Below are positions 1-64,000 of a stretch of 64,000 bases of DNA, piece after piece. Location of the stretch: positions 372,001 to 436,000 of the forward strand of contig JABSSW010000018.1 of NCBI GenBank assembly GCA_018902385.1, read 5' to 3'. The notes below the pieces were generated by a model that was given only the letters and a program-made list of their open reading frames with translations, was not told the DNA's origin and did no database searches. A program made the translations under genes and the position numbers. This stretch comes from Physcia stellaris (taxonomy: Eukaryota > Ascomycota > Lecanoromycetes > Caliciales > Physciaceae). Numbering within the stretch: position 1 is the first letter of the stretch; each line of letters starts with the position of its first letter.

Positions 1-1
1 C

Positions 2-724
2 TATGACAGCGATCCAGAGCTCAAAGGGCTGATCATGAGGAGAGATGCGGCTCTCTTTGATGGCTTATTCGATCGAGAAGACGACGTCACAGAGGTAAGT
101 CGCGATGCTAGCCGGTCACTCGCAATTTCTGTCATCCTGAAGTACAGTTCATTAATCTGACCTCTCTCGAGCCTGATGTCAAGCTTAATCAACAGCAGTG
201 CTGACCAAAAACAGCCCACGTCCCGTCAATCCCTCGCTCTTCTACTTGCGTGCCGCAAACGCCTTCCAGAAATTGTCAAAATCTGCCTTGACAAATTTGC
301 AGACCCAACTGTTACTGGCGACGATGGACTGGGGGCCATTCACAACGCTATTGGCACAGCAGACGTAGTGCAGGAGTCTTCGGAAACAATAGAAATTCTG
401 GCTATGTTGATAGATAAAGGGGTGGATCCCTCGGCTTGTGACTGTACGAGAGAGCGATTAAGGCCCCTACACCGGGCTGCAATGACGAAAAACGTTGGTG
501 CTATGAGGTTCTTGCTTGAGAAGTATCCAGATAAGGTCAATCTGGTCGATGCCGAGGGAAAAACAGCGCTGTATCATGCATGTGCAACACCAGACCAGAA
601 GAAGCCGCTGATTGAAGAAATGGTTCATAGAGGCGCAAACTTTGCCGGCGAATCTAGGCCCCCTATGCCAGATCGCGAAGGGAAAAAATTAGCTAGGTAC
701 TTGGATGAAAAGAACCTCAGGTAG
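2..724 (+). CDS. Ankyrin-repeat protein, C-terminal part (cut by window edge)
   Basis: The 5' end lies outside the window. Two exons are visible, 2-94 and 215-724, joined in phase 0. The intron 95-214 starts GTAAGT and ends ACAG, with a CTGAC branch point about 12 nt before the acceptor. The second exon encodes ankyrin-like helices: a GLGAIHNAIG stretch, then LRPLHRAAMTKNVGAMRFLL, then GKTALYHACA. The protein ends in a charged tail at the stop at 724. Ankyrin repeats bind other proteins; in fungi they often form the C-terminal sensor of NLRs, so this may be the tail of a larger STAND protein, but no NACHT domain is visible here. The ankyrin call is fairly sure; the overall function is unknown. 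Confidence 0.6.
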
Positions 725-1495
725 CAAAGTTTTGTTGATATAGAAAGTACAAAGCCACTGGAATCGTAGTGGAGTGTCGCTCACACCCTGCATACAGCAG
801 AACTTGAGAGGTGCTCCAATGACTGGCTAAGATGGAACTGAGGCTGCAATATCTTCTATGGTGAAGTAGGAGACATGGGAAGCGATGAACACGCGTACAC
901 GATTGACATCGTTTGGAATCACCAACCCCGGGGGAGCTGGGCGTTACCCGTGAATGAGGCGTAGCAGTTTCAACCATTCCCTGTCTCACCAAAAAAGGGC
1001 CCTGACAGTGGGCCTCATGTTGTCGAACCATATCATGCAAGACATGTTGCTCGACCCTCGTACTGCATTGAATTGATGCCGAGTGCTTCAGCTGACGACA
1101 ACCATTCTAGACAGCTACATGGCCTGGGTCGATCCGGAAGTCACCATGCATCGATGGTATCAAAAGACAAGGCTGAGACTGGCTCTCCCAGCAGAGTGCA
1201 CGCGCCTTGCAGATACATGAAGGTTGTCCGGGTTGGACTCGGCGTTATCTGCACAATGTCAGCCTGCTGTTAGTTACCGCAAATTCCCAGGCTGCGGCGC
1301 CTAGTGGTTTTGGGGGATTGCAGTTGGCATTCCCGAGTCGCAGACTCATACAAATAGCGAAGCGCCGATTGGCCCTCTCATTTCGTCGCACAAGGTTGGG
1401 GAACCACTTTATGAATGCCGCTCAGCCGTCTCGACTATTTTCGTTTTTATTTTTCTTTATGCTCTTCCCTGTCGCCCTGCTGATATTCGAGAAAT
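725..1495. other. Intergenic, no supported gene
   Basis: No ORF here has family features or convincing splice structure. The stretch just before 1496 is pyrimidine/T-rich, which suits the promoter of the downstream transporter. Confidence 0.5.
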
Positions 1496-4400
1496 ATGTC
1501 TGAACCCAACCTTTCCCTGACGCACCGCCCTACCCTCATCCGAACGGTATGTAAGCCTACATCGGTTCAGAAATCTGTAACTAACATATATATTTCCAGC
1601 CATCATACCGCAGACTCCTCGAGCGCTTTGAAAAGTACTTGACAAACAATGAAGGGGGTGTTATTGACCATCCAATACGGTACATCGAGGACCACAAGCT
1701 TCCCAAATTCCTTGCGCCGCTTCATGAAAAACTTGAAGGCCTTGTAACCATCGAGGAACTCATCGAAAGCGCAATATTAGCCAAAAAGCAACACTTGATT
1801 GACATTGGACAACACGTGGAGAGTCTGACCGAAGCCGAGAAAAAGGCGATCGATATACAACGATCAAATGCTTTCTGGGACGAGCCTAAAGAAGTTCAGC
1901 TCACTCTCATGGCTTGCTGCTTTGCTAGTATGGTGCAAGGTTGGGACCAAGTCGCAAATGGCAACCTGGGCTGGAACGACGAATTTGGAGTTAGTACTAA
2001 GAAATTCGCAGCTGTACAAGCTATTCCCTGGTTTTCCGCATCTATTTTAGGTTCGCTTCTATCGGATCCACTCTCCGAATTTACCGGTCGGCGAATGGCG
2101 CTTTTCATAGCAGCACTGTGTAGTTTCTCCTCCTCGATTGTTGGCTCACGGGTGAAGACTTGGGAAGCTCTGGTTGGAACAAGAGTCATCCTAGGGCTCG
2201 GCATTGGAGGAAAGGCCTCGATAGCTCCTGTGCTCGAAAGCGAGATACTCCCTTCTGGTAAACGCGGTCGTTTGCTTGTAAGCTGGCAAGTTTTTGATGC
2301 CGTTGGTGTCTTTCTTGGATCAATAGCCTGCTACATATTGCGTGGCAGCTGGAGAAGTCAAATCCTCAGTGGAGCTATCCCAGCATTTGCACTTATGATT
2401 GCCACCTTTGCAGCTTGCGAGAGTCCTCGATGGTTGATCATACAAGGAAAATACCCGAAAGCCTTCAACACGCTTTTACGGCTTCGCACAGAACGCCGCC
2501 TAGCCTTGAAGGAGCTTGTATCAGTTCACTATCAGACCCAAGCAGAGAGAAGGCTGTTCATTCCGCATCAAGCAGATGATGAATCAGGCCCAGGCCTTAG
2601 CCCGTTCAACATTCCACTAGGAAGAACTTCGTGGTGGGGGCGTCTACGCAATATGTTATTTTTCCCTAGAGTCCGAAGAGCTGCGACTGCAGCCATGATA
2701 GTGATGATCGCTCAACAATTGAGTGGCATCAACATCTATGCTTTCTTGGCAACACAATTCTACAACAGCGCTGCAACAACCGGCATAGACTATTCAGGCG
2801 CCACATGCTCCGATGGAGTCCAAAGGAATAAAACAGCCTCGGAGATCTGCAGAAACAATGTCCCTGCGTATTCGAATTATACATGCTACGATTCAATTGT
2901 TAGCCGTACCAATTTTTTGCCCCAGACGGCCTGCCAGGGCCAATTGGATAATGAAGCCGCCAGCTTCACGTTCGCCATTGGTTCGTCTCCTTTCCAGTCG
3001 CATTACTGCTTCTGGTGTTTGACTAGCTAAACATACCTCAGGCTTCGGCGCAGCTAATATGATATTCTCTTGTCTCGCATACTTCCTTGTCGAAAATAGG
3101 GAGCCCGGGGACCCCGAGAGCAAGCTCCGGCATTTCGTCAACCATTTTTTGTTTTACATTTCAAGGAAAATGAGAAATAGGACCCCTCACCGACGGGATT
3201 ACCGCCAAAGTGGAAGTATGACGGTACAGAACAACACGTAAGTCATCATATTTAATAACCTCATGCTTGCCATACTTTGCCAGGATGTATTACTCGTTAT
3301 TATTACCGCTAGGTATCAGGATTTGGCTCGTCGCAGCTCAACGATGCAACTACAACTATTGTATCAGCTCATGAGTTCTCAGACGTGTAAGGCAAATCAA
3401 CCAAGTACGTATCGACCGAGAAGATTAGGCTGTTAGAATTCGATTGACGCTTCAGTGATTGGGCGCAAGCAGGGTCATTTGACAAGCAATTCGATTTTAT
3501 TTGCTTAGTAAGGCTGATCCATATTTGAACTAGCTAATTCGATGAGATCTGCTCCAGTGATCGGTCAAGCTTATCGATGGATCTCTTCCAGAACTCTGAC
3601 GGGATAGCACAAGCCGAGCGTAGTCCAAGCGTACAAAATAGCACTCAACAAGCGGGATCAGAAACTCTATCACCTCAGTCCAAATTTTCCGAATACGAAA
3701 ACGCGCCCAGATTCCGCGGCCGGCGCTTCCTGCTACTTATGTCCTTCGCAGCTGGCGTAGTAACTCTCCTCCTTACTGCTATGATGTTTAAACTCCCGGA
3801 CAACAATGAGGCTCAAAGATCACGCAGGTCGCGCTTGATCACGCTCTTCGTCATCGTCTTCACTGCTTTTTACTCACCAGTAAGTAGTTCCGGTGGTGGT
3901 GCAATGTTTGCAACTGACGAGGATTCCGCCGGTAGGGTGCTGGCGCTATACCGTTCTTATATTGCGTGAGTGATTGACCCAATTGGCAGAAGTTATACAG
4001 TATCTGAAAGGCCGTATAGGCGGAGATCTTTCCAAACGAAGGGCGAGAGTAAGTTTTTCTTGCAAGTCGAGGATATCAACAAGTCGACCTAATAAACTCA
4101 GGCTAGGGATGTCTTGGTAAAATTTCCAGTTCCGCAACCCTGGTTTACTCGCTGATTCGCGATCCGTGCTGTAGGTCAGTTTTCTGGAACTTCTTAGGTA
4201 AGTGCCCATCCAACCCCATTCTTTGCCCCCCTACAGGCTGCTCTTATTCGTACCACAGGCGCTGGCGTTGTGGCAGTCACGGTCCCTTTCGGCATAGACC
4301 AGGGACCCAGTAAACTACTGGGCCTCTTCTCGTAAGCACTCGTTGATTGATCCTCCTTCATAATACTTCCCCCAGCCATGTATCTATCAGTTTTAAATAC

Positions 4401-4793
4401 TTCTAACACTAAAATAGTGCTTTTAACGCAATAGCTTTTGTCCTTGTCTATCTCTGTGTCTATAACACCAATCATACAACTACTTTAGAAGACTACTCTT
4501 ACGTCTTCGGCAAGGGGATGAGAGATCATATGCGTGCACAGGCGATGAGGATTAGGCATTTGAGTAACAAGATGGCGCCGATCTTTAATTGGGAGATTGG
4601 GACCGGAACGGAGAACGGCGAAGAGCAGAACGGTGGTGAAGATGATAGCGAGACACAAAACGATGAGATAGTCGATGAGCAGCATGCTCAGCAGAGAGAC
4701 CCCCCTGTTCTCCCTCCTATACGAAGAGTGTCGAGTGAAGACGATCATGGGATCGAGCTTCATCGTCTGTCTGATGCTGGTTCGAGTCGGTAA
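1496..4793 (+). CDS. MFS sugar transporter with large insert in a cytosolic loop
   Basis: Twelve exons join in frame into 879 residues: 1496-1546, 1600-2980, 3042-3237, 3313-3404, 3456-3507, 3558-3879, 3936-3965, 4020-4048, 4102-4116, 4175-4197, 4259-4331 and 4418-4793. All introns are GT-AG, and three exons are under 30 nt. Sugar_tr hallmarks are present: a GRR after the second helix region, GTRVILGLGIGGKASIAPVL, a PESPR-like ESPRW, QQLSGINIYAF, a second GRR (GRRFLLLMSF), and GAGAIPFLYCAEIFPNEGRE. The long N-terminus before helix 1 and the acidic, polar C-tail should be cytosolic. About 145 polar residues (roughly 497-643) separate AYFLVEN from GRRFLLL, where most relatives have only a few residues. 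The likely role is proton-coupled uptake of a sugar or polyol at the plasma membrane; the substrate cannot be read from sequence. Confidence 0.85.
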
Positions 4794-5565
4794 CAGTTCT
4801 AGGGTGTGGGAGGTCTTCCGGCATGTGGGTTCATGAAAAAACTGTGGGAGCTGCTGGAGGAGTGTGGAACTTCCTTTCTCTCGAGATTTCAACATTTCGA
4901 TGAGACTTTACAGATGACAACTACCGTCTGTATGTAACACTCTCTCATAACGACAAGCTTACACGAAATTATAACGGCCGTAGAAATCTAGCTGCTACAT
5001 CTCTTTTATATAAGTCCACTCAGAAGAGCAGCACTACTTACTCCCTATTACTTGCTAAGAAAACCTTACAGCTGTTGTGCACCTTTTTCACCTTTTGAAG
5101 TCCGTCAGCCCACGCACAAACAACACCAGCAATATCAGATGAAAAAGAACCACCGACAACAATATCTCATTTATTCCTTGTTTGCTATCTAGTCTTAGTT
5201 GCCATTCAAGACGTAAGTATGTGACGGCAATTAGTGCTTGTGATACGAGAATTGGTTGGATAAAGATACTTGATGAACTGTTCATTCTAAGAAGTTGTTC
5301 AAGATTCTCCGAGCGAATTTCAGCGCTCTACCTGCCCTCAACTTGAATAATGAGGACCTTACCTCAACCCTAGCCAGATATTCATTTAGACGTTGACGAA
5401 TCGAGTTGAAACCGCAAATCGATGAGGTTCTCGTAATCATGACTTGATTCACGCATTCAACCTTCACTGGTCGGCGAGTTCCACGTAGAATACTGATTCG
5501 CTATTTTCTAGCACCGAAACATATTGGCAATTTTAATCGCAAACATTCATACCTTCACATCGAAA
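4794..5565. other. Intergenic, no supported gene
   Basis: Only short ORFs without domain features are present. It holds the 3' flank of the transporter and the 5' flank of the amidase. Confidence 0.5.
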
Positions 5566-8016
5566 ATGGTCACGAAAGTGAAAGCGGGCTTTTTCCTGCT
5601 CGTATTAACTTTTGCGCTTTGGTTTGCCTACGGGACCGAGAGAGAGCCCATGGATATCTCTTCGGGGAAACCCCAAATTGGCAGAGACTTGTAGCCGCCA
5701 AAAGAAGGGAAATCTTGTCAAAGGTCCCCGAGGAATGGCTTCTATCGCATAACGTTCTTGCTGAAGGGAAAGAAAGGAAACAGATCGCTGGGGAGTTCAT
5801 TGAAGGACTCCTGGATTCCAAGACTTTGAATATCACTAGTCTCGATAACGAAGAATTGCTCGAGTTGATGTCAACTGGTTCTTGCTCCGCCACGGAAGTG
5901 ATATCAGCCTTCTGCAAAAGAGCGGCTTATGCACATCAGCTTGTACGTGTATCCCCTAAAGCTCGCTATTTAGTCGTACACATCGTTGACGATCCGCAGA
6001 ATCAGAACTTACGGGAGATTGCCTTCGATGTTGCGTTAGAACGTGCGAAGGAGCTTGATGAGTATTACAAGAAGCACCAGAAAACCGTGGGTCCACTACA
6101 TGGGCTTCCGGTCAGCTTGAAAGACCAATTCCATGTCAAAGGACTTGAGACAACTATGGCTTACACGGGATGGATCGGCACGTCCGAAGGTCAAAAGTGC
6201 ACTGGTAAAGAGAAAATCTTTGAGTGTGAGATGGTGAGGGAGCTACATAGCCTGGGAGCCATTGTTCTTGCGAAAGTAGGCGCATTCATCCTTGCCACAT
6301 TTGTTTCATGCTAATGCAGAGTTTAGGCAACGCTGGTGCAGAGTCTCTGGGTAAGCTTTCTAATATGGCAGCCACGACGTTTGACAGGATCTAAATCAGA
6401 TTTGTATAGTCTGGTGAAACGAACAATAATATCCTGGGCTACCTGTTCAACCCCCACAACCAGAGATTGTGCGCAGGAGGATCATCCGGAGGTAAGCGAG
6501 TGACTTTCTGTGTTACTCAGAAGCCTTATTCTCAACTTGCTATGCATAAGTGAAGGAGCTTGCCAGTCTTTAAGGGGAAGTGCGATTGGGTTTGGATCTG
6601 ACATAGTCGAGTGTTCTCGCATGCTAGTATTCTACCACTCACTGATCGATTACAAGGGAGTTCAGTAGCTATGCCAGCGGCATCCAATCACGTCTACAGC
6701 TTTAAGCCATCTCACGGCCAGTTATCATTCAAAGGAGCTGCAAATAGCGTACGGTCGACCTGGAGTTAGTGATCCGCTACCAAGCTGACATTCATGGTTT
6801 TATCTACATAGTCCCCTGGCCAGATGGCGATCCCTACAACTGTTGGTATCCTAGGTCCATCATTTGCTGCCTTACGTAAAATGTTCAAAGCCTTACTCTC
6901 AAGCGAGCCCTGGCTTCATGATCCAGAAGTTCTGCCACTACCTTACAGAGCGGAGGCAGAGTACAACCATCAACATACACCAAAACTCGCGTTCGGAGTA
7001 CTCGAAAGCGATGGAATGGTTACACCTCATCCTCCGATTCTACGCGCTGTTCGAGAAGTCACTAAAGCATTGGAAGCAGAAGGACACGAGGTATTTCTGT
7101 CAAGGCAAGTTGCATTTGGCTACCCAATTGAACCCTGAACCAGGTCCTCCCGTGGAATCCTCCTTCCCATGCCGAAGCACAACGAATCCATGTGGGTTTA
7201 GTAGAAGAATCTCGTCAGGGGATCTATGCTGAGTATTATGGCAGCGTTCCTTCACACGGGCTGATGGTTTGCACGATGTCCTGGAGAATGTCGCTCCCTC
7301 GGAAGAACCCTTGGTTCCGCAAATTCAGTCGCTGTTTGAAAATGGGGCTCCGCAGCCTATTAATGTACCTCAGTACTATAAGAATACGTTACAGCTGCAG
7401 GACTACCGCGCCAGGTACCAGGCGTATTGGGATTCGACAGAGGAGCAGACCGGCACAGGTCAGCTTTGCGCTTCTAATACTTGCTGGAGAAAAAAGCATT
7501 GTTGAATATACGCTGAACAGCCTTTAGGTAGGCCTATAGATGCTGTCATTCTTCCAGTGGCCCCTCATGTAGCGGTGTTACCTGGAAAATGGTTTTGGTA
7601 CGGTGCGTAATCCCCGAGTCTATGACTGCGAACAGACGATGATATCCAGCAAGGCCAAGCGTGACTGACAGCAATCCAGGATACGCAAGCTTTGTGAATG
7701 TTCTCGATCATACAAATGTGGTCATTCCAGTCACCAAAGCGAGTAGCAAGATTGATGCTTTCGATCATGACTACAAGCCCTTTAATGAAATAGACAGGAA
7801 TAATTGGGAGGCGTGTAAGTCAACAATGCTTCAAGGGAATTTTTTTGTTATCTGAATGTATTTCGCTCACGCAAGATAGATGATCCTGTCGCGTACGATG
7901 GCGCTCCGGCAGCAGTCCAGATACTGGGTAGGAGGCTTGAGGAAGAGAAGATTCTTTCAATTGCGTCGATAGTGGTTGAGGCTCTCGGGAAACATAAAGG
8001 CAGAGCCAGACCTTAA
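5566..8016 (+). pseudogene. Amidase (acetamidase/AmdS family), probably decayed
   Basis: About ten exon blocks follow a fungal amidase from NWQRLVAAKRREI near 5677 to a natural end (VEALGKHKGRARP) at 8016. Conserved pieces include GPLHGLPVSLKDQFHVKG, which carries the catalytic Lys, then TNNNILGYLFNPHNQ and CAGGSSGG, and DAVILPVAPH near the C-terminus. The family hydrolyses small amides. Three defects point to decay. The in-frame N-terminus lacks an ATG; the ATG at 5566 opens another frame that encodes a hydrophobic leader. The intron after GGSSGG would need to end AA instead of AG (about 6552) to restore the signature GGE. The next donor (about 6609) is one base out of phase. The usual DIGGSIR reads roughly DIGSSVA. 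Other introns splice cleanly, so loss is recent. Alternatively, unusual splicing keeps a divergent enzyme. Confidence 0.65.
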
Positions 8017-8096
8017 TTAGGGGTCAAGGAGGCCCATATGAAGTCCTGAAGCGGCAAAGGATGCTTCTGTTAGTACTAGTAACATGAGTAATTGTA

Positions 8097-8302
8097 TCCC
8101 ATGGTCTGGTAATAAGTGGTGCTAATTTTTAGGATACATCGACAGATCTACGATTATCCGACTTGAAACAAAATCAGAGAATGATGTTGTCTTCATGCCG
8201 CTTTCATATGCTTTGTGCCAAACACGGGTAAGCGTATTATCATATTGGGTGTATCGATGGCGATGCATGGGAGGCAAGATAGCACCACACCAGACCATGG
8301 GA
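8097..8302 (+). mobile_element. MITE copy 1 (TA target, 14-bp TIRs)
   Basis: A 206-bp element begins TCCCATGGTCTGGT and ends with its exact reverse complement. It is flanked by TA at 8095-8096 and 8303-8304. A further 9-bp inverted match (GTGGTGCTA) lies just inside, offset by 5 bp. No coding capacity. The TA duplication suggests mobilisation by a Tc1/mariner-type transposase. This is the best-preserved copy of the family. Confidence 0.85.
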
Positions 8303-8304
8303 TA

Positions 8305-9133
8305 GGCGTCAGTTTGGACTACGAGGCTCGTCATTTTCACTAAGCAACTTCGACCTCCGCTATCACGATGAGCACATCTCTTAACATCAGTCACGCTCTT
8401 CCCGAATGCCCACTGTGCCATATTTCACTTCCCCACTCTTTTTGTCACAGTCTAATCCAAAGCCTCTGCACTTCCACCTTGATACAAGTTAGCAAAAGAC
8501 CGTTACGCACAAAAATGTCAGTTGACCTTACTTGCTCCATACCCTCGCTTACCGGACACTACTACAATGACACCTTTTAAAATTTCGACTCCAATCCGAG
8601 TCCATTTGCTGTGCACTTCCTATAAAGCCCCAGCTCTGCCGAAAAGTAGAGAGAGGGACATAAAGCTCGTATTATAGCCAGATTTGTTGCTAAGATGACG
8701 TTTTGATTGCTTGATGTTTTCAGAGATATGTAGTATAGAACCCCCAAGAGAAAGAATTTTGAACTTTCTTTTGAAAATTAGGCCAAAAGAGAAAGAAAGC
8801 TAGATCACTGCCATGAGACTAGATCTGGAAATTTTCCAAGTACGGCTCAGAGTGTAAACAACATCGGTTTGCGATCATGCGACACTGGAGTCTTGCGCGA
8901 AAGATAGGTATGATCTCGAAAAACTGTGGGACGGAGCATGAGTATGGATTACCGGACCTAGCTGATTACGATTGTTTAGTAGAAAGCGGCTCCGAGAAAA
9001 GTTCGACCAAAAGAAACACATGAGCTATTTGAGTTGAGAGTGGACGAGATGGAGTCTTTACGCTTGACTTTAAGTTTGAAGTGTATCAAACTTCTTCGCC
9101 CTGTTTATAGTCGATCCATCGATACTGGCCTCG
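8305..9133. other. Intergenic, no supported gene
   Basis: Nothing recognisable; only short chance ORFs. Confidence 0.45.
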
Positions 9134-9430
9134 TCATTTCCAATATCCCAGTCCATCAGGACTGTGTCTATCAAGAAGTTCTTCCTCATCAATCTCAAAT
9201 TCCATACGTACCTTTAAGCCCGAAATGATGTAGTCCCCCTCCCTCCCAAGCGCCCTCAAGGAACGGAGTAGTAACCTCAAGCACACGATCATCGTCAAAT
9301 CTCCTTGCCCATGTCCACCCACATTAGCGACGAAGATGGTAACAGGGTAGGCGTCCCCTGCAGCCAGATGGACTGTGGCAGAGTTAATAGGCCCGTCGGG
9401 GCGATACGCGGAGTCGGCCAGAGTTGCCAT
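9134..9430 (-). pseudogene. Possible PA14/GLEYA-like domain relic
   Basis: One minus-strand reading frame contains INSATVHLAAGDAYPVTIFV followed by ANVGGHGQGDLT. This resembles the strand pair of PA14/GLEYA domains (LxAGxxYPVRxxxAN...G.GxxxL) found in fungal adhesins and glycosidases. No upstream exons, start codon or complete domain can be assembled, and the following sequence quickly loses likeness. A short relic is the most likely reading, and chance similarity is possible. Confidence 0.3.
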
Positions 9431-11006
9431 GACGAAATCCTCGCGGCCGAAGGCCTAGGCCAGTAGCTGGAGGAAAAGTGCGAAAAATCACGTTCTGGTG
9501 GGCGTTGGGGTCTTGTCTAGGCTTGCCACACCTTAAGAAGCACCCAAAGAAAAGGGTGTTATGGCGATCCATACACTACTATGACTTAAGCGAGCCTGAC
9601 CAAAAGACACGGTACGAGCATCCCAGAGCTGAAATAAGAGACAATCTGTGGCTTATAAGAAGCAAATCACGACCAGGTCCCCGAGTCAAGATACCTAAAA
9701 GACCGAGGTTGTGCCCAGCGGGACGCCAGGATATTGTTATGGGAGATGCGAGGAGCCTCGAATAATTCTCATTTAACGGTTGCAAGATCCAATCGGTTCT
9801 GGTCAGATCACAACTGTCGTAGTGTCGGTAGCGGCAACGGGAAAGCTTCCCCTTCCCTAAGAATCTTTCCAACCCTGCGCTAGAGCTAATAGGCCCCAAT
9901 CTGATCTGAAAGCAAAGCCTTTTACCCCGGCTCATTAAAAAATGGATGAGGACAATTGCTGTGGCTCATGGTATGTTTCGCCTTCGCTCTATGTCAAGGA
10001 TCTTTTGGGGAAGGACGATTCGAGATCCCACTCTCAATACGTAGATAAAAGATATTTCGTCTTCCACTCACTCCTTCAATCCATCAAAAGGCTGTCAGAG
10101 AAAACGAATGTCAAGCGACTTTGTGTCTCGAGATCATGACATCGATAAAGGAGTCTCGCTAATTCTGAACATGAAATTTTTGAATTGATAATCGTCTGGA
10201 CGATCGACAAAATAAAACGAGGAAAAGATCTATCGGCTTCTCCACACCACCCGTTTCTGGAGCCTTGAAAACCGATATCAAAACACAACACAATTGTTTT
10301 TCATAATATTATTTGTGCATAGGTATGTCCATCAATGTCCTGTCGAATTAGCCATCAAGGTGCACCAGATGATTGGTATACAAGCTGGCTTTTGCCACTA
10401 TGTCAAAACGTAGGTTGTCGGTTGCTTGATGTTTCCGTCCATGTAAAAATCAGCTCCCCTCATGTAAAAATGAAATAAAATGTGTATGCTCATTTCAGAG
10501 AACAATTGACCAACAATATCCTTGCACTCTCTACCTAGAGGATAATATAGCCTCGAGAATCGAATAGCCTCAATGACTGATATCACGCTTGATGACTGTG
10601 ACATGTCCTATGCCATTGGTACACATTGTAGTAGAGAAGCGCTTGACTCGGCAAGCAATGAGGTAAAGAAGATTCGATGGAATAAGATTCTTACATTTTG
10701 CAAGCGAGATTGTGTAAGTGTTTCATGCAAGGAGATAGCATAATGAGAGATTGGATTACCTTACTGACCTCCGACAGTACCTGGGAACGTTAGACATGGT
10801 GTGAGGCGCTTCGAAGCAAAAACGGCACAGTTCATATGCTATTGTTATTGCAGTTCTCCTTGTGTACCACTTATTGTAAGTGAATTCAAATCCACACTGC
10901 GTCAGAGGTAGCCGTGGGTCGCCCGAAATCTCCAACATGCAAAGCTGCTAGTCATCGTCCTCCTTTGACCCGAATCGCTAGCTTTAGCTTCAGCTTCGAA
11001 CCGCAA
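9431..11006. other. Intergenic, no supported gene
   Basis: Two long overlapping ORFs on opposite strands near 9480-9935 lack protein-like composition or family motifs. A possible extra 3' exon of the minus-strand hydrolase (about 10780-10930) was considered but is not well supported. Confidence 0.4.
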
Positions 11007-12137
11007 TCAGAGGTATCTGAGCCCACTTACAAAAGTATTCGCCATATGCTGTTGCTTGTTTTTCGAGTTGTCCTGTCCGGTCTGCGTGCCTCCATAATTC
11101 TTGCCCATGGTAGTGTTGGCCTGCAAATTTGGAGTCTGACTATTGTTAGTTCATTATTTGAGACTATGAGGTCTGACCTACGCCTTTGGAGAGTGTGTCA
11201 CTGCTCGCCGCCTTGATTTCTTCCATCCACTTTCTCAAGGTGTTGAGCACAATCTTGTACTTCGGATCCTCGAAGTTGTCAAATTTGCAAATCCCGGAAT
11301 GATCATCGGGTAGAGAGATGGCTTCGTGACCAACAAGTTGAGCTGACTTAGAAGGCACAATATAACCCCATTTTCGAGTGGGAAGCTCCTCGAAGAAGCA
11401 AACGACGTGGACCTGTCTCTCCCACTGATTACGTCGATTGTTCAGCCACTTGGGAAAGTCTTCACCGAGAATCTTCAGATCGTGAGAGTCTGTTTGCAAG
11501 TTGTTGAGAAGATGCTCATTGACACTGGCTGTGGGGAGGAGATGCGATAACCTTTTGAAGAAGCTTGACCATTTCGCGGTGTCAGACCCCTCAAATGGAG
11601 TACCCATGAACGCTAAAGCATCGGTGTGGTCGGCCAGTTTTCCTGCATCGTCAGGATTTTCGGAAGAAGCTTGCAATAGACTCTACCGCATGTAGTCAGT
11701 AGCGGCACAATAGCCCTGTAAGGGCAATCCACCTGTGCGCAGATGATACCGCCAAGACTATGGGCGATGAATATGATCGGACGCTTAGAAACCGCTGGAG
11801 ACTGTCTCATTCCGCTTATATCGTTTGATAGGCTTTTTGCGTGATCTTTGACGCTGTTGGCTGATGTTGGAGACAGGAAATGTCCGACGTCCCCATTGTA
11901 GCCCCAAGTGATGATACGGGCTTCAGGGATGTCCCTCGCCAGGAGGTTGTAGGGCCAAAATACTTCGCCTTTCTTCCACGTGGAGTATCGACCTCCGCCT
12001 AGACCATGCACAAAGCAGATGCCGCAGGAAATCAGTCAAAAAGTTCTCTCTTAAGAACAGATTACTTACTCCACAACAGCATGATCGGGCTGATACACCG
12101 TTTCAGCACCGGTAAGATCAGAAAATTGAGCAGCCAT
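11007..12137 (-). CDS. DUF676/SERAC1-like alpha/beta hydrolase with C-terminal RHIM-like motif
   Basis: Minus-strand exons are 12137-12070, 12021-11733, 11682-11182 and 11120-11007, about 323 residues. Hydrolase features are an N-terminal FVHGLGGGRYSTW oxyanion strand near residue 27 and the nucleophile elbow AHSLGG near residue 111, followed by FMGTPFEGSD; this is the lipase-like family often linked to fungal NLRs. The last exon encodes GKNYGGTQTGQDNSKN (about 292-307), nearly the same as the N-terminus of the divergent NLR. That layout fits the lipase-like partners with C-terminal amyloid motifs described in fungal cell-death clusters (SesB/SBP type). Intron 1 (12069-12022) has a good GTAAGT donor and branch point but ends GG where AG is needed, so the transcript may be mis-spliced. 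A donor after ANTF could lead to another 3' exon instead of the stop at 11007. Confidence 0.7.
11067..11105 (-). other. RHIM-like amyloid motif, effector side
   Basis: Encodes GKNYGGTQTGQDN at the hydrolase C-terminus, matching the NLR motif at 12977-13024 in a G-G-T-Q-x-G-Q-x-N core. The core resembles the (V/I)Q(V/I)G centre of RHIM and fungal PP motifs. Amyloid behaviour is inferred. Confidence 0.6.
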
Positions 12138-12946
12138 TTGGAATATACAGAGCTACCGATCACAGAACCAAATGAATGGGAAATTACTTGACACTAGAGA
12201 CTACAGTCGCTGGTATGTACGGATAATCTTGAATAAAGCAGTCAGAGCACGCCCAGTTGTCAGAGATGCCAAGATGCAAGACCAGGTGATCCTAACCTTG
12301 CCCTGTATGTTACCAAATATATATGCGTATCATCTATAGCTTAATTATTCCGCTGCACTGCTGTCTAGCGAATGAGAGCAAATATGACGGACAGCACCGT
12401 GGTGGATTATTTGTTAGTCACGAATAATGCACCATCCCGAATGCTGGCTCCCGTGGAGCCGGTGTACAAAGTACCTGCTCCCAACAGTCAAGCTCGTATT
12501 CGTATTGGCTGCGGTTTCTATCTCGGTGTTCACTACTTTGTGTTCGTGAATGCTGCGGAAAAGAGAAACCATAGAACGAAGATCTGTATTTGAAGCAAAG
12601 CTTATCTAGCCTCATGATACATTGAGCCAAGCAGGACACGGGGGAGCGCAGCAGACTGAGGGAATATTATGCAATGACCCATTCCCGTCCCGGTTGACCG
12701 CCGACGTGAATACGCCATGTAGCTTGCTGCTCATGTACGTAGCGAGTAGCTTATCCGACGTGGCTGTCTCGTTTGATTGCGTACGGCTGAGCATCCTGGT
12801 GTGCGCCAGCAGATGTTGTCTCCCGTTCTGCTCTCCCTAGCATATCTTTGCCCGTATGGCATCTCTGTTTTGATTGCTGTAAAATAGACGGCCACCCATG
12901 TGCTTCAAGTATCAAGTAACCACTGCAGCAGCTACGACGTTCTACA
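12138..12946. promoter_or_regulatory. Shared divergent promoter region of hydrolase and NLR
   Basis: These 809 bp separate the start codons of two genes read away from each other, so they should hold both promoters. I see no coding region and identified no specific factor site. Confidence 0.4.
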
Positions 12947-15900
12947 ATGGCACGTACAACGGCAGACTCCTCCCTTGGGCCAAGCATGGGAGGCACACAG
13001 GTTGGACAACAGAATATTTTCAATGGTCTGTGCTTAGATCTTGTGGCTGTCATCACCACTCATCACCTTAGCTAAGGTTATTGGAACCCTCCTGCTGATC
13101 TGGATGCCTTCTAGAATCGAAAAGTCGACTGCAGACGGTTACAGACTGGTTCTCGCCGATTACTTTTGCTCAAAAACAACGAGACGTGTACAGACATGAG
13201 TATTCTGGCAGCAAAGAAGGCTTTTTTGAGTTAGAAGAATTTAAGAGTTGGAGGCGTGGTGAAACTCAAGTCTTGTGGTGTTGCGGAATCGGTAGGATGG
13301 CCTTGGGCGGTGATCAAAGGAGTCAATCGCTGATACTCGACCCAACGAGTTTTTAGGTGGCAGTGGCAAGACTGTACTCACGTTAGTGATCCGCAATTCC
13401 GCATAAACATTCACAGCCTTGCAGGCAGCTGTACTGAAACTTTCTATGATCAGGTCAATGATATACGAGCACCTTCGCTCCATTCAGCCGCCTACGGCAA
13501 AGGTTGGCATTGCCTGTATCTATTGCGATAGCCAGCAACAGCATACGCAATCACCTCAGAACTTACTTGCGAGCTTGTGGTCCTTTCTCCATCTCAGCAG
13601 TGACGGAACGGTGCCTTCATATATGGAAAACGCCTACCGCGTCCACACCCAGCAGAGTACAAAGCCTGACCTCGACCAGATCCAGTTTATCATTCAATCC
13701 AAGATCGACGACCTCGAGAAGGTCTACATTCTCATTGATGGTCTAGATGAATATTTGGACGCAGACCAGCGAGAAACATTCATCGATTCTGTCAAAGGAC
13801 TCCTGGATAACTCAAATACTGGCCAGGCAAAAGTTAGTGTCCTTGTCACCTCTCGTCTTGAACAGCAATATCTCCATGGTACATCTGTTCAGATACGGGC
13901 AACCCCGGAAGAGATTACCTCGATGATCCAAAAACGCATTCAAGGCCCTAGATCCTTCAGGCACAGCCTTCGACCTCAAGTAGTCGAGAGCCCCCAACTA
14001 CAGGCTGAAATCCTCACCAAAATTGCCGACAAAGCAAAGGGAATGTTTCTAATCGCTGATTTGCACATGAAGTCTCTAAGATCCATCACCAATATCAGAG
14101 ACCTGCGTGAAGCACTCGACAGGCTGCCTGAAAAATTGGACCAGTACTACGAAGATGCGTGGTCCAGGATATCCAGTCAAGAGCAACACCTCAAACAAAT
14201 CGCCCACAATACGATATCCTGGCTTTGTCTTTCACGGCGGCAACTCAAAATCGACGAGCTTCGTCACGCTCTTGCAACTCGTCTTGGAGACAAAGACTTC
14301 TGCGCTGAAAGTTTGATCGCAGTCGGGGACATTCTAGAAATATGTCAAGGTCTTGTCGTGGTGGAGCAACACAGCCACATTATCAGGCTTATGCATTCTA
14401 CCACCCGCGAATTCTTTTTTAATCGGCATAATCAGTTTTTGAAAAACAGTGCGACTTATCTTGTCCAAACATGCCTGGCATATCTTTGTCTTGATGTCTT
14501 CGATGGAGAGCCTTGTCATTATAGGGACCTGGAGAGCGTAGACATGCATGCCAACCCAGGCGAGCGCGTCTCCAGGCGCAGCATACTTTCCTTCCGGTTG
14601 GAAGAATATCCACTCCTAGATTATGCAGCTGAAAATTGGGGGTTTCATGCATGCGACAATCCCGGAGCCTCTCTCCTCCTCATCGTTGCCTTCCTTTGTT
14701 CGAATCACAAGTTAGAAAATGCCCACTTGGTGCATCCCCAGATTTTCCATCCATCCAATCGCCGCCATGTACAGAATAATGATGGCATCCTTGCAGACTT
14801 GTTCCCCGTTCGTGTTGCTATATCTTTCGGCCTTGAGCAAACCGCTTGCTATATGGTAGAGCGGTTCTGGCAATTCCTTCAACAGCAGCCAATCAAAGAT
14901 CACTGGCTTAAATCTTTACTCGAGGCTGTGGAGCTTGGTCAATTGAGTGTTGTAGATGCCTTACTCGATGCTGGTGTAGAGCCTTATCCAGCAGGCGAGC
15001 TTCCACTAACGACACTCGATCGTATGTTCCTGTATGAAGCAGAAAGACCAAAGACGGCACTGGACAAAAGCGTTTTCTACGGGCATGATGCGATTGCCGG
15101 TCTTCTATTGCAAAGGGGAAGTAGGGCAAGTATCACACCGCGGACAATCCAGTTTGCCGTGTTTGCTGATAATCTCGAAATACTCAGCTTCTACCTATCT
15201 GAGCCTAAAGATCAGAACAAACTCGTTGATGCAGATGTGATCCTTCATTTGGCCACCAAACTGGGAAAACTTAACATTGTTCAACTAAGTCTAAACCATG
15301 GTGCCCGGATTGAGTCGGTTGTTGCTCAAGAAGGCTGTACAGCATTAGGACTAGCGGTGACTCACGGACACAGCGAAATTGTTCAATATCTTTTGGATGC
15401 AGGGGCTGACATGTCGATCGAACTCTTTGATCCATCAGAGGAGTCAGAAACTACACAGAGCATAGTTCAACGTGCTGCTACGTGCCAACAAGTTTTCCTA
15501 AACCGTTTGGAACTTGTGAATGAATACACATTGACGTATAGCTCTGCAGATATGATTGATGGCGCGCTCGCACATTTCAGGGAGCGTCTAAGAGGTTGGC
15601 TCGTAAAGGAACCAGAACCGCTCAAACTGCTCCAAGATTCGGACTTCTTAGCCGCTCTTCGTGAGGACTCCGAGTCTGGAAAAATTATCAGCATGCTTTT
15701 AGACCGCGGCGCGGATCTCTCCGTACGTCAAGAAGATGGCGAAAGCCTTCTGCACTTAGCGATTATCAGCAAGCCGAGATTGAACGCTGTGCTAGAGCAT
15801 CTCAAGCGTCTCCCCAACCCCCCCATCAGCGTAAGCACGCGGGACTATAATGGACGGACCCCACTTCATTATGCAGCTGCAGCGTGTAATGTTGATTCCA

Positions 15901-16367
15901 TGGAGCTTTTGATCCAGTTTGGAGCCGACATATCTGAGAGAGACAATTCTGGGGCGACTACGCTACACTACGCGGTTAATAGTAGTCTGTGCGTTAAATC
16001 TGCAGTCAGACATGGGTGCAGAATTGACAATGCGCATGATTACCTAGGGACCGCGCTGCAATTTGCCAAATCTCTCCAAGATCTGAAAGAAGATGTGGTT
16101 GAAGAACTTGAGAGATCAATCGAAGGTCTCACTGAGAGGGGAGATCCCCAGCCAAAATCATTTCATGAGGATCCGGTTCTTCCCAATCCTAAGTCCGAGG
16201 AGTTCGAGAGTTGGATGGATGCTAAAAGCAATGAAAGCCTGCTTCGTAGTGCGAATATCCAGAATTGTCTTGAAGGTTCGCAACAGCACGGGTATGTTGA
16301 GATGATTGCGGAGCAGGATGCCGACGCAAAGAAGAGAACGAGGTCGTGGATTCTGGTCGAAGAGTGA
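12947..16367 (+). CDS. NLR (STAND) protein: RHIM-like motif - NACHT - ankyrin
   Basis: Exons 12947-13025, 13115-13291, 13357-13381 and 13454-16367 join in frame to 1064 residues with GT-AG introns. Residues 11-26 read GPSMGGTQVGQQNIFN, the motif shared with the adjacent hydrolase. The linker DWFSPITFAQKQRDVYR is typical of fungal NACHT proteins. Walker A is GIGGSGKTVL (84-93) and Walker B is YILIDGLDEY (about 185-195). A winged-helix-like region (WLCLSRRQLKIDELRHALA) and LLDYAAENWGFHA follow. The C-terminal half has degenerate ankyrin repeats, including CTALGLAVTHGHSEIVQYLL and GRTPLHYAAAACNVDSMELL. In established examples, ligand-induced oligomerisation lets the N-terminal motif template the same fold in an effector, triggering heterokaryon incompatibility or defence. 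The reading frame is intact. The start is the first ATG after an in-frame stop. Confidence 0.85.
12977..13024 (+). other. RHIM-like amyloid motif, receptor side
   Basis: Encodes GPSMGGTQVGQQNIFN at residues 11-26 of the NLR, on its own small exon. GTQVGQQN parallels the GVQVGDNN type core of RHIM motifs. Paired with 11067-11105. Confidence 0.65.
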
Positions 16368-17186
16368 CATCAGCAGCTAGACATTATGCTCGGTCGCATT
16401 GCGACCTCTAGCCATCAAAGGTGAAATTGTTCCTGAACTGTTACCTGAAGAGCAAGCTGGAGCAATTTTTCTGCGGAAAGCCCCCTTCCCAAAGCCCCCT
16501 ATAAGGTATCTAAACATAATTTGTCGGTTGCTAGGCGTAATGCTGAATCGAAAGCGCAGTGTGCGAGGCAGCAAAGCTCACTTAAGAAGCTTTCTCCAAG
16601 GTTGAAACTGTCAGCTTTTGTACATCTATTACGTTAAATTTGATGGACGTCTGTCCACTTTCCGGTCTCAACAAGACGTCTTTGTGTCTTCTCTTTCAAC
16701 CAATTGTCCCAGGTATGTATCTTCCAGACATCAAATGCAATTAAGGGAAGTCTAGCGTAATCAGTACAGAGTTTCCACCCTACTTTTGTTGAGCTCTGGT
16801 TCAATGAAAAGGGTATGATCACCCAGCTCTTGATCAAAGATGCCTGGAAAAGCTTTATTTGATCTTGCCAAACATTGCGATTGTTTTGTAACTTTTCCCT
16901 GGCAGCGCACGTTCCCTCGATATCGGCAAAAGTGTTGCCAGCGGCTCGGAAGGCTATTTTACTCTTCCGACAGCCCTTGAAGCGCCAGGTAAAAGAAAAT
17001 ACCCGTTTCAAGAGTTGAGACTCTGGTTGATCTAGGCCTTCATTATTTTAAGATCTACGCTGTCAGGTCCAACAATCTTACGGAACCAAGCACCCTTCAC
17101 CAGGACCTACCCTCGCATTACAGCATTCTGACTGCGCTGAGACACCTTTATACTGGCGATAGTGATTAGTTCGTCCCTGTATTGCC
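16368..17186. other. Intergenic with one unassigned minus-strand ORF
   Basis: A minus-strand ORF at 16634-17011 (125 codons) has protein-like composition (IEGTCAAREKLQNNRNVWQD, SWVIIPFSLNQSSTKVGWKL). I recognise no family and see no further exons. It could be a gene fragment or a small lineage-specific gene. Confidence 0.3.
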
Positions 17187-19280
17187 ATGTTCGGAAAATG
17201 GAGTAAAGCTCATAGTATGTACCTACGGCATAGCTGGTTGGTGGTAATAGTGCTGGCTATCTGTATTCGTCCAACCTCGGCAGATGGCAACATGACATTG
17301 GCAGAAGCTGAGAATGCGAGAGTGTTTGGAAAGCACAATGTCGTTCAGTATTTGGTGTATCCAGATAGCTTATCGCGGATCAACATTCTTGAACGCGATA
17401 TTGAAGTCCTCTTTGACCACCAAAATGTTCAGGTGATTCGGGACTACCGCTTCGCTATACGGTTCTGGCTCATCGTAATGACCTTCCCACAATACAACGA
17501 GTTGAGAAGAAGACACCCTGAGGTGGGTCGCTAATGCATACATTGAATGCAACGCTGATCAGAGCGGTAGATCATTATGCAGGAAAATGTTAGAGCTGTC
17601 TTGCGAAAAGATGCTCCAGGCTCTGGACTTGACACATCCTCAAACATCAGCTCAAATGACAACAGCATGTTCAATAGTAGTCACAGACGAGACATCAACC
17701 CTTCCAGCTCAAAAACAGCCAAGTCCACTACAATTGCACGACCCGACGACACAGTGCTGTGTCAGAGCGATGCGTCAGATAATCTCAAAGTGGTCTCGTG
17801 GCCTAAAACTCGAATGTTTTCGGTGCGTATTTTCGAAGCTGCGTTTCTCCTGCGAGTGGATATCGGGGTGCCTAGAACTACCATAGTAGTACCCTTAGCC
17901 GTATAAGTTCATGTAGGATGATAATAGCCAGAGCATAAAAAGGCTGACTTCAACGTCACGGGTAGACAAATCCAAGATGCTACAGTTTCGATGCTCGAGC
18001 CGGACGACATGTTGTGCTTTACGTTATAGAAGACGGTATCGCAAATATTCAGTCGTCTCGGGTTCCAGTGAGTGTGCTTCAGAAGCTTCTTCCTCCCCTT
18101 AGTGATTGAATTAGGAATTTCCTTCTCACAGGGTATCTTGGATCTACGGTGCTCCAGGAGGTCTCGATGACCCCACACTGCCGGTCCCCACGGACCACCA
18201 TCCACGATCTCATGGCAGTTGTGTGGCTAGCCTTGCAGCCGGGTAAGATCCATCTGTTTATCCTTTTCCTTTTCTGTAATACCGCAGCTCTCCGATAGCA
18301 CTTCATAGTCATCAGCGGGCTAATAACACATCTCCACAGGACAAAGAACGGCGTATCGAAGTATACTTCCATAGGTAGGTAAAATCAAGCCAGCTCAGAT
18401 CTCAACTGTAACTCGAGACTTTGGTCTTACCTATTGAAAATCTAAAGCTGATCCCTCCTTTGGGATACTGTTTAAAAAAGGACTCGCTGATAGATGATTC
18501 GATAGTCGTCGTGAAGTCAGCAGAATACATTGCCGACGTTGAATGGGCTTTCCTCGCGATCGAGAAGAACATGCGGCAGCACCCAGCCAGAAGAGCCGTA
18601 ATTGTTTTTGCCTCCGCCTCCGACAACATCTACGGTCCAACGACACTGGTTCCGTACCCTTGGCTCAGCATACGGGAGATAATGAAATCCATCATCGATC
18701 TCAATGGCATCATCGTTGTAGGCGCCGGCAACAGACGAGACGGCGGGACCAGAAGAGTTGTAGACACCCTTCCTGCTCTGTTCAACGGTCCAGATCTACC
18801 TCTAGTTGTTGCTGGATCTGTCGATAATGGAGGGATTCTAGCGCCTTTCTCGCAAGGACCGGATCACGTCGATACATGGGCGCCAGGAGTGGAAGTGTCC
18901 TGCACGAGACCCATCATGGCTGCGCAGATGGGAACAGGGACGAGTTATTCGGCGGGAATGGTGAGTCTGTGCTTTCGTCATCCTTTCTCCGGTTTCTCTT
19001 TACACATAGCTGCAAATAACTTGTCGAAGCAGAAGCTGACAGCAGATGAACCATCTAGGTTGCAGGCCTCGCCGCTTATTTCCTAGGGTTTGCCGACCCT
19101 CCATTTCCGGTAGGAGCAGGCAGCACAGCACGAAACTTCAAGACCTTCCTAGGAACCAAGGCTAGCTGGCGGCGGCGGCCAATGTTGAGCCCGAATGTAA
19201 TCTGGAACCGGGAAAACGGGTTTAGAAGTCTTCTACGGAATTCTGACATGCCATTGCCGTCCAATATTTCGACTTCTTGA
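17187..19280 (+). CDS. Secreted subtilisin-like protein (S8) with Asp-to-Glu change
   Basis: Exons: 17187-17522, 17571-17822, 17966-18067, 18115-18242, a short exon from 18340, 18418-18960 and 19059-19280. The N-terminus is a signal peptide (SWLVVIVLAICIRPTSADG). The S8 His motif HGSCVASLAAG (about residue 263), the oxyanion Asn in VVGAGN and the Ser motif MGTGTSYSAGMVAGLAAYFLG are present. At the Asp motif the sequence reads YVIEDGI where active enzymes read VIDTG, so the catalytic Asp aligns with Glu. The exon starting at 18340 is ambiguous. A canonical donor at 18353 keeps the frame but drops GVSKYTSI; the longer exon ending near 18373 would need a non-AG acceptor at about 18415. It may be a weak protease, a pseudoenzyme or an early pseudogene. 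Confidence 0.65.
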
Positions 19281-21608
19281 TATGATATCAAAGTGTACCT
19301 GAACATTCAATCTGGAACGATGGATGACTGTATGTGAGGAAAGGTAACTTTAACACCAATCAGGTTTTCAAGTTGGGGGGTCAGATGTTCATAATTTCTG
19401 TGCTCATTTTTGGGCCGAGAAGTCTTGGAGCTGGAGCGCGTCGATCGAACCGAAATGATAATCATGGTGGCTGCACCGGGAGCCCGTCAGTATGTTGTTG
19501 GATCTGATCCGCGAAGTTCCGTTGCCTCAGTGCCTGACCCTCTTCCGGAGTCAATATCAAGGTAGCAATGCGTCTGATTGGTTCGATTACTTTGAATAAA
19601 TGTCCAGGAGGCAAGATGCTATGGGAGTGCCAAGCCACTTGTGGTGCACGGACCACATCTCGCCTAGGATACCAGATTAGGCCACCCACACAGGGCTCCA
19701 TGAATGATTTCATTCCATTCATCGTCTTTCATCATTCTCCTAAGATTCTTCGAGGATGCTGGCAACCCAAACAGTGCAGCCCAGGGAGCACCATGCATGT
19801 GTTTCCTCGCAATGGTGTAATGGTCCGATGCGCGTATCGCGATATTACGGCATTGACCATCCGACCATACGTGTGTGACGCGGGACAAACAGTATTGCCA
19901 GGTCGCTTGTCGCAAGGCTTATCATCAGCCATACATCATCCTCTTGACATGCGATGAGCTGCTGTGGCCCATACAGTCTGGGCCAGACTGGTATATGTCT
20001 TGAAGTGACCTCTCCAACTACGACTGCACCGCACTCATAAGGTTCTCTACCAGAGACCGATTTTGGCGATGGCAGGATGTTGTTGAGATTGTGCACTTAT
20101 ATACCTCGTACTGGCGTTAGCTGGGCTAGGATTAGGGCATTCGCTGGAAATCAGAGAGGCTGCGTTGAACCCAACCGCTCTGGCACATTCTACCCATCAT
20201 GCCCACTCCCAGTTGCCCACCGTCAATGACACCAGTCTAGGCAAGCAATGTTGAACTTACCATGACTGCCTGCTCCTGCCCCGCCGACCTTTTCCATATC
20301 CCATTCAGCATTTTTAACCTGAACATGCACGCTCACGCAGAACCCCTCTCCCAATACAAACGCAAGGTCCTTTTCAAGTATGTCCATGAACACCTACGCA
20401 AGCGCATCGACAGATATGCCGACGAGCCTCTTCCCGATCCTTGGGAGCGGTTCTATCGTTGCGGAGGGCTTAAGCTTGATATCAAAGGCAGACGGCATGT
20501 GCCTCCTCTGGAATATTATGTTACGATTGGAAGTGTAGGTATGTTTGGGAAGAAAATTATCTAGCAAGGTGGAGGAGGTGGATTGCGGATGTTGATGAGG
20601 ACGGGAGTGGGAGACGACTAGGGAGGGCGGAAATTGCACAAGAGGAGGTACTTTAATGATCTAGAGATCTCTTATTGTCCCTTGAATGGTCGCTAGTGGG
20701 GCATCCATCTACAGTACGGCAGGAATGGGAGACGTTGACCTTGTTTCCTGTCTGAACTACTGGGACACGAGAAGGGTTCGACAGAGAGTAAGAGCAACGC
20801 TAATAGCTCAAGGCAAAGTCAAAGGTAAGAGCAGATGAAATCAATTACGTCCGAGAAAAGATAAAACCAGGTAAGCTGACATGGAGGTTTCTGCTGACAT
20901 AGAGGTCTCATTTTTGACCAAGCAGCCTCATCCAACACAAGGACTGCATGTTCGCCCCCGTATATTAGCTCCCTGTCCAACATAAAGATCAGAAACAGAC
21001 CTTTGCTTTCGAACTTCAGAGCTGACTTGCGAGCAAGATCTCAAATCTTACGACAACAAGCTTGACTATAGTCAATAAAGGAAATCTTCTAGAAACAGAC
21101 TTAAGTGTAGGGAACCTGGTGAGGATGACGAGGGCCACATATCTTTAAGTCGGCTCGCTCTGTTGCCTGCGACCTTACATCTTTGAGGTCCGGTTTACGG
21201 ATGATCGAGCAAATCTCTGGCTAAAGCACAATGGACTGAAACCAGGCCACGATGATGCCTGTCTTTGCCCCCAACCATATCGAAAAGGAGGGCATACAGC
21301 TGCGGCTTTCTCGCTTGTAAGACGTCTCCGCTTGCATGGCTGACGAGGTCGAGCTGTATGGAAAGGTAGCTCTGAGTCTTTTGATGTTGGAATATCCCCA
21401 CCTTGTACCACCTCAGAGTGCGAAAAAGCCAGATGCGAGCCGCTCGGATCACGCACTGAAGTACCACTCATGCATTCCCATCGCATGTCGCATCGGTAGA
21501 ATTACTGGATGCCTACTATGGATGCCGTGACGAGAAAACGTCATATAATATGGTTGCGCAATTGATGGGGTCTTACATGGGAAAATTTCGGACAAACAAC
21601 ATACCAGC
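19281..21608. other. Intergenic; one weak ORF at 20262-20564
   Basis: The ORF at 20262-20564 (plus) encodes a basic, protein-like stretch (EHLRKRIDRYADEPLPDPWE) but matches no family I know and has no clear gene structure. Nothing else stands out. Confidence 0.35.
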
Positions 21609-22160
21609 ATGCAGCTATGGCAAGCACTCTCATTACTTATTCATGTACTCTCAACCTCCGGCTCGCCAAACCTTTCGTCACCTGACAGCCCATCAAGCCA
21701 CGAGAGTCTATCCTTGCTACTGTCCAACCTTAAATCGCCTGCCAACAGCTCCTCGTCATCGCCACTCTCCCTCGACGCCGATCTTCCAGATCCCTACCAG
21801 TTCCGAGTCCCCGACACCGCCACATCCTTAATTTTGAGCCATTATGGGCGTTCCGTTGACAGGATTCCATTTCTCGCTCTCACAGCTACCACACAATACA
21901 AGCTTGTCCAGGAAGCTGTCGCCGCGCAGGGTGACGGTCCTGTACCGCGACAGCACATGCACTGGAACAGGCGGGACCTGTACCTCCACGTCCAGCGACC
22001 GTTGAGGCAGCGGGATCTAACGTGGTTGATGGTAGCGGACACGGTTGAGGGGTTAAGGCTGTTTTTTGAGAGGGCACACGCGTGGTTTGAATTGCGCATT
22101 ACGATACTGGATGATACGGCCGGGGTGGTGGGGAGCGGGAGTCTTGAATACAGCCGGTAG
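21609..22160 (+). CDS. Putative secreted protein of unknown function
   Basis: A single-exon ORF of 183 codons begins with a signal-peptide-like stretch (MQLWQALSLLIHVLSTSG), then a Ser/Pro-rich linker and a compact domain: YQFRVPDTATSLILSHYGRS near residue 63 and WFELRITILDDTAGVVGSGS near the C-terminus. The pattern of a hydrophilic domain of about 120 residues after a secretion signal suits a small extracellular protein. I recognise no enzyme motif. The start is the first ATG and gives the leader directly. It could also be a membrane-free intracellular protein if the leader is not cleaved. Confidence 0.5.
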   Translation: MQLWQALSLLIHVLSTSGSPNLSSPDSPSSHESLSLLLSNLKSPANSSSSSPLSLDADLPDPYQFRVPDTATSLILSHYGRSVDRIPFLALTATTQYKLVQEAVAAQGDGPVPRQHMHWNRRDLYLHVQRPLRQRDLTWLMVADTVEGLRLFFERAHAWFELRITILDDTAGVVGSGSLEYSR

Positions 22161-22654
22161 AAGGGGGCAGGTGGGGAGATGGGCGACTTGAAAGGGATGA
22201 TAGCGGTCTGTTGCGGAGAAATCGAAAAGTAGCTCGAGAGGAAAGAGAGATCACACCCATAATCGGCCTGGCATAAGTGTCGCGACACAACATACAGTAC
22301 AAAGATGGCTTGGGATCCAACCGTACTCCCATCGCGGGAGCTGAAAATGACAGCAGGATCATCGATCGTCTCATTCTGGTCAAGATATCCTTGTTTCTGT
22401 CTTCGAACACTTCAATCTCACCGTTGTCTTCAATCTCCTTCTCAGCCTTCAATTCCCCTCAATACAAGAGCGCTTTCCAGCCGCCCGCTCACTCACAACA
22501 TTGGTGAACAGTATTCCTATGCTGATAAAGGATTGCTGTCTGGCATTACGTGCAGCTTGATCCGTCTCGATCTACGGCTCCAGCGCAAAAGCCCACAAAT
22601 CCTCCACATTCGCCGTTGTTCCGAGCTGTTTACGCATTCGGATGACCCAATCAG

Positions 22655-23452
22655 CTACGTCTTCCTGACGCACCCACTCGATCTCCCCTGGCCCTCGTCT
22701 TCCTCCGCCTCATATCCCACTCCCATGTTCTCGATCCCCAGCCATCCACCCTCCATCAAGAGCGCCGAAAGCAGCTGGATTGTCATCAATCCAACTTCAG
22801 GCAACCCAACCTTCTTAATCACGATTCGTCGAATCTGACTTTTGGGCGCCGAACCCCATTCCTCCGGGGGCTTTATTGCGTTTCGATAAGCCCGCCGAGA
22901 GCTACGAAGGCTATTGCGGAAGATATTGCAGGATCCTTCAGTGCATTCTGTGCTATTTCGCTCTCTCGCATCGAGCTGAACCTTCAAAATCTCTAATATG
23001 GGCAGCCGGTTTGCGATACAGAAAGCATCCAGCGCAGCTTGCACGACCTTGCAGTTGCCATACAGCGTAGAATACTTAAGTGTCAAGTGTTTGATAGGCG
23101 GTACGTGTCCGAACGAGAGACTCAGATCCCCTATCTCTTCAGGCTTGGTAAGCGCAGAAGAGACGATGAAGTGGTTTCTCTGGAAGAACACCTTCAACCC
23201 TTCTTCGCGGAAAAGGCGACATGTACGGAGGATGTTGAGGTTCACGTTATTGGAAGCTTTGACTGTGGGAGTTGCAGGATCTCCATAGAATAGGTTATGC
23301 TGGCTAACGTGGACCGTGCCGCTATCGGAGACTAGGCAAGCTTCAAGGATTTGAAGCTGGATCTCTGTTGGTAGATCAGGGAGCTTTGTTGTGCGGCGTT
23401 CTTTGGCTCGGTGCCGACGAGCTGCCCGGGCGAGAGTCTTTTGGGAACCCAT
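22655..23452 (-). CDS. F-box/2EXR-like protein
   Basis: A single exon of 265 codons from the ATG at 23452. An upstream in-frame ATG at 23632 would add 60 residues of poor composition, so I prefer 23452. After a basic N-terminus (ARAARRHRAKERR), residues about 22-50 read KLPDLPTEIQLQILEACL and then NILRTCRLFREEGLKVFF, the layout of the small 2EXR/F-box-like domains abundant in filamentous fungi. Such domains bind Skp1 or unknown partners, and targets are usually unknown. The rest has no recognised domain and ends in an acidic EAEEDEG tail. Long ORFs on the opposite strand are shadows. Confidence 0.6.
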   Translation of the reverse strand: MGSQKTLARAARRHRAKERRTTKLPDLPTEIQLQILEACLVSDSGTVHVSQHNLFYGDPATPTVKASNNVNLNILRTCRLFREEGLKVFFQRNHFIVSSALTKPEEIGDLSLSFGHVPPIKHLTLKYSTLYGNCKVVQAALDAFCIANRLPILEILKVQLDARERNSTECTEGSCNIFRNSLRSSRRAYRNAIKPPEEWGSAPKSQIRRIVIKKVGLPEVGLMTIQLLSALLMEGGWLGIENMGVGYEAEEDEGQGRSSGCVRKT

Positions 23453-26074
23453 GATTTCTATTGTCTTCGTGAGTTGGTATGCTAGATCAGAAGGTTGACG
23501 ATCGTGTGGTAAGCTTTCTTTGCAAGAGGAACTCAAGCCTTTTGTGGATCGGCTGAGTGGAGGTTGAATGATGAAGCGAAGAAAGCCGCACGAGGTGCTT
23601 AGAAAAATATTGATGGGCCTCCTGTGAGTCATATACCTTCCTACATCACATTGACAGCCCGAGCATCACTCATCACCATTGCAGTGTCTTTGTGTTGAAG
23701 TATGTCTACACCATAATTAATGTGTTCAGCCTCGTGGTGTTGCTTATCGACTTTCCAGTATGAAAAAGGAGGCGTTCGCAATGCGAGGACGCTGTTTCAT
23801 TGTATTGAATAGGCTGTGTCTTGTGTCAAGTCGAAATTTTCCTGTTGGCTTCTCGGTAGGCAAGATACCCTATATACCAGTGTTAGCTGATCTAATGAGC
23901 CAGGAATATCAAGCCAAAGGCTATAGTACTCTCTACTGACAATATATACGAATGAATACCTTCAGCTATACATTGAATGAGACTAAGCTTGAAAACAATG
24001 AAAACATCCGGTCGAAACAGAAATTAGCTTGACCTACGCAAACATGTTACGAAGTGCGTGCATGGTCGCAGTATCCTGCATTCTTCACATATAATTGATT
24101 ATCACAATTGTGTATTCATGTTGCACTGCTGCTGCAGAGGGTCTTTGACATGACCTAGGGAATATGAGTAATCGAATTCAAAGGATTTCAGCTCGATGTT
24201 CCATTCAAGATCCCAGCCTCCAGAAGAGGGGTACACGAGTCGTGAAGGAATACTACTGTCGACTATTTCACCGTAAACGAGTATGAGGTGATGAACTCTA
24301 TATAGATGTCATGCGAAGAGAAGGGAAGTGGACGAGTTTGGGCAGGGGTTATGCATTTGCTCATCATTGACGTTCAGCAGGCCATACCTTGAGCTTCAAA
24401 ACCGTGACATGGCATCATATGATGCGAACCGTTTTCCCGGTCCTATTGAATCACTTGACGATGAACATCTAAATGCGGGGAAGATCCATGGGGGCATCTA
24501 AGTAGAAGCTCCCGTGGAAGGTCTTCGCTAGTTTATCGATTAGATGAGCATGTTGGAGTGTTTAATCACGGCAAATCCACGTCACGAAAATCGCACAGAG
24601 ATCATCAGCACTCTGTCGCTATATTTCCGCGACAAAGCATTGCGCGAACTTTGAACGAAGGAGATGAGCATGTCTCCGCTAGTATCAGTGTACTGCTCTT
24701 GATAGATGATCCTATGCCAGAGACAGAGCACCTTTTGAAATCAGACTCAAATCGGAAAAGGATTTCTTTCCAATGACCATCGCCACCACCGGCCATACTA
24801 GCCGACTCTTCAACAGGCCAAATATGAGTTTGTGCTGAAGACAAACGAGGAAGCCACCCACGAAAGCTTGAAGGTTGTGGCAGAAGAGCTCTTAGGTGCA
24901 GTAATATCAGCGCCTGGAAAATGCTGAGAATATGTAGAAAACCATTTCTTCACCTTTTGGCTTCTCAAGCGACAACGATTTGAGTAGTCCTATTGAGCTG
25001 GACTTTGACGTTAGAAGGGATCAAGATAATAATCCAACGGGACATCAGCAGCAGGAGGAGTTTTTGAAGCTTTGGACGCCACTCAATGCTCATCGAACAT
25101 CTTCGTTTTCATCGTCAAAGGATCAACGAATAGAGAATATGGAGCCAGTAAATTCAGATATAGTTCATCGGAAATGGTATATTCTAAGAACGCTGCGGGT
25201 ATGGTTATTCGTTACAGCTGCTGGTAGTTTTCTGGACATCAAGTATCGTTTCAAGCGGGGCAGCAGAGCTCCCTTTTGAAAGCGAGTCAGAAAACAGCTG
25301 CGGCGATTTTGATAAAATATGATCTTTCTGATCGGCGATATCAGCATTCATCTTCAGTCTACGTATTCTTGATCTCAATATGAGTCTCATTTATAATTCT
25401 GATTCACTATCTGGCCGAATGATCAAACGTTGACTTCTACGTCATGTCGTCGACAGAGCATGTCCAGCGAAGCCAACTGAAGGCCAAAGTCTGAAGCCTT
25501 ACCCAGTCGATCGTTCCTCAAAACTCCCAGAGCGCTTTTACTGCCAAAACAAAAACAAAAACATCTGCTCATCGTGTTGCATTGATACATACACATTCTT
25601 CTAGAATTGAGGTATTAGTCGCAATATTATACTTCTTGGACCCCTTTGAGCCAGTGAGATCAGAGCAGCTTGCTTACCCAGTGGAATGAACTAAGAGACG
25701 AAACGAAGTCAGCTGGAAACATTGAAGTTCTTTGAGTCCAAGTGAGCCTCTACCTGGACATCAAATGGAGACAAGAAATCTGCAGGCTTGAAACCTTACC
25801 AGGTGAATATGTTCTTGCTCTGCACATCAACAACGTCCCATACATGCCTTTGTGTGGCACAGACGCCCGAAACATGATCTCGATGCGACGCACGACTGAA
25901 GCCGTGGTCTATATTTCATCAACGTCTCACTGGATTGAAAACGGCACGGCAAATTCAAGGTCAGGCCGCGAACCTTCTCTAACGGTGTTGCGCGTAAGTA
26001 ATCGGCTCCAGGCATATCTCTATGGGCGGCATATTATCCCCACTGCCGACTGCTTGCGGCAACATGATCTCGCC
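23453..26074. other. Long intergenic region, no supported gene
   Basis: About 2.6 kb without a convincing coding region or splice structure. The next stretch is the inverted-repeat element. Confidence 0.45.
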
Positions 26075-26076
26075 TA

Positions 26077-27039
26077 TTGCTGTGTGCAAATACCTTTAGA
26101 ATCCTTGGCGCCAAGGATTCAATTTTCCACACACCACACCTGTTTTTGTACTGTAGCAGTGGAAATCCTCATCACATTCACAATAACGATTGTAACTCGC
26201 TTCTATCCTTGTCAATTCGATCCAAGTCTGTGATTTTGAAGCTATATCAACTCGTCTATCGTCATTATGTCTTCTACACGTGCTGATGATTCTGTCGTTG
26301 ATTTTCTTTTTTTTTCTGGCTCACGCGTTTCAGACAGACTCAAGTATGATAAACTTTGCTAATGTCACAATTGCACTTCAAAGCTATGACGACGAGTTTA
26401 ATTCAGACGTGAATGACTCGTGAAAGTTCTTTTCAATGTCTATGACGCGAAGAAATAGAAATCTTACAATGCGATCGTATGGTAGAAGATATCGCGCTCG
26501 GCATGATAGGCTAATCAATTGAAATCGTGTTGAATAGTGATATCAGATTTCGAAATCATCGAATTGGGAAGGATAGAAACGAGTTACAATCGTTGCTCTC
26601 TATTGTGGATGTGATGAGGATTTCCACTGCTACAGTACAAAAACAGGTGTGGTGTGTGGAAAATTGAATTTCCCATGTGCAGAACGCTTGCGATTGCTTG
26701 GCACTCGTAGATCTTTTTTACCCCGAGTTCGTCACCAAGATTTCACGTCAAACCTAACCCTGAAACGAAAAATTTCTGGCATTTGACGATGTCAAATTTT
26801 CAACTCGATCAACACGTGATGATTCGACATTAAATTTACGATGTTATCAATGTATCGATCATATTATCGAACAAACGTGTTTATATAATAAATTATAATG
26901 TTGACGTCGAGTTACATCGATTGAAAATCTTGAATCTGTTGGGGGAAAAAAGATCTACGAGTGCCAAGCAATCGCAAGAGTTCTGCACATGGGAAATCCT
27001 TGGCGCGCCAAGGATTCTAAAGGTATTTGCACACAGCAA
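26077..27039. mobile_element. Outer inverted-repeat transposon (TA target), interrupted by a second element
   Basis: It begins TTGCTGTGTGCAAATACC and ends with the reverse complement at 27039. TA flanks both sides (26075-26076 and 27040-27041). Once the inner element is removed, the left arm (26077-26118 plus 26670-26722) pairs with the right arm (26946-27039) over about 94 bp with few differences. Each arm carries a palindrome, CCTTGGCGCCAAGG on the left and a 16-bp version with an extra CG on the right. The uninterrupted element would be about 412 bp with no coding capacity, so it is a MITE-like element with long TIRs. Confidence 0.75.
26119..26667. mobile_element. Inner element nested in the outer transposon
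   Basis: A 549-bp insertion with long inverted ends. The left arm 26119-26224 (TCAATTTTCCACACACCACA...) pairs with 26559-26667 (...TGTGGTGTGTGGAAAATTGA). Flanking AT occurs at 26117-26118 and 26668-26669. Removing the element plus one AT restores the outer arm exactly as its mirror copy at the right end reads. No coding capacity. The superfamily is unclear because the target duplication is so short. Confidence 0.7.
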
Positions 27040-27183
27040 TAATTCAGTTGCCGACTCAGCTCCTAAATTCACACCTTTCTGCAGATTTTCCTACGAAGGC
27101 GTCGTAAATGATCATCAATCTCGAGCCAATTTGCTTGGTTGAACACTTTTCACTAGTACTCACTCTTGCTATATTTTGTCACC

Positions 27184-28218
27184 ATGTATATTCTACTATC
27201 ACTCTCACATCTTACAACCTTGTTGTTGACCTACTCTGTGCTTGCAAGTCCCACGCCATTGTCGAGGATCGGGACAAGGCCTCAAGGCATCAATGCCATA
27301 AACTCAGGCCCATCGAATACCACACTCGGGTTGATTCCACCCCAGGGTCTGCGAGACTTTCAATGTACTGCTGTGGCTATTTCACGTATCGCTATAGAGC
27401 CCAAATATCTGTTCATGACCGTTCTGAAGCTACTAGAGGAAATAACTCAAGGGGATTTCAATAGCCCCCTGGATCAGACGACGCAGTTATGGCACGGGCC
27501 AAACAATCTCGTAATCGTGGTCAAATCCGTCAACGATCAGCCAATGCCTCGCCGCTTTATGATGTGGGCCCTAGTTCGTATATTGAACACCATGAAGACT
27601 GAGCCACGAATCGGTTATCATGCCAGCAGGTTCGAGCCCTCGTGGCGTGGGAGAAAAGTGGCCGATATTGACGTTGCTTACACCCGCCTCCCGCCTGGCC
27701 AGCCGGGCAGCGGGATAACCACCAAAAACTTGGGAACACCATCGATGAGTCGAGAAAGCACCAATACCACCTCCACCGTGGTTAGAAGCAACAGCACGTC
27801 CACCGTGGTTGGTGACGATGACATTGCATGGACATATACTTTTCTGGAGCCTGTGCCTGGCGAGCCGCCTATGACCCAGTGGGACGTAGCCACGGGCAGC
27901 ATCGGAGCCATGATATACGCCGCTCAACACTCGAATCATAATTTCGACCAATTCCATGGAGACCAAATCGACACCGCAATTACTGTTATCCACTATCGAA
28001 GCCTCTTTCAGCATTCGCTGCTCAGCAAAAATATCATCATCCGATCCATTGCGCAGGCAGCTATTTTTGCGCTCACCGAGAATAACTTCCATCGCTTGTC
28101 AGTGGGAGTGTTGGACATTGTGCACGGGTTATCGCAGGAGATCGCAACGGGTGGATATGGTCCACCCGGTCTTGTCCCAGTGGCTGCTCGTGAGAGTAAT
28201 CCAGTCGCTGCTTCTTGA
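27184..28218 (+). CDS. Putative secreted protein of unknown function
   Basis: A single-exon gene of 344 codons. The ATG at 27184 sits in CACCATG and gives a clean signal peptide (YILLSLSHLTTLLLTYSVLA). The mature part begins SPTPLSRIG. A central Ser/Thr-rich linker contains an imperfect tandem repeat, TSTVVRSNS and TSTVVGDDD, flanked by two globular-looking segments: QCTAVAISRIAIEPKYLFMT and TQWDVATGSIGAMIYAAQHS. I recognise no enzyme family. It lies 143 bp after the nested transposon and 80 bp before MITE copy 2. Confidence 0.6.
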   Translation: MYILLSLSHLTTLLLTYSVLASPTPLSRIGTRPQGINAINSGPSNTTLGLIPPQGLRDFQCTAVAISRIAIEPKYLFMTVLKLLEEITQGDFNSPLDQTTQLWHGPNNLVIVVKSVNDQPMPRRFMMWALVRILNTMKTEPRIGYHASRFEPSWRGRKVADIDVAYTRLPPGQPGSGITTKNLGTPSMSRESTNTTSTVVRSNSTSTVVGDDDIAWTYTFLEPVPGEPPMTQWDVATGSIGAMIYAAQHSNHNFDQFHGDQIDTAITVIHYRSLFQHSLLSKNIIIRSIAQAAIFALTENNFHRLSVGVLDIVHGLSQEIATGGYGPPGLVPVAARESNPVAAS

Positions 28219-28298
28219 GTTTGGCTTTTGGCATTGTTGTAATTGATAGAAGCTTCTATCATTTGTGGCCGCGCTTGTAGATTTGTGAAACTCTAGTA

Positions 28299-28526
28299 TT
28301 TCATGGTCTGATGATAAGTGATGCTTATTTTTAGGATCAATCGACAGATTCATGATCACCCGACTTCGGGCGAAATCAGAAAATGATGTTGTTTTTATGT
28401 CACTTTCATATCATCTTCAGATCGTTTTCGTATGCTTTGTGCCAAACACGGGTAAGCGTGTGATCAATTTGGGTGTATTGATGGCAATGCATTTGAGGCA
28501 CGATAGCATCACACCAGACCATGAGA
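28299..28526 (+). mobile_element. MITE copy 2
   Basis: Same family as 8097-8302, beginning TTTCATGGTCTGATG and ending ACACCAGACCATGAGA. The left TA is kept (28297-28298); the right flank is TC. It has about 20 extra bases in the middle and is more diverged than copy 1. Confidence 0.75.
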
Positions 28527-28607
28527 TCATCCTGTACATAGAGTAAAACTTATTCGAAGCTAATTAGCGAAAAGAAGTCGATCTCCAATTCCGCGCCGCC
28601 ATCCAAC

Positions 28608-28650
28608 CGTGGATCAGGACCACTAGTTTTCATGGTGGTCCTGACCCACG
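28608..28650. repeat. Short hairpin, 16-bp arms
   Basis: CGTGGATCAGGACCAC (28608-28623) is complementary, with one mismatch, to 28635-28650 around an 11-base loop. It could be a solo foldback end of another element or a transcript hairpin. No neighbouring gene explains it. Confidence 0.6.
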
Positions 28651-29487
28651 ATTAAGCTTTCTGCGAAGAACTGTCTCTCAAGTTTCTGATAAATACACGA
28701 AGTCTCTTCTCAGCTCTGCTTTACTACTAGGCGGGTCTTACATAAATGAGAAGGATATCACAGTGGAATTTCGAGATGAAAGATGATTAAATTGCTAACT
28801 ACGATGAAGGCTAGATCTACTACTTGCCCTTTGGATGTTCATTGATAGGATATTTACGTCGCTCTCATTTCAATTAAAAGGCTCTATATTAATTGTTACT
28901 GTCACTACTACCTTTCCGTGTTCGAAGCGGCTAATGTGCGAGCTCAATGTTCACCTACCTAGCGTGGAGTCCCAAGGACAAATCGATTAGGTTCATCATC
29001 ATATCTGTGTGTCCTAGCCTATCTTGCGGAAGTCTTTTTTTGCTCCAACCTAATTTACTCCGATTTAGTCAAGTATCGTCAACTTTACAATTTCCAGCTC
29101 CACCGCAGTCCTTGGGTTCCGCAGGAGAGGTGGAGCACGCCGAACATTCTGACGACGTTCCATTCTTGCTCGGAAAATTAGTAGTTGCTGGAGACGTTGT
29201 ACTGAGCGTCTGAAAGGTCTGTTACTAGAATAACTCGTATCTTATTTGGGATCTCTATTCAAAGATAATAGTATAGTTAGATAGTTCTAGATTTTCAGGT
29301 ATTACATCACCTGAATCCAAGTACTGAAACAAGGGTATCGGGCAAAGTTATCAAGGCATATCTCAAATATCGAATTCTGATGCTGATGGAATCTGAATCG
29401 AATGATGAACGTATTGCTCTCAAGACCGAAATAAGGACAATGAAAACTTTCTGTATCATGAACCAGCTCCAAAGTCGGACAAGTGTA
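28651..29487. other. Intergenic, no supported gene
   Basis: Only chance ORFs. Confidence 0.4.
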
Positions 29488-29640
29488 TCCCATGGTCTGG
29501 TAGTAAGTGGTGCTAATTTCTATCATATACTGACAGAACTGCGAGTACCCGACTCGGGACAAAAACAGAAAAGGATGTCATCTTCATGTCGCCTTCTTAT
29601 ACTTTATGCCAAACACGGGTACGCGTTTTGTCACAGGAGT
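29488..29640 (+). mobile_element. MITE copy 3, truncated
   Basis: Begins TCCCATGGTCTGGTA after TA (29486-29487) and follows the family through GCCAAACACGGGTACGCG. It then stops near 29640, so the right terminal repeat is missing. The exact right limit is uncertain. Confidence 0.7.
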
Positions 29641-30560
29641 CAGAGTACTCTCGACCTTTTCTTGAGTAAGAAATCAGGCTCAATCGCGCTTCCTCCAAAT
29701 TTCTGTTCCTTGGCTTAGACCCAGTATGTTCGGTGCGGTATTTGCCTGCATATTGACTTGATGGTTGTCCATCGTTACTGTCAATCTTCTCACTTGTGAT
29801 AACGTGAATGTTGAACTCGGCTCTCGATGTGGAGATGTCCAACCCCTTTTTGTCGATGACATCGAGCTCACTCTTAGGGACCACTGGTGTCTCCATATGA
29901 GTAGTCCTAAGACCAGGAACGTTGGATTATCCATCTAGCATCTGTCTGGCGCAGTGATAGTTGGTGACAGCATACTTTTGCCAAGGGCCATTATTCCGAC
30001 GGAATTGGAGAAATCCGCATATCGTTGCAGTACCTCCAATTAGGGTACGTCCGCTATTGCCCGGACCTATTCTGAAATATCTTTCAGGCGGGAATCATCG
30101 CCGAGAGACACACATTCAGGATAGTCTCCTTCAATCCACTCACGTGCTTCTGTCGGAGGGAGTGAAGATGTCTTTGGAGACCTATGGTGTTACTGAAAAA
30201 CTTCAGTTAACGAATTTGATGTGGTCAGAAGCTTCTAACGCTTGTATCATTGAAGGCCTTCTGGGCGACTGCAATAAGTGACGGAATTTCAATCTTTCTC
30301 TTCTTCGTCGGATCATCGGCATCTACTGCTGCTGCATAGCCAGAGACGGTCTCGTCAATCGCACAAGCTACACGGGATTCAGTATTACAATAATATGGAG
30401 AACATCAAGTGTAACTCACACATGATCATCTCTAATTCTCTCACAAGCGCATGCAACAACTATGTCCGTAGAGCAAATCTAGCTGTGGTTATTCTCCCTG
30501 TGCCACCAAGAGGGAATGTATTGCTTTCGTATGGCTCTGGTGCTCTTGACGATCAAGGTA

Positions 30561-30778
30561 TCCCCTGGCCGGGTACTAAGTGATGCTATTGTTACCGCGT
30601 GCCGTTCGTATACGCTGACAGACCTCCGATTGCCCGACTTGGGACGGAATCAGAAGATGGTGCTTTTATGACGTTATATTCATATGCTTTATGCCAAAGA
30701 CGGGTACGAGTTTTGTCACAAAGGATATCTCAGTGGCGATGCATGAGAGGCAAGATAGCACCACACCAGACCAGGGGA
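30561..30778 (+). mobile_element. MITE copy 4
   Basis: Begins TCCCCTGGCCGGGT and ends ACACCAGACCAGGGGA, with TA on both sides (30559-30560 and 30779-30780). Complete, 218 bp, with several substitutions in the left terminal repeat. Confidence 0.8.
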
Positions 30779-30780
30779 TA

Positions 30781-31770
30781 GGGTTGCAGAGGAAGAAGAT
30801 TTTTGATGATCGCGATCTCTGTCGTCTGATCTCTAATGAATAAAGAAATCTGCTATCTTTATGTAATGTTAGATAGTATATTAGCGAGAAGCAAATCTGG
30901 ATCTTGCTTTGATGGGATTTGTAGTCGTCGTGGAATAGCGGAAGGCTGTAGTTGAGAAATCACATCTTTTCGTCCTAGGCTTCCAACCATATCTCATTTG
31001 CTTGATAGAGCGACGCATTTGTTCTGTTGGACTACCCCTTTGGCCCATGAATCTCTCAGTGGTTGCGCAAAGGAGCTGCCACTTCCAGCCTGGAATCAAT
31101 GAACGCTAGGTTTTGAGGCTATTACCAATCATTGCCTGGAAGGCGTCCAGCATTCGTATCTCGCGAACATGCTGAAACACAATGTAAGTTTAATTTAATA
31201 CCAGTGCCATCGCAGCTGGTATGATATTATAAAAAGGAGGAGGTCTTGCGAATTTGAAGAAGAGAATAATATTAGAACAATGATTATTAGAGAAATAAGT
31301 TTATCAATTTGATAAGATTGGCTGCCATCGACAATCATTTGTTGCGTAGGCATAGATCGTACCTTCTCTGCCATGATCATATCTCGTGCCGATTAGGTCT
31401 TAATTGAGACATTTCTCTGTCAAGCAGAGGTAAGATAATATTAATACCGTGGTTCAATGTGGCTGGACTTGGATACTACGAGTTCTCATGATAGACATGT
31501 TCTTCATATAACGAGATGACTTTGCAGCATCATTGAAGTCTTACTCCAGACCATACGATTTGCTGCCCATTGATGAGAAATCACTTGCATACAAATACAT
31601 ATGTAGGAAGCATCCTTGATTGGATGAGGAGAGAAACTATAATGTGTGAATATCGTGGTTCTGACAAAATAAGGGAGATGAATTGTACCAAATGTAATAT
31701 TCAAATTTTAGTCTTCGCAAGATAGGCAAGCTCAGCGAGCCTACTGAAGCGACTTAATCTATTGAGATTG
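30781..31770. other. Intergenic, no supported gene
   Basis: AT-rich sequence with only short ORFs. Confidence 0.45.
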
Positions 31771-33324
31771 CTAGACTTTGGGCTGATCGACCTCAACGTC
31801 AACTTCTAAGCCCACTGGCACCCTGCCTGAGCGTTGGTGGCGTTGAAGTTCTTCCACTGGTGAATTGCTGTAGCCTCCAAAAGCGGCCATGTCTAGCATA
31901 GCGCCTGCCTCTCCCATGTTTGAAAGAGTGCTCTTTGGCGACGCTCTTTCACTTAGGAAACCCGAGTAAAGTAGGTAAGCTCCCATTGCTGCTATAGCTG
32001 AGCCCAAGGCAAGGAGAGGTGGAGTAATGTTGGAAGTCTGAACCAACGCGCTGTTGGCAGCGCTTGGACTTCGGCCTTCGGTCACTCCATTTCGGAGCAT
32101 GAGTTTTCTTTTTTGGAAATGTCCAGCTAGTGGCAACACATTGACTGTGCCACTTAGGAATGTAGTCCCTGCAGCAGTGAGTCCTTTCTGATCTGGTCTT
32201 CTCCATGGTAGTGTCTTCCCATCCTCAGCGTGGGGGTTGATAATAGTTTTGCCTTGGTCGTTTGCTGAGCCGAGCAAGGCATGACTAAGATCGACCGGGC
32301 CACTGAAACATTCTTGCAACAGTCTATCAACATACTGGCATAGCTCCGGGTAGCGAGCGCTCATTGCTTCTGCAACCCATGCATGGGGCATTTGCGGGGT
32401 ATACGCGAGAGCCAAATATGCAAGGGCCACGCAATCAAGGCTAGACAGCTGATCTTCTGACAGCATGTAGTGTTTTTTGCCGAGCAGTTGCTGCAAGGGT
32501 CCAAAGAATGCATCCGCCAATGCTTTCAGTCGGAACTGAGCAGCATGCTGAGGCTGCTTCACCAGACTGGTGACTGTTTGTCGTGATAACCGTAACGACT
32601 GGGGTAATATGTCAGAGCCCGATTGCGTGCTCCTTTGAATGTTTTGCGTCTCATTGGCAGTATCGAGATCCAAAGACGACAAGCCGAGGTGATCCGTTCT
32701 GGCCTTAGCTGCAGAACGCCGTTGCGGCGAGATGAACCATTGGTCCGGCCATTGCAGGAGTCGCGAAAGGGCTGGACGTGTAACGGAGATATAATTCTCA
32801 CTGGAGACGAAGAGGTGGAGGTCAAGGATGGATTGGCCATTGGCTTCGACGAAAGATGAGAACCTGTATTGCGGTTAGCACGCGCGGTGGTGAGAAATAG
32901 GGGAGTCGCTCTTTGTTTGAGATGTCTTACGCTGTAATATCTGCTCTATCGCGCGAATTAAAGTTGACCACATCAAGATCCCATTGACCGTCAGATACTC
33001 TGTTCAGGTAATCCACTATGTTTCGAAAGCCCCCGACCCATGTTGATCCATCTCGAAGCGCAGGCAATGCCTCTGGGTGGCAAGATTCGTATCAGCCATC
33101 TGCATGTAGCAACATATGCAAAGACCAAGGAGAATTGCGTGAACGGTGAGGCAGGCTAAGTCATACGCACTTGTAGGACTCAAAGTGTCATTGCAGCTCG
33201 CGACTAGCACCCACCTATCCCGTGGTATGACTTGTCTCAGGTAGATGACAGCAGCAAGACAATGAGGATCAATGGACGGTAATGAGAAAGCAGGGCCCCA
33301 AATGTGCAGTTCCAGCAGCATCAT
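31771..33324 (-). CDS. SAM37: Sam37/Tom37, metaxin-like subunit of the mitochondrial SAM complex
   Basis: Minus-strand exons 33324-33171, 33072-32931 and 32863-31771 give 462 residues with phases that fit. The N-terminus MLLELHIWGPAFSLPSIDPH and the following CLAAVIYLRQV are typical of the thioredoxin/GST-like N-domain of metaxins. ALPALRDGSTWVGGFRNIVD follows, as do SFVEANGQSILDLHLFVSSE and the Tom37-type C-domain (LDCVALAYLALAYTPQMPHA). A hydrophobic segment near residues 395-410 (ALGSAIAAMGAYLLYSGFL) could anchor it in the outer membrane. The SAM complex inserts beta-barrel proteins into the mitochondrial outer membrane. A single-copy-type core gene; no defects seen. Confidence 0.88.
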
Positions 33325-36300
33325 CTGTCTAAACCCCTCGGTCAGCTTACCGTGTGGTCGCCGCTACCACCATTGTGGTACTCCGTACCTAGTATCACGT
33401 GGTGCGGGAAAATGTGAAACGCTAGGCCGTCGATCCTGCCAAGCGAGAAACCCCTGAAGCCAACAGCTGCAGGAACGAATTCTTATCCCTACACCCCAGC
33501 TCACAGTTATCTCCGTACGATAGCCCATTTTGGGAGGAATGTTGATTCCTAAGCTTCAATCCTATCACTTCCAAGTCATAAACATGATTAGCCTTGTTGT
33601 GAGTGGTCCATATCTTATTTAGCGCTTAATTGTGTCCACGGCGATGCCACTATTGATTCGACAGCGCAGTGTTCAATTGATAGAGAAACGGTGACACTAC
33701 CGCGCTAAGCAAGAGCATGTGCAACAACGGGGTCGAATCGCAACATCACTTCTGACTCATCACAGTGAATAGACGGAGATCAATGATGCCTTTCTCGATA
33801 TATATTTACAATGTGAGCGGGATGGAGGAGAAATTTCTTCTGCATCCTTCGTGCTTTTCCTAGATGACTGTGCTACTACTTGGCCAACTTCAGGCTCCAA
33901 GCTTCCCGCTGTGCTGGTACAATCCCAAAGACTGTTCGTATTCGGCCCCCAAAAAGGCCATATCCCGCGCACATCCCAATTGCCATGCACAGAGACGGAA
34001 AGCTAATTCATAAGTTTTCCCCAACATATGACGAGTGGTGAGGGGATGGAAACCCTGCGCTATGCTTTTATGGGATGTGTCCGCGTACCAGGTAGGATTA
34101 AGATCAATAAGGGGAGCGGCCGATGGATCCGATAGGGTTGAATATGTGAGCGAAAGGGTGAGGTTGATTGGAAGCTGATTGGTACATGGCTGTGCCGTCC
34201 AACATGAACCATTGTCATGGAATGCCACCTCACACGAACATGGGGCGCGGGGCGGCAACCGAGCAACGTGCTTTCAGCCTCCAATGCCCAGTCTGTGCTG
34301 TCCAGCAGCTAGTGCGAAATGGGCCTTCGAGAGATCGTGGCTTATGATATCGATGTATGAGTCTGCCTGAGTGATTGTTGCGATCCATTGACGCTTCTCA
34401 GAATAGGGTCCAGCAGGTTAATCGTTCGTACAGCGTAACGAAAACTAATGTCGTGCAAGTAGAATTTATATGACGGTATCTGCTGGGGCGGCTATTTGAA
34501 TTTCGGCACTTGAGGAAGCGGTCGGTTCGGCGGTGGACCTGGGCATGGTGGATATTGCGGTTTAGATGGTCCTTTGTATGAGGCAGGCATATTGATAGCC
34601 CACTACAAGAGCGAGAGATGTACTCCAACAGAAGATTGTGAAGGACGAGCGGTAGAAAGGTCCGATGAATCGGCAGACTGCAGATGGAGAGGCTAGGATG
34701 TTACTCCAAAATGTTTGGACAGGTAATAAGCTTGTCGTTGAAGGGGATGAGAGTAGTGCTGGAACAGAAGATGGGAGAGGCATGAGATATTTATCAACAT
34801 CGGAGTTCATCCCTATTGCTCAACGGACACCAGAGCGGGTACCGTTGGCAACCGTGGTAATTTGACACTAGGCAGGTGTCCATGAAGATATTCAGGGTGT
34901 AACATGGCCGATTGACAGGGGTAATGTTCAGGTGGCCGGGATTAGTTCTATGGAAGGGCAAGTGCTGTGACGCGTTCAAGCAAAGGGGAGTCGGACAGAA
35001 AGTAAAATTGCCACAACACAGGGCTGAGATCTGTCCGGACATGTGGGTGAATGTGATGGTGTGCTGCCAAAAATTTAACCGGGTCTAAAGGGTTGGCCAC
35101 TCCCAAGTGCTTTGAATAGCACGCTTTCGTTCCCTCACCCCTGCAATGCGGCCGCCCCGATTGGGAATTAATCCTACCACCAAATGATCTCAAGCTCTGA
35201 CTCGTGTTGGTGATCACAATTTTGGATTTGTTCACGATGACCTCAGCTCTTGTTTGAGGTTGAGTGGCCAATGCATGTTGTGTCTTCCGGTCGCCAACGC
35301 ATACGAAGCCTTCGATTGCCTCATCCCTCCTCGGTGTTTCTGTGAATACGGTCATTCCGCAAGAAGCGCCCTCACCACGTACGGCTATCGCTTTGCGCCA
35401 AACGACCGGAGCACGATGTCGAATAGGAGTAATGGGATATCGGTTGTCTACACCCTCCGGGTAAAGATAGTATAATTGGAAGCCTCGGTAATCCGAGCTT
35501 GTGAGATTGGTGCGCTCTAGCAAGAGAGATTTCAAATTGGCTATTAGAACTTTCACCGCTTTTCAAAACTGGCTCTTCCCCTGTCTGAATTTCCAACAGA
35601 GTTCATGTTCAAACAGAGGTGAAACTTGGATCATCGGTCAGCGAATTGGCTGATGGATCTTGATCTCCACCTCGGCAATCTCTTCCGAACTCCTGTTTGG
35701 CAGGCCGGAAGTTGACGACAGCAGTCGTGAACTTGTGAGGTTGTCGCTGCTTGGGACTATCTACGCCACACTCTCACCATCCATGAAAAGCCCGAGCCTA
35801 CCGTCAGTGGTCACCGATTTTAATCTGCTGACCTGCTGTTTCTTGGCCTGTTTCTTGACCCAGGATTCGAGGCTGAAGGTATGGCTGCGGAACCTTTGAT
35901 TTTGATGTTGGCCTCCAAGCTTTTCAACCCCTAGCCACGGGCTTGTATGTGTTTGCTTTAGATGGTCAGGGTCGACTCCACATCATCCGAAAACTGTAGA
36001 TCGAGATGTGGTGTGTGTCGACTGGCAGCCCTTGAGCTAAACCATCGTCGAGCTGCAGGGAAAAGGGAGGGAGCTACTTTAAGAGCAGGGTAGCCACGTG
36101 AGGATATGTAGCTAAGCAATCCCACCAATCCTAGCTTTCAGTCAGAGTGTGGCTGAGGTACCATTACATCCTGCACTTGGCACTGTGCTAATTCATGTAA
36201 TGTTGGGGTAAGGTAGCACCGTAAAGATTTGTTACGAGGCCTGGTTGTGGTCTGGGGGGCAGCATCGGTTGGGACCACCTCAGCCTGGTCCTTGTCTGCT

Positions 36301-37269
36301 AGAATTATCACCGGCCAGTTTGCTTACGACCTGAATTGCGAGATCTCGATGCACCGTAGGTCTCCTATGCTCACTATAACAGTCTAACCCGTTTCTCCAA
36401 TTACAATGCATGTCACCACACCTAAACACATAGTAGTAGATGAGGCGGTTCCTCGGCCCCAGCTTATTCAACAATTGCTTTGTTTGGGCTGTAACCCCAC
36501 GGCACCAGCTTGGAAACGTTAGCCGAAGGCAGATGCAGCAACAACTCGAATGGATCCAGATTACACGAAGAATATTGTACGCGTCGAACGAGGACGCCAC
36601 TCATTTCGGGACTCATAACGCCGTCTGGTGGTGACAAGAATAGAGCTTTGGTGGCTTTCATGTCCGTTGCTGAAATTGCCATCAAAAGAGACGCCCAACG
36701 GCGACTACCGACCCAAGAGCAATTACTGCTTTCTGGCCCCTAGAAGATGATGACCCAAAGTTCATGAGGTAATATCCCGTGCCGACACCGTAGCTGAGCA
36801 TGCATAAAGCTGCCTCATTGGTACACTGTGGCCGGCGTGGTGTGAACCAACCGAACGCTCGACAACTAAGTAGGAAAACCGAAGCTCACAGCATTCGAAA
36901 TACAGCTGATCGGTGCGGATTGATTCGAGGCGTTCGCTCAATAGCTTCCCAAAATTACGACTCTCCTGTCACTTTCAGGTACGGTGCTATTCCCTCAGGT
37001 CCGGATTCCTCTCAATCCGAAGCAACGCCCCCAATTCTACCAGGATCGTTGCCTTAACAATAGAATTCAATCCTGTACCCCGGACCCTCCGACGCCAAAT
37101 ATCTGCTCATACTTGCGTGAAGCTGAAGGCTGTAGATTTCTACCAACGTGAACGGTGCAACTTCGGAGAAGCGAGGGCGCAGTTTACTTTTTGATAAGGC
37201 TTTACATATACCCCACAACCGTGACGAATAGTGATGGGGAACAGATGGCACAGGTTGGTAAACTGCAGC
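33325..37269. other. Large gap without a supported gene
   Basis: Nearly 4 kb. The longest ORF is on the minus strand at 34948-35556 (202 codons); its composition is not protein-like and it has no motifs. A 32-codon minus ORF near 34498-34593 encodes a proline-rich tail (QYPPCPGPPPNRPLPQVPKF), which could be the end of an unrecognised gene. No RNA gene or repeat noticed. Confidence 0.4.
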
Positions 37270-38155
37270 TCAATCATCCATGATTTGGCCCTCTGCAGCT
37301 TGAGTAGAGCTGATCCACTCCTCCATCATAGCTTGTCCGGCACCACCAACTAATTCCTTGCCCTTGGCGGTTCCCTTACTCTTTACCACGAGGCAAAGGA
37401 TCCTTCCGTAGATGCTAAATCCATCATAGGTCGTATTCAAAGCCAACTTCTTCTTATCGTCTTCACTCTCTGCTAGGACGGGGTGGATAGATTCTTCCTT
37501 GATATCCCTGTTTCGTCGTGACCGGCGTGTCCTTGTCTGGCTGTCAGATCCGTCAGAGAGAAATAAAGATCCTCGTTCGTCTGGATGAGGGCGTGGTGAG
37601 ACGGGGTCATTGGGTCCGTCTCCAGCGGCTGGAATATTCGCTAGTGTAACATCCGTGTCGTCCTGGCTCTCTTCTCTTACTAATGGTATGTCACCTTCAT
37701 CACCGACTTCCATCGGCACATCCCTTGTTCCGGAACCCGTCAGCCGTCCCTCTGTTGTACCCAGCTGCGGCTTCTCCGACTTCGCTCGCTTCTCCTTCCT
37801 CAAAATCGCATGTCTGGAGCTGGTCTCGGTGAGGAATATGGCGACTTCGAAATCATCTGAATGTAGATGATTAGCCTAAACGTGCACTTGGATGATTTCA
37901 GATTACGTGCTGGACACCTTCAGCTACCACATCCTTCCATCCCTTTCGCTTGCCGCCCTTCCCAGCCTTTGCGCGTGCGTTTTCTTCTCGTAGCTTAGGC
38001 AGCACATACGGACGAACGGCTTGAATGACGCGTGGGAGAACTGGATCTCGAGTGTTGAGGAGCCATCGCTGAACATCCGCAGGATTGTCGAGGTAGACGC
38101 GGCATTCAAGGACAGAGTACTTTGTAATTCGGAGGTACCTTCGGACCGGAGGCAT
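37270..38155 (-). CDS. Conserved fungal protein of unknown function
   Basis: Two minus-strand exons, 38155-37918 and 37856-37270, join through a G/AT split codon to 274 residues. The N-terminal domain reads PPVRRYLRITKYSVLECRVY, then LPRVIQAVRPYVLPKLREEN, a Lys-rich linker, and VAEDDFEVAIFLTETSSRHA across the intron. This layout looks like a conserved family in filamentous ascomycetes, though I can name no function. The C-terminal half is acidic and disordered with an RTRRSRRNR basic patch that could serve nuclear import. The start at 38155 is chosen over 38203 because the conserved-looking part begins there. It is divergent from RTC5, whose ATG lies 363 bp away. Confidence 0.7.
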
Positions 38156-38518
38156 TTCGATGGTAATTACTCCGAAGAGAGGCTCAGATTTGATCAAGGG
38201 CACTGGATGCCATGGTCAAGAGGGGCTTCGAAGACGTCACATTGTGAGAACCTGTATAATGATCTTAGAAGCTTGTGTAAAGCTGGCAATGACGAGTCTG
38301 GAGTTCCATTGTCATTGAGTAAGTGATTTTCGGAGGTAGACGAGGAATGATGGATTAACGGTTTCCCTGTCCAGGAATGCGGCGATCCTCAACACTCATG
38401 CTGTCAAAACCCCAATCTCGACTAGCGTTTCTCCATTACCTTAGGCGTGCTCTGCCTTCTGCATGAACAGATGAGCACGAACCATCAATGCAGCAATCAT
38501 CTATATCTGCAGCTGAGC
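38156..38518. promoter_or_regulatory. Divergent promoter between the unknown gene and RTC5
   Basis: These 363 bp separate two start codons facing away from each other. No specific site identified. Confidence 0.35.
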
Positions 38519-40440
38519 ATGGGCCAAGGGCACTCAGGAGAGCAAGGCGCTCGCAATGTGTCCACCGGTACGCCATCTACTGGCCTTCAATGGACTAGCT
38601 TAACAGCCGTGCAGAACAGCTGAGCCGTGAGCTGGCCTTGCGTTTCGCAAGAAAATGCTTCACACCTTTGGAGATCACCCATTTCAAAGATGTGTTCCGG
38701 ACTCTGGCAGATGATCAAGATGGTATCCACTACTGGAAGGAGGAGACACTATGTCGCTTCCTCGCTATTCCAGACGCACTTGGACCGGGACCTGTGGTCT
38801 ATCAGATGGCTTCATACCTGGGCGCGTTCCCATTTCCAAGCCTCGCACCGAGTATCCTTACCATAGAGGCTATGTTAAAGGTCGTTGTCATCATGACTGA
38901 AAGATATGGGAAAGTCTTGAAGAGGGGTAGGGCGGACCGCAATAAGCTGCTTTTCAGGAGCCTTGCGGTCTTTGACCGGAGGATGAGTTCCGTCTACGAA
39001 AAGCCGTCTCAGGACGTCTTGGACTCCCTGCAAATCAAGGACGGAGAGCCCGCAGAATCCGCAATCGAATCACCTAGCAGCCATGTACCTGGCTTTCCAA
39101 TCGACGCAGCCGCGAATGACGCGGAAGAAGAGGAGGACGATGACGAACTCGCTCTAGCTGCTTTGGACTCCTTGGATGCCATTGAAGTCTTCAAGCATGA
39201 TCAACGAGCAGATACCAAGATCCACCATGCCCAGATTCCGATAGACAACTTTCGGAGGCTGCTCATGCTGCTTCTTGTCGTTGCTCCCCTAGACGCGCAG
39301 GAAAGTCTTGCCAAACGAGCACAGAGCCTGACAGAAAGGAGAATCGAACGACTACGACGAGTTTCAGACAGTATCCTGTGGTCTTTCACACCGGAAAAGA
39401 ATGCGGGCATCTTTTACCACTCCTTCAATACTATCATTGCAGCTTCTCTTCCCTACATGTTCGATGGTCTCAACCCTCTCTTCGAGCACTTCCTCTTCAG
39501 CAAAGATATTGATCTCTCGAAGCGCAAACGCTCCTCTTCAACGCCAGCTATACCACCTGCAAGTCCAGCGCTCGTCGTAGACACCCCTCTAGAACCCCTC
39601 TTGCCTCAAGAAGGCGAAATCCTCAACCTCGATGTCCTCAGTCAGCTCTCATTCTTTCTCAAAGGCAGCAACCTGTTCCGTCGTCTACGTCCCCTCTACA
39701 TGGGCGGAGACGCTGGTTTCAGCATCGGCTCGTTCGAGCAAAAGGTCCTTAATTGGCGCGCCCCTAGCATCCTCCTCGTTGCCGGGACTCGGCTTCCAAC
39801 TTCCCCTCAAAGCAGCTCCGAGCGTGCCTTCGCGGATAAATTAGCACCAAAGCGCTTTCCAGATGGTGCGCCAGGAAACAGCACCAATAACAGGGTCGTC
39901 TTCGGGGCCTACCTCGACGCGCCCTGGAAGCAAACCCACAAAGAAGCAACGGGAGGTAGCGATTGTCTACTCTTCCAACTCGAGCCTATCCACGAAGTCT
40001 TCCGCGCCAGCACAATCAGTCGCGACTACGCCACCTTCAACCGAACCGGCGTCGCCTTTGGTAACCCTCCCGCCCCTACCAAACCCGTCTCTGGTCTCTC
40101 ATCTCACACGTCTCTCGGCCCTGTATCTTTGATGCTAGACGAATCCCTCGAGTTCGGTGTGTTCACACATGACAGTACCGGCGGAGGCTCCTTTTATCCA
40201 AGTCAGACCCGGAAAAGCGATTGGCAAGACAGGTTCGAGATCGAGAGCCTTGAGGTCTGGGGCTGTGGCGGGGACGAGGAGGCGGAGAAGCAGAGAGCTG
40301 CGTGGGCATTCGAGGAACGAGAAGCGGAGGCGAGGAGGACGTTGAAGCTGGGGAAGGATAAGGATGCTGATCGGGCGCTGTTGGAGATGGCGGGTCTGAT
40401 AGGCGGACATGGGACGGATAGTGGTGGTAGTATGGGATGA
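38519..40440 (+). CDS. RTC5: Rtc5-like TLDc-domain protein
   Basis: Exons 38519-38567 and 38615-40440 give 624 residues. The N-terminus MGQGHSGEQG is a myristoylation-type sequence, and the splice to EQLSRELALRFARKCFTPLE restores the family pattern. Next come KDVFRTLADDQDGIHYWKEE and MASYLGAFPFPSLAP. The TLDc region holds RLRPLYMGGDAGFSIGSFEQ, SILLVAGTRLP and FGAYLDAPWK, with DCLLFQLEPIHEVFRAS and a late GVAFGNPP. Yeast Rtc5 was named for restriction of telomere capping; it is now linked to the vacuole, where TLDc proteins act on the V-ATPase. The C-tail is a charged coiled-coil-like segment (EAEKQRAAWAFEEREAEARR). Confidence 0.9.
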
Positions 40441-40617
40441 GATGTGTCACCTGTATGCTTATGGAGTCGATGATATCTGGTGTATTCCCTGTGCAAGGGT
40501 GACTTTCCCATACTCCGCAGGTATTACTACGTACTTCCGCTTTCCATAGTAATCTTTGATGTTGGCAAGTGTAGGCGAGATCTCGGATAAAGGTTTAGCC
40601 GATCCGCCTCATATCAA

Positions 40618-41156
40618 ATGAAGCTCTCTCCAAGCCATCCCAGTCGAACTCTTCCGTGCTTCCTACATGTACCTCTATTCAAAAACAACAATGCCTTCCC
40701 CCATCCTCCCCTCTCGATTTTCCGATCCCCGTTCTTCGCCCTCCTCAGACTCCACCACCCCCCCTCCCCTCGGCTAAAATCCTCTCACCACACCTCCTCC
40801 TTCTCCACTCTCCTCCCTCAACGGCCCACCTTCTCGTCCCACCGCCCACGCCCCACCTCTCTCCTCCCCACCCTCCCCACCCCAACGCAAAGCTATTCAA
40901 CAACCTCCAATCCCCGCCCAACGAACTTCACTGGGTTATCACCCAGTAGCGCGTGGAGCTTGGGCGGACAAAGGGGGATGAAGGTCCGGAGTAGTGTTAA
41001 GAAGCTTTGTGAGGGGTGTAAGGTGCGTTTCCCATCTTTCCCTGGGGGAGCAATTGAGGGGGCATAAGCTGATGAGGGGTGTAGAGTGTGCGCCGAAAGG
41101 GATACGTCTATATCATCTGCTCGAAGAACGCGAAGCATAAACAGCGGCAGGGATGA
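40618..41156 (+). CDS. RTC6: Mitochondrial ribosomal protein bL36m
   Basis: Exons 40618-41022 and 41085-41156 give 158 residues. The C-terminal 38 residues are a complete bL36: MKVRSSVKKLCEGCK at the exon end and SVRRKGYVYIICSKNAKHKQ after the intron, with the Cys/His zinc ligands (CEGC...C...H). The ahead-lying 120 residues are Pro/Ser/Arg-rich, which fits a mitochondrial targeting presequence, though it is long. The start ATG is the first in this frame and is less certain than the end. bL36 sits in the large ribosomal subunit. Confidence 0.88.
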
Positions 41157-41885
41157 ATGTGTTTTGCCTCCACCTTCCTGATACATACATACATCGTAAC
41201 TCTCGTCCCGAGGCAAGAAGGGCTCTTGCGGGCGAGTTGGTAATTGAGGATGGGTACGGAAATAGCGAGGGTGGGTAAAGAGGGTGACTTGATTAGGAGA
41301 TATGGGAGGCTGGGGAGATAGGTCCTGAATGGCTGGCTGGCTATTGGGTCGTTGAAAGATAATACTCCCAGAGCCATTCGGAGGAAGGCCCTGAGACGAG
41401 AAAGAGAGAGGCACATATCAAGGCATGCATGGTAGATTGGGCCTGCATCAATATCCGCGGGTTCTACACTACGTCTGTGGAGAGAGGATGATATGTACAG
41501 GCTAAAGTCAACACTTCAGCTTTCATCCCTGATTTTCTAGATAGGGATGGACAGATATCCGAGATGTTATTCGCTGTCAATGTATCAACATCTGAGCGAC
41601 AGCTTCCGCTATCTCTTCTGTAGCTTTCTAAACTTCCTTTCTTTCCTTTGCAGAAGCTGGCTACCTGGCTGGCTGCAAGTGGGTTGAAGTTGTACCAAAA
41701 CAGGGTGATGCGGCTCGTTGTGGAATCATTAGGGATCGACCACTCTATTTAGTTTTAATGATTCTTGTCTCATATCGTGGTGGAGCAGTATCTACAGCCA
41801 AACCAGTTGTCCTATTGCGAGAAAGTAACCTGTACTTGCGTAAAGGTTCTTATAACATCGCGTTCTATGATCCATCATCATTTAC
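41157..41885. other. Intergenic, convergent 3' flanks
   Basis: Lies between the ends of bL36m and the minus-strand MFS gene. No supported gene. Confidence 0.45.
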
Positions 41886-44017
41886 TCAACTTCTTCTCCC
41901 TGATAAACCCTACACCACTCATCATCAGCTCTGCATCCACAACACCTCGTCTGACAGTAAAACATCAAAAGAAGAAAAAGAGAAGAATAAACTTACAACT
42001 GCTAACAGCCGCAAAAGCCGCAATCCCAATCATAAGCCCAAACCCCACCGTCGTCGCATCGCCATAGCACCTCCTCACAATCTCCCTAGTCTCCGGATCC
42101 AGCGTCTTCAAATAGTCTAAACTCTCTCTAACCCGCTTGACCACCTCGCCTGCATCCCTTCCCCCCTTCAACTTCTCGTCTAATTTTACTCTCAACGCTT
42201 GCTGCACTACCGTCGCCGTCAGACTGATACCGACGACACTCCCTAGACTCCGGAATAGGTACGAGCACGCAGTGGCAACAGCCTGATCCTCTTGCGCAGC
42301 GTTGGCGATCAGGGCGACGAGAGTCGTAGTGACGCCGATGCCATTCGCGAAGCCGCCGATTGCGAGCCCGACGGAGATACCATACGTATTGTTCGTGACG
42401 GGGCCGGTGAAAAGTAGGATTAGAATCGTGCCTATGGTCAGGCTGGTGTAGGCGCCCACTGTTAGCCAGTAGTATTTCCCTGTGCGCTTCATGATCAGGC
42501 CAGCGAAGAGGGAGCCTGAAACGCCGGCTACGATGCCTGGAAGAAGGCGGATGCCGGCTTGGGTTCCTGAGAGGCCGTCTGTGTATGATTAGTATTTGGA
42601 GAAGGGGTATGAAGCTGAGAGGGAGAAAAGTGGATCAGGACAGGGGAGAGAGGTTTACCGCGTGCTTGAAAGTAGAGGGGCAGATAGAATAGACCCGCGA
42701 GCCAGCCTCCGAAGCTGAAGAAGTTGCAGAGGTAGCATGCGAAAAGACTTCTTTCGAAAATGACCCGGCCGGGGGCGAAGGGTTCTGCTGCAACTTTGAG
42801 CTCGACGAGTATGAACAGGATGAACAGAGGGAAGGAAACGCAGAGAGATGCGATGGTAATGGGTGCTTTCCACGAGTAGTTACTTCCGCGATCAAGGCCT
42901 AGAAGAAGCGTAAAAACAGCGCAGATCAACACGAAGGCTCCGAGGAAGTCTACGCGTTTGAGTTTGGTTCTCCAATGTGAGCTGTCGATTTGGGGGAGTT
43001 TGAGCGTGAAGGCGACGACTGCAAAGGCTAGGGCACATAGTGGTGCCTGGCCTAGGAAAGCCCTGAAACGGATGTCAGTCTGTGGCTCGCACGAGGGGGA
43101 GGTTATACACACCATCTCCAACCAACGTAATCTGCGAGAGCCCCGCCTACGGATCGTCAATGGTTTTGTTCGACCTAGGCAATTTCGAAGCATACCTAAA
43201 GGAGCACCGACACCAGCTCCAGAAGAGTATACAATGTTGATTACTCCCTGCCACACGCCCCTTTCTCGGAGGGGAACTATATCACTTATCAATATTGAAA
43301 CGACCGTTGTCATTCCGCCACCGCCAACGCCGGCCAATAGCTAAGAACCATTAGCTAAAGCTGTCGATTGACTCTGAAGTATTTTGTCCGTACCCTTGCA
43401 GCAATAAGCTCGTTCATATTCCTTGCCAGGCCGCAGAAGAGACACCCAAGACCGAACACTGTGTAAGCGAAAAGAAGTGCAGGCTTTCGCCCGAAAATAT
43501 CGCTGGTCCTTCCATAGAGCGGTTGGAAGGATGTCAAGGTCAGAAAGTAGCTAGTATGAAGGAATCAGCTATATTATTAGGATTCCACCATGACGGTATT
43601 GCGTACCTGGTTGCGATCCATGAGGTTTTATTCAATGCCCTGAGGTCGCTCCCAATTGCGCCATAGCTACTGACGATGATTGTCTGGTCAGCAGCAGATA
43701 GGAAGAGCTATCACTCTTATTAATTCGGCAATCTGACCCATTATTTACACAGCTGACCATACCCCTATAGCAACAGCAGGTACAATGTACTTGAGCTGTT
43801 TTTTCACCTCGGGCATTCCTTGGTATTGCCTTTCTCTACCATCTTGATCGATAGAGGCTTCTTCCTCGTTCACCGATTTGTTATCGTCATGGGCATGATC
43901 ATTATTGTTGGTTCCATTAGGCAGAGCTCCATTTGGGGGATCTGCGGGCTCAGATAGGAGGTGGGTTGGCTTCGGTAGTAAGGGTGATGTCTCAGAGGCA
44001 CCGCCATCAGCTGTCAT
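41886..44017 (-). CDS. 14-TM MFS transporter (DHA2/VBA-like)
   Basis: Eight minus-strand exons (44017-43763, 43707-43607, 43550-43394, 43340-43196, 43146-43113, 43062-42659, 42578-41997, 41899-41886) give 563 residues with all phases consistent. After an acidic N-tail, the first helix leads to FLSAADQTIIVSSYGAIGSD, then the motif-A-like YGRTSDIFGRKPALLFAYTV. AGVGGGGMTTVVSILISDIV, RERGVWQGVINIVYSSGAGV and GGALADYVGWRWAFLGQAP follow, with FYLPLYFQARDGLSGTQAGI further on. This pattern is that of DHA2 drug exporters and the fungal vacuolar basic amino acid (VBA) permeases. The likely role is H+-antiport of amino acids or toxic compounds; the substrate is unknown. The final four-residue exon is the weakest part. 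Confidence 0.85.
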
Positions 44018-44414
44018 AATCGACAGTTGTTCGCTGTGGAAATTAGTATCCGGTCGATATCGCCAACGGCCTTCTTCGAAGATAAAAGAGCGCTGGACAT
44101 GATTGGCGACAAAGTTTAGTAGGTAGAGGGCTTCGGGAGGATCAACCTGACAAGGCAGCTCGGGCAGACCTTTTGTCGGATAAACCTTGCTCCGAGCCCT
44201 GACCCAGAGATATCGAGACAAGGTTACAAACTAGGCCTCAGTACAATGCTGTGCATATGCTCACAACAAAGTCTATGTCACGCCTATGAACCTTGATCAG
44301 GATGGGATGAGATAGATTGGCATACAACTTAGCATTTCATAACCAAGGTCATAAAGCTTGTCTACAGCAACCTCCGAAGTCAAGCATTTTCAAATCCATT
44401 TTCTGGCCCACTGC
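44018..44414. other. Intergenic, no supported gene
   Basis: Contains the 5' flank of the MFS gene and the 3' flank of MAP1, both minus-strand. Upstream in-frame codons to 44221 are open but unconvincing. Confidence 0.4.
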
Positions 44415-45769
44415 TTATGGCTCTTTTTTGGCTGCGTCCTTGTCAGCCTCCCCATTGACCTCCACCAATGGTGGCATAGGTATTGCTCCTCCTGGGCTCT
44501 CCGGCATCCTTGCTGTCAATACCTCAACTCCATCTTCTGTGACCAGCAGTGTATGCTCAAATTGGGCAGTCCTTGAACCGTCAATGGTCACACTCGTCCA
44601 GTTATCCGGCCAGGTCTTATCTCGATAGCTACCGAGACTAATCATCGGTTCAATTGTAAAACACATTCCTGGCTTCGCTGTCCCCACCGCTTTGTTTTTC
44701 GCATAGTGAGGCACATTTGGGGCGGGGTGGAAAAGCGTATTGATGCCGTGTCCGCAGTAGGTCCGAATGACGCTGCATTTCTTGGTCTTTGCATGTTTTT
44801 CAATGACGCCGCCAGGGTCGCGGAATAACATTCCAGGCTTCACAAGTTTTATTGCTTCGTCTAGACATTCTCGAGCTGTCTCGACGACTCTGATTGAATC
44901 GCGATCGGCTACGGCTTTGGGTCCAATGTAGTAGGTTTCATTCAGATCGCCATGAAAGCCGCCGTGGTAGAGAGATACATCTAGATTGACAATGTCTCCG
45001 TCCATTAGGATCCGCTGATCGGGTATTCCATGGCAGATGACTTCGTTGACTGATGTGCAGAGAGACTTCGGGAAACAATGGTAATTTAGAGGGGAGGGGT
45101 ATGCCTACACGATTGTCAGTCAATGAACAATGCACTTATAGGAGATCCTCACGTCTCGCTCTAAGCAAGCCTTGTGCACGATTTCGTCAATGTATTCTGT
45201 GGTAACCCCAGGCTTAAGAGCAGCCGCAGCTATGTCAAGGACTTCTCTTGATAATCTACACACTTTCCGCATGCCATCCTGTTGTGCCTTGTTGAGAATC
45301 GTGATTTTGGTGCGGTCGAAGAATTTGTATTGAGGGTCTCCATCTGCGGTATACGCATAATTTGGCGCCTTGATTGTCTGAGGTACTTCTCTCCTTGGTG
45401 AAAGAGGGTACACTGGTCTTAGAGGTCCGGTGAAGGCAAAGGTAGGAAAAGGATTGAAGTAGCTTGCACCTGAATACGTAAGCTTGGGACAGGTTCTGAA
45501 AGGCGTTAAAAGGAGCTACTACCAGTACTAGATTTGTGGACGGTTTTGTGCTCGGACTGCTTGGTGTGAGCGATATACTCGGTTCGCTTTTGAGTATGTG
45601 TACCTTACGAGGGCACAAGGTAGCCTACCCAACTCTTCTTAAAGCAGTCTTGACCGCAGAAGAATGTTTCTTTACCCATCTTCAGGCATGTCGGACACTT
45701 CAAATCTCCAGCGTCATTAGAGCAGTCGACTCCAACACAAGACCTCTTCACAGGCGTTAACGCCGCCAT
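44415..45769 (-). CDS. MAP1: Methionine aminopeptidase type 1
   Basis: Minus-strand exons 45769-45629, 45559-45523, 45469-45153 and 45104-44415 give 394 residues. The N-terminus carries the MYND-like zinc finger: [26 protein letters not shown] and a His pair in EHKTVHKSS, which docks on ribosomes. A linker ([20 protein letters not shown]) precedes the pita-bread catalytic domain with [15 protein letters not shown] and metal ligands in [29 protein letters not shown] and QFEHT. It removes initiator methionine co-translationally in the cytosol. All five metal ligands are present and all introns are canonical. Confidence 0.96.
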
Positions 45770-46176
45770 TATGGACGTTGGGTGTAAGGAGTATGTCGGG
45801 AGCGCAGAACTTTTAGAACTTAGGGGAGGTAGGTGTTGAATTTAGGAGTCTTGGAGTATTTGTGAGGTGGCTCCTGAGGATAAATCAATAGCAAGGGGAA
45901 GCGGCTCTTCAAGTACTGTTTCGGTGCCTAACGAAAAAAGTGCCAAGACCGAGAGACTCAGCCCTACGAGTACTGTACCCCTTCACTCTACCTCGCCACC
46001 ACGCCAGCTACTATCTTAGATATTTCTTTTCTCACATTCGACAGATCTCGGTTGATCCAAATGCGATGATATTGGCGGAAAGTCTTATCGAATCACTACT
46101 AGGAAGCTATCTACTTTTATAGCGCAATCGACCGACACTATCCGTACCTTAACATTGACAGTCGTCAGCAATCGCT
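45770..46176. promoter_or_regulatory. Divergent promoter between MAP1 and BNA4
   Basis: These 407 bp lie between two ATGs facing away from each other. Pyrimidine-rich and AT-rich patches are present, but no specific site identified. Confidence 0.4.
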
Positions 46177-47926
46177 ATGGATGTTGAGAGAACACTCCAA
46201 AAGGTTGTCGTGGTAGGCGCCGGGCCCGTCGGTGCTCTAGCTGCCATCTATGCTGCCACCAGAGGAGATATCGTCGAGGTCTACGAGCTGCGTGCAGGTA
46301 GGCCTGGCGGGATGCTCTATTCTTCTTTTTTTTAGAGTCATAATCAAGACTGAATTCTTTGATGCCTTGTTCCCACGAGCATACACCGTTCCCTATCCTT
46401 ATTAGCTTTGTATCCCATTCTGTTACGATGTAGAGCTTCTTCTTTGCCGTGCTGATTGTTTCAAGACCTGCGAGACCCTCAAACTACTCCTCTCAACTTT
46501 ACAAAGTCGATCAATCTCGCCTTGTCGGAGAGAGGCATCAATGCCATGAAGAACGCGAGAGCCGATGGTCTTCTGGATCAGGTTCTCGATGAAACAATTC
46601 CAATGCATGGCCGTATGATCCATGGTAGGAAAAGAGATGGACAATTGTATCAAGAGTCTCAATCGTACGATGTCCATGGTCGCGTATGTACCGTATTCTA
46701 TGTTTGAGTGGCCACTTGACTGAAAACTGTAGTACATTCGAGCCGCAGATCGTGCTGTGCTGAACAAGCGCCTACTTGACGCATTAGAGAAGATGCCAAA
46801 CGTGAAATTCTTCTTTAACCACAAGCTTACAGGAGCCGACTTCAACACGAATACTGCTTGGTTCGAGCAGCGAAGTCATGCTAAAAGGACCGATCATGCA
46901 CAAAATCCAACATCTAGCGAAAGTAGCAGCTCAGAGGGATCAGACCATAGCTCAAAACGAGCACGCGAAATCTCGGTTGATTTTGATCTCCTAATCGGTG
47001 CGGATGGTGCCCATTCGGCGACGCGATATCACCTCATGAAGTATGCTCGCTTAAGCTACCAGCAAGAGTACATTGATACGCTATGGTGTGAATTTCACAT
47101 CGATCCTCGGGTTTCGGACTCGTCTTTTATGATCTCTTCTAACCATCTGCATATATGGCCTGGTGGCTCATTCATGTTCATTGCCATTCCGTCCAATGAT
47201 AGATCATTCACTTGTACTTTGTTTGCTCCGTCGAGTTGCTTTGAGGATCTTTCCGAGGATCCAGAAAGCAGTCTGGAGGAGTTTTTCAATACCAACTTCC
47301 CTGGTGTATGTCCTGACCTAATCAAACGGAAAGATCTCTTGCAGCAATTTCGCGAGAACCCCCATCTTCCCTTGATCTCAATCAAATGCACTCCATATCA
47401 CTACAAGTCAAGTGTAGTGATACTTGGAGATGCTGCTCACGCTATGGTACCCTTTTACGGCCAGGGCATGAATGCAGGGCTTGAGGATGTAAGAGTGTTG
47501 TTCGAAAGTCTAGACAGACATGGCGTGCATGATCCTGCCTTGGAGGGTGCAGCACGCCGGAAAGCAAGAGGAGAAGCTCTCGCTGACTACACCATCCAGC
47601 GCACGCCAGATGCTGCAGCTATCAATGATCTTGCGCTACGGAACTACGAAGAGATGCGAGCGGGTGTTACTTCCCCGCTGTACAAGATGAGAAAATACGT
47701 TGAAGAGAAGATTAGCAGGCACCTGCCCTTACTGGGTTTTGCTACTCAATACTCCAGGGTAAGTTTTGAGAATCAACGTTACAGCGAGGTTGAGCAAGCG
47801 GTGCAATGGCAGAGTGATGTGCTCGTGGGACTCGGTCGCGGGACTGGCCTTGTGATACTGACCAGTGGTCTAATATGGTTGCTGAAAGGACGTGTGCGCT
47901 TTCCACCCTTTTCCAGCCTTCGATGA
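46177..47926 (+). CDS. BNA4: Kynurenine 3-monooxygenase
   Basis: Exons 46177-46297, 46466-46683 and 46733-47926 give 510 residues. The FAD dinucleotide fold is [20 protein letters not shown] at residues 10-29; the DG motif is [13 protein letters not shown] and the FAD ribityl motif is [34 protein letters not shown] and YYSVEEQ-type active-site context ([13 protein letters not shown]) are typical of KMO. A C-terminal hydrophobic segment ([13 protein letters not shown]) is the mitochondrial outer-membrane anchor of the family. The enzyme hydroxylates kynurenine in de novo NAD synthesis. A low-complexity insert ([18 protein letters not shown], about 171-188) interrupts the loop before the DG motif and is unusual. 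All splice sites are canonical. Confidence 0.93.
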
Positions 47927-50045
47927 GCCTTGAATCCGAATACAGTCGGCCTCAACCCGTACCGGCATACCAAGAGATTTGCCATGGTCTCGAAGCTTCT
48001 TGATTGGCCCTGGTAAGATGTTTGTTTCATTACCATATCATACATCGCCGTAGTCTGTCGGATCTTCCCAACAAATCCACCAGCGATATATGAGGGCCGG
48101 AGACCAGCCGACGCTAATGCGCTTTACTCTATTGAGCCTGGGATGCTGCCACAAATTTCATCTTGAGCGACTGGAAAACAAGATTGCACCGAAGTTGCAT
48201 CGCGAGGTTGCAGGCTTTTGCTCGCCAACTTGCTCACCGCAGCGCATTGCACACGACATCTGGAAACGACGTTGGGAACATGTCCGAACAGATCCACATC
48301 ATCATAGCATGTGGTAGATTTTAGGAGGTTAGGAAAACCACCACCACATGATAGAGAAATAAGATGCCGGCTTAAGAGGTGGTATTCTACTGGGCCTGCA
48401 AACGCTTAACCGCTTTCCAAGAAGAACCTCAGCCATTCAAGAATCTCACAGACAAGAGTAATTGCTAGGCGCGAAGAGGTTCAATAGGGAAACCCTGGGA
48501 CCCACAATCTAAAGCGAGGACTGTTATCTCGACGTTTTTACTACTACGGGAGAACGCAAAGGGTCAGGAACCACCGGGTCACGCCGGATTAGGTCTTCTC
48601 GGGCTTTGTTCCAACTGCTAGAGCAGCCAGGATCCTTCTGCGCCGTACAACATATTGTTGAAGATGTTGCGCAATCAACATGACTGATGGTTGAGCGGTT
48701 ACGATAAGACTGGGAAATCATTACAGCAGGAGCAAAGACGATCACGGAATGTGCTTTTGTTTCACGTTCTCTGGGTTCCGGGATCCGGCTTGATGCAACG
48801 AGAACGTTGCAGGTTCGACGCATGGAAGGCATGCAGTGAAACACTTGAACCACCCTTTCGGACGTTTCTTCTCGTGCGATGCAGGGACATAGCATGTACG
48901 TACTCGTACAGGACGCAAGTGTGTGTTGTCAAATGTCAGGAACCACTTTCACCGCAATTGCTCAGGCGTTTCATCGGCGAGCGTTTACTGATCACCCGAT
49001 GTTGAAATACCACATTTCAGTGGCAACTGCAAAGTGCCAAATAATGAAGCTCTCCACGCACTGGGACTCGTGGAAGCTCTGGCCAAGATGGGGAAGTTGG
49101 GGAAGTTGGGGAAATCCGGGGTTGCCAAGACGATAAGCCGTGCCGAGTCCCGCTTCTCCGGTGTTCCCTAGACATGGTCATTTCGACTGGACGCCATCGC
49201 AACACTGACTTGAATGCCTTTAGATCTCATCAAATAAGGCATGTAGGGAAGCGCTGGCAGTAGAATCACACCGAGATTCGTGCCAGCAACAGAGCTGCAA
49301 GGGAGACTGCCTTGTTCGCTTAGACGGATGGGAAAGTGCATTTGTCTAATGCGGAGAATTCGACCTCATGCTCGTGATGCGTTCCCTGCTGCATTACGTC
49401 AGATCGCCTCCGGCTAACACTCGGCAGTCGATCGAGTGTTGCACTGGCCAATGGAAAATAATCGTCTCCAGCCTTGGCAAAGCAGGGGTTCTAGAACTCG
49501 GTCCCAGATGGGGTAAGAGATGACTGCATGACACATCCATGTCGCTGTCCGTCAACCCCATCTGAGCTTCATCTAATTTGCCCTCGAGTCTTCGCAGTCT
49601 GCTGTCTGTATGCGTCGACGCAAATGATCCAAGTGAAGAGTGGAAGAGCATGTGAAGGTGTAAGTTAAACGAAAAGTGCAAGAATAATGCGAGAGCCCAT
49701 CGGCAGTTGACAGGGAGAGCTTCATCCAATTCCATTAATTCCACATCCAGTGAGGGAGCAATTCACCAGTCTGGCATGGCGCCGCTGAGCCAGTGTTAAG
49801 GTTGCCGATCACCCTGTCATGCCCATCATGCTTCCCCACATATTTACATCTCGCGTCCTCACTTTCTCTTTTCCAATTCTCCGCCACTGTCCCCCAATTC
49901 AGTCATCTGTTGGCAATCCTTTCGCCATCAAAACGCGTTGTTTTAAAAGCATCAACAGTGAAGGTAAGGAACTGCTGCCTTTGCCCTCCTTCTCGTGCTT
50001 TTCCCAATCTAATTGTAAGCAAGTCCGTACACAACCCCCTTCACC
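47927..50045. other. Intergenic, about 2.1 kb, no supported gene
   Basis: Short overlapping ORFs without protein features. A small GGGGAAGTT triplication occurs near 49090-49115. The last 200 bp are CT-rich, suiting a strong promoter for the acetate-transporter gene. Confidence 0.45.
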
Positions 50046-51125
50046 ATGTCCGTCGAATCGAATACTGCCTTTACCAATAACAACGCGCCCAACGGTACCG
50101 GTCCAGAGAAGGAGATGCCTGGACAAGGCGGCCACGGCGGTGGCATGCATCGCCACATGAGCCCCGAAGAGCACTCGACTGCCCAAGCCGCCGCGCGCTT
50201 CGGCTATGGCCCTCTTTCTCACGTCAACACCGATGCCAATCGTCTTCCTGCCTTTGGTGGTGAATTCCAGCCTGGTACCTACAAGCAGGTCACGGATCGC
50301 AAGTTCGCCAACCCTGCTCCCTTGGGGCTATGCGCTTTCGCCCTCACCACCTTCGTGCTGGGCTTGATCAATATGGGGACTGCTCATGTCAACGTGCCGA
50401 ACCTCGTCGTGGGATTGGCCTTTGGGTATGGTGGATTGGTGCAGCTCTTGGCTGGCATGTGGTATGTAATTTCAGCAGGTAAATGCTGTGGCTACGAGGC
50501 TAATGGCCGTGAAGGGAGATGGCTGTGGGCAATACCTTTGGTGCTACTGCACTCTCATCTTATGGTGGCTTCTGGCTATCTTTCGCCATCATCCTTACGC
50601 CTGGCGGCTTCCAGATCGAAGAGTCTATCATGAAAGCTGAAGATGCCGCCGCTTTCCGCAATTCTTTTGGATTCTTCCTCATGGTAAGCCCCTCTACCAG
50701 ACTCGAGAGGCGTGCAGCACTTACTAAACACAACTGTAGGGATGGTTCATTTTCACCACCCTTCTTCTTTTCGCCACTCTCCGTTCTACCGTCGCCTTTT
50801 TCAGCTTGTTCTTCTGCCTAGATTTGGCCTTCTTGCTTCTCGGTATCGGCTATCTGCACCCTAACGCCGCGGGATCGCCAAATCCCCCCGTCATCAGCGC
50901 TGGTGGCTTTTTCGCGTTGATGGCTGCCTTCCTGGCCTGGTATAATGCCTTAGCCGGTATCCTCGATGACTCGAACAGGTACATCTCCATCTACCTTTCG
51001 TGCCTCCTTATAACAATGACTAATTATCCATGTGTAGCTTTTTCATCGTGCCCGTCGCTCACTTCCCCTGGTCCATCAAGGGGATGGAGATACGCGGCAA
51101 GTCTACCAAAGACCACACCGTCTAA
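50046..51125 (+). CDS. GPR1/FUN34/YaaH-family acetate transporter
   Basis: Exons 50046-50461, 50515-50683, 50740-50978 and 51038-51125 give 303 residues. The signature NPAPLGLCAFALTTFVLG is at about residue 96, and six hydrophobic segments follow, including NLVVGLAFGYGGLVQLLAGM, EMAVGNTFGATALSSYGGFW and GGFFALMAAFLAWYNALAGI. The His-rich N-tail (GGMHRHMSPEEHS) is cytosolic. Relatives (yeast Ato1-3, Aspergillus AcpA, Yarrowia Gpr1) carry acetate or related weak acids across the plasma membrane or respond to acetate. Introns are canonical and the frame is intact. Confidence 0.92.
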
Positions 51126-54100
51126 GCTCTGTGTGGTTGCCAAAAATTTCCTTGTTCATTTCTAGGGGGTAGTGTAGGCAGCGAGATGTAATGGGTGGCT
51201 ATGGATCTGTGTTTCAAATCTTAGCGACTACCCATGTCTTTATTGCTGTTTGACGATTTGTATCAGACGAGCAATCTTTGCAAGATTTCCTGTGAAGCTA
51301 GTAGTTTGCTGTAGCAATGAATACCGTTCCCGCTGATGCAGGCCGTTGCAGACAATGTTGAAGCAAATGCCTCTGATCTTATGTCTTATTTTATGTACAG
51401 AGAAAAATTTCTGTATAGATTGTTTCTTTCATCAATTCCTTTCGCTTGTGTTTTGTTTTTCTCTCTTTTTCTTCTAATATTGGTGAATGATGAGCATTAA
51501 GGTAAGCCTTGCCCAACCCTTTCTAGGGGGGCTTTGATACGGCTATATCGATTCCACCTAACACTACTCTCATATCAGACCTTCGGCAAGGTTACTATCG
51601 CCGCGTACCCGACTGTGGCTCACAGATAAATCACGCATCGGAAACTTGGCATCTGACCCTCTACACATCCACATCAAACTCGATAACCTACACTAAAAAT
51701 ACGAAGCACATTGTGATATCTCTGTGTGCGTTGATCGAATGTGAGAATGATTCAAGAAAGCCTTGCTATCCCTTCGTGTTTCCCGATTCATTTTGCTCAG
51801 GAGAGCCTAAGCTAGCTCCAGGGTTTTGGGCTGTTCTCGCGTCTCTTACCGCTATGGCATCCGACGCATCTCTTCCATCTGCAGTGAACAGCGCCGGGAG
51901 ACTCGAGATGGCACAATAGCAAGGCTGCGAGATCACATGGAGGCTGCTGCCTGATCTCTTCGACCATCCTACCTTAAAAGACGGAAGTCTGGCTCTGCAT
52001 CTTTCCTGCGCTGGGGCGAGAGATTGAGAATGTGGAGTTCAAGGCTATGGGAGTGTTGGGAACTCTCACGGGAGAAGGGAGATTGAGTCTGGTGAATGGG
52101 CTTAAGACAAACCCCTTTTAGAGGTTTTGGTCGTCATTCATGCTTCGTATCTTCTATGGAGAGAGAATCATGAGATGAGAGAGGAGTCACCGACAGCTCA
52201 CAGTAGCCGCAGATCAATTGGAAGCCGGAACCTAATCATGGAGTGTCCTTTCGTCCTGCTTACTGACGATGGGCCTGTGTTTGTGGACTACTCTCCATCT
52301 CCACATTCCCGCAGCTTGGCAAACGCTCGGCCCAGAGATGACCAGATTTATGCCGCGTTTAGGTTTTGAAGGTAGGAAGTTCGAGCGCTCATCGTATCGA
52401 AATGTCTGCACCGTGTCATCGCCATCCGTGCACCATGAACACAAGTCTTTTCCGCAAAAATGGGAGGCATTCGCGCCCCGATTTCTCCCAAACGGCCTCG
52501 CCGTCAATTCAAAGGGTCTCTCTCATTTCTATTGCTGAAAGGGAGCCTAATCTCATATCAGATCCGTCGAGAGATTTCATCCGCGACGAGATGCTTCCTG
52601 GTCTGCCTTCCAGCAACTCTGGTTTTACGGACAATGTATGCAGTCGCCGTGTTCGAATTGAACGTTTTCGGCTATGCGATATGGGCCTTGTTGGTATACA
52701 CTTTATGGTAAGACAATGAGGAGCCAACGCTATTGTCGGGTGAAAAGACCCGCGCGCTCATGTCCGTGAATAGTTGCGGTGCGCAGACTTTTTCCTTGTG
52801 GGGATTTCTAAAGCGTTGGAAAATCGGCCTCTTTGATATGCGAGCCACGTGTTACGAACTTTGAGATGGAAGTAGATTCGGAGATGTATGCTCCAAACCC
52901 TGATGCCGATCCCTTCCGACGGCTCAAAGGTGCTGATATTGCATTTCTTTTCTTTTCGTCGAATGGCCGCCGGACTCTGAGAGCTCGAAAACATCAGCCA
53001 CTACACTGGTGCCGCCAATTAGATAGGTAGTGAAGACAGTAATGCCCAGCCCATCAATATCCCTCTACCTCGAAAGTGAAAAACAGAAAAGGGGCATACC
53101 ATTTTGTGGCTTCCGTTGCACTTGACTCTGGAAGACACGTTGTAGGAATTAGGACAGAGCACAACGCAACACGACCTCTTGCTGGCTCGATTGGACCGAT
53201 TCTACACGCTTTGCTCAAAATCTCGGCAACAATATCATCCTGCAGCCACTCGATCCGATATATATGATTGGAAATACCGGTGCCTCGATACTCTTATCAG
53301 ATCGCGTTGGTAATAAGAGACCCCCGACCGTCGATAGTTTATACCTTGCCAAAGGAAAAAATCAGGACGGAACTTTCCTTGTGGGGATTGCAGTCACCGT
53401 ATTCTTGGAAGGCGGGTTGCAACTCCTGCCCTGGAACGCTCCACGGCTGAGATGGATCTATGGAGGCCCTCGTTGCCGTCTCAGGACAGCCATTCTCACA
53501 TGAAGAGTCAAGGGCATCTCCCCATGGACTACGATAGATTTCTGAGTACACGGTTCTCTCCACTCTGGGTTTATCCCTTGCTACCCTTATACCTTCTCGC
53601 CAGAGCATCGACTGTTTCCTGCAACTTTCCCGTCTGCTCGAATCAGCCTATCAGCTCCTTATTTTTCTCATGTTGATTAGAACAGAACGTCAGGCCCCGC
53701 TCAACATAACGACGAAGGGAGGAGAGGTGGATGCGATGAGATGGAGTGGATGGGGGCGAGATAGGGATTCGACTAAATATTGGACTTCCCAGTGTACACC
53801 GTGAGTGGATGAGAGCAGCTACGTCTGAATGGCTTGATATCTCTAGCTTTGTTTGTTTTTAGAGAGGACTAAAGTCCGCCGCGAAAAGCACGACATCTAG
53901 AACCTAAGATGATACTTCGACGGTGAAGGGACAACTGGTTGACGACGCTTTGAATAATATGGATTGTTGATCATCCAAGGCTGGTATCGCACTTGCACGA
54001 CGTTTCATAGGTTGCAGCATATGTTCTCCAGCCTGAACTATTTTCGTCCAGTGAGTGTATTATGTTTCCATTTCTTTTCGGGTCTTTTGGGGCGAACATC

Positions 54101-55095
54101 GCGTCGTGCAATAATAACTCAAGTCTTCCAACCGAACTGCGCCAAAATCGACCAACGACTCGAAAAGTTACATCCCCCCCACAAAGCCCTGTACCATCAA
54201 CCCAACATGAACAAGAGGCCTCTGGATACAAATCTCTAATACGAAGCTAGTCCCAGAACACGAAATATTTCGTACCCGTATCCTGAGTAATAAGTCAGAA
54301 GCGGCGTGTATCTTCCAGCAGACCTGGATTTAATCCTTCAAATAACAAAACCCTAGCCACCCAGAGCCACTTCCAGACCATCCTCATGAGAAACCCTGTA
54401 CCCACAAGTTCGCTACTCCAATCCGGTGGTGGTAACCTTTCCCTATCGATCTGGTTTGCTAAGGTACTCCAACAATCCACCAGGACGGAAAACAGAAGGT
54501 TCCGCCTTTATAGAATAGACAACACTTTAATTGGTACATCTGAAGCGAAAAGCAGATCCTTTCAAACTTGGAGCCGCGATTGCATCACACAATGTCAGTA
54601 ATACAATATCCCTGCGGCGAGACAAAAGAGGCTCTCGATGTGGGGTCCGCTGAAGCTACGGCGCAAAATTTGGAAAAGGTCGTTTCCCGGTATTCGTTCA
54701 ATCCCGTTGTCCGTGCTAATTCTCAATAATGATATCTCAAGGAGAAAAGTGATGGGGCTGAGCCAACAGGAAGCCAATCGGAAGAGAATTGCGAGCTAGG
54801 AAGGAAATAGTCAGCAAGATAAAAAGCAGGCGAGCACGTCGGGTATGAAAGTGTAATAACAGCTCTCTGTGTTGTTGGGAGCACTTATATATAGCATGTG
54901 TCCATCGAGATGGAATTCCCTTGCCCTCTATATTCCCTCTATCCCTTATAGTGACTATAGTTCGTAAAGCATTTTGCTAGTACCCATCTGCATCACTAAT
55001 CCATGACTATACACGTTCTAGCCCTGTCCTTGTTCCTAGCAGGTCGCCAAAATAGCGGCATTTGCCTCGACGATTGCCTGTGAGGACTGTTTGGA
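51126..55095. other. Large gap without a supported gene
   Basis: About 4 kb with no family motif, splice structure or long ORF. TTTCCTTGTGGGGATT occurs twice (about 52793 and 53385), otherwise unrelated. No RNA gene recognised. Confidence 0.45.
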
Positions 55096-56860
55096 TTAGG
55101 GCGTCCGGGCGGCACGCTGACTCATACCCATGATCTTGTTGACTTCGTCGGAGATGCTGCGTGAGATGAACTCGAGAAAAGAGCGGCGCTGCGGTCGGGA
55201 TTGAGCGTGATCGTTCCTTCCATCGTCTTCCGGTCCGTTGGAACTCAATCTAGCGGCAAGTCCTGCCATAACATCCAGTTCCCGTCCGCTCCAGCTCGTA
55301 TTCCACACCGTCAAAAGGGCGTACAGTTTGATTAGCGAATGAAAGTAACCAAAGAGGATATACCCGGGCAAGTGCACTAGATCCCTCGGATGTTTTGCAA
55401 AATATGGCGCTACTTTAACGACTTTGGTGGACAGGATCCAGAGCAGTAGGGCTAGGAGCCATGTATGACAAGTGTTTGAGAGGATAAGAGCCTGGTATAG
55501 GGTGAAGACCATGGCGGCATCGTAGAAGAGCGCGAAATTAGCCAAAAAGGTGAGGTGGATAGCGTAGGTAGAGTAGGGTTGAGCACGGTAGACGGTCCTT
55601 TCTGTGAATCTATTGGGAAGGAGATGTTAGCACCACTAGTCCAAGGACTGACTCTTAAAGTCAACAGCCCATCGCCTTAGACCGCCACGTGAAAGAAGCA
55701 AATGCTTTGCTAGAGCGCTCCAAAAACCGAAGAAGAAAAACACATAAGCACCGTGTACTCACAACGACTTAGAGGTACTCCTCCACGTTGTCCGGCTCCA
55801 CCTCAGGCACTGCTTTACGTACTTCGGCCATTCGCCAAGTGTAGTCTCATATATTGCTTCATCCTTCCTCTTCCCGTTCAGAGATTGTATTTTGATCTTC
55901 CATCCTTGATTAACCAGCCAGCGTGTCATGCAATTATCATCATCCACACTCATCGGCCCGACCCTCCCAAACCAAGTATACTCCCCCAGAAAGTGTCTCG
56001 TAAACGCTGAATCTTTGAGGATGGATGTCCGATAGGCGACTGTCCGCCCCGTGAGCACGAAGACGCCACCATCAAGCGCATTTGTAGCGCGGGTATCAAA
56101 ATTGTGCCGCTCGAGGAAGAGGACTCCCATAAGATTCCAAAAGGAGAGCCAAGTGAAGGTGCCGGGGGAGCATGTACGGCGAGCTCGCTTAATAGTGCCA
56201 ACGCCACCAATCAAGGGGTTGTGGAAGGGTGCGAGGAGGTGAGAGAGGTATGTTGGGGGCCAGAAGATGTGGTCGTCTACAAGAACGGTGATGGGTGTGC
56301 GGACGTTGCGGAGACCAAGGGTAATTTGATAGCGTTTCTGTTCGCAAAACTTGGGTTAGCTTTGGCTCTTTCTGATTAAATTGTGTACATCTAGAGAAAA
56401 TGGCTTGACCAGCGAATGGTCAGGCTTTCTTATCCTTTTTGATGACTTTGGTGGCGGCCAGTTTTACAAGTGAGATGACTAGAACCTGAAGAGTACTTAC
56501 ATCAACGATTGAAGAAGGGATGATCAGGATGTCGGCTTTTGGAATGATCTGCCGGTATCTAGCCGCTTCATGAAGGTTTTGGTGTCCACCAGCAGTGACA
56601 ATGATTATGGTAGCTGGACTTGTAGCTGCAATTGACTTGATGCATTCCGCAAACCCTGGATTGAACGGGTCGACGGTAGGGACGATGACTGTTACGTCCT
56701 CGGAGTTCAGGGCTGGGTTGTCAGGAATTGGAGTAGGCTTGTAGATAAAGGTGCCAACAATATTAGCAAGCAAGCGGGTGTAGCGGAAGAGGAAGAGACA
56801 GATGAAGATATGAGCATATCCACTCAGGGAGGAGAGGTAGGAGATTGAATGGGCGAGCAT
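55096..56860 (-). CDS. Family 2 glycosyltransferase, membrane-bound
   Basis: Minus-strand exons 56860-56501, 56337-55763 and 55609-55096 give 482 residues. An N-terminal membrane segment (YAHIFICLFLFRYTRLLANI) is followed by VTVIVPTVDP, the GT-A start. KRYQITLGLRNVRTPITVLV leads to the DD motif (VDDHIFWPP); a later SVDDDN and the QxxRW-type QCLRWSRTTW complete the processive GT2 pattern. C-terminal helices (FALFYDAAMVFTLYQALILS and later) should form the channel. Fungal relatives (GT2/Cps1-like proteins) affect hyphal surface polysaccharide and growth on solid surfaces in several plant pathogens. The exact product is unknown. The exon 2 start is chosen at the second of two nearby acceptors. 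Confidence 0.83.
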
Positions 56861-58377
56861 TGGATTGATGGTGTCTGGATGTTGAAGCCACCTTCTCTAG
56901 GCCTTGTTGTAGGCGTAGGTTAATCCGATGGATCTTGGAGGAGGGTAGATGGCGCAGGGCAGATCTGAATGGGTAGGGAAGAGCCTTCCCAATCTGGTGA
57001 GAACCTCATGTAAACACCTGCCTTAGTACAGCCGAGAATGAAAGTGGGACGGGATCAATTTACGCAGCACGAGGCCCCTAGATGCCCGAGCCAAGGTGAT
57101 GGGCTTCGCCTCTTGTGCTTCTCCATCCTTTAAATCTTGCTAGATACTTACAGTTCTATTACCCGCTTGGTCTTTAGGAACTACTCCATCATCGCCCTAG
57201 TCGGATCATATGGATGGAACATTGAACAAATATTTATCAAATCTTCCATGATCACAAAGGAGAAGGTAGGCCTTTATTTTGGACTAGCCGATCCGATAAA
57301 CCTGATAAAGTCAGGAAATTGAGTATTGCAGGAGTGCTGGCTGCCATTTCGGCCTTTGGGAGCTGTCACGTGAGTGCATGCTACTGTACAGAGATTACCT
57401 TACGAGGATTGGTAATAAGAAAGGACTTCTCGGGGTTTGCACGTCGATACTCGCCACACGCCTACCAGTATGGAGAAAGCCTAAAAGAACAGCATAAAGA
57501 GCCCGGAAGAGAGACGAACTCTGCCCTGCACTATTGTCTGCCGAGCTCCTTTGAACCGATGAGCCTCCTGGGGTGGTAGCGATCAGGGGAAAGAATCAAA
57601 TTTTTTGGTAAGAAGGCTGCCGGATGGCTCTTCAGCCACTTTTCATGCTGTGTTTCAATAGAACATTACCTCATGTTGTTGAATATCAACAACCAGAATT
57701 TCAGGGGTTGAAGAAAAGAGTGGTATGTAGCATGCGAGACCGGTGTACTCCATGTAAATAATGGCCATGCTTAGATGTAGAGAAGCTCATATCAGGATAA
57801 ATGCCACAACATAGGTTACGTTCCAGTCGACGATGGATTTGCTGAACACTTGGTATTCGTATTCGAAGAGGGTTCCATTACTACCTTAGTGTGTCGTCAG
57901 ACATGACTCGATTTGTGCCTGGGCTACGAGGCGACATGTGCACTTGATATGGTCAGCTGACAGTGCGTAGAAAGTAGAGAAAGGCTTGCTATACCGGAGA
58001 GGGTATAAGGTCTTTTCCATGAGAGTGATGGCAACAAAGAGGCAAGTGAGTCAGGAAAGAATACCTAGTACGCATGCTTCGAGGGAATCTCGAGGAGTTC
58101 AGATGGGGAACGAGCGTGTCCATCTCAATCAGGCTAGAACGACTCCTTGAGACGTAGAAGGGAACAGGCGCATACAAAACCGAACTGAAGATCTACCGTA
58201 CGAAAAAGCAAATGGTAGCGCGAATGTTGGCTTGAGATAGTTCTACAGGGAGGTGGTATGTAAAACAGAACGCAAAGTGAAGTGTTTTTTTGCAGGTATC
58301 CCTCCCTCGGCAAATTTAGCAATTTAGCAAAAACCCCATACTACCGGCTGCATCTTGAACCATCCACCCAGTGAGAC
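56861..58377. other. Intergenic, about 1.5 kb, no supported gene
   Basis: Short ORFs only. It holds the promoters of the GT2 gene (left) and RRN9 (right). Confidence 0.4.
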
Positions 58378-59928
58378 ATGTCTACCTCACCCTCGTCACC
58401 TTTTCAATCCGCCCAGCCTCGTCAAGAGCAAGTAGAAGACTCTTCTTCGCCTGCTTTATCGTCTCATTCACTCTCCTCTGCTTCTTCTCCGCGCGCCTCA
58501 CCTGTCTCCGCCAACCCTGCCCCAAGCCCGCAGCGCCCCCACCACCAACAGTACAAAATGCGTCCTCATCCGAGTCCTCCTCGACTACTGACTCCCCATT
58601 GCCTTCTACCTCGCCAGCACGCCCAAACAAGTACCACGGCCCGCCCTCGACCTGGCGCAACTGGACAGCACCAGAGCGAGAGCTAGCAGCCAGTCTCGAC
58701 CAAATCCAAGCCCGGGACTTGAGTATCCATCTCTACAATGCCTTTGCGCTCAAAAAGAGGGCTGGTGCAGGATTTCCGAGTAAGAGGCGGAAGCTCTCCA
58801 ACGGCCCCGATGACGAGAGCGAAAATGGTGAGCCGGATTGGGTTCCTCCGAAGCTATGGACGGCGTGGCCAATGCGGGCGGATGAAGTGCCGCGGGAGGA
58901 GGAGAGCAAGAAATGGGAGGATGACAACCCATTTCCACGGCCTCCACCGCGAAGGCCACCGCGGCCGAGTGATCTGTTAGGAGAACTGCTCGTTGCGAGG
59001 GTCCTTCAAAAAGCAAAGGAGCGCTTCGAGGCGCGAGACTGGGTGACCGATGAGTCTCAATCTCAGACCGAGGTATCAAGCGACGCATCAGATTCCGAAA
59101 CAAGGAAGAAGCCAAAGAAGAATTCGTGGACTAGATCACGGTACTCTACCGGCTCGATACTGGATACCATCAGCATGGGCGAAATCATCGGCACCGTCGG
59201 CCCCGAGAAAGCGCTCAGGCCTGTAGTCATCGCGGATGACGAGCTCGCGGCCAAAATCCTAGACCCATCGATCCGGCACATCCTCTCGAAACTCGACGCC
59301 CTACTCCTCGGCCTCCATCGCGCGCGCGCCTCCTACGCTCGCCCAAAAGGAAAGCGCCCTGGACATCAGAACCCGCACAGCACCGACGACGACGAAGGCC
59401 CAGCGCGCACAAGAAAGCGAAAAGCGACACACCGTCACGCACAAACCCCCCACAACGCTCCACCCCAAAGCGACTCAGCCCGCTCCTCTTCTTCACCCAC
59501 ATCTAATCCCTCCCCACCTCCCCCTCCCGCAGAAAAACATCCTACAAAACCACCTTCGCGCCCCTAGACTGGAGCTCCGTGCTCGGTATGGCCTCCCTGA
59601 CGGGCTGGGACGCTGCCATCGTGCGGAACGCGGCTGAGCGGTGCGCGAGGCTTTTTGGGGAGGGGATGGCGTTTCGGAGATTCGATGCTGGGGAGAGGGC
59701 GCCTGGGGAGGGGGGGATATTGAGTATTATTCGAGGGAGAGGGAGGGGGAAGGGGGTGAGCGCGGAGATGAGGAGGAGGCTGGGGAGGGCGTGGGGGATT
59801 GGGATGGGGAAGGGGACGAGGAGGGGAGGGAGATGTATGGAGGTGTGCATGTTGATGGGTATCTGCAGCCTATTCAGGGGAAGAGGTGGTGGGGAGGAGG
59901 CATAAGAAGCGACTGGACGCGAGCGTGA
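58378..59928 (+). CDS. RRN9: Rrn9-like RNA polymerase I initiation factor, frame broken twice
   Basis: Exon 58378-58431 joins at 58527 through a 95-bp intron. The Rrn9 domain reads KYHGPPSTWRNWTAPERELA and SLDQIQARDLSIHLYNAFAL near residues 50-90. The frame continues to a stop at 59565, but family-like sequence continues two frames later. DWSSVLGMASLTGWDAAIVR (from about 59568) lies in one frame, and EMYGGVHVDGYLQPIQGKRW (from about 59830) in another. Each change equals one missing base, and each lies beside homopolymers (C5/A5 near 59519-59536; G7 at 59710-59716). Rrn9 is part of the upstream activation factor that starts rRNA transcription. Because the factor is normally essential, consensus error is more likely than decay. 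No introns with GT-AG can explain the shifts. Confidence 0.75.
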
Positions 59929-60344
59929 AGAGAGAGAGATCGGGGGTGGAGGGTGATGGGGAAGAAGAGCTTTAGTTGTGAGTTGTTTTTCGATCAATTT
60001 TCTCTACAGGGCCAGCGCAGTCGGAGGTCTATCGTCAATCAGGATTGGACTTTGATATGATGATTGATATATGGGTATCTTCATAGAGTATGCTGAGATC
60101 AAGATCGGATTGTCAAGCAAAGCTCCTCCAACCTGTACGTCTTCCCATAATATAAGCACCAAAATCAATGACAAAATCCGACAGCAAGAAACCAATTCCC
60201 AGAACCTCCCACGCCTCCAACATACATATACTCCCAAGCCCCATCAAACCACCCTAACCTCCACCTCCAAAACTCCACCACCAATATACCTTTCATGGTC
60301 CCATACACCCATCTCTCCCGCCTCACCCAACCCTCCTAGGCACC

Positions 60345-63300
60345 TCAAACCCCCACCCCCTTCCCCCTCCCTCTCGCAGCCCATCCGCCCAAACTCCGCT
60401 TAACACCCAACGTCCGCCTTCCGTTGCCCACTTGCTGCATGCTCGTTGTGTGGTACGTAGACGCAGGCCTCTGTCCCAGCTCCTCCGCTATCTGCGTATC
60501 TTTCCCCTCCTTCCAGTGATCCGAAATCTGATTTCCGAATCTGATCTCAGCGTGGCTGGAAACTGCTGTGTTATTTTTGACGTGATCCTGAGGAAGGGGG
60601 TCGGATGGCTTCGGCGGCGAGCTTGAGAGGAAAGGGTAGGGGTTGGGAGGGGGTTCGTCGGGGGAAGGGTGGGTGGAAGCGAGAGGTCGTGGACGGGTGG
60701 AGGGTAGAGTTTGGAAGCGGTGCGATGAGAGGGGTTGGGGGATTGAGGCGAGGGGAAGACGGGGTGTTGGGAGGACTGCCTCGTTCATGAGTAGATTTGT
60801 GGGAGGGACGGTCGTTAGTGGGATATGTTGCGGGGAAAGGTTGAAATCTTCGCAGGTTGGGCTACGGGTAGATTCCACTCGTTGTGGCTTGGGTCGCTTG
60901 TCCAATGTACTGGAGTTCAGGCCGATATCTGCTAGACTCTTCTTCTCGAAGAAGTTTGCAAGGCTGCTCTGACCTGCATGGCGCTTGGTAGAGGACGAGG
61001 TCTTATTCGACTTCTTGATCGTGGTTGTCTCGTTTGACGGGATGTTCGTCGTCCTCTCAGGCCTAGCTGTTTGTGCTTCTATGACATGAAGCTGTGAGGC
61101 AGCTGTTGTAAAGCCAGCATGGGTGACATAAGAAAAAGACGACGTGTTTTGCATGGTTGTCGAGTTTGTGGAGATAGCAGAAAGATCCGGCTGGGCCGCT
61201 GAAATGCGTGTAAGATCTGGGTCGGAAGGACTGAGCACACGTCGTCTCTTGCTTGATGGTGACGGTCCAAGTCGTCATTAGTCATGGACCACTTGTTCCA
61301 TCTTCGTTCGGTTTCTTTTGGGGCTTCAGACCCGTCAAGCGGCCATTGGTCATCCTCAAGGCTCTTGGCTACGCTGCTAGAGGAGATGATAGTCTTCTCA
61401 GCCGGACAGTCTCGCCGAAGGATCCTTGCCATATCTTGGACAGTACCCATATTGAACGAAGGTCCTTTGTTAACAAGGAAATGGCCGACTTTCTTGGATG
61501 AAAGGAAAGGTGATATCGTTGTTTCCTCTGGCACAGCGTCAGTATGCAATCTGAAACTCAAGTGGTCTTACTAACCTCTCTGCGAATTGTTCGCGGGACA
61601 GCTTATATACAGCAGAGCCTGTGCTCGTGTCATAGCAACATATAGGAGCCTTCTCTCTTCATCTGTGTCTTCCGCTCTAGAATGGGGTATTGATCCTTCA
61701 TAAGCCGAGGTAATGAAAACTACTGGCCATTCGAGACCTTTCGCAGCATGGATCGTCGAGATGGTGACTCTTGGTTGTGGCGTACTACCCGCTTCATCAC
61801 TTTCATCTTCTCGTTGAATCTCTGTAGCCAAAGCTACATTGGCGAGGAATTTCGACAAAGCTTCTTCTCCGGCGTTACTCATCTTCTGCTCTAAGTTTTC
61901 AATCACAGGTAGGGTTTCGTCATCTGGACTTTGAAGACTGCTGTCGTTGCCCGAGGTAACAGGGTAGTCGGCTGCTTGCGCAAGTAGCTCCTCGACATTA
62001 GCCCAGCGGCTGTCGTAGTCTTGCTCGTGAGTCTTCTTCAGATACTCTTCGAAGTCCAACTTCTTCGTGATGTAGCGTAGAAGGTCCTCAGGCGACTGAG
62101 GGTTCGTCATGCTGGCCAGTTTGCCGGTGGCTGTCAGTATGATACGTACCAAATTACCCAACCCTTGCTCCGCGGATTTCGATATCTTGACTCGAGATCC
62201 TGCAGAGCCTTGTACAACATGACGTACGAGCTGCCATAAGGTCATTCGAGATGTTTCGGCAGTTTCGAGCAAAGACTTGACAGTGGCAGGCCCGATACCT
62301 CTAGCCGGCACGTTGATAATCCGAGCTAGAGCATCGTTGTGATGTGGCTGATTTATGACTCGCAGGTAGTCAAGCAGGATCTTGATCTCGAGTCGATCGA
62401 AAAATCTCTGCCCGCCGACCATTCTGTAGGGTATGCCGGCTTTGCCCATCGCAGCCTCAACCTGGCGTGACAAGGCGGCCGAACGAAGCAGGACGGCGAA
62501 GTCGGAATGATCGAGCAGACGTCCGCTTAGCGTGATCACCCGTTCTATTTCCGAGACAACCCACAAGCCTTCAATCTCAGCTGTGGGTAGGCGACGAAGG
62601 ACAGGTACAGTACCTGGACAGTGTGTAGGTAGTAAAGGGCGCGGAATCCTGGATTCGTCTTGCTCTATGACTTCTCGAGCCGCAAGTATGATCGCACCAG
62701 AGGACCGGTAATTATCCTCGAGATGTATGACAAGGGTATCGGGGTATTGCGTCCGCATCCTCTTCAAGTTCTTTATCTCAGCGGATCTCCATCCGTAGAT
62801 GCTCTGATCTGGATCGCCAACTGTTGTCACTCTCTTGTTCTTCCCTGCAAATAGCCGCATCAAATCGAATTGGACCACGTTCGTATCTTGGAATTCATCG
62901 ATCAAGACCACCTCAACGTTGGAGACACATGCAGGATGTTGTCTCAACAGATCGACGCATCTGAGAAGGAGGTCGTCGTAATCAAGGAGATTCGACTGCT
63001 CAAGATGCTCTTGGTATGCCTGGAAGACGCGAATAAATTCCTGCTGATCCACATTCTTTTTCTGCCCCTCGGCTTTTTCCAAATCTTCGCAAGTGATCCC
63101 TTTTGATTTCGTGCTTGAAATGCGCGATTGAGCCTTCTTGGCATCGATCTGTAACCTATGCCTCTTGATGATGCGCTTGATAATACTGACGGTATCGGAG
63201 CTGTCCGCGATACCGAATCCACTGCGCAGGCCTATCAGGTGGCCATAACGGGCGAGGTATCTTCTGCAGACCGAATGGAAGGTACCAAGTATCAGCTTAG

Positions 63301-63544
63301 CCTCCATGCCATTGCCAATGAGCTTCGCTATCCTCTCCTTCATCTCTCGCGAGCTCTTGATTGTAAAGGTAAGACATAGTATGTTCCATGGTTTGTAGTT
63401 GTGATGTGAGAGGAGATACGCGACTCGTGAGGTAAGTGTTTTGGTTTTACCGGATCCAGGAGGAGCGAGTATCTGAAGGACAGCTGCCGGTGATGTGACT
63501 GCTGTGTGCTGAGCAGCGTTCAGCTGCGCGAGCATGCAATCCAT
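60345..63544 (-). CDS. SRS2: Srs2-like UvrD/Rep DNA helicase with canonical PIP box
   Basis: Minus-strand exons 63544-61576 and 61527-61290, then to 60345. The start MDCMLAQLNAAQ matches the family; codons up to 63859 are rejected. Helicase motifs: ILAPPGSGKTKTLTSRVAYL (Walker A), VVLIDEFQDTN (Walker B), VGDPDQSIYGWRSAEIK, STIHAAKGLEWPVVF and RRLLYVAMTRAQAL. The disordered C-tail carries QSSLANFF (60948-60971), a perfect PCNA-binding PIP box. Srs2 strips Rad51 from single-stranded DNA and is recruited by PCNA to block unwanted recombination. The link between the second exon and the tail is awkward: a 38-nt intron (61289-61252) works in frame, but a single missing base near 61264 would read more naturally (NDDLGPSPSSKRRRVLSP). 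Confidence 0.88.
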
Positions 63545-64000
63545 AAAGCATGAAGCGGGGTTCTTCGTCGATGCTTTGATGTTGATACACGGTAGCGACA
63601 CGTTGACACGTGATCTGCGATGCTGACTAAAAAGCCCGCCGCTGCTCACATGCCTCCCCCATGAGTCTTCGATACATGTACCTTGGGAAGATGCTGAGTC
63701 CAAACGGATCAGCGTCATCACGAAAGCGACACCGTACTGTGAGCCGAGGTCTGGGTCAATCCGAGATTCTAGGGATCTCACCTTCCTGTCATACCTCCGT
63801 ACAAATGCAGTCAGACTACGACATCGAAGAATCACTAGCTTTGGAAATTGAAGTCCCATACGATAGTAAGATCTCGAGTGAGGAACCGCTTTCCAAGGTA
63901 GCTCGATAAGCAGCAGGGTGAGTCCCCCGTTCTACACGTCTTCTAGCTCTACCAAAATAAAACATAAGCAAGTAGGACTCCTAAGTTGTTCTCTAGTCAA
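63545..64000. other. 5' flank of SRS2; unassigned ORF
   Basis: A plus-strand ORF at 63661-63909 (82 codons) has no recognisable features. Its upstream part overlaps an N-terminal extension frame of SRS2 on the other strand. Confidence 0.3.

What the first reader, a model, noticed from the sequence alone, without database searches (positions are those of the whole stretch)
11007..16367. Divergent NLR-hydrolase pair sharing a RHIM-like amyloid motif
Seen in sequence: the NLR begins with GPSMGGTQVGQQNIFN on a small first exon, and the adjacent, oppositely transcribed hydrolase ends with GKNYGGTQTGQDNSKN. Established knowledge: fungal NLRs can template an amyloid fold in an effector that carries the same motif at its far end, and NLR and effector genes are often neighbours (HET-S/NWD2, the sigma-motif SesA/SesB system, and the RHIM-related PP motif of HELLP/SBP/PNT1 in Chaetomium). 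Inference: this is such a pair, with the hydrolase as the executioner. The GTQxGQxN core resembles RHIM more than the HET-s or sigma motifs. I cannot say whether this exact variant is described.
Basis: partly seen in the sequence, partly recalled or inferred. Interest (0 to 1): 0.88.

Follow-up and report, generated by a model that had tools for sequence, protein, structure and literature searches.

The report
Fungal receptor-enzyme pair sharing a tag
A fungus, probably a lichen-forming one, has back-to-back genes for an immune-type receptor and a lipase-like enzyme that share a short amyloid-like tag, by which the receptor probably switches the enzyme on; this is a new variant of a signalling scheme known from other fungi.

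Summary
A + strand gene (12947-16367) encodes a NACHT-ankyrin NLR starting with GPSMGGTQVGQQN; its divergent neighbour (12137-10948) encodes a SesB-like hydrolase with GKNYGGTQTGQDN in its tail. The similarity beats all 20,000 shuffles; a degenerate pattern hits only these two sites in 44 Mb. Lichen-fungus relatives keep the genes adjacent in 5 named species, and the motif is better conserved than its flanks. A second divergent pair (contig C20) has motifs that match each other but hardly the window's; its hydrolase motif matches Pfam's PP profile weakly (E 0.004, under cut-off). I read both as NLR-lipase pairs of the Chaetomium PNT1/SBP kind. The window motif is a variant: GxQxG core, but neither PP's flanking Asn spacing nor the RHIM tetrad, and no match to the Pfam PP, RHIM or sigma profiles. 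No HELLP-like partner was found near the pair. Amyloid folding, templating and killing are inferred. The hydrolase's first intron lacks an AG at its 3' end, so this allele may be inactive. New variant of a known kind.

The parts
12947..16367 (+). NLR gene, 1064 aa: motif, NACHT-type NTPase (NPHP3_N), winged helix (GPIID_WHD), ankyrin repeats; exons 12947-13025, 13115-13291, 13357-13381, 13454-16367
   Evidence: gene model; Pfam; 21 close homologs at 42-57% identity, the named ones from lichen fungi
12977..13024 (+). NLR-side motif GPSMGGTQVGQQNIFN, in exon 1
   Evidence: sequence; present in 7 of the 8 relatives' models that extend before the NTPase, the eighth starting at exon 2
10948..12137 (-). 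SesB-like alpha/beta serine hydrolase; exons 12137-12070, 12021-11733, 11682-11182, 11120-11031, 10977-10948
   Evidence: homologs; Ser/Glu/His columns in relatives
11031..11120 (-). hydrolase exon 4, the motif exon; GKNYGGTQTGQDN lies at 11105-11067
   Evidence: motif in 8 of the 18 hydrolase hits with 49% identity or more
12022..12069 (-). hydrolase intron 1: GT donor, no AG at its 3' end
   Evidence: three relatives' models that start within this intron have Ser at that point, consistent with an ordinary acceptor (P0001, P0002, P0006; inference)
12138..12946 (.). intergenic region between the two divergent start codons

Best explanation
A two-component NLR-lipase signalling pair of the PP/RHIM-like kind. 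Proposed mechanism: a ligand is sensed through the ankyrin repeats; the NTPase domain oligomerises the NLR; the clustered N-terminal motifs fold into a short cross-beta amyloid; this templates the same fold in the motif on the flexible tail of the neighbouring SesB-like hydrolase; the hydrolase is thereby concentrated or activated and attacks lipids or other esters, probably as a cell-death or non-self response. Shown here: gene layout, domains, shared motif, its higher conservation than its flanks, adjacency in relatives, and a second pair with its own matched motif. Inferred: amyloid formation, templating, enzyme activity, cell death.
For: Shared motif far above chance. Mean pairwise identity: hydrolase motif 0.84 against linker 0.41, tail 0.38, catalytic part 0.67 (9 sequences, three of them close Flavoplaca relatives); NLR motif 0.73 against 0.26 before and 0.31 after (8 sequences). 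Adjacent genes in 5 named species by consecutive locus tags, a sixth pair by equal contig length. Second divergent pair in the genome with its own matched motif: within-pair scores 55 (window) and 69 (C20), 0 of 5000 shuffles each; cross-pair 31 and 30, reached by 167 and 191 of 5000. The C20 hydrolase motif is the only candidate of the PP profile in the genome. Model of the relative P0003: motif at residue 317 in a stretch 309-356 with pLDDT under 50. Ser 52 of 52, Glu 52 of 52, His 51 of 52 with one gap, in 52 homologs. P0162 of Lasallia pustulata has a SesB-like start (read by eye) in front of NACHT-type and ankyrin domains. Precedent: CgPNT1/CgSBP/CgHELLP (PMC7885112, passages).
Against: Window motif matches none of the Pfam PP, sigma or RHIM profiles (shown part). 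HMMs built from the NLR side alone or the hydrolase side alone barely recognise the other side: best P0011 E 0.47 (domain 0.017) and P0123 E 4, while a non-lichen hydrolase, P0095, scored 0.23 (165 proteins). A profile of the lichen motifs alone does not find the C20 motifs. Hydrolase intron 1 lacks an AG end. P0003 has Met for the central Gln. 15 of 21 close NLR hits and 12 of 18 close hydrolase hits have no partner identifiable from tags or contig lengths. No assay.
Confidence: 0.75

Rival explanations
1. The motif is a non-amyloid docking tag: it tethers the hydrolase to the NLR, for recruitment or inhibition, without a templated cross-beta fold.
For: Only sequence evidence exists. The two sides differ systematically: Ile/Val against Thr at +1, Gln against Asp at +4, mostly hydrophobic against Ser at +6 (17 rows), as an asymmetric interface might.
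Against: GxQxG motifs in the same positions form prions in the PP systems (PMC7885112, passages); the tail of a relative is modelled with very low confidence, as expected of a flexible segment; the C20 hydrolase motif touches the PP profile.
Confidence: 0.15
2. Compatible with the main reading, about this allele only: the hydrolase is no longer made in this strain and the NLR is left without its partner.
For: Hydrolase intron 1 has no AG at its 3' end, and the nearby AGs I looked at by eye would give a very short intron or shift the frame.
Against: The other introns look ordinary, the downstream exons are open and the motif is kept; relatives appear to have ordinary acceptors; one base could be an assembly error; rare non-AG acceptors exist (recalled).
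Confidence: 0.35
3. The motif is a shortened sigma motif, since SesB proteins with sigma tails are homologs of this hydrolase.
For: Sigma tails also hold a GGTQ string, and 32 of the 120 listed hydrolase homologs carry PF17106.
Against: A sigma HMM built from those 32 tails scores at most 1.4 bits on the 15 motif-bearing relatives given (best E 0.3); hhalign probability 1.7% over 5 columns (P 0.029). NACHT_sigma matched only 2 of 17 proteins, the number of sigma controls included (P0075, P0038, both matched); no match at E<=1 in the genome.
Confidence: 0.05

Closest known systems
PP-motif clusters: HELLP/SBP/PNT1 of Chaetomium globosum, HELLP/PNT1 of Podospora anserina
   Same: NLR with N-terminal motif beside an effector with C-terminal motif; in Chaetomium one effector is a putative SesB-related lipase, SBP (the expansion of the name is recalled); GxQxG core (PMC5485727, parts 1-2 of 4 read; PMC7885112, passages)
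   Different: NACHT-ankyrin NLR here, NB-ARC-TPR for Podospora PNT1; no HELLP-like neighbour found; PP's NxGxQxGxN spacing absent (N at -4 and at +4 in 0 of 17 rows each); Pfam PP profile misses the window motif
sigma system SesA/SesB/Het-eN of Nectria haematococca
   Same: SesB-type hydrolase linked to an NLR (PMC5485727)
   Different: Motif not related by profile; sigma is about 40 residues, this motif about 15-20
Mammalian RHIM (RIPK1/RIPK3)
   Same: GxQxG; Asn five residues before the central Gln in 13 of 17 rows, the spacing of RIPK1 N535/Q540 and RIPK3 N454/Q459 (PMC9444067, passages)
   Different: Tetrad (V/I)Q(V/I/L/C)G in 0 of 17 rows; the NLR side reads (T/A/F)Q(I/V)G, the hydrolase side (T/I/S)QTG, once Met for Gln

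Membership tests
PP amyloid signalling motif (Pfam PF17046, misnamed Ses_B) | G-x-Q-x-G core | tested here: met
   16 of 17 rows
PP amyloid signalling motif (Pfam PF17046, misnamed Ses_B) | pseudopalindrome NxGxQxGxN | tested here: not met
   N at -4: 0 of 17; N at +4: 0 of 17; N at -5: 13; N at +5: 9; pattern from PMC9815663
PP amyloid signalling motif (Pfam PF17046, misnamed Ses_B) | match to the Pfam profile | tested here: not met
   Two window peptides and P0001, P0003, P0010, P0011: none (filters drop most matches above about E 0.1). Not among the 25 of 34 families shown. The C20 hydrolase motif gives E 0.004, 17.5 bits, cut-off 23.2; genome-wide E 0.68, the only candidate
PP amyloid signalling motif (Pfam PF17046, misnamed Ses_B) | motif at the NLR N-terminus and at the effector C-terminus, genes adjacent | tested here: met
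PP amyloid signalling motif (Pfam PF17046, misnamed Ses_B) | prion or fibre formation and activation of the effector | not testable with these tools
   needs bench work
RHIM | core tetrad (V/I)Q(V/I/L/C)G | tested here: not met
   0 of 17 rows; consensus from PMC9444067
RHIM | match to Pfam RHIM (PF12721) | tested here: inconclusive
   none for the peptides or the genome, but no positive control rang
sigma motif | match to NACHT_sigma (PF17106) | tested here: not met
   the two sigma controls matched
HET-s/HRAM | 21-residue HET-s-related repeats, typically two on the effector | tested here: inconclusive
   no HET-s family among matches of the two window peptides; no dedicated HRAM profile was available
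SesB-like hydrolase | homology to SesB with Ser, acid and His of an alpha/beta hydrolase | tested here: met
   SesB P0075 E 6.9e-41, 37% identity; Ser 52/52, Glu 52/52, His 51/52 with one gap in homologs; the window protein has AHSLGG, FFEE and DDHSG
fungal NLR | NACHT-type NTPase, winged helix and repeats | tested here: met
   NPHP3_N 1.3e-27, GPIID_WHD 6.4e-06, Ank_2 4.5e-31; the NACHT model itself 1.3e-4, under its cut-off

The most novel reading that the evidence does not exclude
Lichen-forming fungi carry a separate amyloid-motif family, derived from the PP/RHIM stock but outside its profile and wired to a lipase as sole effector; and one genome runs two such NLR-lipase channels in parallel, with motifs diverged enough to be insulated from each other.
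Probability: 0.45. Interest if true: 0.7.

Novelty: new variant of a known kind. Interest (0 to 1): 0.55.

Why it matters
If true, PP/RHIM-type amyloid signalling extends to lichen-forming fungi, for which the paper searches here showed no report (open-licence papers, only the top listings seen; 'lichen' or 'Lecanoromycetes' absent from the texts of PMC9815663, PMC8086366, PMC12261475 and PMC12881547 as searched, and only in the reference list of PMC10197012). Two paralogous pairs with private motifs in one genome would be a natural test of how amyloid signalling specificity evolves, and a lipase without a HELLP neighbour makes it testable whether SesB-like enzymes can kill on their own.

Tried and rejected
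Sigma origin of the motif: rejected by profile. PDB search with the 21-position motif profile: nothing at E<=10, uninformative for so short a profile. Search for other NLRs through residues 1-45 of P0124: only itself, one candidate. A third, HELLP-like component: 32 PF17111 stretches listed in the genome, the only one on the pair's contig about 236 kb away (C18:624433), and the strict motif pattern hits only the two known sites; a diverged motif could be missed. PP spacing as a DNA pattern: 11 hits, none at this locus, 2 for the reversed control, not followed. Motif HMMs over the six frames of the 65 loci then held: only the window pair and the C20 pair above noise, and the C20 pair only when its own two rows were in the profile. 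Fold comparison with the PDB never ran.

Full report
What is there. On the + strand, four exons from 12947 to 16367 encode a 1064-residue protein: GPSMGGTQVGQQNIFN in a 79-nt first exon, then an NTPase region (Pfam NPHP3_N 1.3e-27; the NACHT model itself 1.3e-4, under its cut-off), a winged-helix match and ankyrin repeats. On the - strand, from 12137 down to 10948, lies an alpha/beta hydrolase. Its motif GKNYGGTQTGQDN (11105-11067) sits in a separate 90-nt exon, 11120-11031. Splice sites are my reading; there is no transcript.

A caveat about this copy. The first intron of the hydrolase (12069-12022) has a GT donor but no AG at its 3' end. In three relatives whose models start within this intron (P0001, P0002, P0006) the residue before ICF is Ser, which fits an ordinary acceptor (inference). 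So this allele may be inactive, or a base is an assembly error, or an unusual acceptor is used.

Not chance. The local alignment of the NLR N-terminus with the hydrolase tail scores 58; the best of 20,000 shuffled pairs reached 47; the tails of the 112 listed hydrolase homologs without a GxQxG or GxMxG string near the end reach at most 32. A degenerate DNA pattern for the motif hits two places in the 44-Mb genome, these two, and its reversed control none.

Conserved in lichen fungi. The nearest named hydrolases and NLRs come from Gallowayella, Xanthocarpia, Flavoplaca, Calogaya, Gyalolechia, Pyrenodesmia, Blastenia, Heterodermia and Lecanora, which are lichen-forming genera (recalled); the window is therefore probably from such a fungus (inference). 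120 of 525 hydrolase hits were listed. Of the 18 listed with 49% identity or more, 8 models contain the motif (P0001, P0003, P0004, P0005, P0007, P0010, P0011, P0019; P0004, P0005 and P0019 are close Flavoplaca relatives, so not independent; P0003 has Met for the central Gln). The other 10 do not show it; by their ends several stop in the intron before the motif exon. P0008 and P0011 share the same sequence up to that point, and only P0011 continues into the motif, so at least this absence is a matter of the gene model (read by eye). Of 21 close NLR hits besides the window's own, 8 models extend before the NTPase and 7 of these show the motif; the eighth (P0133) begins at exon 2; 13 start further in. 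In three of the six both models show the motif (Gallowayella, F. limonia, Lecanora); in the other three at least one model is truncated. The remaining 15 NLR and 12 hydrolase hits have no partner that tags or contig lengths reveal. Orientation in relatives could not be read.

Conservation of the motif. Mean pairwise identity in the hydrolase is 0.84 over 15 motif columns, against 0.41 in the linker before, 0.38 in the tail after and 0.67 in the catalytic part (9 sequences; 23 of 285 windows of that size are more conserved). In the NLR it is 0.73 over 13 motif columns, against 0.26 before, 0.31 after and 0.57 in the NTPase region (8 sequences; 36 of 1051 windows more conserved). Only sequences with the motif were aligned, which favours this result.

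A second pair in the same genome. Searches of the own genome with both proteins led to contig C20, where a hydrolase (36-44% identical by stretch) and an NLR (33%) again lie back to back. The hydrolase motif exon reads ...TTISGPNNQGMNAGQVNTGDG..., the NLR's first exon MASNNATTVISGENNAGLNVGQINYAAGK. The three in-frame stops in the NLR match lie close together in what looks like an intron. The two C20 motifs match each other (score 69, 0 of 5000 shuffles) but hardly the window's (31 and 30; 167 and 191 of 5000), while the window pair scores 55 (0 of 5000). The C20 hydrolase motif is the only candidate of the Pfam PP profile in the genome: 17.5 bits, E 0.004 as a peptide; 16.3 bits, E 0.68 genome-wide; both under the curated cut-off of 23.2, and at that loose level one of 14 control genomes also rang. 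Its NLR partner gives no match. I take this as modest evidence that C20 is a PP-type pair and the window pair a further diverged paralog. By eye the motifs share a register (G at -7, N at -5, G at -2, Q or N at 0, G at +2, Q at +3, N at +5), but a profile of the lichen motifs alone does not find C20.

The enzyme. In 52 aligned homologs (a selection from the listed hits) the nucleophile Ser is present in 52, a Glu in 52 and the His in 51 with one gap; the window protein has AHSLGG, FFEE and DDHSG. A model of the Heterodermia relative P0003 (mean pLDDT 70.6) is confident in much of the hydrolase core and under 50 at 116-149, except residue 139, and at 309-356, where the motif lies at 317. A sequence profile finds the esterase BlEst2 (6e-07) and a putative lipase (0.0088) in the PDB. 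SesB of Fusarium solani/haematococcum is a homolog (37%). In P0162 of Lasallia pustulata a SesB-like sequence, recognised by eye, stands in front of NACHT-type and ankyrin domains; SesB-like N-terminal domains are common on fungal NLRs (PMC12258605, passages).

Which family. PP is given as NxGxQxGxN (PMC9815663, passages); Pfam PF17046 is PP under a wrong name (PMC12261475, passages). Over 17 motif rows (8 NLR, 9 hydrolase): GxQxG 16, N at -4 none, N at +4 none, N at -5 13, N at +5 9, RHIM tetrad none. An Asn five residues before the central Gln is what RIPK1 (N535/Q540) and RIPK3 (N454/Q459) have (PMC9444067, passages). The Pfam PP, RHIM and sigma models gave no match to the window peptides; for RHIM no positive control was at hand. 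Sigma is further disfavoured. The motif should be called RHIM/PP-like, not PP and not RHIM. A published class, NLR39, is described as PP-like with a G-hydrophobic-Q-hydrophobic-G pattern in 20 sequences (PMC9815663); its logo and supplements could not be read here, so I cannot exclude that it includes this motif.

How it probably works. By analogy with PNT1/HELLP, where the NLR's motif region forms a prion that activates the effector (PMC7885112, passages, which also gives 32-48% identity between motifs within known PP clusters; here 8 of the 13 core residues are identical): ligand, NLR oligomer, amyloid seed, conversion of the hydrolase tail, enzyme activation or recruitment, lipid damage and cell death. 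Nothing beyond the sequence level is shown. [quoted passage not shown] here the only HeLo-like match on the contig is about 236 kb away and no third copy of the strict motif was found, so the hydrolase would be the only effector unless a partner elsewhere has a diverged motif.

Novelty. The scheme, NLR-lipase partnership with PP motifs, and NACHT-type NLRs with amyloid motifs (PMC12258605) are all known. Not seen in the searches (open-licence papers, top listings only; supplements not readable): occurrence in lichen fungi, this motif variant, and two private-motif NLR-lipase pairs in one genome.

Noticed in passing
L065 (own genome C20:493500-500800): Second divergent SesB-like hydrolase / NACHT-ankyrin NLR pair with its own matched motif (TVISGENNAGLNVGQIN / TTISGPNNQGMNAGQVN); only PP-profile candidate of the genome.
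   Followed up: partly
window 18412-19086 (+): Subtilase-like open frame (Peptidase_S8 E 5e-4, under cut-off) about 2 kb downstream of the NLR.
   Followed up: no
window 161-724 (+): Open frame of ankyrin repeats near the window edge, possibly part of another repeat protein.
   Followed up: no
own genome C69:94102-94860 (-), C60:124637-125449 (-), C27:505999-506754 (+): SesB-like hydrolase matches inside long open frames (1060, 1601 and 662 aa), perhaps hydrolase-NLR fusions.
   Followed up: no
protein P0137 (Heterodermia aff. obscurata): A second NLR of the same family in a genome that also has the adjacent pair P0003/P0131.
   Followed up: no
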